From Candidatus Poseidoniaceae archaeon (GTDB taxonomy: Archaea > Thermoplasmatota > Poseidoniia > Poseidoniales > Poseidoniaceae): a stretch of DNA of 38,346 nt. The stretch covers positions 1 to 38,346 of the forward strand of contig JASLKC010000033.1 of assembly GCA_030747785.1 (NCBI GenBank). The letters are read 5' to 3'. Shown piece after piece: positions 1-38,346 of the stretch. How positions within the stretch are numbered: the first letter of the stretch is position 1; the number at the start of each line of letters is the position of its first letter. The translations under genes and the position numbers were made by a program. The notes under the pieces were generated by a model. It did no database searches. It was given only the letters and a program-made list of their open reading frames with translations, and was not told the origin of the DNA.

Positions 1-138
1 AATCAAGAGCATATCGAGAATGAAAGCAACACCTCGCTTCCACACTGGGGAAATCAACATTCCTTCTGGAGCGGTTGCGGCTAGAGCAGCCTGAGCCATA
101 GTACCACCCTTGTTGAGGGTGACTGGTGAGTCCGCCAT
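1..138 (-). CDS. RDD-family-like membrane protein, N-terminal fragment
   Basis: This ORF is missing from the track because it runs off the left edge. It reads from an ATG at 138 for 46 codons with no stop. The first 30 or so residues are soluble and Ala-rich. They are followed by WKRGVAFILDMLLI, which matches the start of RDD-type membrane proteins, where an Arg and then an Asp lie in the first transmembrane helix. RDD proteins are small multi-pass membrane proteins of mostly unknown or transport-related role. It lies downstream of the helicase on the same strand, separated by about 41 bp that hold a G-run/C-run inverted repeat (142-161). The family call rests on a short stretch only. Confidence 0.55.
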   Translation of the reverse strand, partial: MADSPVTLNKGGTMAQAALAATAPEGMLISPVWKRGVAFILDMLLI

Positions 139-179
139 ACCGGGGGGGTTGAGACTCCCCCTTGTGAAGATGACCATTA

Positions 180-2198
180 TCAATCTCTGATATGCCAAGC
201 CATTAGCCCAGACTCTGTGACCCAGTCTAGCCATGCTGACCATTGACCATCATGTCTCAAAGTTCGGTCATCGCCAATGACAATGAGTCCCCGCTTGGCA
301 CGTGTCATTGCAACATTTAGACGCCTCGCATCACTAAGAAATCCGACTTTACCATCGTCATTCGAACGCACAGTACTCATGACAATAACCTCTTTTTCGC
401 GACCTTGGTATCCATCCACGGTTTTGATTTCAAGTCCTTCATATCTATCATCGACGAGGTCCCTGATAAGTCGGACTTGTCCCGCATAGGGTGAGATGAT
501 TCCAATGTCTTCTGGTTGTAAATCGCCAGGTGCTAACAGATCCTCTAGAATTTTAATTGTGACACCGGCTTCATCCATATTCGAGCGCGACGAACCACTT
601 TCTTCAGCAATTTCGGCCCCATGAACTGGCACAAAAGCCACAGGTTTGTCCCAATCTGGCCAAAGGAATCCCGCAGGTGCAGGTCTGTCAGATGATGTGC
701 AACCGTCTTCTAAACGGTTGTCATAAAATCTAGCTGAAGGGTATTCTCTAATCGAAGGGTGCATGCGATATTGAGTGGTAAGCATGTGAGCAGGAATACC
801 ATTTTCCAATAATCGTTTGAATAGGGGAATATCAAGCCCACCCTTCTCAGCATTTAGGCTGGTAACTGTTGGTGGTAGTTGGCGATGGTCTCCCACGAGA
901 ATTAGTTGGCGTGCTCCTTTTACAATTGGAACTAATGAACTAGGTTCAGTTGCTTGAGTTGCTTCATCAATCAATACCACTGGGAATCTTTTGCTAGAGA
1001 GCGTGAAGTGCCCGGATCCAATATTGGTGGAGCAAAGAACTTCAGCACCTGAAAGAACATCTTCGACAATCCTTTGTTCCAGTTCACGAATTTCGCGGTA
1101 ATTGCGATTGATATCTCGATGAGCGAGCCCCTTTTCCTTGCCTTTGAGATCATGCAATTTTGCTTTGATTCCCTCATTCTCTTCTCTGATGAATGCAACT
1201 TCATCTTGCTTTGGATGGCTGGAAACTTTTGCATCTAATGTGGCTTCGCGCAAATGCTCTCTCACTTTGACAGGTCGGCCAAAACGAACTGCTTTTACGC
1301 CTAGTTCAAGTAAGCCTTCAAGTAAATTATCAACAGCAACATTCGATTCTGCACATGCCAGAATTGGCCCTCGCCCCATCTGAACCATTGCTGAAAGGAG
1401 ATGTACTGCCGTATGCGTTTTCCCGGTCCCAGGCGGTCCCTGAATCAATGACAAACGCCGCCCCATTGCATTGTCTATTGCTATGCGTTGACTTTCATCT
1501 AGCATTGCATTTTTTAGGCTCCAAGGCATTCTTTTTTGCCCATGCATCTCCGGTGGCATTTCAGCCGATGCAGCAATATCATGTGGCTGGCAAAGTAGCA
1601 AATCCCGCAATACGGTTCCACTATTGCCTTCTGTAGAATGGAATGAGATTAATGCTTCATGCATTCTGTCGTGAGCGACTCTATTGGCACCCCGGTCAAG
1701 GCGCCATCCACCTTTGCGAATATCACTTGGCTTTTCTGAAACGACAATACGAATCCGTCTTGAATTTCTGTCTAAGACCACACCTTCGATAACTTTCTCT
1801 CCCCATGGGCGTGCCCTACTGATGATTACCATGTCTCCGTGTCCAAATCGATGGAAGGGAAGAGACCCTCCTCCTCGTTGTTCAAAAACAAGAATTGGCT
1901 CACCAAAGAACCTTCCAGAACTACGCCCTTGAAGGTCAAATAGCGCAATACCCGCTGAGAGGAGTTTTTGTTTTGACCATTTTTTCCAGCGTTCTTCTAC
2001 TTGATTGAGTTCATCTTCCAACTCAATTCCAATGAGTTTTGTGAAGCAATCGAAGTGGTCCTGACTACGTTGCCAGCGATAGTCATGAACAACCGTTCTA
2101 GACTGTTTAGAAGTGGAACTAGTGTCCATTCGGCGAACACCACCCCTTTCTCCCATGATTGAGCCAAGTGCCTCTGGTATAGCATCATACCGGCTCAC
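180..2198 (-). CDS. Superfamily 1 helicase, Upf1/IGHMBP2 (DNA2/NAM7) type
   Basis: A predicted ATP-dependent 5'-3' DNA/RNA helicase acting in the cytoplasm. An N-terminal beta-barrel-like region (about residues 50-190) precedes the RecA cores. The Walker A motif GPPGTGKT is near residue 254 and the Walker B/motif II LIDEATQ is near 411. The sequence VGDHRQLPPT is motif III, QYRMHP is motif IV-like, and VAMTRAKRGLIVIGD is motif VI. The length of about 650-670 aa fits archaeal members of the family. The listed start is a GTG. In-frame ATGs at residues 15 and 24 are equally possible, and the one at 24 follows a GGGGTGG stretch. It is divergent from the zinc-ribbon gene at 2253. The family is known in RNA surveillance and lagging-strand processing; the substrate here is not known. 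Confidence 0.88.
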   Translation of the reverse strand: MSRYDAIPEALGSIMGERGGVRRMDTSSTSKQSRTVVHDYRWQRSQDHFDCFTKLIGIELEDELNQVEERWKKWSKQKLLSAGIALFDLQGRSSGRFFGEPILVFEQRGGGSLPFHRFGHGDMVIISRARPWGEKVIEGVVLDRNSRRIRIVVSEKPSDIRKGGWRLDRGANRVAHDRMHEALISFHSTEGNSGTVLRDLLLCQPHDIAASAEMPPEMHGQKRMPWSLKNAMLDESQRIAIDNAMGRRLSLIQGPPGTGKTHTAVHLLSAMVQMGRGPILACAESNVAVDNLLEGLLELGVKAVRFGRPVKVREHLREATLDAKVSSHPKQDEVAFIREENEGIKAKLHDLKGKEKGLAHRDINRNYREIRELEQRIVEDVLSGAEVLCSTNIGSGHFTLSSKRFPVVLIDEATQATEPSSLVPIVKGARQLILVGDHRQLPPTVTSLNAEKGGLDIPLFKRLLENGIPAHMLTTQYRMHPSIREYPSARFYDNRLEDGCTSSDRPAPAGFLWPDWDKPVAFVPVHGAEIAEESGSSRSNMDEAGVTIKILEDLLAPGDLQPEDIGIISPYAGQVRLIRDLVDDRYEGLEIKTVDGYQGREKEVIVMSTVRSNDDGKVGFLSDARRLNVAMTRAKRGLIVIGDDRTLRHDGQWSAWLDWVTESGLMAWHIRD

Positions 2199-2252
2199 AT
2201 GGAAAGGTGAGGCTTAACAAGGAAATCAGTTGCCCGAGAAATACTGATACAC

Positions 2253-3368
2253 ATGTTCAAGCGCAAAAGGGGGAATGCAATTGAGGGCAATATATGCCCT
2301 TATTGTGAATTCATCAACGCCGCTGGAGTCAGCACTTGTATCCAATGCTATTACGAGATGGAGAAATCTGCTCGTGAGCAAGGAGAATCGGTACCGCCCG
2401 ATGTTTCCAACAGTATTTTTGATGAATTAATGTCTGAAGAAGATGATTCTTGGGATGATGGCGAAGCACTTGATGTAGTCTTAACAATGGACCAGGACCC
2501 GTTAGTAGTAGATCAGTATGAATCAACAGATTTTTCTTCTGAAGAACCCGAGAAAATAGATTTCATGGATTCGAGAGCACCCGAGCTTCATAATACTGTA
2601 ATTCATCAAGTTGAGAAAGTCTCAATTGAAGATGTGGGTGAGGCCCCTAGGGATTATTCAAAGATCGATTTGAGTGGACATGACCCACTCGCAGAGGTCG
2701 CTGAACCCATCCATTCAGGCCGAGGTGCAGTATTTTCTCCTCAATCGCCAAAGATGGACGATGACCTTCTAGGACATATTGGAGGTAGTGAATTACCCTC
2801 GCTACCTTCTGATGATGTGTATGACAACAAAGTGGATCTCACCGGTCAAGGCGCTCCACCTCCTCCTGCTCCGATTATAAAAGAGCCGGTTCCAGAGGTG
2901 GTCAAGGCTCCAGCGCCTACACCTGCGATCGCCCTTCCTGAATCTTCAATAATTCAACCCCCAGTTGAAGAACCCACTCCAGCGCTTACACCTACGATTG
3001 TCCTTCCTGAATCTCCAATAATTCAATCCCCAGTCGAAGAGCCCATTCCAGCACCTGAGCCAGAGGACGATGGTCGATTCTGGCCATGGCCAGCAGCAGA
3101 ACCATGGGACCCTCGCCAAATCCATCGTGAAGTAGTCAGCGCGTTGGAAGATGCAAAGTCAGGAAAGATTGAATCTGCGACTAAGACCATTGAGGAATTA
3201 GGCCCCCATCTTGATGATGCGAATGTGGATTTGCTCTTTCACATTGGGTTGGTGCTCAAACAAATTGGTCGTAAAAACGATGTTTCTTGGATGTTAGCAA
3301 GAGCCAATGCTGCTCTACCTGAGTCAGAACATGTTTCATCAGCAGTGGCTCACCTCGGTGTTAACTGA
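2253..3368 (+). CDS. Zinc-ribbon protein with acidic/Pro-rich linker and C-terminal helical domain
   Basis: Function unknown. Residues about 16-33 form a zinc ribbon of pattern CPYC-x12-CIQC. A long acidic, low-complexity middle section follows. A Pro/Glu-rich stretch of two 23-residue repeats (VEEPxPAxTP-like) comes next. The C-terminal part of about 95 residues starts after the WPWP motif and looks alpha-helical, possibly TPR-like. No signal peptide or membrane segment is seen, so it is probably cytoplasmic. The ATG start has no clear Shine-Dalgarno sequence. The GNAT gene follows 12 bp downstream, suggesting one transcript. The architecture suggests a scaffold or interaction protein, which is inference. 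Confidence 0.75.
   Translation: MFKRKRGNAIEGNICPYCEFINAAGVSTCIQCYYEMEKSAREQGESVPPDVSNSIFDELMSEEDDSWDDGEALDVVLTMDQDPLVVDQYESTDFSSEEPEKIDFMDSRAPELHNTVIHQVEKVSIEDVGEAPRDYSKIDLSGHDPLAEVAEPIHSGRGAVFSPQSPKMDDDLLGHIGGSELPSLPSDDVYDNKVDLTGQGAPPPPAPIIKEPVPEVVKAPAPTPAIALPESSIIQPPVEEPTPALTPTIVLPESPIIQSPVEEPIPAPEPEDDGRFWPWPAAEPWDPRQIHREVVSALEDAKSGKIESATKTIEELGPHLDDANVDLLFHIGLVLKQIGRKNDVSWMLARANAALPESEHVSSAVAHLGVN
2910..3047 (+). repeat. Two tandem 69-bp repeats inside the zinc-ribbon gene
   Basis: Units 2910-2978 and 2979-3047 begin with ccagcg and encode near-identical 23-residue Pro-rich segments (APTPAIALPES... and ALTPTIVLPES...). A third copy begins at 3048 but breaks off after ccagca. The unit is a multiple of three, so copy-number change would keep the reading frame. 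This points to a flexible linker that expands by slippage or recombination. Confidence 0.85.
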
Positions 3369-3380
3369 GGAGGGAGAGAC

Positions 3381-3950
3381 GTGGACACGCCGGAACTCGA
3401 AGTTGACGATGAAATCGTACTTCGTCCCGTGAATAGACGAATTCTTCCTGAAGTCAAACGGGCTTATCTTGAGGACCCTGATGCAACCCGTTCTGCTTTA
3501 CCTTGGTTGAAGGACGGAGAAGAAGCGATTCGGCAGATTGCAGATTTAATGCTCGATTTAGAAATGCATCGATCCGGCGATGTGGTGCATTTTTGGGCAA
3601 TACACAGACTAACCGACAATGCATTTGTTGGCATGATTGGCCTTGGAGACGAATTACAACTCGCAGCATCAGCATACAATCTCGGCTACTGGGTCGTGAA
3701 GTCTTCTCGTGGCCGAGGGATAACGAATAGATGCGTAGACCGTATTTTCAATTGGCTTGAGCAAACCAAAGGTCAAGCCTTAGTTGAGATTACTGTACAC
3801 CCTCATAATGAAGCTGGATTAAGCACATGTCGTTCAATCATGGAACGCTGGGGCGGATTAGCAGTCGAAGGCTTCGTCGGTATTGAGGTAGAGGGAAGAA
3901 CCGTACCTCATATTCTGCATCTGGTACAGATTGACAAGGTGGTTGAATGA
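3381..3950 (+). CDS. GNAT-family N-acetyltransferase (RimJ/RimL-like)
   Basis: A predicted acetyl-CoA-dependent acetyltransferase of 189 aa. The N-terminal segment IVLRPVNRRILPEV is the usual first strand of RimJ/RimL-type proteins. The acetyl-CoA pyrophosphate loop appears as SSRGRGITNRCVDRI, preceded by the strand YNLGYWVV. The sequence FVGMIGLGD fits the preceding beta strands. The start is GTG at 3381, preceded by GGAGGGAGAG, which supports it. The stop overlaps the next gene as ATGA, so the two are probably translationally coupled. The acceptor could be a ribosomal protein N-terminus, an amino acid or a small amine; the sequence does not decide this. Confidence 0.85.
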   Translation: MDTPELEVDDEIVLRPVNRRILPEVKRAYLEDPDATRSALPWLKDGEEAIRQIADLMLDLEMHRSGDVVHFWAIHRLTDNAFVGMIGLGDELQLAASAYNLGYWVVKSSRGRGITNRCVDRIFNWLEQTKGQALVEITVHPHNEAGLSTCRSIMERWGGLAVEGFVGIEVEGRTVPHILHLVQIDKVVE

Positions 3951-4699
3951 AGCCGGTTTGGCTGACTGTAGATAGTGACGATATTCGCCACATACCAAAA
4001 TCTCAAGGCCACCCTACTCGCTCAAAAGGTGCGAGTCACCAAGGCACTTCACCTCAGATGGCTGAAGCTATGATTTCATTCAGGAGATGGTTGGATCGCA
4101 CTCAAGTAACCTTGACAATTTTTGTGATTGCAGACCAATTGGACGATGAGCAATTCACCACCTGGCTAAGGGAATTATTGGATTCCCACCCTCAAGTCAC
4201 GATTGGTTGTCACGGCCTTACACATCGGTGTTGGTCAGCATTCGATCCCGATGAGGAAGGATTTCTCTCTGCGTTGGTTGAAGCAGATGTGAAACTCCAT
4301 GCATTTGCGGGCGACCAGTGGCGACCTTGGTTTAGAGCGCCTGCAGGATACATAGCACCATGGATGGCTCCTATCATTGCTAAGGCTGGCTTTGAATTAG
4401 ATTCCAGTGTCAACCCCTCATGGGTTGTCAGGCGCAAAGCAGGCCCATGGAAGGATTGGAATGCAGTGCAGAAAGCATTGAAGGATTCAGGAATAATGAG
4501 TATGCCGTGGTTGACAAAGAATAGTCTACCTACCTGCGGGCCAGCATTGTCAACACCTCTACTTGGATGGAATGCTAGACGTGCTTGGAAATCACTTGGG
4601 CCAGCGGTATTGCCCGACGAAGCGGAATCAACAGTGTATTGGCATATTCTCGACCATGGGCGCAAGAATGGAAAATGGATTCCTCCACTCATGCTCTAG
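3947..4699 (+). CDS. Polysaccharide deacetylase-like (NodB-fold) enzyme
   Basis: A 250-aa protein resembling NodB/CE4 deacetylases. Residues TVDSDD (7-12) stand where the TFDDG metal/catalytic motif normally is. CHGLTH gives the HxxxH metal pair at H89 and H93, and FRAPAGYIAPW matches the RxPxG motif of the third block. There is no signal peptide, so it would act in the cytoplasm, perhaps on a sugar-nucleotide or lipid-linked sugar. The start overlaps the GNAT stop by 4 bp. The 3' end overlaps the convergent membrane-protein gene by 11 bp. The departure from canonical TFDDG leaves the exact reaction open. Confidence 0.72.
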   Translation: MKPVWLTVDSDDIRHIPKSQGHPTRSKGASHQGTSPQMAEAMISFRRWLDRTQVTLTIFVIADQLDDEQFTTWLRELLDSHPQVTIGCHGLTHRCWSAFDPDEEGFLSALVEADVKLHAFAGDQWRPWFRAPAGYIAPWMAPIIAKAGFELDSSVNPSWVVRRKAGPWKDWNAVQKALKDSGIMSMPWLTKNSLPTCGPALSTPLLGWNARRAWKSLGPAVLPDEAESTVYWHILDHGRKNGKWIPPLML

Positions 4700-6104
4700 T
4701 AAGAACACGCCACTCTCCACCGCCGTTTAGGTAGTCTGCCTTTCCTGAATTAACTAAGGTCCAGCCTTCTGGAGTTTCAGTAATATCTGGGGAAAGTACA
4801 ATCCAATCAATATGATGTAAATCACCTTCAAGGTGAATTATCCAATTGGCCTCATCACTGCGCCAATGGCCCGTGATATTGTTTTCTTCAGCATCTAAAG
4901 GAGAATGGAAAGTGTAGAGCCAGTGCATTCCAAGTGTTGCATCAGAAACGAATAGAAAGTGTCCACCTTCTTCTATTTCCATTGATTCAGCCGCTTCATC
5001 AGTCCACATAGTTTGACCATGTATTCCGGCTAGGAGTGAAAGCGGCAGAATCAGAATCACACCTGCAAACACCTTTTTGTCAGCCCAATCAATATCCCCA
5101 TTGATTCGTTTTATTAGCATAAATACAGGGATGGCTAGGATTGTGATATAGCGGCCATTATTCCCCATCGTTACCATATGCCATGGCCAGTCCGAGTTCC
5201 AAAGGATTGATTCATACGCCCATAGAACTGCAACATACATCGTGATTAAACCAGCTAATCCACCAATGAGAAGTGAGAGTTCGCTAGCAAGTCGATCTTC
5301 ACTAGTGCCCATTTTTTCCCAAGTTGACTTGGCGAATGGCCATAATACCATGCCGAAAAAGCCGTAGATTAGCACTACATCGATGAATGCGAATGGGAGA
5401 GCATAGAGAAACCGTCCTGGTTCATCCACAATTATGGATGGCGTTCCTTGTCCGAGTAAACCGAGAAGGAGTATCAATCCCCCACCCCCTGCAAACCCAA
5501 TTCCGAGCATTTTCCTCGGATTGAAAAACCGGTCTGGAATTTTAGTTGAGGATGCCATTACAATTATGAAAAGAAGAACAGGAATCAGCATTGAATCGGC
5601 AGGAGAAGTTGTTTTCACAAATAGAATCAGAAGTAATGGGAGGCCCACCATTGCTTTGCGAGGCCATGAATTATTCTTTACCGAGTCTAGTAATAAGAAT
5701 GCCATTATTCCCATTAGTGAAGCGATTAAAGGTTCATCATATCCCTTTCCAACCGAATAAATCAATGTCGGGTGGAGGAGAATAATTGCTCCGAAACCTT
5801 TGCCAACCATTGTAGCCATAAAGCCGAGAAATACAATAAAACACAATGAAAGAATGTAATTGGATGATAATACAGTTGGATTATTGGCAACAATAGTAGA
5901 GTCCTCAGGATTTGATGCTAAAGGGTCATCCAACCGAGTATCTCCCCAATCTAATGCATAACCATCATCGACTTCGACATATGCATCTTTGACGTGTGTA
6001 TCAAGCCCATTTTCGGAACCAATTACCGCTATTAGGTTGACAAATAATGCGAACAAAATCAGCAATTTCCAGAAGCGTTCGGTATCATCTTCGAACCACT
6101 TCAT
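4689..6104 (-). CDS. Multi-pass membrane protein, possible GT-C glycosyltransferase
   Basis: A 471-aa protein with one N-terminal helix (about residues 11-28) and an acidic extracytoplasmic loop containing EVDDGYALDWGDTRLDDP. Roughly nine more hydrophobic helices follow, then a soluble C-terminal domain of about 110 residues rich in Trp and His. An acidic first loop after TM1 and a GYDEP motif after TM3 recall GT-C enzymes that use lipid-linked sugars, but no diagnostic family motif is certain. If correct, it would glycosylate surface proteins, which suits the adjacent deacetylase-like gene. It could instead be an unrelated transport or polymer protein. Confidence 0.6.
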   Translation of the reverse strand: MKWFEDDTERFWKLLILFALFVNLIAVIGSENGLDTHVKDAYVEVDDGYALDWGDTRLDDPLASNPEDSTIVANNPTVLSSNYILSLCFIVFLGFMATMVGKGFGAIILLHPTLIYSVGKGYDEPLIASLMGIMAFLLLDSVKNNSWPRKAMVGLPLLLILFVKTTSPADSMLIPVLLFIIVMASSTKIPDRFFNPRKMLGIGFAGGGGLILLLGLLGQGTPSIIVDEPGRFLYALPFAFIDVVLIYGFFGMVLWPFAKSTWEKMGTSEDRLASELSLLIGGLAGLITMYVAVLWAYESILWNSDWPWHMVTMGNNGRYITILAIPVFMLIKRINGDIDWADKKVFAGVILILPLSLLAGIHGQTMWTDEAAESMEIEEGGHFLFVSDATLGMHWLYTFHSPLDAEENNITGHWRSDEANWIIHLEGDLHHIDWIVLSPDITETPEGWTLVNSGKADYLNGGGEWRVLTRA

Positions 6105-6150
6105 ACCTGCTCGAACACATCGCGGGATTCAACCCTTCTGTTGTTCTTAC

Positions 6151-6166
6151 ATCCCAATAGTGGGAT
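6151..6166. other. Short perfect inverted repeat between fen and the membrane-protein gene
   Basis: The sequence atccca-atag-tgggat forms a 6-bp stem with a 4-nt loop. It lies 33 nt past the FEN-1 stop and about 47 nt before the next minus-strand start. No T-run follows on either strand, so it is not a classic terminator. It could be an mRNA 3'-end structure or chance. Confidence 0.4.
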
Positions 6167-6198
6167 TCCAACTATTTCGAATTAGGCGGTTACAATAA

Positions 6199-7227
6199 TC
6201 AAAAAGAGAATAATGATGTTTGCCCACCGGACCTAACTAGGCCAACGCTCTCGAGTTGTTCGATAGCATTGTTGAACCTCTTCTCGCTGAATTGGCGCTC
6301 TTCGACCAAGAATTTGCGTAGGCCATCGACATCTACATCGCCTTGTATCAAGTCTTCATTGGCGACTTCGACTACTGGGTGATTGTGAAATACAGCACGA
6401 ATTTCATCGAGACGTTCTGGGATTTCCTTGTCTTTCTCAGCACAAACCGCTTCGATAGTCCCATGTGCTTTGATTAATTTCAATCCAGTCTTTGGACCAA
6501 TGCCCCTGATTCCAGGGTGGAAATCAGTGCCGATCATTATTGCAAGGTCGATTAGCTGCTCTCTAGAAATTTCATTATCGTCGAGGAGTTGTTTCAATTC
6601 GATACGTTGGGCGTGAATAATACGCCCCATTCTACGACTTCCATCGGAAGAAAAGTTTCGGATTACAACTGGAGCGCCGTAAAGAAGTGCATCCCAGTCT
6701 TGAGTTGCTACTGCATCGAGTTGTCCATTTGCTGCCATGACTGCGGCTTGAGCTTCACCTTCAGCCTTGGCACGGAATGCTGGAATGCCCATCAAATGCA
6801 ACATTTCCATACTCTCTTCGACCATTTCAGGCGTATATCTTACACAGCGCTGAGCCATTTTTTGCGCAGTTGCATAATCGCCTTCTGCCAGTGCGGCTTT
6901 CCATTGAACTTCCGCTTCTTCTCGGCGCGCCCTTCGTGCCCCCATCTCCTCAGCCTTCAACTCTGGGTGTTCACCATCAAAGATGAACACCGGCTTAACG
7001 CCCTTTGCAAGCATAGTACTCGCTCTGGCAAGGAATCCCATGAGATGGGCGACCACTTTGCCATTATCTGCACGTAATGGTCCACCATCACCAGTAGGCG
7101 AACGGTCGCGGATGGTGGTAAGGAATTGGAATGCAAGAAGAAAACTGTCTATGCCAACTCGCTTTCCTGCCATTGCTGCCATGTTGGTATCTTCTGGGCT
7201 TGCGAGGTCGCGCAGGTTGCAGCCCAT
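6199..7227 (-). CDS. fen: Flap endonuclease 1 (FEN-1/XPG family)
   Basis: A structure-specific nuclease that removes 5' flaps during Okazaki-fragment maturation and repair. The track start at 7395 is too long. The conserved N-terminus MGCNLRDL begins at the ATG at 7227, giving 342 aa, the usual size. Metal ligands are seen at D27 (GIDS), D84 (FDGEHPELK), the AEGEAQAA block at about 156-158, QDWD at D177/D179 and GTD in IMIGTDFHPG. The helix-hairpin-helix GIRGIGPKTGLKLI follows. The C-terminus QTSLFSF is a PCNA-interacting (PIP-like) box. GIDS replaces the more common Asp-Ala-Ser and QDWD the usual QDYD, but catalytic acids are kept. It is divergent from the Trm11-like gene across 71 bp. Confidence 0.95.
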   Translation of the reverse strand: MGCNLRDLASPEDTNMAAMAGKRVGIDSFLLAFQFLTTIRDRSPTGDGGPLRADNGKVVAHLMGFLARASTMLAKGVKPVFIFDGEHPELKAEEMGARRARREEAEVQWKAALAEGDYATAQKMAQRCVRYTPEMVEESMEMLHLMGIPAFRAKAEGEAQAAVMAANGQLDAVATQDWDALLYGAPVVIRNFSSDGSRRMGRIIHAQRIELKQLLDDNEISREQLIDLAIMIGTDFHPGIRGIGPKTGLKLIKAHGTIEAVCAEKDKEIPERLDEIRAVFHNHPVVEVANEDLIQGDVDVDGLRKFLVEERQFSEKRFNNAIEQLESVGLVRSGGQTSLFSF

Positions 7228-7298
7228 GCATAGCGCTAGCGTCGAGAGCACTTGAGTCTCACGCAAGGGTTGAATCACAGAATCTACCCCGGCCCAAC

Positions 7299-8330
7299 AT
7301 GGCAGTGATTGCTTTGCGCGGATGGCACCCCGCCGTAGCACGAGCGGAAGCCATTGCGATGTTTCCTGAAGCACGCCTTGTTCGTACGCCCGCACGCCGC
7401 TTACTCACCACCGACGATGAAAGTGTATGGACAAGGGCTCAGTATCTCTCGGGCACCGAGTGTGTGCTTCTAGGTGGAGGCATCATGGAATGGACCTCAA
7501 TTGAGGATTTACTATCAGCCATAGATGTCGAGATGCATGAATCCATGGCAGTAGAATGTTGGAGACATGAGGGGAAATTACCTATTGGAACCAAAGAAGT
7601 TGAGAAGAAAGTAGGCGGATTATTCCATGATGTTTCATCCACTTTTAATTTAGATTCTCCAGTGAATAGATTCGGCATTGTTCTCGATGCATCTGCCGGA
7701 TTAGTGGCTTGGGGATGGATTGAAGGACAAGGTCCTGGAAAGCAGGGTTGGTCAGCAATGAGGGCAAATAACCGTCCATTTTTCAAGCCGGTAAGCCTTG
7801 AGCCAAGACTAGCGAGAGCCGCAGTAAATATTGCCGCAGGACCTTCCAACGGGTATGTAGTAGATCCAATGTGTGGAACCGGAGGGATTCTCATTGAATC
7901 AGCGCTTTGCAACCGGCCAACACTTGGTATCGACAGTGACCCTGAGATGGTAGAGGGAACAAAATCCAACTTAGAATGGGCTGGAGTAAAAGCGGAAGTC
8001 GTTCGTGGTGATGCAACTCGACATACCTATCCGGATGACCTATGCGCAGTTGTAGTGGACCCTCCATATGGTCGAAATTCTCAAGGCGAAGTAGAATTAT
8101 TGGCTAATACTTTGAGAAATATTAGCTCTCAGCATAGCGATTGCGGACTAGTTGTAATACTACCCACACTTCCTTCAGATGTAAATCTCGATGAAGAGAT
8201 AGATTCCGAGACTTCTCTATTCGAGGAATGCGGATTCACAGTCCAGAAGGTGTTGGGAATACCAATTCACAAATCACTTGCCCGAAAAATGGTCATTGCT
8301 TCAACTTCTCTTCAAGTTCGAGAAGTTTGA
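7299..8330 (+). CDS. tRNA guanine-N2 methyltransferase, TrmG10/Trm11-like
   Basis: A predicted SAM-dependent methyltransferase for guanosine 10 of tRNA. The track ORF (7131) reads back through the FEN-1 start. The family-like N-terminus MAVIALRGWHPAVARAE begins at the ATG at 7299, giving 343 aa. An N-terminal THUMP-like region (1-150) precedes the Rossmann core. DPMCGTGGILIESAL is the SAM-binding motif I, GIDSDPEMV is motif II, and VVDPPYGRNS is the DPPY catalytic motif typical of N-methylation of exocyclic amines. The 3' end overlaps the convergent YkgJ-like gene by 38 bp. The specific position (G10 versus G6 or another site) is inferred from the family. Confidence 0.86.
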   Translation: MAVIALRGWHPAVARAEAIAMFPEARLVRTPARRLLTTDDESVWTRAQYLSGTECVLLGGGIMEWTSIEDLLSAIDVEMHESMAVECWRHEGKLPIGTKEVEKKVGGLFHDVSSTFNLDSPVNRFGIVLDASAGLVAWGWIEGQGPGKQGWSAMRANNRPFFKPVSLEPRLARAAVNIAAGPSNGYVVDPMCGTGGILIESALCNRPTLGIDSDPEMVEGTKSNLEWAGVKAEVVRGDATRHTYPDDLCAVVVDPPYGRNSQGEVELLANTLRNISSQHSDCGLVVILPTLPSDVNLDEEIDSETSLFEECGFTVQKVLGIPIHKSLARKMVIASTSLQVREV

Positions 8331-8760
8331 TCGCATGCTCTTCTTCTGCAGCATCGAATTCCGCTGTATGTGGGCATAAATCATCGAGTACTGCCTTATC
8401 GCTTTCATCAAGCACATATGGATATGATTGACACCCATAGGGGCGCCCATCGTATACCGTGCATATTCCAGGTGCAAATTTATCACTTGAATTCGTTGCA
8501 AGGAATACACAGGCTTTAGTCTCCTCATTATTGAGAAGTCTCCTAATGCCATCGTCCCCAATATAGCAAAACTTGTCTTCAGCTAATCCAGAACGTCGAA
8601 TCAATCTTCTTGCCTCGGTCTTAGTAATCGGCATTGTAGTCTCTCTACAACAAATGCTACACCCTTCTTGTATACACGGGAGCGAGCGACCCATGTATGC
8701 GTGAATACCACCGTTCCTATGAATCCGAGGGTCTTCTTGGCCCGAATAAAAAGGAATCAC
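8293..8760 (-). CDS. YkgJ/UPF0153-type CxxxCxxCC protein
   Basis: A 155-aa protein with the cluster CIQEGCSICC (about residues 29-38) and a later C in YGCQSYP. This is the pattern of the YkgJ (zinc- or iron-chelating) family, whose biochemical role is poorly defined. The listed start is a GTG without an obvious Shine-Dalgarno sequence. An ATG at codon 23 (MGRSLPC) lies closer to the conserved cluster and follows a GGTGG, so the N-terminus is uncertain. The last 38 bp overlap the end of the Trm11-like gene on the other strand. Confidence 0.78.
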   Translation of the reverse strand: MIPFYSGQEDPRIHRNGGIHAYMGRSLPCIQEGCSICCRETTMPITKTEARRLIRRSGLAEDKFCYIGDDGIRRLLNNEETKACVFLATNSSDKFAPGICTVYDGRPYGCQSYPYVLDESDKAVLDDLCPHTAEFDAAEEEHAIKLLELEEKLKQ

Positions 8761-8822
8761 AACATCATCGCATTAATCCACTGCCGGTGAATAACTTATA
8801 GCCTTAAGTTCAACCCGAACTA

Positions 8823-9269
8823 ATGATGGAAGCAGCAGCCCCACAACAAGTAGTCGTCGTACAGGCGGCAGGAAGGAACGCAACGCCGAAGGTGATCGGA
8901 ATTATCGCTATAGTATTTGCATCAATTGGAATTTTATGGAACGTTCTGATTGGTGGATTAATCGCCGTGTTATTTTCAGCGGCCGATTCGATTGATGGCG
9001 TAGATGTATCATTCATGGAGACATGGGGATTCATGATTTTCACACTACCAGCTTCAATTCTACTCTTAGTTGGCGGAATTAAGTGCTTGAAATACCAAAA
9101 GATGGGAGTATTCTTAATGCTCGGTGCTGAAGGATTTTCAGCAATCGGAAATATGGTAATTGGAAATGCAATCGGAGATATGGACATTGTAGGTTCATTG
9201 ATGTGGCCAATCATCTATGGAATAATTTGGGCATTGCCACTAATGTTGGCAAAAGACGACTTAGTGTGA
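8823..9269 (+). CDS. Small four-helix membrane protein, unknown function
   Basis: A 148-aa protein with a short Ala/Val-rich N-terminus. Four hydrophobic segments lie at about residues 22-43, 66-84, 92-112 and 118-140, with an acidic loop (SIDGVDVS) between the first two. It ends KDDLV. No catalytic motif is visible and I do not recognise the family. The double ATG at the start (ATGATG) leaves a one-codon ambiguity. It stands between the divergent YkgJ-like gene and the tRNA-Arg gene. Confidence 0.7.
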   Translation: MMEAAAPQQVVVVQAAGRNATPKVIGIIAIVFASIGILWNVLIGGLIAVLFSAADSIDGVDVSFMETWGFMIFTLPASILLLVGGIKCLKYQKMGVFLMLGAEGFSAIGNMVIGNAIGDMDIVGSLMWPIIYGIIWALPLMLAKDDLV

Positions 9270-9306
9270 CTTATCTCATTTGATAATCCACCCAAGAATT
9301 TGCCAT

Positions 9307-9328
9307 CGAAGGGCGCTAGCGTCCTTCG
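9307..9328. other. Near-perfect 22-nt palindrome upstream of tRNA-Arg
   Basis: The sequence is self-complementary over its whole length apart from one G:T pair, centred on gctagc, giving a 9-bp stem and 4-nt loop. It sits 38 nt after the stop of the small membrane protein and 55 nt before the tRNA. No poly-T follows. It may be an mRNA 3'-end hairpin or a dyad protein-binding site. Confidence 0.5.
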
Positions 9329-9382
9329 GTGGTAATATTTCTCAGCATCTAATTCAAGAAGGAGAGCCATGTCGGCGCGTTA

Positions 9383-9456
9383 GGGCAATTAGGGTAGCCT
9401 GGATATCCTGACGGGCTTCGAACCCGTCGACGCGGGTTCAAATCCTGCATTGCCCA
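9383..9456 (+). tRNA. tRNA-Arg, anticodon TCG
   Basis: Folded by eye. The acceptor stem GGGCAAT pairs with ATTGCCC, followed by discriminator A at 9456. The D-arm contains AGCCTGGATA, including A20, an arginine identity base. The anticodon stem ACGGG/CCCGT closes the loop CTTCGAA, placing TCG at 9418-9420. The T-arm is GCGGG-TTCAAAT-CCTGC. CCA is not encoded and no intron is present. The D-stem is weak (a G:T pair and a T:T mismatch). The gene ends two bases before the stop codon of the convergent ribD. Confidence 0.9.
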
Positions 9457-9458
9457 CT

Positions 9459-10457
9459 TCAAGCAGTGTGAATTTGGACGCGTTCATCGCCCCATTCCAC
9501 TTCAATGAAATTATCAAATCCACTTAGATCAAATTCTGCAAGAAGTGGCTCTACATGCTCAACATCAGCTTGGACCAAAATAAATTCATCAACTAATCCT
9601 TCGTTTAGGAAATGGTTGATTGTTGTAGGGCCACCTTCGACTAGTAGGCGCTGAATTTCCATATCACCCATCATGTCTAGCATTAATGGAAGACCTCTGA
9701 ATCCTTCTTCAAGCAGAACAGTATCTCCGCCATCGGTCAATAATTTGCAGTCGATAGGACAGCGCCCATTGGGATCAATTATGAAGCGTAGAGGTTGTTG
9801 CAAGCATTCAACATGGCGAACGTTGAGAGTAGGGTCATCTCGCAATACAGTTTCAACACCAATTAGAATGGCATCACAATCGTCACGTAATTCATGGACC
9901 TTGACCAAGCACTCTTGGGAAGTGAATCGGCTAGACTCTTGACTTCTATCATCTACACTGCCATTGGAATCGATTGCAACTTTGACGGTTACGAAGGGGC
10001 GACGGTATTCACACCAATGGAGAAATTCACGCATTTGTGCAGCAGCATCTTGTTCAAGTAGTCCAGTTCTGACTTTGATTCCAGCCTCTTCAAGAACTGA
10101 AGTTCCATCTCCACGCACATTGGGATTAGGGTCAGAATGAGCGATTATCACTTCACTAATCCCTGCCCAAAGTAGAGATTCAGTACAAGGAGGAGTGCGG
10201 CCAAAATGGTTGCAGGGTTCAAGTGTGACATAGGCGGTGGCGCCGTTTGTATTGTGGCCCTTTGCTTCAGCATCATGAATGGCCATTTGTTCAGCGTGTA
10301 AGCCGCCAAGATGGTCGTGCCATCCCTCTGCGATAATTTCGCCATCTTTCACAAGTACACAACCGACAATTGGATTCGGCCGTACTCTACCACGTCCACG
10401 TTCAGCAACTTCGAGTGCCTTGGTCATGAAGGCCACGTCCTCGTCACTGTACGCCAT
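9459..10457 (-). CDS. ribD: Bifunctional riboflavin biosynthesis protein RibD (deaminase/reductase)
   Basis: It carries the deamination and ribosyl reduction steps of riboflavin synthesis from the GTP-derived pyrimidine. The N-terminal zinc deaminase shows HAE and then PCNHFGRTPPC, the three zinc ligands. The C-terminal RibD_C reductase shows VKVAIDSNGSV, DAILIGVETVLRDDPTLNVR and LLVEGGPTTINHFL. I start it at the ATG at 10457 (MAYSDEDVAFM), giving 332 aa; the track start is an upstream TTG. Most archaea use a stand-alone reductase and a different order of steps, so the fused bacterial-type enzyme suggests acquisition from bacteria. No other rib genes are in the window. Confidence 0.93.
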   Translation of the reverse strand: MAYSDEDVAFMTKALEVAERGRGRVRPNPIVGCVLVKDGEIIAEGWHDHLGGLHAEQMAIHDAEAKGHNTNGATAYVTLEPCNHFGRTPPCTESLLWAGISEVIIAHSDPNPNVRGDGTSVLEEAGIKVRTGLLEQDAAAQMREFLHWCEYRRPFVTVKVAIDSNGSVDDRSQESSRFTSQECLVKVHELRDDCDAILIGVETVLRDDPTLNVRHVECLQQPLRFIIDPNGRCPIDCKLLTDGGDTVLLEEGFRGLPLMLDMMGDMEIQRLLVEGGPTTINHFLNEGLVDEFILVQADVEHVEPLLAEFDLSGFDNFIEVEWGDERVQIHTA

Positions 10458-10513
10458 GATTGAGCCGTATCGCCCATCACCCAAGAGTGATTCGCTTAGG
10501 GGGGGGAGGATTC

Positions 10514-11566
10514 ATGGCGGGGATGAATACTGCAGAAAGCATGGGCGACCTCCACTGTATTGTTAATCCAGCGAGTAGAGACCATACTTGTGGAAAGCGT
10601 TGGCCAAAGATAGTTGAGAAACTTGAAGCGCGTGGATTCACAGTCCATACTCATATGACTGAAAAAGTAGGTCATGCCAGTCAAATTGCCTGGGATTTGA
10701 GGCAGGAAGGAGTTGATGGAATGATAGTAGCAGCTGGTGGCGATGGGACTGTTCACGAAGTTGCAAGTGGTTTGCGAGGCTCAGATATTGTGATGGGAGT
10801 TTTGCCATTTGGCTCTGGTAATGATTACGGTATCACTCAAGGAGTATTCAATAAGGACATCGATGGAGCGATTGAAGTTTTGGTAAATGGAGTCGATAGA
10901 CGCTGTGCTGCATGGAGATTAGAAGGATTTCCAGCAGAGGATGCTGATGGTTATCCTGCCCCAACAGTAAATCAGTGGGATGGGCCATGTCCAGAAGGCA
11001 AGGTAGTACGTTGGGTATTTCTCGAATCAGATGCAGGCATTACTAGCGAAATATCCAGAGCGAAATTATATCGCGCAAAATGGATTAAGGGTGCAAAGAA
11101 ATACACATATCTCGGTATTACAACAATTCCAGTTTGGAAGCGTCGCAAAGTGTGGTTAAAATTAGATGATGAGGAAGGCGAAATTGTCGATTTTACAATG
11201 TATGCTGCTACAACAGGTGAAACTTTTGGAGGCGGATATATCGTTAGTCCGGGCGTAACCCCTCTCGACCAACACGGTTCCATTGTATATGCTCCAAGAA
11301 TGTCTAGACTCGCAATGCTTTCACTAATGGGTCCAATGAAGAAAGGTAAGCACATTGGCAAGTGGGGAATTTTCCAGCGTAAAGCGGATCGAATCGAACT
11401 AAAGCCGGTGGATAAGGATGGTTCAATTAGCGATAAACCGATTGAACCGATGACATGGGTTCAAGCAGATGGCGAACCTTGTATTGTAGCACCAGCAATA
11501 CTAGAATGGCATACCGAGCAAATATTGGTAAGAGGAGCGCCCAATGTTCCTTGGGATTCACAATGA
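10514..11566 (+). CDS. Diacylglycerol/sphingosine-kinase-like lipid kinase
   Basis: A member of the DAGK catalytic-domain (LCB5/YegS) family, which phosphorylates lipid hydroxyls using ATP. The N-terminal strand LHCIVNPASRD is typical. The nucleotide-binding motif AAGGDGTVHEV and the motif LPFGSGNDYGI follow. The start at 10514 is chosen because a GGGGGAGGA Shine-Dalgarno lies just before it; the track start at 10460 is further upstream. The length is 350 aa. In this organism it may act in polar-lipid precursor metabolism or salvage, which is inference. Its 3' end overlaps the convergent lipoprotein gene by 9 bp. Confidence 0.87.
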   Translation: MAGMNTAESMGDLHCIVNPASRDHTCGKRWPKIVEKLEARGFTVHTHMTEKVGHASQIAWDLRQEGVDGMIVAAGGDGTVHEVASGLRGSDIVMGVLPFGSGNDYGITQGVFNKDIDGAIEVLVNGVDRRCAAWRLEGFPAEDADGYPAPTVNQWDGPCPEGKVVRWVFLESDAGITSEISRAKLYRAKWIKGAKKYTYLGITTIPVWKRRKVWLKLDDEEGEIVDFTMYAATTGETFGGGYIVSPGVTPLDQHGSIVYAPRMSRLAMLSLMGPMKKGKHIGKWGIFQRKADRIELKPVDKDGSISDKPIEPMTWVQADGEPCIVAPAILEWHTEQILVRGAPNVPWDSQ

Positions 11567-12949
11567 GAAGTCATTGAAATCATCACCAGCAACAGATGGT
11601 TCACTGGATTTTCTTTGTACTGGTTCCGGTTCTGGTTCCGGTTCAGGCACAGCGGCTTTACGCTTCTTTACGGTTCTGCGCTTGACAGGCTTTGCCCCCT
11701 TAGTTGGTTGTGATGCAGAGGTAGGGTCATTGATTGACGAGCCACGCATTGCTGAGGAGAAGTGTTGACGTTTGGCCGCAGGTTCTGGTTGACTTGATGT
11801 TACACTTGAGCCTGAATACATACTGTCACTTTGTGTTGCAACCGGTTCGTACGAGGTTTGCGTCACTTGAGGTGCAGATACTGCGGCTTTATCTTTGACT
11901 TCTGGAGCAACTGTTACTGAACCGGAAACGCCTCCGCCGAATTCAGTTGGTCCGCTATCATCGGAATCCGTGGAAAGAATATTGTCAAGGCTGAATCCAG
12001 CTAATTCTTTTTCTTCTTTTACTTTCGGAGCCGCTGCCTTTGGTTTTTGTTTTGTAGGCGCTCTTGGTCCAAGGTCTTCCTTTTTCGATTGCTTCAAATC
12101 ACGCTTCATTTGTATGGCTTTAGCAAAGCCTTCTCTACCGAGCAGAGTCTTAGCAGAACTCTTCGCTCCCTGACGAATCATCATTGTAGAGAAGGTGAAC
12201 ATTGCGAAACCGCCACCGCCTCCGACTACTAGGAAGAAAATAACGAATGACCATCTGCCAAAGTAGTCGGTGTCTCCAAGTGCCCATTCATCATCATGGT
12301 CACCATTTGCACTGACAACCCCTTCCTCGACTTCAATGGAAGTGATAATCATCCCTTGTGCTTGGTAGGCGAAATTACAACTATCGGCTTCTAATTGATC
12401 AGCAGGAACTCCGGAATTTACTACAAGATATCCTTTGATTGTAATGGCTTGTTGCCACTCATCTAGAACATTGAGATTATCCGCTACATTTTCAGAGCCT
12501 GGTATTATTCCAATTACAGCCCATTCGCTTTCGTGCTCAGAAAGTTTCGACCCAACGGCTTCTTCTGGGTATAGAGGTGTAATCCAGTGCTTGAGATCTA
12601 CTCGTGGACCCATCTCTACTTGGACTGCTTCTCTCCAAGTCATTTTGTCAATGATTACAGCAGCCCCCATTGCTTTCTCATAACTTTGAACATCATCTGT
12701 ATGGCTTTCATACACAACGGAGGAGATTAACCAGCCCGTTATCGTAAATTCCCCATCACCGCACTTTCCAAGGGTGAGTGATTCGGAATAGGAGTTAGGG
12801 CCCAATTCTGATTTGATATCTGCCGAATCGTCGTTTAGCGTAACTTCCACCCCATCAGCACCCCATTCAGGCGTAGCACTAGCAATGCAGCCAGTGAGAA
12901 GAAACAGGACCGAGACGAACAGAACCATGAGTCTGGGGTCGCGGGCCAT
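11558..12949 (-). CDS. Lipoprotein-like envelope protein with second membrane anchor and cytoplasmic tail
   Basis: Function unknown. The track ORF reads back into the tRNA-Ser gene; the ATG at 12949 gives 463 aa. The N-terminus MARDPRLMVLFVSVLFLLTGC is a signal peptide ending in an LTGC lipobox. An extracytoplasmic domain of about 200 residues follows. A transmembrane helix then appears at about residues 225-248 (FVIFFLVVGGGGGFAMF). The tail of about 210 residues is charged and low-complexity, with Lys-rich patches and an EPEPEPEP run near the end. With a lipidated N-terminus outside, the tail should lie in the cytoplasm. It begins 48 bp downstream of tRNA-Ser on the same strand. Confidence 0.72.
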   Translation of the reverse strand: MARDPRLMVLFVSVLFLLTGCIASATPEWGADGVEVTLNDDSADIKSELGPNSYSESLTLGKCGDGEFTITGWLISSVVYESHTDDVQSYEKAMGAAVIIDKMTWREAVQVEMGPRVDLKHWITPLYPEEAVGSKLSEHESEWAVIGIIPGSENVADNLNVLDEWQQAITIKGYLVVNSGVPADQLEADSCNFAYQAQGMIITSIEVEEGVVSANGDHDDEWALGDTDYFGRWSFVIFFLVVGGGGGFAMFTFSTMMIRQGAKSSAKTLLGREGFAKAIQMKRDLKQSKKEDLGPRAPTKQKPKAAAPKVKEEKELAGFSLDNILSTDSDDSGPTEFGGGVSGSVTVAPEVKDKAAVSAPQVTQTSYEPVATQSDSMYSGSSVTSSQPEPAAKRQHFSSAMRGSSINDPTSASQPTKGAKPVKRRTVKKRKAAVPEPEPEPEPVQRKSSEPSVAGDDFNDFSL

Positions 12950-12997
12950 GAGGTGCCTACGGCACCTTTGGTTTGTCAAACCATCGTTTGTGAAAAG

Positions 12998-13079
12998 CGC
13001 GGAGAGAGAGATTCGAACTCCCGTGTCAGAAGACACCGGCTTTCAAGGCCGGCGCAATACCAGGCTATGCGACCTCCGC
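12998..13079 (-). tRNA. tRNA-Ser, anticodon TGA
   Basis: Read on the minus strand, the acceptor GCGGAGG pairs with TCTCCGC (one G:T), and the discriminator base is G, as expected for serine. The anticodon stem CCGGC/GCCGG closes the loop CTTGAAA, giving TGA at plus-strand 13043-13045. A long class II variable arm (TGTCTTCTGACA) and a T-arm with GTTCGAATC are present. CCA is not encoded and no intron is seen. It lies between the SCO1-like gene and the lipoprotein gene, all on the minus strand. Confidence 0.92.
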
Positions 13080-13124
13080 TTCAACACTCGGGGATGAACC
13101 AATGGTCAAGACCCTTGCGACTGT

Positions 13125-14552
13125 TTACTCATCCCGAGAACTAGCAATGAATGCTAATCCAAGCGCCGCTGCAACCATACTAAACGTAAATCCTGGAATA
13201 CTATCCGAAGAATCCAAATCAGATACGCCATTGATTATTTTCTTGATATCTTCAACAAAATCGCTGACATCCCATTGATATCCGGACCAGGAAATCCTAG
13301 GTTTGCCGTTTGAATCTAAAATAAATGTAAGAGTAGTATGGAGAGTCGAATATTCTGATTCATCGCTATCATGATCCATTCCTTCCATATTAGCCGGAGA
13401 TGGAATACTCATGTCTGCAGTAGAATTTGGAGCCCAAGCAATATGCATGGTATCCGTCAAATCATCCATACCAACTTGTGCCTCTTCCCACATCCCCGAT
13501 GCGGCATTCCATGAATGGAGTTGCCACCACCAACTGAAATCCGATGGTGCTGTGACATTTCCAATCGAACTCATGTAATGTCCATTTTCACTATCTGGAG
13601 CTTCAAAATCACTGAGTGTAGCCATGGATTGATGCCATGCATTTGTTGCAGGCATCATAGCGCTACTTGAATTTCCGCTTACATCGACTATTGTAGTAGA
13701 AGCATGCTCTCCCATTGGAGCAGGAATTGTAGCATCATCAGTGGTATTTGGAGCGAATGCAATCGCTTGAGGCATTAGTGAAGCAATTGCCATGGTAGAA
13801 CTAGTCCAAATTGAATTATCAGAATCCCATGTGTGCAACTCCCACTCCCACGTGCCATCAGAAGGGGCCTCCTCACCATTTATTCCAGTAACTAAGTGAA
13901 TTTGAGAAACATCTTGTTCATCGGGTTGGGCCGTCACGATATTCCAATCTTCTTCGTATGAAGTTGCAGTTAGTTGGTGCCAACCATTCAACATAACATC
14001 ATGCTCACTTGAATTACCATCAGGCATCATCACAGTTACACTATCAGCATGAGACATATCATGGCCTCCATGGCCATCCTCATGTGATTCGATATACTCT
14101 CTGTCTACACTAACGAGGAATTGATCCCACACCGGTTCGACTTCTTCAGTAGTACCAGTAAGATGCGGCCATTCAACTCCATGCATTTCTGTAAATGCAG
14201 CAAGACGTTCTGGCGTATCATATTCAGGGTCAACAGAGATTGAAACAAAATTTACATCTTCTCCATCGAGCGACAATTGTGCAGTTTTCAAATTTTGAGT
14301 AATTGTCGGACACACTTCATGGCATCTGGTGAAGATAAATGCAACAACTGTTGCATCTGCAACTTCTCCAGTAATTGTAGTAGCTATTCCATTTTGATTG
14401 GTAAGTGTGAAATGGTCGATTGAAGATCTAGAGAGTGCAAGTCCATGATAGCCTTGTTCCGAGGTATCATGATTGTGACCACCATCAGCAATAGCATCAG
14501 GAATAGTTGCAACAAAAAGCAATCCAATAAGGCACAATACGGCCGCTCTCAT
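13125..14552 (-). CDS. SCO1/SenC-like copper protein with a large duplicated-domain insertion
   Basis: A predicted copper chaperone for the CuA site of the upstream oxidase. Residues 1-22 are a signal peptide. The thioredoxin-like fold starts near 45, with the copper-binding CHEVC at C77/C81 and ISVDPEYDTPERL after it. The third ligand, His in LHTTLTFILDSNG, is at about H405. In ordinary Sco proteins it lies under 100 residues after the cysteines. The additional 240 residues (about 158-400) hold a His-rich patch (HEDGHGGHDMSH) and two copies of a domain of about 100 residues marked by APSDxxWxWxLHxW and IAxAPNxTxD. A C-terminal helix (456-471) anchors the protein. GAGGTCA before the ATG is a good Shine-Dalgarno. 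It is the last gene of the cox operon. Confidence 0.88.
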   Translation of the reverse strand: MRAAVLCLIGLLFVATIPDAIADGGHNHDTSEQGYHGLALSRSSIDHFTLTNQNGIATTITGEVADATVVAFIFTRCHEVCPTITQNLKTAQLSLDGEDVNFVSISVDPEYDTPERLAAFTEMHGVEWPHLTGTTEEVEPVWDQFLVSVDREYIESHEDGHGGHDMSHADSVTVMMPDGNSSEHDVMLNGWHQLTATSYEEDWNIVTAQPDEQDVSQIHLVTGINGEEAPSDGTWEWELHTWDSDNSIWTSSTMAIASLMPQAIAFAPNTTDDATIPAPMGEHASTTIVDVSGNSSSAMMPATNAWHQSMATLSDFEAPDSENGHYMSSIGNVTAPSDFSWWWQLHSWNAASGMWEEAQVGMDDLTDTMHIAWAPNSTADMSIPSPANMEGMDHDSDESEYSTLHTTLTFILDSNGKPRISWSGYQWDVSDFVEDIKKIINGVSDLDSSDSIPGFTFSMVAAALGLAFIASSRDE

Positions 14553-14607
14553 AATTTGACCTCAAGGCCATTATTTATGAATAATTGCACTTACTTGTGT
14601 AGTGAAA

Positions 14608-14952
14608 TTATTCAATTACATATGCCCAATCGTAATTAGGCGTGCACCAATCTGGCAAACCGAGAATACTGTCAGGATTGGAAAGCCCGATTCCCCAAAG
14701 CATCAAAGCGACAAAGAGAACCGGGAATAGAGCGGTTCTGGTGTAGATGAAAGGGTCGCCTTTCAGGTGCATAAAGAATGCAGCAATTCCGTAAGCCTTG
14801 ACAATTCCAACTCCAATTAGAATTGCCCAGACGGTGTATACACTTAGGCCGGAAACATAGACTGCCCCGACTTCTAGCAATGTAAACAACATCAATACGA
14901 CGAAGTTCCAGAAGTAGATGTCCTTTCCTGCGTATAGCTTGTGTTCTCCCAT
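14608..14952 (-). CDS. ctaF: Cytochrome c oxidase subunit IV (CtaF/CyoD-like)
   Basis: A small accessory subunit of heme-copper oxidases, 114 aa, with three helices (about residues 14-34, 40-60 and 72-92). The segment KAYGIAAFFMHLKGD between helices 2 and 3 is characteristic of prokaryotic COX4 proteins. It follows subunit III by 9 bp. Its Shine-Dalgarno GAGGTGAT (14956-14963) overlaps the subunit III stop, indicating coupled translation. A 55-bp gap separates it from the SCO1-like gene. Confidence 0.88.
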   Translation of the reverse strand: MGEHKLYAGKDIYFWNFVVLMLFTLLEVGAVYVSGLSVYTVWAILIGVGIVKAYGIAAFFMHLKGDPFIYTRTALFPVLFVALMLWGIGLSNPDSILGLPDWCTPNYDWAYVIE

Positions 14953-14961
14953 AGTATCACC

Positions 14962-16332
14962 TCAGTACAGATAGAATGCGGGGAAGATGGCTACCCAAGC
15001 CAAATCCACAAAGTGCCAATAGAGTCCGAAGTATTCGATACCTCTACCGTTCTTTTCATCATAGCCCACAGTGTCGGCCTTGAAGATCATGAATAACATG
15101 ACTAGTAGTCCAATGAATACGTGCAATCCGTGTGCTCCGGTTGCTACATAGAAGATTGAACCAGCCTGTGTGTTGATATCGAAGCCTTCTGCAACTAGAT
15201 GACTCCATTCAATTAGTTTCAGGATAATGAAGAGAGACCCTAGTGCCAGAGTCATCATCAGATAGTTTCGTACAGCCTTCTTGCGGGTCGGGAATAACTT
15301 AGCCATCAATTTATTATCGCTAACTGTCCACTTGGTGTCTTTAGCGGTCTTCAGTGCAAGAACAATGGTGTATGAAGAGATAATCAGTGCAAAGGTATTG
15401 ATTGCACCAGGAAGTAAAGTTCCAATGTCGTGGCGTAGAAGGTCAGATGCTGTAACAACATCAGCAGGTCCAACACAACGTCCGGAATCTACTGCCCATT
15501 GAGTACACCATTCTGTGCGCATTCTCAGGTAAGAGGAGAAGAATGATGCGAAGACCATCATCTCAGACATAAGGAAAATCCACATTCCAGCCTTTCTAAT
15601 ATCCTGTCCGCCGAATGGCTGACCTAATGCAACCTGTTCATGATGGCCTGCAAGGTCTTCTCTCCACCAGTTGCCGATTCCCACTATTGCAATCATGAAA
15701 CCTACAACGGAGATCGTGAAGCCGCCGTAATCTGCAGCGTAATCAAGTCCAAGTACAGCCTTACAGGTGTCAACGAAACCTGGGAATCCCATCATGAAGA
15801 GTAGGATTCCACTTGCCATTAGAATCGGTGATGCAGATCCATGGTGTTCTTCATGGTCGCCATCATGAGCATAAGGATCATCATCAGGTTGTATACTGTT
15901 AAAGAATCCTGCAACCAAGTAAAATGAAGCGTAAACAACCATCATTAGAGCGATGGTAATTCCAGCGGTCTTCCATGTAAGATATGATAGATGGGCATCG
16001 ATTTTTGCATGTTCTGCATGATCATATTCTTCGAATGCATGCTCGTAATGTTCTAATGCATCTTCACGCTCATCATGTACTTCTCCAGAAGCAGGTCGCC
16101 CTGCATCTTCCCAAGCTTTGTCAGCGGTAGCAAATTCATCCGATGCTTCGACATAATGGTCGTGTGCATTCTCGTATGGAATAATCGTATCTTCCCAAGC
16201 ATGATGCTTCATGGACGCAATGCCAACAGACATTACGCCATATGCAAGGCCACCTACTACGAGTAAAGCGATACCTATCACAACAGTTTTCATCCATATG
16301 TCGTTTTTGACATCGTGCAAACTTCCGCTCAA
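14962..16332 (-). CDS. ctaE: Cytochrome c oxidase subunit III with His-rich N-terminal extension
   Basis: The non-catalytic subunit III of the oxidase. The core is recognised by DIRKAGMWIFLMSEMMVFASFFSSYLR and by the end GAHGLHVFIGLLVMLF and YWHFVDLAWVAIFPAFYLY. At 456 aa it is much longer than bacterial subunit III. The extra part is TM1 (14-38) and a charged, probably coiled-coil loop (about 40-120) with about ten His residues, followed by TM2 (124-143) and a second His cluster (AHDGDHEEHHG). The start codon is TTG at 16332, preceded by a perfect AGGAGGTG at 16338-16345. It overlaps the subunit I stop by 4 bp. Confidence 0.92.
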   Translation of the reverse strand: MSGSLHDVKNDIWMKTVVIGIALLVVGGLAYGVMSVGIASMKHHAWEDTIIPYENAHDHYVEASDEFATADKAWEDAGRPASGEVHDEREDALEHYEHAFEEYDHAEHAKIDAHLSYLTWKTAGITIALMMVVYASFYLVAGFFNSIQPDDDPYAHDGDHEEHHGSASPILMASGILLFMMGFPGFVDTCKAVLGLDYAADYGGFTISVVGFMIAIVGIGNWWREDLAGHHEQVALGQPFGGQDIRKAGMWIFLMSEMMVFASFFSSYLRMRTEWCTQWAVDSGRCVGPADVVTASDLLRHDIGTLLPGAINTFALIISSYTIVLALKTAKDTKWTVSDNKLMAKLFPTRKKAVRNYLMMTLALGSLFIILKLIEWSHLVAEGFDINTQAGSIFYVATGAHGLHVFIGLLVMLFMIFKADTVGYDEKNGRGIEYFGLYWHFVDLAWVAIFPAFYLY

Positions 16333-18632
16333 TGTTCCACCTCCTCTGAGTCCTTTTCACCTATTGACCATAATTTCGTGGCCATCTTACCAAAGAATCC
16401 TGGTTCATGGTGATCATCTTCATTATCATCCAATTGGGTAGGGATGATTGCAAAGGAAGGCGTTGGTGGTGGACTAGTTGTCGCCCACTCGAGTGACCAA
16501 CCGCCCCATGGGTCCTTTCCTACCTTCTCGCCCTTCTTTGAGGAGTGGATAATATTCCATAGTAAGAGAACTTGTGAAATTCCAAAGATAAAGGCCATGA
16601 TTGTGATGACCATGTTTAGTTCAGCGAAGCCCGAATCTGCGGTAAATGTGTGAGTACGACGAGGCATTCCCATTATTCCCACTACGTGCATTGGCCAGAA
16701 CGCTCCGTTGTAAGAAGCGAAACCGATCAAGAAATGCCACAATCCAAGAGTTTCATTCATCTTACGGCCAGTAACCTTAGGGAACCAGTAATAGATTCCT
16801 GAGAATAGTGCGAAAACAATTCCTCCAATGAATACATAGTGGAAGTGAGCAACAACGAAGTATCCATCATGCAATTGAGTATCTAGTCCAGCAACCGGGA
16901 AGAACATTCCAGATAACCCTCCCAGTGTAAATGTGATTAGGAATCCGAGCGACCATAGAGTGTGGGTCTTGAAGACTAAGCTTCCTCCCCATAATGTTGC
17001 AAGCCAATTGAAAATTTTCACTCCGGTTGGAATTGCTACAGCCATCGTAGTTAGCATGAATAGCGAGCGCCAGAATGGGTCCATTCCACTAGTAAGCATG
17101 TGATGGCCCCAGACAATAAATCCAACAGCGCCGATTCCAGCCATTGCGTATACCATTGATTTGTATCCAAAAATAGAGCGTCGAGCACTTGTAGCCAATA
17201 CTTCAGAAACGATTCCGAATGCAGGCACTACTACAACATATACTTCAGGATGGCCAAAGAACCAGAATAGATGCTGGAATAGAATCGGGTCTCCACCACT
17301 TACGAAGAATACAGTTCCAATTGTACTATCGAAGAGCAGGAAGAATACGCCGATAATGAATGGTGGCAAACTCAGGTATAGCATGAATACGCTAACTAGT
17401 ACGGACCAAGAGAATAGAGGCATTTTCATCCACTTGACGCCGTGGGCTCGCATTGTGAAAGCGGTGGTAATGAAATTTATTCCGCTTAGAGTAGAAGATG
17501 CACCAAGCAATGCAATTCCTGAGATGAATGAGATAGTTCCAGCATTAGGCCCTCCTTCCATTCCAGTTAATCCAGCATATGGTGGATACATGACCCATGT
17601 GATGTCAGCCGCTTCACCGCTCCAGATTCCCTTGAAGATTAGAGGAGCTGCTGCAACGACTAACCAGAATCCAAGAGCATTGATTCTTGGGAATGCCAAG
17701 TCCTTAGCTCCGATTTGAAGTGGAAGAACATAGTTCATGAAACCAGCAATCATTGGCATTGCAGCTAAGAAAATCATGGTCGTGCCGTGTAGAGTAAAGA
17801 ATGAGTTGTACTCATCATAGCTGAGGAAGTCATTATCTGGAAGTGCTAATTGTATACGGAATAGCAATGCCAGAAGTCCTCCTACTAGGAAGAAGAAGAA
17901 TCCATACAAGAAGTAGAGAATACCTACTTCTTTGTGATCGGTAGTCGTTAGCCAGGGTTTCAAGTACGCCCAGAAGTTTCCAATAGAGAAAGTTCCAGGG
18001 CTACGAGTATAGAAAACCCACATGGTTCCGATTAGGATTAAGCCAAGTGCTAGTCCAATAGCAGTCATCAAAATCGTGAGTGCTGCTGCAGATGGTGCAG
18101 AAGGACTGGCTTGTACACCAGGAACTACTAATTCCCCGCTATTCCATCCATCTCCACCCGAGGTATCGTCACCATTGACCGCATTTGCGAGATAATGGAA
18201 TGTTGCAGTTTGAGTATCATCTGCTGGAGCAGTCCACTTGAAAGTCCAACTTCGAACACTATTGACATCGTCATTGTGAGTAAGTGCTCCTTCTATCTCA
18301 TGGCCAACATTTCCTTGAGCATCAGGAACCGCTTCAAGAGTTCCCACAGAGTCTTCGACCCATATTCTAAATCCACCTGAACGGTCATATCCGCCAGATG
18401 CACCAACGACTTCATCATTGGTAATACTAAGAGTGAACGTATATTCTTCACTTGCATTGAAAGTTTCAGGAAGACCATCAATAGAAATCACAGTAGCAGC
18501 AGATTGAGTGTGACAAAGACAACCATCGTTTGCGTTAGAGCCAATACCTCCAGGCGAAGCTTCGAATTGAGGTATAGTGACGAGAGCCATCATCAGAATG
18601 GCAATCAGTGCAAAGGTGCGCTTTCCGTTCAT
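16329..18632 (-). CDS. ctaD: Cytochrome c oxidase subunit I fused to a secreted N-terminal domain
   Basis: The catalytic subunit of an A1-type heme-copper oxidase that reduces O2 and pumps protons. Residues 1-25 form a signal peptide. Residues 26-172 form an extracytoplasmic domain that starts SPGG, contains CLCH (38-41), and ends in an ANAVNGDDTSGGDGW block, closely resembling choice-of-anchor V domains. An additional helix (181-207) leads into the core. Heme and CuB ligands are H282, H461 and Y465 (HPEVY), H510/H511, and H596/H598 (HFH). The proton-channel residues D311, E463 and K539 are present. The C-terminus is acidic with DDHHE. It overlaps subunit II and subunit III by 4 bp each. The N-terminal fusion is the unusual part. 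Confidence 0.96.
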   Translation of the reverse strand: MNGKRTFALIAILMMALVTIPQFEASPGGIGSNANDGCLCHTQSAATVISIDGLPETFNASEEYTFTLSITNDEVVGASGGYDRSGGFRIWVEDSVGTLEAVPDAQGNVGHEIEGALTHNDDVNSVRSWTFKWTAPADDTQTATFHYLANAVNGDDTSGGDGWNSGELVVPGVQASPSAPSAAALTILMTAIGLALGLILIGTMWVFYTRSPGTFSIGNFWAYLKPWLTTTDHKEVGILYFLYGFFFFLVGGLLALLFRIQLALPDNDFLSYDEYNSFFTLHGTTMIFLAAMPMIAGFMNYVLPLQIGAKDLAFPRINALGFWLVVAAAPLIFKGIWSGEAADITWVMYPPYAGLTGMEGGPNAGTISFISGIALLGASSTLSGINFITTAFTMRAHGVKWMKMPLFSWSVLVSVFMLYLSLPPFIIGVFFLLFDSTIGTVFFVSGGDPILFQHLFWFFGHPEVYVVVVPAFGIVSEVLATSARRSIFGYKSMVYAMAGIGAVGFIVWGHHMLTSGMDPFWRSLFMLTTMAVAIPTGVKIFNWLATLWGGSLVFKTHTLWSLGFLITFTLGGLSGMFFPVAGLDTQLHDGYFVVAHFHYVFIGGIVFALFSGIYYWFPKVTGRKMNETLGLWHFLIGFASYNGAFWPMHVVGIMGMPRRTHTFTADSGFAELNMVITIMAFIFGISQVLLLWNIIHSSKKGEKVGKDPWGGWSLEWATTSPPPTPSFAIIPTQLDDNEDDHHEPGFFGKMATKLWSIGEKDSEEVEH
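16338..16345 (-). promoter_or_regulatory. Strong Shine-Dalgarno deciding the TTG start of ctaE
   Basis: On the minus strand AGGAGGTG lies five bases before TTG at 16330-16332. It fully matches the anti-Shine-Dalgarno core and sits inside the last codons of ctaD, so the subunit III start is TTG and is coupled to subunit I. Confidence 0.8.
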
Positions 18633-19624
18633 TCGAGTGCCCCCATGTCTCCAAATACAATGCCAAAGTCTTCGTCACATGTCTCACCCTCTCGGGCTAC
18701 AACTTCAACTTCTCCAGTCATTACTGAGTGTTGTTCTCCACAATATTCTGCACATCGAACTGGGAAGGTACCGGCCTCATTGGGTTGAACGAATAGCCAA
18801 GTGCCACCTTCAAGTCCTGGGACAGCATCTTCTTTGTTACCCCATTCTTGGAGCCATAATGCATGCTGTACACCTTGGTGGCGGGAATTATCATCATTGT
18901 ACTTGTCAGAATGGATATTGATAGTAACATCTTCATCACATGGAATGATGAAATCATCAGTCATTTTTAGTCCGATTCTAATGTGATGCCAGCGATGAAC
19001 TACTTCACCTTCCGAATCGAGCAGGAAAACTTGTTGCTCAACATTACTGTCAAAGGGCTGGTCAAGACTTGAATTATTAGCCAAATCTAAATCGATACTA
19101 TTGCTAGAGTATACAAGATCGCCATTATCGTTTAGCGATAGGGTTTCCCAACTTACTTCTGCTGTGACTGCTGCTGTTCCAGCAGCGATCGAAAGTCCAT
19201 TTGCATCCCAAGTTACATCATGAATAGTAGACATATCTTCCCAAGTCATTTCATCTTGGTAGCGATATTCCCAGTACCATTGCATGCCATTTGCTTCGAC
19301 AGTGAATGAATCACTTTCGGAAGGAATGGCACCCCACACGAGATTCATTGAACCGAATGCAAGCCAAGTCACCCACAGAATGAGAATAGTTGGGCCGAGG
19401 AACCAAGCGAATTCCAATTTGGCATTATGTCGTTCTTTTGGAAAAGTTCCGACTTTCAGTACTTCTTTACCAGCAGGCTCGACACCTTCTCGATATCGAA
19501 GAACTGCAATGAGTAGCCAAACAAAGGCAAATATTCCTACCAAAATTGACCAGAACATGAATTTATCATACAACACCGTGAACAAGGTGTTTTCATCCGG
19601 CCACAACTCTCGCGAAGCGCCCAT
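18629..19624 (-). CDS. ctaC: Cytochrome c oxidase subunit II with CuA site
   Basis: The electron-entry subunit. Two helices (about 22-45 and 71-95) anchor a periplasmic-side cupredoxin domain. MQWYWEYRY is the aromatic electron-entry segment. CuA ligands are complete: H254, C291, E293, C295, H299 and M302 (CAEYCGEQHSVM). About 90 additional residues (125-215), rich in Asn, Asp and Ser, lie between the aromatic segment and the CuA half. No heme c domain is fused, so the donor is likely a soluble or anchored carrier such as a blue copper protein, which is inference. It is the first gene of the operon and its stop overlaps the ctaD start. Confidence 0.95.
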   Translation of the reverse strand: MGASRELWPDENTLFTVLYDKFMFWSILVGIFAFVWLLIAVLRYREGVEPAGKEVLKVGTFPKERHNAKLEFAWFLGPTILILWVTWLAFGSMNLVWGAIPSESDSFTVEANGMQWYWEYRYQDEMTWEDMSTIHDVTWDANGLSIAAGTAAVTAEVSWETLSLNDNGDLVYSSNSIDLDLANNSSLDQPFDSNVEQQVFLLDSEGEVVHRWHHIRIGLKMTDDFIIPCDEDVTINIHSDKYNDDNSRHQGVQHALWLQEWGNKEDAVPGLEGGTWLFVQPNEAGTFPVRCAEYCGEQHSVMTGEVEVVAREGETCDEDFGIVFGDMGALE

Positions 19625-19645
19625 GAGCCGAGCGGTCCGACGACC

Positions 19646-19653
19646 GTATTAAG
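19646..19653 (-). promoter_or_regulatory. Possible TATA-like box A of the cox operon
   Basis: The minus strand reads CTTAATAC, ending about 21 bases before the ATG of subunit II, a spacing that would fit a leaderless archaeal transcript. A small inverted repeat, cggtc-cgac-gaccg (19633-19646), lies between the box and the start. Both are short and could be chance. Confidence 0.35.
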
Positions 19654-19724
19654 CCATTGTGTATGTATTGGATTCTCCCTACGGGAGAGTATGCTTCTTG
19701 GGCTGGTGCGAACAGGGCCTTTGC

Positions 19725-20033
19725 ATGGGCCTCTCAGGTTGCGTTCAAACGACTCTCGATGGCTCGGTTCTTATCGAGGTTGAGGTTCAGCCGGGAGCCT
19801 CCCGCCAAGGGGTAATTGGATTCAATGAATGGCGCGGCCGATTACAGGTCGCTGTGAAAGCCGAGGCTCAGAAAGGTAAGGCAAATCATGCAGTTTGTGC
19901 AGTACTTTCACAATCCCTTGGAGCAAAAGTTAGCGTAGTAGCCGGCCATACTACCCGTCTGAAGAAAATCTCCGTAGAAGGAATGGATGCTTCTCAAATT
20001 ATTTCTCGTTTGGAGGTATTACTTGAATCGTGA
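19725..20033 (+). CDS. DUF167/YggU (UPF0235) family protein
   Basis: A small conserved protein of unknown role. The sequence VEVQPGASRQGVIGFNEWRGRLQVAVKA, followed by GKANHAVCAVLSQSLG and VVAGHTTRLKKISV, is the full family signature. I place the start at the ATG at 19725, giving 102 aa, the normal size. The track start is a GTG 66 bp upstream that would add an atypical Cys-rich leader. No clear Shine-Dalgarno is seen for either. The TOPRIM gene starts inside its last codons, so the two are translationally coupled. Confidence 0.82.
   Translation: MGLSGCVQTTLDGSVLIEVEVQPGASRQGVIGFNEWRGRLQVAVKAEAQKGKANHAVCAVLSQSLGAKVSVVAGHTTRLKKISVEGMDASQIISRLEVLLES
20012..20017 (+). promoter_or_regulatory. Shine-Dalgarno deciding the TTG start of the TOPRIM gene
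   Basis: GGAGGT lies five bases before TTG at 20023-20025, inside the end of the DUF167 gene. The track start at 19987 has no such site and adds a hydrophobic leader not expected for a TOPRIM protein. Confidence 0.7.
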
Positions 20034-20448
20034 AGAGAGGTTTACACTTGCTGCCGTTTCCTTGGGCGAGGCTAGGGCCTTAAACAGGTCTGGAATTGTA
20101 ATCTTAGTAGAAGGTAAAAGGGATGTTCAGGCTTTACGTTCACTAGGCTTCAGCGGTCCGATTGAGCAGTTAAATCGTGGCTGGCCAGTAGATAGAGTAG
20201 CAGTTTATTTGGTTGAAGAATTTGATGAACCACCAATTGTGTTGATGGATTGGGACCGTACTGGCGGCAGGCTTCAGAGAAAATTGGTCGAAGCTCTGAT
20301 GAGCCTAGATGTCATTGTGAGCGATGAACCTCGCCGAACTCTTTCAAAATCTATGCGCCCCGATACACTTTGCGTCGAAGACCTCGACGCATTTGCCGAA
20401 GAGATACTTCCAAAAATGAACCTCAGGGATCCTGAGGGGGCAAAATAA
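20023..20448 (+). CDS. Small TOPRIM-domain protein
   Basis: A 141-aa stand-alone TOPRIM protein starting at a TTG with a good Shine-Dalgarno. VILVEGKRD places the catalytic Glu at residue 30, and VLMDWDRTGG gives the DxD pair at 76 and 78. These coordinate magnesium in primases, topoisomerases and RNase M5-like nucleases. The family of small archaeal TOPRIM proteins (DnaG- or M5-related) fits the size. The substrate is unknown; nucleic-acid cleavage or synthesis is an inference. Its start overlaps the DUF167 gene and its 3' end overlaps the convergent Lrp gene by 26 bp. Confidence 0.85.
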   Translation: MNREERFTLAAVSLGEARALNRSGIVILVEGKRDVQALRSLGFSGPIEQLNRGWPVDRVAVYLVEEFDEPPIVLMDWDRTGGRLQRKLVEALMSLDVIVSDEPRRTLSKSMRPDTLCVEDLDAFAEEILPKMNLRDPEGAK

Positions 20449-20881
20449 CGCCCATCTCTTTGACGGTATTCAGTACTACATGAGTGTATGAACGAGTAAT
20501 TCCATCGAGAGTGAAAACAGTTTTTGTCAAGTTGTCCAAATCTTTCCGGTCGCGTACACGTGCGAGGACCATTGAATCCCATTCCCCGGTTACATCATAG
20601 ACGCCAAATACTCGTGAATCAGCACTAATTTTTGTTTGGACATCCATGATTTGCCCTTTATCTATGCACAGTCCAGCCATCACGGTCATCGACCAACCAA
20701 CGGCTTCTGCATCGAGAAGAGGGGCATAACCCGTTATGCATCCTTCTGCTTCAAGACGACGCAAACGGTTGGTGATAGTTCCTTGAGCAACACCAACTAT
20801 GCTTGCAAGTTGCCTCTGGCTTATTCGGGCATCCTCAAGCAAGGCTTCGATGATTGCTCGGTCGGTATCATCGAGTGCCAT
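20423..20881 (-). CDS. Lrp/AsnC-family transcriptional regulator
   Basis: A 152-aa regulator starting at the ATG at 20881 (MALDDTDRAIIEALLEDARI); the longer track ORF uses a TTG. The N-terminal winged helix-turn-helix is at about residues 5-50 (SQRQLASIVGVAQGTITNRLRRLE). The C-terminal RAM-type ligand and oligomerisation domain follows (VFGVYDVTGEWDSMVLARV). Such proteins bind DNA as multimers and respond to amino acids. It is third in a minus-strand run after the Trm4-like and membrane-anchored genes, 26 bp from the latter. Its targets are unknown. Confidence 0.92.
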   Translation of the reverse strand: MALDDTDRAIIEALLEDARISQRQLASIVGVAQGTITNRLRRLEAEGCITGYAPLLDAEAVGWSMTVMAGLCIDKGQIMDVQTKISADSRVFGVYDVTGEWDSMVLARVRDRKDLDNLTKTVFTLDGITRSYTHVVLNTVKEMGVILPPQDP

Positions 20882-20907
20882 GGAACCAATGCAGAAGCGA
20901 CTGGGCT

Positions 20908-22056
20908 TCAATCATTTGCTTTTTGTTCTGGTAAATCTAGGTCGAGAATCCAGTCGCCTAAATCATCAACTTTTACTGAAAGGCGCATGTGAAATGAGCC
21001 CTTACCGGTGACTTTGATCGTACCAGTTTTTTCTTCACCAGCCCGCAGTGAATCCTTTTTTATGCGAGAATGGGAGCGCCAACCTTCACCCATTTCCATT
21101 GCTCCAATCTCCATCGAGTATCCCGCCTTAATGCGATATTCAACTTCGCCAGCAGCAGGACCCCACGAACCTTCTAGTCGCGGTAAACCCTTCTCGCGCT
21201 TACGTTCTGCAAATACAATGAAACCAATGACAATCAATAGAACGACAATCAGGATTGCAGGAACGATAGCATCTGAAGAATCACTACTTTGCCAAGAGGT
21301 AGGTAAGGCTGTACGTTGGATAGAAATCACACGATTAGTAGATTCATTATCAAAGCCTCCAATCATTACCAATATCAATTCATATTGATTTGCGTGACTC
21401 GCATCACCGAGTTCGATTCCGGCCCCAACAAGATGCTCCCGAGTGAGGGTAGCATTCCACTTATTTTCAGAACCATTTGTGAAGTAGAAAGAGGAGGAAG
21501 GAGCCCAATCACATAAGACATTTTCAGCCTCTCTCCCTATGGTATCCCTTGCCTCGGATTCGACAATGAAAACATGCAATTGAGTTGCACCATTGAGTTG
21601 ATGTGGATTGGTAAATTCTGCGACAATCGAAACCATTTCTACTTTTGAAGACCCGATTAATTCAATGGAATAATCGATAGCAACTTCGTTGTTAGGCATA
21701 GCCCATTCGATTTCATCAAAGGCTTCCATAGAAATTGGTGTTCCGTCTACTGCGACCGCGGGAAAGTAATCGATACCATGGAATTGTGCGCGTGCATCAG
21801 CATCATCAGAAGGCCAACCTCCTCCTTCTTCATTAGCGCCAGTGCGCCAATGTACCAATGTGATAATTCCTTGTCTGTCCATTGCCTCTAGAAGTTCGAC
21901 CTTCTCATCATCTCCTTCACCGTGAAACCATTCAACTAGTGGCGGAGCTAATTCTTGACTTGTATTTTCAGATGAAGAAAAGACTGTTAAATCTCCAATC
22001 GCAGTAACGTTTGGCAATAGAAATATTATGAGAATAGCCCAAGTTCCATACCTCAT
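20908..22056 (-). CDS. Membrane-anchored protein with cysteine-free thioredoxin-like region
   Basis: Function unknown, 382 aa. Residues 1-19 form a signal peptide. The region of about 35-115 (GIITLVHWRTG... then FHGIDYFPAVAVDG) resembles a thioredoxin-fold protein but has no CxxC. A beta-rich domain follows (about 120-260). A transmembrane helix lies at about 264-286 (IVPAILIVVLLIVIGFIVF), then a cytoplasmic domain of about 95 residues. Its ATG overlaps the stop of the Trm4-like gene, and the Lrp gene follows by 26 bp, so the three likely form an operon. Confidence 0.7.
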   Translation of the reverse strand: MRYGTWAILIIFLLPNVTAIGDLTVFSSSENTSQELAPPLVEWFHGEGDDEKVELLEAMDRQGIITLVHWRTGANEEGGGWPSDDADARAQFHGIDYFPAVAVDGTPISMEAFDEIEWAMPNNEVAIDYSIELIGSSKVEMVSIVAEFTNPHQLNGATQLHVFIVESEARDTIGREAENVLCDWAPSSSFYFTNGSENKWNATLTREHLVGAGIELGDASHANQYELILVMIGGFDNESTNRVISIQRTALPTSWQSSDSSDAIVPAILIVVLLIVIGFIVFAERKREKGLPRLEGSWGPAAGEVEYRIKAGYSMEIGAMEMGEGWRSHSRIKKDSLRAGEEKTGTIKVTGKGSFHMRLSVKVDDLGDWILDLDLPEQKAND

Positions 22057-23744
22057 TCTTCTTCCCCTCCAACCTCTACTCCTAACTTGAGTCTAAGGAC
22101 ATCTCTCTCTTTTTCACTAACCATGAATGAAACTCGCGCTGCAACCCAAACTGGAGCCAAATGCTCACCACATCTAAGAATGGATGATCCGGTTTCGATT
22201 TCCACGGGAAAATCTTCTACCAATGGCACATTTCCCTTGAGCATGTCAATGAGAGTTGTTTCATCAACATCTACCAAATTCTTGGTGATGTGAGGCCTGA
22301 GTAATTCCATTGCTTCACCACGAGGGCGCCAGAAGCCTTTGTTATCAGTGAAGGACGGTTGACCAACATGTACTATCCGTAGTGGATGAAATGCATCACC
22401 CGGCCAAAAATCACCTTTGTTATTCTGTACAGTGGGGTGATAAAGACGATTCAAGGTCATCGGTGCAGCGATATTAGTTCTCTTTCCGCGATGCCACCAA
22501 GAAAATGCACTAGCATCTATCCCCCATTTGTCACAGATGGTTTTCACAAGTTCAGAATCTGCAGGATTTATCGTATGACGATTGGGGTTTTGACGAGGTA
22601 ATTCCACAGGTTCTCGCATCAATTTCCTTTTGAGAATCATTGATTTTGCAATACCTTCAGGCGTAGCTTCTGGAATATGTCTAAACAATGCAACATAGAA
22701 TCCGCCGGTATTATTGTCATGTGGATGCACTCGAATGGTGTATGAAAGAGGAGGCGCTTCCTCTCCCCGAATTAGTGGATTGAGCATTTCTTCTTTCAGA
22801 CCTGGGAGCCTTGGAATTTCGCCGGTCCATTCTATTGGATTAGCCGCTTCATCTAGTATCTCCCAATTATCGATTCCATGATGAACAACTAGTCCCGGGA
22901 ATAGACGATTTGCATCGATATTCACTAATTCTAACCATGGACACCGCCTTAGGATTTCACATACTGCTGCTTCGTTTTCAGTAGGATCGATAGAACAGGT
23001 AGAGTAAACCATCAATCCACCAGGAACTAGAAGTTGTGCTGCCCGATATGCGATATCAGTCTGTAACTGAAACATCGAACGTCCATCCTTCGGACTCCAT
23101 CCCCACCACAAGTCCCGATTTTTCCTTGTGGTTGCAGTTCCTGTACATGGTGCATCTACAACTATGCCTTCTATCCCAGGTTCAGGCATACGGCCGATGT
23201 GCCTACCATCGTGTTGCATGATTAGCATATTTGCAAGCCCTAGCCGGCCACGGTTGGTGGCTAGCATGTTCAAGCGTCCACTAGATGGTTCATTTGCTAG
23301 AACCAATCCATCTGGTATTGCTTCAGCTAATTGGGTGGCTTTTGACCCTGGGGCAGCACAAGTATCCATCACGAGTGAGTCCTTTGCGGGCTCAAGGACA
23401 ACTGGAGGCAGCATTGAAACAGCTTCTTGACGAGTAATTCGACCTGTTTCATGTAATATCATTAGCATCGCTTTGGCGTCATCGGGAATATCTCCCTTGG
23501 GAAAAGGCATCTGCCAAGCTTCGATAGTCGACAGCCACTCAATTCTCTTACCACCCATTGCAATTAATTGTTCACGAGTCCAATCGATATCGTGGCGCCG
23601 AGGGGTTAAGCGCATTGTTACAGGCAGAGGAGAGGAGGCAATAGGGAGCCACGCATCGATATCGATACCGAGTGAGGAAGCGAGACCAGCGAGAGGCGTA
23701 GTACGCATCTTCTCGATGAGTTCAGGCTCTGGCGCGCGCACCAT
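22053..23744 (-). CDS. Nop2/Sun-family m5C RNA methyltransferase, NSUN2/Trm4-like
   Basis: A predicted SAM-dependent RNA cytosine-C5 methyltransferase. The sequence MDTCAAPGSKATQLAEAI is motif I, VVDAPCTGTATTRKNRDLW is motif IV with one catalytic Cys, and VYSTCSIDPTENEA is motif VI with the second. Motifs such as RKNRDLW and HPHDNNTGGFYVALF are much closer to eukaryotic NSUN2/Trm4 than to bacterial RsmB. The C-terminal 170 residues form an additional domain (about 400-563), perhaps PUA-like. The start at the ATG at 23744 gives 563 aa; the track start is an upstream TTG. The tRNA target is inferred from family resemblance. Confidence 0.9.
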   Translation of the reverse strand: MVRAPEPELIEKMRTTPLAGLASSLGIDIDAWLPIASSPLPVTMRLTPRRHDIDWTREQLIAMGGKRIEWLSTIEAWQMPFPKGDIPDDAKAMLMILHETGRITRQEAVSMLPPVVLEPAKDSLVMDTCAAPGSKATQLAEAIPDGLVLANEPSSGRLNMLATNRGRLGLANMLIMQHDGRHIGRMPEPGIEGIVVDAPCTGTATTRKNRDLWWGWSPKDGRSMFQLQTDIAYRAAQLLVPGGLMVYSTCSIDPTENEAAVCEILRRCPWLELVNIDANRLFPGLVVHHGIDNWEILDEAANPIEWTGEIPRLPGLKEEMLNPLIRGEEAPPLSYTIRVHPHDNNTGGFYVALFRHIPEATPEGIAKSMILKRKLMREPVELPRQNPNRHTINPADSELVKTICDKWGIDASAFSWWHRGKRTNIAAPMTLNRLYHPTVQNNKGDFWPGDAFHPLRIVHVGQPSFTDNKGFWRPRGEAMELLRPHITKNLVDVDETTLIDMLKGNVPLVEDFPVEIETGSSILRCGEHLAPVWVAARVSFMVSEKERDVLRLKLGVEVGGEEE

Positions 23745-23820
23745 GAGCGAGGGGCAGGGCGTACCCTCTTGGGGCTTGTGGGGGCCCAATGCTCATGGAT
23801 GAGACCGTAATGGAGCGGTT

Positions 23821-24744
23821 ATGGCCGCAGTAATGACACTGGCATTTTTGTGCGGCCTAGCGATGATTGCTTCAGGGGTATTCAACTTTGGAAGATGGGT
23901 ATCTGCAATACCTATTCCACTAATTCTCATCGAGGTATTAACTACTGATATGGACGCCGTACATTCAGACTCGGGCTATCCAGTTTGGATAATTCTCGGA
24001 TTTATGGCTATTACAACATCTTGGATAATGACAAGGCCTGATGAGAGGGTACTCCGGTCATCTTCCGGTTTGATTCTCTCAATGATGTTACTTGTGATGT
24101 ATGACCCAAGTGAGTATTACTCAACACTTGGGGAATATTCCACTATGGATAATCTAATTGCGATTGGGACTCATTTGCTAATAGGCGGGGCATGTGGTTG
24201 GGCATCGGTAGTCTACAGTGATGGAGTTAGAGGAAAATCCGATTTGTTGATTTCCTTAGGTATTCCATTCACTAGTGTGTTATTCTCAGATCCAGCATGG
24301 ATTATTTTTGCAACAACAATCGGGCTCGCCTCACTTCTTACTTGGTTGGAAGATAAAGTAGACTCCCGACTTGGTCCCGGTGACGGGCGGTCTTTTGCCC
24401 TCGCAATTTCAGTATTAATTGGAGTCGCCCTCATCTTGGTTCTTTCATGGGTCGGAATAAATGAAATTCCGAGAATTGGAGCTGGAGCAATTACAGTCTC
24501 GCTTTGGATGACTATGGGAGTAGTAGTCTTTGGGCTGTTTGGAATGTTAATGCCCTTGCTGGGATTGGACCACAGGTCTAGACCAGAAGCATGGGGTTGG
24601 CGTACAGGTCTCATGTTATCCCCAATGCTCTTGATAGTGTGGACCGACCTTGCACCACTATTATTGCCAGGGGTTTGGCTAGCAATAGTATTCTCACTTT
24701 CAGCGCCTTTGGTACTTGAAAAGGACCTAAAGAAAGTGCCTTGA
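23821..24744 (+). CDS. Integral membrane protein, unknown function
   Basis: A 307-aa protein made almost wholly of hydrophobic helices, about nine to ten, joined by short loops. A few charged loops occur, such as TRPDERVLRSSS and DKVDSRLGPGDGRS. There is no signal for a known transporter family and no catalytic motif I can name. It is divergent from the Trm4-like gene across about 76 bp. It is followed 37 bp downstream by a small unknown gene. Confidence 0.7.
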   Translation: MAAVMTLAFLCGLAMIASGVFNFGRWVSAIPIPLILIEVLTTDMDAVHSDSGYPVWIILGFMAITTSWIMTRPDERVLRSSSGLILSMMLLVMYDPSEYYSTLGEYSTMDNLIAIGTHLLIGGACGWASVVYSDGVRGKSDLLISLGIPFTSVLFSDPAWIIFATTIGLASLLTWLEDKVDSRLGPGDGRSFALAISVLIGVALILVLSWVGINEIPRIGAGAITVSLWMTMGVVVFGLFGMLMPLLGLDHRSRPEAWGWRTGLMLSPMLLIVWTDLAPLLLPGVWLAIVFSLSAPLVLEKDLKKVP

Positions 24745-24781
24745 CTTCTGGGAATGCCCCCCAACTCTTATCTATGGGCCG

Positions 24782-25195
24782 ATGCCGATTCGACTTGTTG
24801 AATCTGCGGATTCATCAACAGGGATGGGGATCCTAATGGGAAGAGCATTTAGAGATGGCATTGGCCAAGATAACAGATTGCGCATGCAATCTCGTAGCAG
24901 AAATTGGAAACCACTGACAGACCTTCAGGGTCTGTCAACGCGAAGTAGTGATACCGCTTCCGACATGGGGCCATTGGTAGATGTCCCTGCAATGGTTAGA
25001 ATTGAAAACGAACGCTGGGTCTTTGAGCGAATCAGCCAGGAAATCTTGGATAACCTTACTCATCGTTTGATAATTCACGAAACTGAAGGCAGCAGAACAT
25101 TGGGCGCTACACTTGACCTTGCAACAGCAATGACAGTGGCTCAAGGGATGGCTAGAACTGAAGGCAGTGTAGTTCTGATTGAACCCATTAGGTAA
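24782..25195 (+). CDS. Small conserved-looking cytoplasmic protein, unknown
   Basis: A 137-aa soluble protein with no signal peptide or membrane helix. The N-terminal half is polar with Arg/Ser-rich stretches. The C-terminal half (RWVFERISQEILDNLTHRLIIHE and then ATAMTVAQGMARTEGSVVLIE) looks helical with a final beta strand. I do not recognise the family. It ends immediately before the stop codon of the convergent Sec61-beta gene, with no intergenic base. Confidence 0.6.
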   Translation: MPIRLVESADSSTGMGILMGRAFRDGIGQDNRLRMQSRSRNWKPLTDLQGLSTRSSDTASDMGPLVDVPAMVRIENERWVFERISQEILDNLTHRLIIHETEGSRTLGATLDLATAMTVAQGMARTEGSVVLIEPIR

Positions 25196-25390
25196 TCAGA
25201 AAAGACCAGTGATCCAAGCGATTACGCCTTCGTTCACCAAGTAAATAAATCCGCCAAGGCCAATGCAAGCCAGATAGATTTGGAATGGAGTAATCTGCCA
25301 AGCATGCTCCGACTCTTCGTCGAAGTAACGGATTAGACCAGCGGCTTGCTGAATACCGCTTCCATCCTTCTTACCCTTCTTGACAGCCAT
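25196..25390 (-). CDS. secG: Preprotein translocase subunit Sec61-beta
   Basis: The small tail-anchored subunit of the archaeal SecYE-beta translocon. The 64-aa protein has a Lys/Gly-rich N-terminus (MAVKKGKKDGSG), the conserved AAGLIRYFDEE motif of archaeal Sec61-beta, and one helix (about 36-55). Size and motif leave little doubt. It lies 51 bp downstream of the unknown 25442-26161 gene on the same strand. It probably serves the secretion of the many signal-peptide proteins in this window. Confidence 0.93.
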   Translation of the reverse strand: MAVKKGKKDGSGIQQAAGLIRYFDEESEHAWQITPFQIYLACIGLGGFIYLVNEGVIAWITGLF

Positions 25391-25441
25391 GGGACTCAGT
25401 CCGCCGAGTCGCCTGCCCTTTATGAACGCGACGCGCGGCCA

Positions 25442-26161
25442 TCATTCCTCTTCAGAGGTAAGATCGACTAATGGGGCCTCATCGTTAAAGTCGAAGATTG
25501 CGCCATCCGGATCTACATCTTCTACCACGATTTCAACCGAATCTGCTTCGAGTCTAGCAAGAGCACGCATTACTCCAGGTGCATTGTCATCAGCTAGTGC
25601 ATTTCGTGCGATTTCAATTTCATTACTGTCGCCCTTTGCTTCTTTCACGGTCTCGATTAAATCGAAAAGGTCTTCTCTAGCGCGGAGTAAATGGGATTTC
25701 CAAACCTCTTCATTTTCTCGAAGATTGCCAACCTTACGGTTGAATGAACCATTCATACTGAATTCCCATGGATTGTGAGGGAGTGTTGCTGCTAAATCGA
25801 AAATAATTCGGCACCTTGTTTCAAGGGGCCCGTCTAAGGTAATCGTGTTGAAGTAGCATTTGGTAATCAAACCAAATCCCCAGTAACTTTTACTTTCGAT
25901 AGAGATACGCAAATCACCAGAATTTGCACCAAATTTCCACGATTGTTCATTGAAACCAGGCCTCTTTTCCATTTTTGGTGTTTCAAGGCCGGGAATTACT
26001 TTGAGTAATGTGCTTGCAATATCACCGAGGTATACCGTAGAAACATTTGCAGGATGTGCTTTTGGACGAATATTTCCTTCCTCATCATGCCCATGGGTGG
26101 GCCCAGCCTTCCGAACTTGTGCATGAAACACAGAGGTCATCGGGTCAAGTCCACCTTGCAT
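25442..26161 (-). CDS. Conserved-looking soluble protein, unknown function
   Basis: A 239-aa protein. The N-terminal two-thirds contains beta-rich stretches (STVYLGDIASTLLKVIPG and GDLRISIESKSYWGFGLI). The C-terminal third is helical and then very acidic, ending LTSEEE. No signal peptide, membrane helix or named motif is visible. Alternative starts are the first ATG or the one at codon 8 (MTSVFHAQV). It precedes Sec61-beta on the same strand and may share its transcript. Confidence 0.65.
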   Translation of the reverse strand: MQGGLDPMTSVFHAQVRKAGPTHGHDEEGNIRPKAHPANVSTVYLGDIASTLLKVIPGLETPKMEKRPGFNEQSWKFGANSGDLRISIESKSYWGFGLITKCYFNTITLDGPLETRCRIIFDLAATLPHNPWEFSMNGSFNRKVGNLRENEEVWKSHLLRAREDLFDLIETVKEAKGDSNEIEIARNALADDNAPGVMRALARLEADSVEIVVEDVDPDGAIFDFNDEAPLVDLTSEEE

Positions 26162-26256
26162 GGCTCACGCTCTGAACGGCTTTGTCCTTGAATCATGCCC
26201 CATCTTGAGAGAAGGGTTCTTGATAGTGAGGGGTTTTCGCAGGGTGGGTCTAGGGC

Positions 26257-26652
26257 ATGGCAGCCAAGAAAACAAAGAATCCCCTCGCTAAATTGATGGC
26301 ACTACCAGGGGTAGGTAAGGTAGCAGCAACAAAAATGCAAAAAGCCGGAATAAAAACACCAGCAGGAATCAAAAAAGCTGGAGTAAAAGGTCTGGTAAAG
26401 GCAGGTCTCTCGGCCGCCCTTTCTAAGAAATTACTTGCAGGTTCTAAGGCTCCTTCAAAGAAGAAGGCCGCTGCTAAGAAAGTAGCACCTAAGAAGAAGG
26501 CTGCTGCCAAGAAGGCACCAGCAAAGAAGAAGGCCGCTGCCAAGAAGAAGGCACCAGCAAAGTCCTCCACTCCCAAATCTAGTAGGCGTGGCTCTAATCT
26601 AAAAGCGCCAAGCCTAGCAGAGTTGCTCAAACAGATTAAATCGAAAAAGTGA
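26257..26652 (+). CDS. Helix-hairpin-helix protein with histone-H1-like basic tail
   Basis: A 131-aa, strongly basic protein. Residues about 12-60 contain LMALPGVGKVAATKMQKAGI, followed by a second similar half, which reads as a helix-hairpin-helix DNA-binding domain. Residues about 66-105 are an Ala/Lys/Pro repeat region (KKKAAAKKAPAKKKAAAKKK) like the tail of histone H1 or bacterial Hc1-type proteins. The C-terminus is Ser-rich and then helical (SLAELLKQIKSKK). A role in DNA compaction is inferred; Thermoplasmatota are known to use unusual chromatin proteins. A TAGGGC stretch just precedes the ATG. Confidence 0.75.
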   Translation: MAAKKTKNPLAKLMALPGVGKVAATKMQKAGIKTPAGIKKAGVKGLVKAGLSAALSKKLLAGSKAPSKKKAAAKKVAPKKKAAAKKAPAKKKAAAKKKAPAKSSTPKSSRRGSNLKAPSLAELLKQIKSKK

Positions 26653-26674
26653 AACCGCTATCTTTGAAGACCGA

Positions 26675-26875
26675 ATGGGATACAGGTCTTCCATGCCAAG
26701 GCGCAAGTATGGGAAATTGCGCAAGACTGTCGAACTTCCGCCAAAGGGCAATTGTTCTCGATGTAGGAGTGGCAAATATTGTCCAATCGAAGGCCATGTA
26801 GGCAATATCGTAACATCTCACCGGGAATGGTCGGGCCCAGAAAAAATGGAGAAACGCAAGAAGGCTCGCTCATGA
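26675..26875 (+). CDS. Small basic protein with CxxCx4C motif
   Basis: At most 66 aa, starting at the ATG at 26675 or more likely at the ATG at 26693 (MPRRKYGKLRKTV). It contains CSRCRSGKYC and then a nearby His (IEGH), a possible zinc knuckle, and is rich in Lys/Arg throughout. Such proteins often bind nucleic acid or ribosomes, but I do not recognise the family. It follows the HhH/H1-like gene by 22 bp in the same direction. Its stop overlaps the convergent recombinase gene by 6 bp. Confidence 0.55.
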   Translation: MGYRSSMPRRKYGKLRKTVELPPKGNCSRCRSGKYCPIEGHVGNIVTSHREWSGPEKMEKRKKARS

Positions 26876-27883
26876 GTCGTCTTCTTGAATTGTAGAATGC
26901 GACTGCGCTCTACGGTAGACTTCTCTTAGAGTTTGATCGCTTATCTCAAGGTAGACCCGAGTAGTTGCAATGCTTGCATGGCCGAGCAATCTCTGGATAC
27001 TGACTAAATCAGCTCCTCTTTCAAGAAGTCCAGTTGCGAAATTATGTCGTAAGACGTGAGGTGTAAGTCGCCCTCGGGGTATACCTGCTTGGTCTGCAAT
27101 CCTATCCATTTGTCTTTGAATAGTTCGTGCTTGGAACTGCCCTCCTGAAAGCGTGATCAATAATTGGTCACACGCAGGCTCCCTACTTTCTCTAATCGGA
27201 AGCCATGCTGTAATACGGCCAACGGTTTCCTCTGTAAATAGAACGAGCCTATCCTTGTCTCCTTTTCCAGCAACAACCCTTGCTGAGCGATCAGAAATGT
27301 CAATGTCTTCGAGTTTCAAATCACATAATTCACTAACTCTGAGGCCAGTTTCAAGTAGAATTGTAACGATGAGGTGCGCAACAGGATCTTCTGACCAACG
27401 TGCGGCTTCTTTTACCAATGAGAGTTCACGACGTGTTAGAGTCCTAGGCAAACGCTTTCCGCCTCGAGGACGAACAAGATGTTCCGGCCATTTTTGACCA
27501 AGCCAATTCATCAAATGGTTAGCCGCTGCTAATCGAGCCTTCACTGTTGAAGCCGCTCTATCAGAAATTGATTGGACCCATAGGTCGAGGCGCCCATTGA
27601 ATGGCTCCAAATGCTGCAGTAATTCTTCTACTGTCATCCCATCGCGTTCGTCGATGCTCAATATATTCTCTCCAGGGAGAGGAGTTTCAATCAAATGGCG
27701 GATTGCAAGTTTGTATGCTTTCTGAGTGTTTACAGATTTTCCTTCGGAATTGAGTTGAGTTTGATAACATCCTAACCACGGAAGATGGGAGCGGTGAACG
27801 AGGCGCGGTGGCAACTCTGGTCCGTCTGAATACAGACGCTGCTGCACCGCTTGGTGCTTCGCTACATATGGCCCTGTTCTCAT
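26870..27883 (-). CDS. Tyrosine recombinase, XerC/XerD/XerA-like
   Basis: A site-specific recombinase of 337 aa from the ATG at 27883 (the track start is a GTG three codons earlier). The N-terminal SAM-like core-binding domain covers about 45-145. Catalytic residues are all visible: Arg in LLETGLRVSELCDL, Lys in GKGDKDR, HxxR in HVLRHNFATGLL, His in LGHASIATTRVYLEI, and the nucleophile Tyr in the same motif. The lack of neighbouring phage or mobile genes favours a housekeeping role, such as chromosome dimer resolution. An integrase remnant is the alternative. Confidence 0.88.
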   Translation of the reverse strand: MRTGPYVAKHQAVQQRLYSDGPELPPRLVHRSHLPWLGCYQTQLNSEGKSVNTQKAYKLAIRHLIETPLPGENILSIDERDGMTVEELLQHLEPFNGRLDLWVQSISDRAASTVKARLAAANHLMNWLGQKWPEHLVRPRGGKRLPRTLTRRELSLVKEAARWSEDPVAHLIVTILLETGLRVSELCDLKLEDIDISDRSARVVAGKGDKDRLVLFTEETVGRITAWLPIRESREPACDQLLITLSGGQFQARTIQRQMDRIADQAGIPRGRLTPHVLRHNFATGLLERGADLVSIQRLLGHASIATTRVYLEISDQTLREVYRRAQSHSTIQEDDS

Positions 27884-27923
27884 TGGCGTCACCGCCTACT
27901 CGCCGAGGCGAGCGTGCATCCCG

Positions 27924-27937
27924 TGTCCCGAAGGACA
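27924..27937 (-). other. UUCG-tetraloop hairpin between the RimK-like and recombinase genes
   Basis: On the minus strand TGTCC-TTCG-GGACA forms a 5-bp stem closed by a C(UUCG)G tetraloop, which is unusually stable as RNA. A second inverted repeat, ctcgcc-ga-ggcgag (27899-27912), lies just downstream. Both are in the 105-bp gap between two minus-strand genes. They could be processing, termination or recombination-site structures. Confidence 0.45.
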
Positions 27938-27988
27938 TGGCCTATTCAAGGCCCTTCGTAAATGAAGATACCGCGCGAAATCCCGCAT

Positions 27989-29173
27989 TCAAGGCTCGGC
28001 CGAGTCCTTTTCTCCTTCAGTGAAAGAAGGTAATGAGAAAAGATTCTGTTTGAATTTTTCTCGGAGTTCGGCAAGATCACCATAACAAATCAAACTATCA
28101 CGGAAACGCAATTGAAGTTCAGGTTCTGGATTCCAAATCAAATCACCAGCTCTCGAGAGTGCGAAAACAGGAATTTTCCCTTTGAATAAATCTGAAATTG
28201 GACGCCCAATCAAATGCGGATGGTTTCGCATGTGCACGCTGATGACTCCTCTTCCGGGAATGGTGCGAAGTAGTTGGTCGACATTTACATCTGAGAAATC
28301 GGATTCTGAAACTACATAGTCGATAATTGCACCTGCAACATTCACGCCGCTGGCCTTCTCAATCCCTTCAAGTCCAGGTGAGGAGTTTACTTCCAAGACA
28401 AGAGGTCCATTAGTTCCTTCAAGCAAATCAACTCCTGCAACATTTAGTCCGAGGACTCTTGCTGCACGACATGCTGCTTCTGCATACTCTTCGGGTAAGT
28501 CGACACCTTCTACGGTTCCGTTGAGATGATAATTTGAACGGAATTCACGGCCACGTGCCTTGCGTCGCATACTGGCGACAACTTTGCCTCCCACTACGAG
28601 TGCACGAATGTCCTTACCATGACTTTCAGCGATATATTGTTGAATCAATACAGCCTTTCCAGTCATTAGAAGACCTTGAACCAAGTTACGAGTTTCATGA
28701 ATTGTATGTCGAAGGAATACACCTTGCCCTTGAGTTCCCTGTGTCACTTTGACAACGACAGGTAATCCTCCAACATTTTCAATAGCGCGTTCGATATCTT
28801 TCATATCTCGCACATAGGATGTGCTAGGAGTAGGAATACGATTTCGTGCTAATATTTGCCCAGAATGCAACTTATCTCTACTTTGAAGAATTCCAGTGCT
28901 CGAGTTTGCACACCAAACATCCAATTGCTCAAGATGCCTTAGCACAGAAACACCATGTCTGGTGATGGAGTGGCCGATTCGTGGGATAACTGCATCGAAT
29001 TCGAAACGATTTCCACCGTGCAGTATCCCGATGTCTTGATCGGCAACGAATAATGAAAACTGCATTGGGTCAAGTACGGCGACATCAACATCTCGCAATC
29101 GTGCCTCTTCGACAAGCCTACGTGTTGAATATAGCCTAGGGCCACGCGAAAGCACTGCTATGCGGGCTGCCAT
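27989..29173 (-). CDS. RimK-like ATP-grasp ligase with C-terminal TrkA-C-like domain
   Basis: A predicted ATP-dependent amino-acid (probably glutamate) ligase. The N-terminal pre-ATP-grasp part contains IAVLSRGPRLYSTRRLVEEA. The ATP-grasp core follows, with LPVVVKVTQGTQGQGVFL and the magnesium/ATP motif VLEVNSSPGLEGIEKASG, typical of RimK. After about residue 300 there is an additional region of about 75 residues, with IGRPISDLFKGK and FRDSLICYGD, that matches the pattern of TrkA-C (RCK-C) ligand-binding domains. RimK relatives modify ribosomal S6 or, in archaea, coenzyme F420 or methanopterin. The substrate is not settled. No neighbour points to it. Confidence 0.87.
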   Translation of the reverse strand: MAARIAVLSRGPRLYSTRRLVEEARLRDVDVAVLDPMQFSLFVADQDIGILHGGNRFEFDAVIPRIGHSITRHGVSVLRHLEQLDVWCANSSTGILQSRDKLHSGQILARNRIPTPSTSYVRDMKDIERAIENVGGLPVVVKVTQGTQGQGVFLRHTIHETRNLVQGLLMTGKAVLIQQYIAESHGKDIRALVVGGKVVASMRRKARGREFRSNYHLNGTVEGVDLPEEYAEAACRAARVLGLNVAGVDLLEGTNGPLVLEVNSSPGLEGIEKASGVNVAGAIIDYVVSESDFSDVNVDQLLRTIPGRGVISVHMRNHPHLIGRPISDLFKGKIPVFALSRAGDLIWNPEPELQLRFRDSLICYGDLAELREKFKQNLFSLPSFTEGEKDSAEP

Positions 29174-29240
29174 AATTGTCCGCGCGCACGGCCCCCTTTT
29201 GACACCTTTGTAGGTTATTCCCCATCGTTTAGTTCAAGTC

Positions 29241-30326
29241 ATGGTCAGTTATGGCAAAGCCATGACCGAGGTAGAGGAACAGGAATCTGTTGAACAAGAT
29301 GCCCCCAATATTCAGGCATCAGTTGTTGAAGAAACAGAACCGGTCAAAACCATCGAGGAGCATCAAGAGGCCCTCAAAAAATCTCGTTGGAATGTATTCA
29401 TGTATCTTGGAATAGCCGCATTGCTCTTTGCTTTCGCATTATTCCCTTTCAGTCACTCAGCAGAAATGACAACAGGGGTTGAAGGAGACAATACGGGTTA
29501 TGTTTGGGGCCTTCCATTGGATGGTGAAGATTTCACCGATGTTCCAGTAACTGTGTCTTTAATGATAAATTCCATTCCAGCCGATACCGAACGTCTCGAG
29601 GTTTTCTTTATTGAATTACCAGCCGAGGCAAATAGTTGCGCTGATTTCCAAATTGCTGAACAACATCAGTTAGCACGTACCGGTGAAGCTAATCATATGC
29701 GTCAATACAGAGTTGAAAATTCAGTTACACCTGGAGCCGAATATGAATATAATTTCGCAATAGACCCAGGAATATATTGTTGGGAAGTTCAGTTACAAAC
29801 CGGTTCAGGAAATGGCGGCGATGTAAATATCGAAATTGAGGTAACTACCTATCCAAATCAAATTCTTGCTGGCATTCCCGCAATGCTGTGCCTCTTCCTC
29901 TCATTATTCGCTTTTATCGGGGCACAGAAGCATGGCAGAGCAATGAAGGCGATGACTGAGCCAAAGGTTGATCTTACAATTGAAGAACGAGTTTTGGCGG
30001 AAACAAGTACTGCAATTATTGCTGCAGGCCCAAGTGGTCCGCCACTCGCAGGCCCAAGTGGCCCGCCACTCGCAGGCCCAAGTGGTCCGCCACTCGCAGG
30101 CCCAAGTGGCCCACCTCTCGCTGTAGAGCCGGAACCAGAAGCGGCCATAGAGCCAGAAGCAACACCGGAGCCAGAAGCAGCACCAGAATCAGAAGTCAGT
30201 GATGATGTGTATGAGGACCAAGGAGACGGTTGGTTCTTCAGGAAATTATCTGATGGAACCTATGACCAGACGGTATATGTTGTTGAAAACGGAGAATATG
30301 TTCCGTACCAAGAACCTGATGCTTGA
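29241..30326 (+). CDS. Two-anchor membrane protein with PSGPPLAG repeats
   Basis: Function unknown, 361 aa. An acidic N-terminus leads to TM1 (about 50-70, VFMYLGIAALLFAFALFPF). A beta-rich extracytoplasmic domain (about 75-205) contains two Cys. TM2 lies at about 211-232. Four copies of AGPSGPPL, an EPEPE-type stretch, and a final segment (GDGWFFRKLSDGTYDQTVYV) of about 40 residues follow. By topology the repeats and tail are cytoplasmic. The start could also be the ATG at codon 8. The next gene, also a membrane-anchored protein, follows by about 75 bp. Confidence 0.7.
   Translation: MVSYGKAMTEVEEQESVEQDAPNIQASVVEETEPVKTIEEHQEALKKSRWNVFMYLGIAALLFAFALFPFSHSAEMTTGVEGDNTGYVWGLPLDGEDFTDVPVTVSLMINSIPADTERLEVFFIELPAEANSCADFQIAEQHQLARTGEANHMRQYRVENSVTPGAEYEYNFAIDPGIYCWEVQLQTGSGNGGDVNIEIEVTTYPNQILAGIPAMLCLFLSLFAFIGAQKHGRAMKAMTEPKVDLTIEERVLAETSTAIIAAGPSGPPLAGPSGPPLAGPSGPPLAGPSGPPLAVEPEPEAAIEPEATPEPEAAPESEVSDDVYEDQGDGWFFRKLSDGTYDQTVYVVENGEYVPYQEPDA
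30024..30119 (+). repeat. Four tandem 24-bp repeats
   Basis: Units at 30024, 30048, 30072 and 30096 start gcaggcccaagtgg and encode AGPSGPPL. Copies 1 and 3 are identical, copy 2 differs by one base and copy 4 by three. They are more GC-rich than the flanking gene. The high identity suggests recent expansion; the unit length keeps the frame. Confidence 0.92.
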
Positions 30327-30401
30327 ACGGCCCTATAAGGGCCGCATATCGCCCCATCCTTGAAAGAGGGTGGGTGGCCCGTATCTATGAAAGGTGTGCG
30401 C

Positions 30402-32465
30402 ATGCCAGTCGACTTGTCCTCTCTGACCGTAGCCACTCTCAAGGCTATGTGCAAGGAAGCAGGCTTGTCAATCTCTGGTCGAAAGGCGGATCTTATCGCC
30501 CGTCTCGAAGAACCTGAAGTTGAAGAATCACTTTCACTCGATGAAGATATTGAAGAAGAGACAATTTCTTTGGAAGAAGACCTCCCTGAACCTGAAATTG
30601 AGGTTGATGATTCAATTGTGATTGAAGCCGAGAGTGTACCGCTCCCCAATGAGGTATTGATAGCTGAGGTAATCGAGGCTGAAATCCTTGAGTATAGGCC
30701 TGCCAACATAGCCACTTCTTCATCCCCAAGAACTCTCCGTGATCAGATTAGCAATCCCAAAGTTGCAGCGGTTTTGATTACAATCCTCCTAGCATCGGGT
30801 GGATGGTATTGGTACGTAAATAGCCAACTTGAACCATTTACTGCAGACGATTTGCGCTATGGTGACACGATGTCATACACAATAACAAATGGTGATTTGG
30901 ATGTCACAGATGGATTCATCGAAATGTTTCAAGATTATGTTGATACTGAGGACGAATACTGTCGTTTACAATTGGAGTTTGAAGGTACAGGAACTGCCAA
31001 TGTCGCTGAAGGTGGTCTTAGTGAGTTAAGCCGTGAACCGGATAATGAAATGCAAGGTGCGGTTAGCGCAAAGGGTGCGTTGGGTCTCGATTGGCTTGCC
31101 GTTGAAAAATCCCATTCTCAAACACTTGGAGAGGATGATGAAGAATTCAAAATATCTATCTCCAATTCTGTGCCAATTGTGGGTTGCGTTGAAAATGGCT
31201 CAAAATCGGGTGTACTCCAATTAACTACAACCAGTTGGACCGAATTATCAGAACAAGTGGTTCTTGCAACCGATGCAGACTGGTCTCTCAACCTTGGCAC
31301 TGAATCCCACAAAGGGAAGACCGTATCTTACGGAGTTGGCGGAGTACTTGGGGCACTAGAGAGCATTGCACCAGGTGTTGCGATGGTATTCTCGCCTATC
31401 GAAGTCCACGAAGTGATGGGTTCCTCCCTTATTCAGGAAGGAGCAAGCGGCACACATCTTGGATGGCGATGGAATGTAATTGGTGCCGAAGATACGGGTT
31501 GGCGCGTTTCCTTAACCCATTCAGAGATTGAAGATTACTGTTTAGGGCATGCTAGAATTACAATGTGGGTTACCGATGAATCCCCATGGGCAGTACAACA
31601 AAAAGTAGAGGTCCACATTTCAGGTAAGGAAGGAGACCGTTCTCAATGTGGAGCAGCAACCAAGATTCTAGGTGATATGATCTTACCAGAAGGTACACTT
31701 GATTTGAAATTAGATATGAGCATGATATCATTGAGTCGAGGAGATAAACTCGTGACATCAGATATGGGACGTTCTTACTTTTCATTGCCAAATTCAGGAG
31801 CATATGCTCCCTCATCATCTCAACTTAGCGATTGGGGCGAGAACGACTTGCATCTACCCGATAGAAGTAGTCTACGCACCCACACATTAGAGGATGCAGT
31901 TGCATGTGTACCATTCTTAGCAAATGCAACTGCTGCGGACCGAGCCTTGGATGAGGATGGATATATTTGGCGAGCTCAGGATGACCGTAGCGGTACAGCA
32001 ACACGATGGAATCTATCGTGGGTATCTACAGACCCAAATTCGGGCTGGGTCGTTTTGGATGTAAGTGGTGCGCCTTCTTCCGAGACGTGCACATATGTCA
32101 ATCACGGTTCCCACAACGATAGTCCAGCCCATAATCGGCAAGAAATACCTCCTGCACTCAATATTTCAATGCTTGAAGAAGATTTGACTAATACTGTACG
32201 GTTCGGTCATTTTCACGGTGCTGATGCCTTCTTTGATTCCACTGGACAATACCACCCAGAAACCAGAGTTGGCCATATTGTAGTTACTCCTGATGGTGAT
32301 TATACCGATTGGATTAACCAATTCAATAGTGGCGACAAAGGAGCGACGAGTCTTGATTTAAGTCGCGAATGGGAGAGTGATGGTTGGGATAACCGCCTTA
32401 CTATGGCGATGGATGCAACCTCAGGGCAGGTTCTTGGATGGAACCTTTATCAGAAACCAGCATGA
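30402..32465 (+). CDS. SAP-domain membrane protein with large extracytoplasmic region
   Basis: The start at the ATG at 30402 is chosen because AAGGTG precedes it and it leads directly into the SAP motif; the track start is an upstream TTG. Residues about 3-37 (LSSLTVATLKAMCKEAGLSI... then ADLIARL) are a SAP helix-extension-helix, normally a nucleic-acid-binding motif. A highly acidic linker (about 38-105) and a transmembrane helix (about 118-140, VLITILLASGGWYWYV) follow. About 540 extracytoplasmic residues rich in Asp, Ser and Trp complete the protein. The SAP end would be cytoplasmic. I do not recognise the large domain. The small gene at 32475 follows directly. Confidence 0.78.
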   Translation: MPVDLSSLTVATLKAMCKEAGLSISGRKADLIARLEEPEVEESLSLDEDIEEETISLEEDLPEPEIEVDDSIVIEAESVPLPNEVLIAEVIEAEILEYRPANIATSSSPRTLRDQISNPKVAAVLITILLASGGWYWYVNSQLEPFTADDLRYGDTMSYTITNGDLDVTDGFIEMFQDYVDTEDEYCRLQLEFEGTGTANVAEGGLSELSREPDNEMQGAVSAKGALGLDWLAVEKSHSQTLGEDDEEFKISISNSVPIVGCVENGSKSGVLQLTTTSWTELSEQVVLATDADWSLNLGTESHKGKTVSYGVGGVLGALESIAPGVAMVFSPIEVHEVMGSSLIQEGASGTHLGWRWNVIGAEDTGWRVSLTHSEIEDYCLGHARITMWVTDESPWAVQQKVEVHISGKEGDRSQCGAATKILGDMILPEGTLDLKLDMSMISLSRGDKLVTSDMGRSYFSLPNSGAYAPSSSQLSDWGENDLHLPDRSSLRTHTLEDAVACVPFLANATAADRALDEDGYIWRAQDDRSGTATRWNLSWVSTDPNSGWVVLDVSGAPSSETCTYVNHGSHNDSPAHNRQEIPPALNISMLEEDLTNTVRFGHFHGADAFFDSTGQYHPETRVGHIVVTPDGDYTDWINQFNSGDKGATSLDLSREWESDGWDNRLTMAMDATSGQVLGWNLYQKPA

Positions 32466-32474
32466 GGTGGAACT

Positions 32475-32804
32475 GTGACTGGAAGAGGTCTTGACCACTT
32501 GATTGAACAAAACGAGGCCGACCTCGGCTTTCTTTCAGCCTATGGCGGCGGAGAGAGCGCAGAGGAATTACTAGCCTTAGTGAAGAAAGCGATATGCAAG
32601 GGAATGGCGGCTCAACTAGTCGAGCAGGGCGTGGAATTCACCATGAAGGCCGCAAGCCTTCCTCTGGTAAAATCAGATCTTGAAAGGCGCGGTTTCCTCA
32701 ATGGAAAATTCGATACTAAAGGTGTCAAAGTAATCATTACCGATTTCGGTCCAGAACAACGCCGCTTTATCGAACGCCTAGTCGAATTTATTGGCGGCGA
32801 GTAA
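32475..32804 (+). CDS. Small helical protein, unknown function
   Basis: A 109-aa soluble protein starting at GTG, with GAGGTGG (32464-32470) overlapping the previous stop, so it is coupled to the SAP-domain gene. It appears alpha-helical throughout (HLIEQNEADLGFLSAYGG, AEELLALVKKAICKGMAAQL), with a short beta-strand segment (VKVIITDFG) near the end. There is no known motif. Its last 17 bp overlap the convergent gene. Confidence 0.65.
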   Translation: MTGRGLDHLIEQNEADLGFLSAYGGGESAEELLALVKKAICKGMAAQLVEQGVEFTMKAASLPLVKSDLERRGFLNGKFDTKGVKVIITDFGPEQRRFIERLVEFIGGE

Positions 32805-33345
32805 TAGCAGCTGCAGCGATGGTGATAATTCCCAGGGCTGCAGAAATTGCAGGCAAAGCAGGTTCTTCAGATTCAGCAAGGATATCGCATCCATCTCCGC
32901 CCCACGCGCCTTCGTAATGCCAACAATCTGACCAGGACTTGTAGAAACCTTCAGCGGGTAATTTCTCAATCTCTTCTGAATCGGGATATGTTACTCTTAA
33001 TCTCCAGTTCACATAGGAATGGTCATCTTTTGCTACAACCGAACTGGAAAAAGTCCCTGCTTGTTCACCATCAACTAATTCTCTACTTTCAGGAGGGTCA
33101 CATACGCCATCATTTGTGCACTGTTGTGTGGTTAATGTGAAGGTAGTACCATTGTCAGTAGCCCCAGAATTTAATGCGAAATCGATTGACCAAGTTCCAC
33201 CATCATGGGTATTACTTGTGTGATTAATTGATGTGAATACAGTATCCTCGACGACCGGGTCTTTGTCAACCCCTCCAGTGGTAGAAGCAGATGTCAAAGA
33301 ACTTGCAAGCAGCACGGCCATGAGAATTGCAACAACTCTTCGCAT
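32788..33345 (-). CDS. Secreted protein with C-terminal membrane anchor, unknown
   Basis: I place the start at the ATG at 33345, where GGTGGAAAG precedes it and a signal peptide begins (MRRVVAILMAVLLASSLTSA); the longer track start lacks this. The 185-aa protein has a beta-rich domain with four or more Cys (CTNDGVCDPPES, SDCWHYEG, GDGCD), likely disulfide-bonded. It ends in a hydrophobic helix followed by TRRQ, which would anchor the C-terminus. It lies 50 bp downstream of the PUA-domain gene on the same strand. Confidence 0.68.
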   Translation of the reverse strand: MRRVVAILMAVLLASSLTSASTTGGVDKDPVVEDTVFTSINHTSNTHDGGTWSIDFALNSGATDNGTTFTLTTQQCTNDGVCDPPESRELVDGEQAGTFSSSVVAKDDHSYVNWRLRVTYPDSEEIEKLPAEGFYKSWSDCWHYEGAWGGDGCDILAESEEPALPAISAALGIITIAAAAITRRQ

Positions 33346-33395
33346 GGTTTTCTTTCCACCTATTCCTTTTTGAATGTGTCCAGTCGGTAATTCAA

Positions 33396-33905
33396 TCATA
33401 ATTCCATCTCCCATAGTTCATCACCAACCCAATGGATATTCTTGAGACCCTTGCCTTTGGTTTCGTTTTTGAGAGAGTTGCCATCCATCACAGCCCAACC
33501 TATTGCTAGAGGCCTTTTGTGAGTTTGATCTCGGACCCAAACTAGGTCACCTTCTGCGATTTCGCTGTCGGCATCATGTATGCCTGCAACCATACAATCC
33601 GCTCCTTTCATTAGAAATGGGATCGCACCATGGTCAACTTCGACATAGCGTTTTTCGCAAGGATATGATAAGAAACCCCTCAAGGTTAGGAAGACCACTC
33701 TTTCTCCCTCAGGGTTTTGCAGTTCAACTGCTAGGGGCACTCTGTCGACTAATACCATCTTCCATGGCCCATAGTCAGCCATTTCCAAAAATGCTCCATC
33801 AACGGCTAAATCAATTCCCAAAGCGGCTTCAAGATCCTTGAGTAGAGGAGCGATATGTTTGCGTCGCACGGGCCTCCGCTTCTTGATTTGCCAATCCTTG
33901 GCCAT
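33396..33905 (-). CDS. PUA-domain RNA-binding protein (MCT-1-like)
   Basis: A 169-aa protein from the ATG at 33905 (MAKDWQIKKRRPVRRKH); the track ORF extends upstream across the neighbouring promoter. A basic N-terminus and a domain of about 75 residues precede a PUA domain. The PUA signature is VEVDHGAIPFLMKGADCMVAGIHD, followed by GDLVWVRD and PLAIGWAVM. MCT-1-like proteins with this layout bind RNA and act in translation or tRNA modification. The precise role here is unknown. It is divergent from the FAH-family gene across 40 bp. Confidence 0.84.
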   Translation of the reverse strand: MAKDWQIKKRRPVRRKHIAPLLKDLEAALGIDLAVDGAFLEMADYGPWKMVLVDRVPLAVELQNPEGERVVFLTLRGFLSYPCEKRYVEVDHGAIPFLMKGADCMVAGIHDADSEIAEGDLVWVRDQTHKRPLAIGWAVMDGNSLKNETKGKGLKNIHWVGDELWEMEL

Positions 33906-33945
33906 GTCTACTCCTATGGTATGACGCTCATGACCCTTCGTATTG

Positions 33946-34542
33946 ATGAATAGATGCGGTTTCGGGAGATTCATGGATATCTGGTGTGCCATCAGGACAT
34001 ACCCCAAACATGCTGCCGAATTAGGTAATCAGATGCCCAAGGAACCAGCATTTTTTCTCAAGGCCACATCTTGTTTGGCTTCACCCGGGACAATAGATAC
34101 CTGTGATGGTGATGTCCATCACGAAGTAGAACTAGTCTTGAAATTCGGAGAAGATCTCTCACCTGTAGAGATGGCTGTAGGTTTGGACCTCACAAAGAGG
34201 AGCATCCAAGACCGCCTCAAATCCGGTGGTCTACCGTGGGCTGAGGCCAAGGCGTTTCGAGGGAGCGCCATTGTTAGCGAATGGGTCGCATATGATTCAT
34301 CAGCTTCATTTTCCTTGATGAAAAATGGTAAATTTGTACAGCAAGGCTCTCTTCAGGAAATGCACTGGAGTCCTGAAGAATTGATAGACAGATTATCCGC
34401 TTGGGCTCCGGTAAAGGCTGGTGACATACTGTTTACAGGCACACCCGCAGGTGTAGGGCCACTTCAGAATGGAGACCGGCTAACTGCTACTCTAAATCGA
34501 AATGAAGAGCATGTCGCATCTTTTTCCATCGATTGTGTCTGA
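33946..34542 (+). CDS. Fumarylacetoacetate hydrolase (FAH/FAHD1) family protein
   Basis: A 198-aa enzyme resembling FAHD1 acylpyruvases and oxaloacetate decarboxylases. TYPKHAAELGN and EPAFFLKATSCL match the N-terminal signature. HHEVELVLKFG carries the ExE metal pair, VGLDLTKRSIQ supplies the third acidic ligand, and FTGTPAGVGPLQNGD is the C-terminal family motif. The start is the ATG at 33946; the track uses a TTG one codon before. The likely reaction is cleavage or decarboxylation of a 3-acylpyruvate-type substrate, inferred from the family. Confidence 0.88.
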   Translation: MNRCGFGRFMDIWCAIRTYPKHAAELGNQMPKEPAFFLKATSCLASPGTIDTCDGDVHHEVELVLKFGEDLSPVEMAVGLDLTKRSIQDRLKSGGLPWAEAKAFRGSAIVSEWVAYDSSASFSLMKNGKFVQQGSLQEMHWSPEELIDRLSAWAPVKAGDILFTGTPAGVGPLQNGDRLTATLNRNEEHVASFSIDCV

Positions 34543-34596
34543 CCCATACCCTTCAAATATGAACGGCTGGTCGCCGTGGCGCTAGAGGCAGTAGAC

Positions 34597-34974
34597 ATGG
34601 CACAATGGCACGGAATATCTCGTCGTAAGCCCACAGGCGGTCGTCGCGTTCAAGCACGTGGCAAGCGCAGCACTGAAATCTCCTCTGAGAAGCAATTCGC
34701 TCTCATCGGCGAGCCAAAGCGAAAGATATACCGCAAGGCTGGTGGAAACACTCTCGTTCGTGTTCTTTCAGAGAACAAAGTCTCTGTAAACGATGCAAAA
34801 TCCGGCAAGACTACTCTTGCGACTCTAACAAATGTTGTCGAGAACGATAGCAATCCTAACTACATTCGTCGTAACATCCTGACAAAGGGTGCAGTCGTAG
34901 AAACCGACCTCGGTCGTGTACGAATTACCAGTCGCCCGGGTCACGATGGTGTGATTAACGGCGTTCTGCTTTGA
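34597..34974 (+). CDS. rps8e: Ribosomal protein S8e
   Basis: An archaeal/eukaryotic small-subunit ribosomal protein. The start is the ATG at 34597, giving the conserved N-terminus MAQWHGISRRKPTGGRR; the track start is an upstream GTG. Further conserved blocks are NPNYIRRNILTKGAVVET and RVRITSRPGHDGVINGVL. The length of 125 aa is normal. A caaatatg stretch about 36-43 bp upstream could be its TATA-like box. SRP19 follows by 38 bp. Confidence 0.95.
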   Translation: MAQWHGISRRKPTGGRRVQARGKRSTEISSEKQFALIGEPKRKIYRKAGGNTLVRVLSENKVSVNDAKSGKTTLATLTNVVENDSNPNYIRRNILTKGAVVETDLGRVRITSRPGHDGVINGVLL

Positions 34975-34993
34975 GAAAGGGTTCATTGGAGAC

Positions 34994-35008
34994 CACCTTG
35001 TGAGGTGA
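34994..35008 (+). promoter_or_regulatory. Hairpin that can sequester the SRP19 Shine-Dalgarno
   Basis: CACCT (34994-34998) can pair with AGGTG (35003-35007) across a TGTG loop. The second arm is the core of the Shine-Dalgarno GAGGTGA, which lies four bases before the SRP19 ATG. The stem is only 5 bp, so chance is possible. Confidence 0.45.
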
Positions 35009-35012
35009 TTTC

Positions 35013-35471
35013 ATGGAACACAATCCTGACCGCATTGCTCTGTGGCCGGGATACTTCAACGCGAAGGTATCACGACGTAGTGGTCGCAGGGTTCCAAGGG
35101 ACTCTTCAGTCCTAAAACCAGATCTCGAAGGACTCTATATCGCTGCTCGAGCAACTGGCCTCAAGAAGGTCAAGCGCGAAGAGAAAATCAGTCATCCAAA
35201 CCGACCTCATGCCAAGGAAGGCCGCCTATGGGTTAGTAGCCGTGGCGCGAAGGAGAGTATTGGTGCATCTTCCAAAGAAGAAATTCTTCAATTGGTTGGC
35301 GGCCAATGGCGTGAGATGCAAAAGCAACAGCGTGAAGATGAGAAAGAGGCGGTAAAGCGTGGCCCTGCTACAGGTGATAAGCGCGCTCGTGCCCAACGTA
35401 AAGGCGCAAATAAAGCAAGAGCCGCCCAGGCTCGTGCTCAGCGTAGCCCCAAGCAACGCAAGCGTCGCTGA
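35013..35471 (+). CDS. srp19: Signal recognition particle 19-kDa protein (SRP19)
   Basis: An SRP RNA-binding subunit needed for assembly of SRP54 in archaea. IALWPGYFNAKVSRRSGRRVPRD is the family N-terminus, and SHPNRPHAKEGRLWVSSRG is the second conserved block (roughly residues 60-80). The 152-aa protein has a C-terminal tail of about 50 residues that is Lys/Arg/Ala-rich and probably disordered and RNA-binding. It lies 38 bp downstream of rps8e and probably shares its mRNA. A strong Shine-Dalgarno, GAGGTGA, precedes the ATG. Confidence 0.93.
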   Translation: MEHNPDRIALWPGYFNAKVSRRSGRRVPRDSSVLKPDLEGLYIAARATGLKKVKREEKISHPNRPHAKEGRLWVSSRGAKESIGASSKEEILQLVGGQWREMQKQQREDEKEAVKRGPATGDKRARAQRKGANKARAAQARAQRSPKQRKRR

Positions 35472-35494
35472 AGTGAATGGATTATCCCGCCGAA

Positions 35495-36463
35495 TTATTT
35501 TGTTTGGCGGTACTTCCTTTCTTTGAGGTCATTTTGGTATCTCTTACCAAATTTATTCCCATGTTCAGCAATCCATTCAGAGAATTTTAATTCTCCTAAT
35601 GGTTCTTGGTCAGAAGCCATCAATCCGCGCTTCAAGCCGCGTATCTCAGCTCTTGTAATCACGAGATCTTGCAAGAATAGCCCTAGGAATTTACCAAACA
35701 TCCACCCAGCAAGCGAGGGCATAGGGAGGATAATTCGTCTGAGTCCCATTGACTTGGCCATTAGCCCGATGTATTCCTTGTAGCGGAAAGTCTCAGGTCC
35801 AGTCACATCAATCGTGACATTTTCGCGCAACTGTCCTTGCTCGACTGCGACCCTTGCAATATCTTTGACATGAACTGGTTGAATTGGATAATTTCCCATT
35901 CCAAATACTCCAAAGACAGGGAACTTTCTCAGCATCCAGGCTATGTTGTTAATCAGAACATTTCTTTCTCCACCAAACAATACAGTTGGCCTTAGAATAG
36001 CGAATGAATAATCTGATTCGTTGAGTATCTTCTCTACCGCGACCTTACCTCTGAAGTAGGTCCAGTCAGGCGCTTTTTCAGGGTGTGCTACCGAGAAATG
36101 AACGATTCTTTCCACTCCGGCTTCTGCAGCTGCAGCAAATAGAATTCTACTATTTTCTACTGCTATTCCATGGTCGAAATTACGCCGAGGATGGTTGTAA
36201 CGAACCCAATAGGTATTGTAGAGTACAGCCGCACCTCTAAGTGAATCCACTAGTGTGTCAAAATCTTCAAAATCCAGAGTATGCACTTCCACTCTGCCAT
36301 CGAAAGGGTCGTCTCTTCCAACTGCATTTGTCAGTGTTCTTACGCGAACTCCCTTTTCCAAAAGATGATGCGCAATCCATCTTCCAGAATAACCGAAAGC
36401 GCCGGTGACAACATGCAACTCTCCGCTCACAACTAGGCTATGTGAAGGTATGAGATAAACCAT
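35495..36463 (-). CDS. Atypical short-chain dehydrogenase/epimerase (NDUFA9-like)
   Basis: An NAD(P)-binding Rossmann protein of 322 aa. TGAFGYSGRWIA is the TGxxGxxG nucleotide motif. The segment VERIVHFSVAHPEKAPDWTYFRGKVAVEKIL holds a YxxxK-like pair. AILRPTVLFGG and YPIQPVHVKDIA are typical of extended, NDUFA9-related SDRs. No membrane helix is certain, but GWMFGKFLGLFLQDL could be a surface helix. The substrate is unknown; quinone or lipid-linked metabolism is possible. The conserved fold begins near codon 16, so the true start may be slightly downstream of the listed ATG. Confidence 0.85.
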   Translation of the reverse strand: MVYLIPSHSLVVSGELHVVTGAFGYSGRWIAHHLLEKGVRVRTLTNAVGRDDPFDGRVEVHTLDFEDFDTLVDSLRGAAVLYNTYWVRYNHPRRNFDHGIAVENSRILFAAAAEAGVERIVHFSVAHPEKAPDWTYFRGKVAVEKILNESDYSFAILRPTVLFGGERNVLINNIAWMLRKFPVFGVFGMGNYPIQPVHVKDIARVAVEQGQLRENVTIDVTGPETFRYKEYIGLMAKSMGLRRIILPMPSLAGWMFGKFLGLFLQDLVITRAEIRGLKRGLMASDQEPLGELKFSEWIAEHGNKFGKRYQNDLKERKYRQTK

Positions 36464-36712
36464 GAGTGCGCATTCTTGGTGAGTTAGGCACCATTTGCTG
36501 TTCTAATTCCGCCGAGCAGTATTTTTCGCACAAATCGGCCTGAAATTTACCCTCAATAAAGAGGCAGAATACTATGGAAGACTTCAAGAGAAGAATGTTA
36601 CACGGCATAACGCATGTCCATCTGATGGTCTTGCTATTATTGGTGCGCGGAGGGGAGTTCTGTATTGAGATTATACTTCCATAAAGACGGGTTTAAACAT
36701 AGATTTAAATCC

Positions 36713-38346
36713 ATGAAATCTATTATTCTCGTAGTATTAATGATTTCAATGTCTATATCTGCGGGGATCATCGAAGTCAGCAGAGGGCCTTGGCTCATCG
36801 AAGAAGTTCCAAGCGAACTTGACCCCCAAATTCCAGAGCCAATGTATTCTGCCCCTGCTGATTGGGAATTGATTCCAAGCGAGTCAAATATTGAAGTGAC
36901 GGAAAACAGCGCAATTTCTGACTTGACATTCAACTGGACTGCCTGGTCTTCGGGTGTTGTTAATGGCACCTCAACCGTCTACACCGCAGGAGATTCTGGC
37001 TTTTATAACGACATTGCCATTGACAGTAACGACAAAACCCACATCGTCTTCTATCGGGACGACAATGCCAACATCTATCATTCGACAAACGCAACTACTT
37101 CTGGAAACTGGGTGACGAATTCCATCGATACAAGTGGGAATGTTGGACAATATTGTTCTATCGCCATCGACTCAAACGATGGGTTACACGTCTCATATCA
37201 ATACAACACCGGTAACGACCTCAAGTATGCCTACAAGGCTTCAGGGTCGTCTTGGTCCTCTTCCTGGTCAAAAGCCACCGTTGACAATACGGGTGGAAAG
37301 TATACTTCTATTGCTATTGATTCCAATGACAAGCCCCACATCGTTTATCGAGACGGGGGCTCTTATGGAGGTGACCTTGCCTACGCAGAAAAGACAAGTG
37401 GTTCGTGGTCATTATCTTCGCCAATCCAATCAGCCGGTGATGTCACTCATACATCAATCGCCATTGATTCAGATGACCACATCCACATTGCCTATTATGA
37501 TGCCGATAACAAAGACATGGATTACTTCACCAACACCTCTGGCTCTTGGGTCAATTCATTCCTCGAAGACTTAGGTGTTGAAGCGGGTGGAATGGATTTG
37601 GATATTGCAATAGACCCAACTACCGATCAACCAGGTATTTCCTACTTTGATAACGATGCAACTGCGCTGAAATATGGCTATTACACCGGCAGTGCATGGT
37701 CGTATGCAACCGTAGAAAATTCAGCTGATTATGGAAGATTCAATTCAATAGCGTATGATTCCCTTGGTAATGTTCATATTTCTCATGAGCGAAACGTGGA
37801 TGATGATTTGTACTATACTTCAGACAAGACTGGTTCTTGGGTTTCAACGGCAATAGACACGAATCCTGCGGGGGTTTACACGGCTATCGCTGTGGACAGC
37901 AACGATGATGTACACATTGCATATCGCTTCAATACAAACAAGGACCTCTATGTCGCCACCGTTCAAGGACACAACGCCGGTTCTGTAGCGCGTACCGACG
38001 TTACTGGGGCAACGTGCAGTATTTCTCCTTCACTTCCAAGCGGATTAACACTGAATCAAGGAACATGCACCATCAGTGGAACGCCAACGGTTGCCGGCTC
38101 TAATACCACATACAACCTCACAGCCACAGCGTCCACTGGCATCTCTAAGACAGGGGAATTCAATCTCTGGGTAACTCCACCTGCACCGAATAGCCTTGCA
38201 TATTCACCTGAAAACATGACCTTGACTAAGGGCGTGGCCATGAGTACCAATACGCCCAGTGTTGGCGGCGGGGCTGTAACGAGTTGGGAAATCACCCCAG
38301 CCGTCCCGAGCGGTTTGTTGTTCAGTTCAAGCACGGGCGCCATTAG
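36713..38346 (+). CDS. Large surface protein with seven-blade propeller and He_PIG Ig domains, open at right edge
   Basis: This ORF is missing from the track because it has no stop inside the window. It is open for 544 codons from the ATG at 36713, which I checked codon by codon. Residues 1-18 form a signal peptide (MKSIILVVLMISMSISAG). About 80 variable residues follow. Seven repeats of about 45-50 residues come next, each with a core like SIAIDSNDxxHIxY and an aromatic-GSW end, forming a predicted beta-propeller. He_PIG-type Ig domains follow (PSLPSGLTLNQGTCTISGTP, and a second one cut by the edge). Such proteins are exported and cell-surface bound. Codon use favours GAC, AAC, ATC and ACC more than the neighbours. 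TTTAAA runs lie just upstream. Confidence 0.88.
   Translation, partial: MKSIILVVLMISMSISAGIIEVSRGPWLIEEVPSELDPQIPEPMYSAPADWELIPSESNIEVTENSAISDLTFNWTAWSSGVVNGTSTVYTAGDSGFYNDIAIDSNDKTHIVFYRDDNANIYHSTNATTSGNWVTNSIDTSGNVGQYCSIAIDSNDGLHVSYQYNTGNDLKYAYKASGSSWSSSWSKATVDNTGGKYTSIAIDSNDKPHIVYRDGGSYGGDLAYAEKTSGSWSLSSPIQSAGDVTHTSIAIDSDDHIHIAYYDADNKDMDYFTNTSGSWVNSFLEDLGVEAGGMDLDIAIDPTTDQPGISYFDNDATALKYGYYTGSAWSYATVENSADYGRFNSIAYDSLGNVHISHERNVDDDLYYTSDKTGSWVSTAIDTNPAGVYTAIAVDSNDDVHIAYRFNTNKDLYVATVQGHNAGSVARTDVTGATCSISPSLPSGLTLNQGTCTISGTPTVAGSNTTYNLTATASTGISKTGEFNLWVTPPAPNSLAYSPENMTLTKGVAMSTNTPSVGGGAVTSWEITPAVPSGLLFSSSTGAI
37010..38010 (+). repeat. Seven degenerate protein repeats (propeller blades)
   Basis: Seven units of about 140-150 bp encode blades beginning DIAIDSNDKTHI, SIAIDSNDGLHV, SIAIDSNDKPHI, SIAIDSDDHIHI, DIAIDPTTDQPG, SIAYDSLGNVHI and AIAVDSNDDVHI. 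Seven is the commonest blade number for closed propellers. The blades differ enough at DNA level that recent duplication is unlikely, except possibly units 1 to 4. Confidence 0.8.

Follow-up and report, generated by a model that had tools for sequence, protein, structure and literature searches.

Locus and gene organization

The window, meaning the whole stretch of 38,346 nucleotides that was analysed, carries on its minus strand a cytochrome oxidase operon in the order COX2-COX1-COX3-COX4-sco. The last gene encodes a protein of 475 residues in which two domains are inserted between the cysteine pair and the predicted histidine ligand of a Sco fold. The genes of the operon and the features of the Sco protein are listed below.

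18629-19624, minus strand: COX2, with the CuA motif CAEYCGEQHSVM
16329-18632, minus strand: COX1, with an N-terminal choice-of-anchor V domain
14962-16332, minus strand: COX3, with about 200 extra residues at the N-terminus
14608-14952, minus strand: COX4, prokaryotic subunit IV (Pfam PF03626; synteny)
13125-14552, minus strand: whole Sco gene, 475 residues (open reading frame and Pfam scan)
14484-14552, minus strand: predicted signal peptide, residues 1-23 (sequence; AlphaFold2 helix 2-15)
14088-14420, minus strand: first part of the Sco thioredoxin fold, residues 45-155 (Pfam SCO1-SenC, PDB Sco matches, AlphaFold2)
14310-14324, minus strand: CxxxC copper motif of Sco, C77-H-E-V-C81 (both cysteines invariant in the alignments)
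14040-14087, minus strand: linker 1, residues 156-171, with H157, H161, H164, H168 and M166
13716-14039, minus strand: R1, inserted SLBB/DUF4430-like domain, residues 172-279 (profile match, 2e-30)
13389-13703, minus strand: R2, inserted SLBB/DUF4430-like domain, residues 284-388 (profile, AlphaFold2, Foldseek)
13350-13388, minus strand: linker 2, residues 389-401 (low pLDDT at 393-398 in the AlphaFold2 model)
13230-13349, minus strand: Sco tail, residues 402-441 (phmmer match to 4hde residues 130-168; AlphaFold2)
13338-13340, minus strand: H405, predicted third copper ligand (invariant; aligned with the Sco ligand histidine)
13128-13211, minus strand: C-terminal anchor, a PGF-like tripartite tail, residues 448-475 (AlphaFold2 helix 453-472)

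The operon is conserved. An alignment query located 422 relatives, from which 80 loci were fetched and 58 proteins extracted; their names place them in Candidatus Poseidoniaceae or Poseidoniales (marine group II). At least one oxidase gene match lies in the flank of all 80 loci. COX2-COX1-COX3 are found upstream on the same strand in 59 of the 80, many of the others being cut by contig ends. COX2, with its CuA motif, is the likely copper recipient. The choice-of-anchor V domain of COX1 was identified by NF041895 at 82 bits against a cut-off of 42, and a CxCH motif is located ahead of the oxidase part of the same subunit. The N-terminal extension of COX3 includes a long charged, helical-looking stretch.

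Downstream of sco, a probable unannotated lipoprotein with a transmembrane segment is encoded at 11558-13036 on the minus strand. It is conserved after sco in 74 of the 80 loci and could be a further oxidase assembly factor. A later start is probable, since the listed one overlaps a tRNA-Ser gene (12997-13079). No lipobox was found in the signal peptide region of the Sco protein of this member. No curated PGF-CTERM model is among its NCBIfam matches; archaeosortase-family genes are present in the window's own genome.

A Sco fold interrupted at the ligand loop

Sco proteins are normally compact and consist of one domain, and in established Sco structures the copper ligands usually lie within about 90 residues. 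The protein encoded here is not such an uninterrupted domain: C77 and H405 are 328 residues apart because two domains are inserted between them. The short ligand spacing is a trait of spacing that the Sco fold does not need. Both C77 and C81, as well as H405, are invariant in each of two alignments, one of 45 sequences and a wider set of 35. The preliminary description of this DNA had proposed a SCO1-like chaperone with CxxxC at 77-81 and a partner histidine at about 405, and the open reading frame and the Sco matches agree with it.

The unspliced protein aligns with the Sco structure 4hde in two pieces, residues 45-135 and 402-439, with the second falling on chain residues 130-168. An in silico splice, in which residues 159-396 were omitted, improved the E-value from 1.4e-12 to 2.7e-15 against 4hde, from 1.7e-11 to 5.5e-14 against the Bacillus subtilis Sco (1on4), and from 3.2e-6 to 1.3e-9 against Arabidopsis Sco1. 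The spliced sequence matches 4hde and the B. subtilis protein from end to end, tail included, and in the alignment to the latter H405 pairs with the conserved Sco histidine. The insert interrupts the thioredoxin fold at a loop, as had been suggested.

An AlphaFold2 model of the full protein was built from the 45-sequence alignment (pLDDT 84.7, pTM 0.52). All secondary-structure elements of Sco are present in this model: those as far as helix 135-144 come first, followed by the inserted domains, by a strand-strand-helix tail (strands 408-412 and 418-423, helix 429-440) and by helix 453-472. The tail is modelled at high confidence, which bears out the earlier idea that the segment with H405 is part of the Sco fold. 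Foldseek with the full model returned Bacillus Sco (BsSco) as the top match, with an E-value of 1.2e-8. The gene at 13125-14552 thus encodes a Sco/SenC protein whose thioredoxin fold is interrupted by an insert. Both Sco halves share one frame in all 58 extracted relatives (three confirmed by eye); separate genes for the two halves in close relatives had been named beforehand as one of the observations that would refute the proposal. A frameshift, a fusion or an assembly artefact as the cause of the split is excluded by the relatives in many genomes.

The SCO1-SenC match of Pfam covers residues 47-180 and ends inside R1. The ligand candidate suggested by this boundary, H168, was rejected: in the 45 sequences it is kept in 13%, versus 100% for H405, and it is for this reason regarded as a decoy in the SCO1-SenC alignment. 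The AhpC/TSA model gives a weak additional Pfam match.

Linker 1 has pLDDT values below 50 at residues 156-166. Across the relatives its histidine content is about 9-10%, compared with about 3% in the Sco core; the His-rich linkers are pronounced mainly in the window's genus and in some others, not everywhere. Two further histidines are possible extra ligands, namely H157 just before the insert (14082-14084, minus strand), conserved in 96% of the relatives, and H130, conserved in all of them.

The inserted domains are divergent SLBB/DUF4430 members

Local alignment of R1 with R2 scored 153, whereas 500 shuffles gave a mean of 37 with a standard deviation of 7 and a maximum of 67. An iterated profile matches both units, R1 at 174-279 (2e-30) and R2 at 288-386 (3e-33), and the paired motifs are APSDGTWEWELHTW / APSDFSWWWQLHSW and IAFAPNTTDD / IAWAPNSTAD. 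The two tandem repeats, with the boundaries and motifs first described for them, are therefore real. In R2 the tryptophans 341, 343, 348, 355 and 373 are invariant, and two histidines of the insert, H307 and H325, are 89-96% conserved.

The preliminary description had called the inserted domain unknown, and here it needs correction. The Pfam family DUF4430 matches 3 of 25 units, and 11 of 66 in a larger set, at best with an E-value of 2e-6; the Pfam scan gave no DUF4430 match for the window's own protein or for either of its units. One Sco relative, in G027, scores above the DUF4430 cut-off, at 27.2 versus 23.8 bits, as does L097, which the repeat profile matches at 1.2e-14. Alignment by hhalign of the repeat profile to independently gathered DUF4430 members yielded an E-value of 8e-6 and a probability of 84%. 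The profile of DUF4430 members in turn reaches transcobalamin-1 and 3u7z, weakly, at the level of sequence.

R2 was modelled by AlphaFold2 with a pLDDT of 89.9. Foldseek matched this model with a probability of 1.00 to 3u7z, which its depositors describe as a putative metal binding protein, but with a weak E-value of 0.037 and a TM score of 0.51. The beta domains of human intrinsic factor and transcobalamin followed with weak E-values. A Foldseek comparison of the R2 model with a viral fold library gave nothing above probability 0.2, the viral collection encodes no relative of the repeat, and the repeat sequence has no match in the PDB. The evidence from sequence, profile and fold converges: the Sco insert is a divergent member of the transcobalamin-like SLBB/DUF4430 family, for which a beta-grasp fold with a hairpin following the helix would be expected.

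Outside Sco, the repeat profile finds ZnuA-like lipoproteins, cupredoxin-containing proteins and PQQ-propeller proteins. A search for free-standing copies found none in the window's own genome, where the profile finds only the two copies of this gene. In the ZnuA-like proteins the SLBB domain divides the ZnuA match into two halves and lies within a His-rich region, and EF-hand matches are present in most of them. Lipoproteins with this arrangement were seen at L093, L094, L101, L102, L107, L108, L110 and L111. In three proteins measured, the ZnuA-like insert contains 10.7-18.6% histidine versus 2.3-3.2% elsewhere. No ZnuA family member was found in the window's own genome, which is incomplete, and the link between SLBB and ZnuA is for this reason known from other genera only. 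A divergent DUF4430 domain ends a propeller protein on contig C6 of the same genome; the propeller proteins with this domain family have no obvious metal role.

The ligand loop as an insertion site and its history

The Sco loop that ends at the last copper-binding residue seems to serve as a site for plugging in accessory parts. In genus g2 the Sco protein has no SLBB domain at this loop but a His-rich linker, at the same operon position (COX1, COX3, COX4, sco); since the operon is the same there, the insert is dispensable. In many Poseidoniaceae an EGF-like, Cys-rich segment is also present at this loop. A TSP3-like calcium-binding stretch occupies it in two Sco paralogues of family f2, as judged from a score of 15.1 bits, below the cut-off, for L286 and by eye for L287. 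In four class- or order-level relatives a thioredoxin-like domain with the motif CPHC, CGHC or CSVC fills the same site, and Pfam thioredoxin-type models match the insert strongly in all three of the four that were scanned. It is this replacement in class-level relatives that makes the loop an insertion hot spot.

L267, 556-2010: Sco with thioredoxin-like insert
L283, 634-2088: Sco with thioredoxin-like insert
L284, 342-1814: Sco with thioredoxin-like insert
L285, 560-2047: Sco with thioredoxin-like insert
L286, 1250-1984: tandem Sco paralogue with TSP3-like stretch, without SLBB
L287, 478-1191: tandem Sco paralogue with TSP3-like stretch, without SLBB

Among the Foldseek matches of the Sco model is 4txo, the complex of TlpA with ScoI. 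By analogy with structural work on TlpA and ScoI, it is suggestive that the thioredoxin at the Sco loop may serve as a built-in reductant. According to a review (PMC7558416), the His-bearing hairpin loop is the region of Sco that metal binding alters most, and it probably tunes the contacts with partners.

A match to the window's protein is found in 141 of 146 genomes of the family, with insert-free Sco paralogues counted in. The number of insert copies overall is 0, 1, 2, 3 and more: among the 58 extracted relatives 49 have two and nine have three, a single copy is present in L035-L039 and in families f2 and f3, and L044 has more. A tree of 96 units was calculated from 107 columns, with many forks unresolved. 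In it the Sco and ZnuA units form one group (99*), separate from the cupredoxin and propeller units. R1 units cluster together and R2 units likewise, with the exception of L045, whose units look like a separate duplication as far as the tree can tell. Because R1 and R2 each form one group, the pair is old within Poseidoniaceae. In the Sco-core tree the presence of the insert requires four changes, whose direction depends on the root; the tree is compatible with a single gain that would have been followed by losses or replacements.

Proposed role of the inserted domains and alternatives

The Sco protein would be exported and held by its C-terminal helix. C77, C81 and H405 are expected to hold copper, as predicted from the conserved ligands, and the copper would be passed on to the CuA site of COX2 from the same operon. 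The loop of the ligand histidine, enlarged by the two transcobalamin-like SLBB (DUF4430) domains, of probable beta-grasp fold, and by linkers containing histidine and methionine, would form an arm at the entrance to the metal site. Such an arm may collect copper, whether as the free metal or as a complex with a small organic ligand, or may dock a partner, while the Sco core performs the transfer. We consider it somewhat probable that this Sco matures the aa3-type cytochrome oxidase of Poseidoniales and that its ligand loop has grown into an arm for capture or docking. That the arm itself, with its His-rich linker 1 and invariant aromatic residues, is the capture or docking module at the site mouth is put forward more tentatively. 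That the protein binds copper, that it delivers the metal to CuA and that the SLBB domains have a role at all is in this proposal inferred from the features described above.

The arm could instead be a docking platform on the extracytoplasmic extras of COX1 and COX3 that makes no contact with copper. The conserved oxidase operon, the choice-of-anchor V domain of COX1 with the extension of COX3, and the change of the Sco ligand loop on metal binding, which likely modulates partner contacts (PMC7558416), are consistent with such a platform. However, the same subfamily is present in ZnuA-like proteins that have no oxidase partner, and g2 has the oxidase genes yet no insert; we regard this explanation as rather unlikely. 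The loss in g2 would also suit inserts that are general surface decoration or spacers, which a permissive loop tolerates and which do nothing specific for copper delivery, as would the unrelated nature of the modules at this site (SLBB copies, EGF-like, TSP3-like and thioredoxin-like segments, or a bare His-rich linker). Mere decoration is difficult to reconcile with R1 and R2 lineages that each form one group across Poseidoniaceae, with the invariant tryptophans and the conservation of H307 and H325, and with the reuse of SLBB beside the metal loops of ZnuA; it seems unlikely. A more ambitious proposal, which we consider improbable, is that the SLBB domains, akin to vitamin B12 binders, have been adopted by Poseidoniales as plug-in receptors for organically complexed metals in Sco and ZnuA. 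Positioned at the metal loops, they would bind the metal-ligand complex and hand the metal to the host site, and the Sco loop of relatives would bear a built-in thioredoxin reductant in place of SLBB.

Two further explanations concern the Sco core. With its thioredoxin fold, its CxxxC motif and the weak AhpC/TSA match, the protein might be a thiol-disulfide oxidoreductase of the Sco/thioredoxin group that acts on the CuA cysteines rather than a copper carrier. Against this are the invariance of H405 alongside the cysteine pair, the lack of a CxxC motif and the best matches, which are to Sco proteins; we judge it quite improbable. That the Sco domain stops near residue 180, uses H168 as its ligand and is followed by an unrelated C-terminal remainder is most improbable. 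Such a boundary agrees with the Pfam match at 47-180, but not with the conservation of H405 over H168, the match of tail residues 402-439 to 4hde, or the higher score of the spliced sequence.

The ligand loop is enlarged throughout an abundant group of marine archaea; the SLBB subfamily recurs in a zinc-type protein, and relatives have a thioredoxin-like domain at the loop. Insert-plus and insert-minus Sco proteins in the same operon provide natural pairs, by which the part of the loop in copper capture and partner docking becomes testable. A divergent DUF4430 subfamily also gains a concrete setting in metal proteins.

Comparison with known systems

We have compared the protein with Sco1/SenC chaperones, namely BsSco (1xzo/1on4), 4hde, AtSco1 (6n5u) and human SCO1. 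They are alike in the thioredoxin-like fold, in the combination of CxxxC with a distant histidine, in membrane anchoring and in location beside COX genes. The window's Sco is anchored C-terminally, whereas the known proteins are anchored N-terminally, and its ligand histidine is separated from the first cysteine by the two domains.

The SLBB/DUF4430 proteins (PF14478; 3u7z; the beta domains of transcobalamin and intrinsic factor) provide the best fold matches to the insert and resemble it in size, in the order of helix and strands, in the 'sInG...W...N' core and in their common extracellular location. The insert differs in having extra invariant tryptophans, and the copies here lie within a host domain instead of being fused to its end. 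The 2007 survey of SLBB names toroid, propeller and other fusions, and its section on fusions makes no mention of Sco or ZnuA hosts (PMC1796856).

A parallel to the position of the insert is offered by Poseidoniales lipoproteins of the metal-binding ZnuA type (L093, L101 and others), in which the same SLBB subfamily is present in a His-rich metal loop. These hosts, in contrast to the Sco protein, are substrate-binding proteins of the zinc/manganese type, with EF-hand motifs in most.
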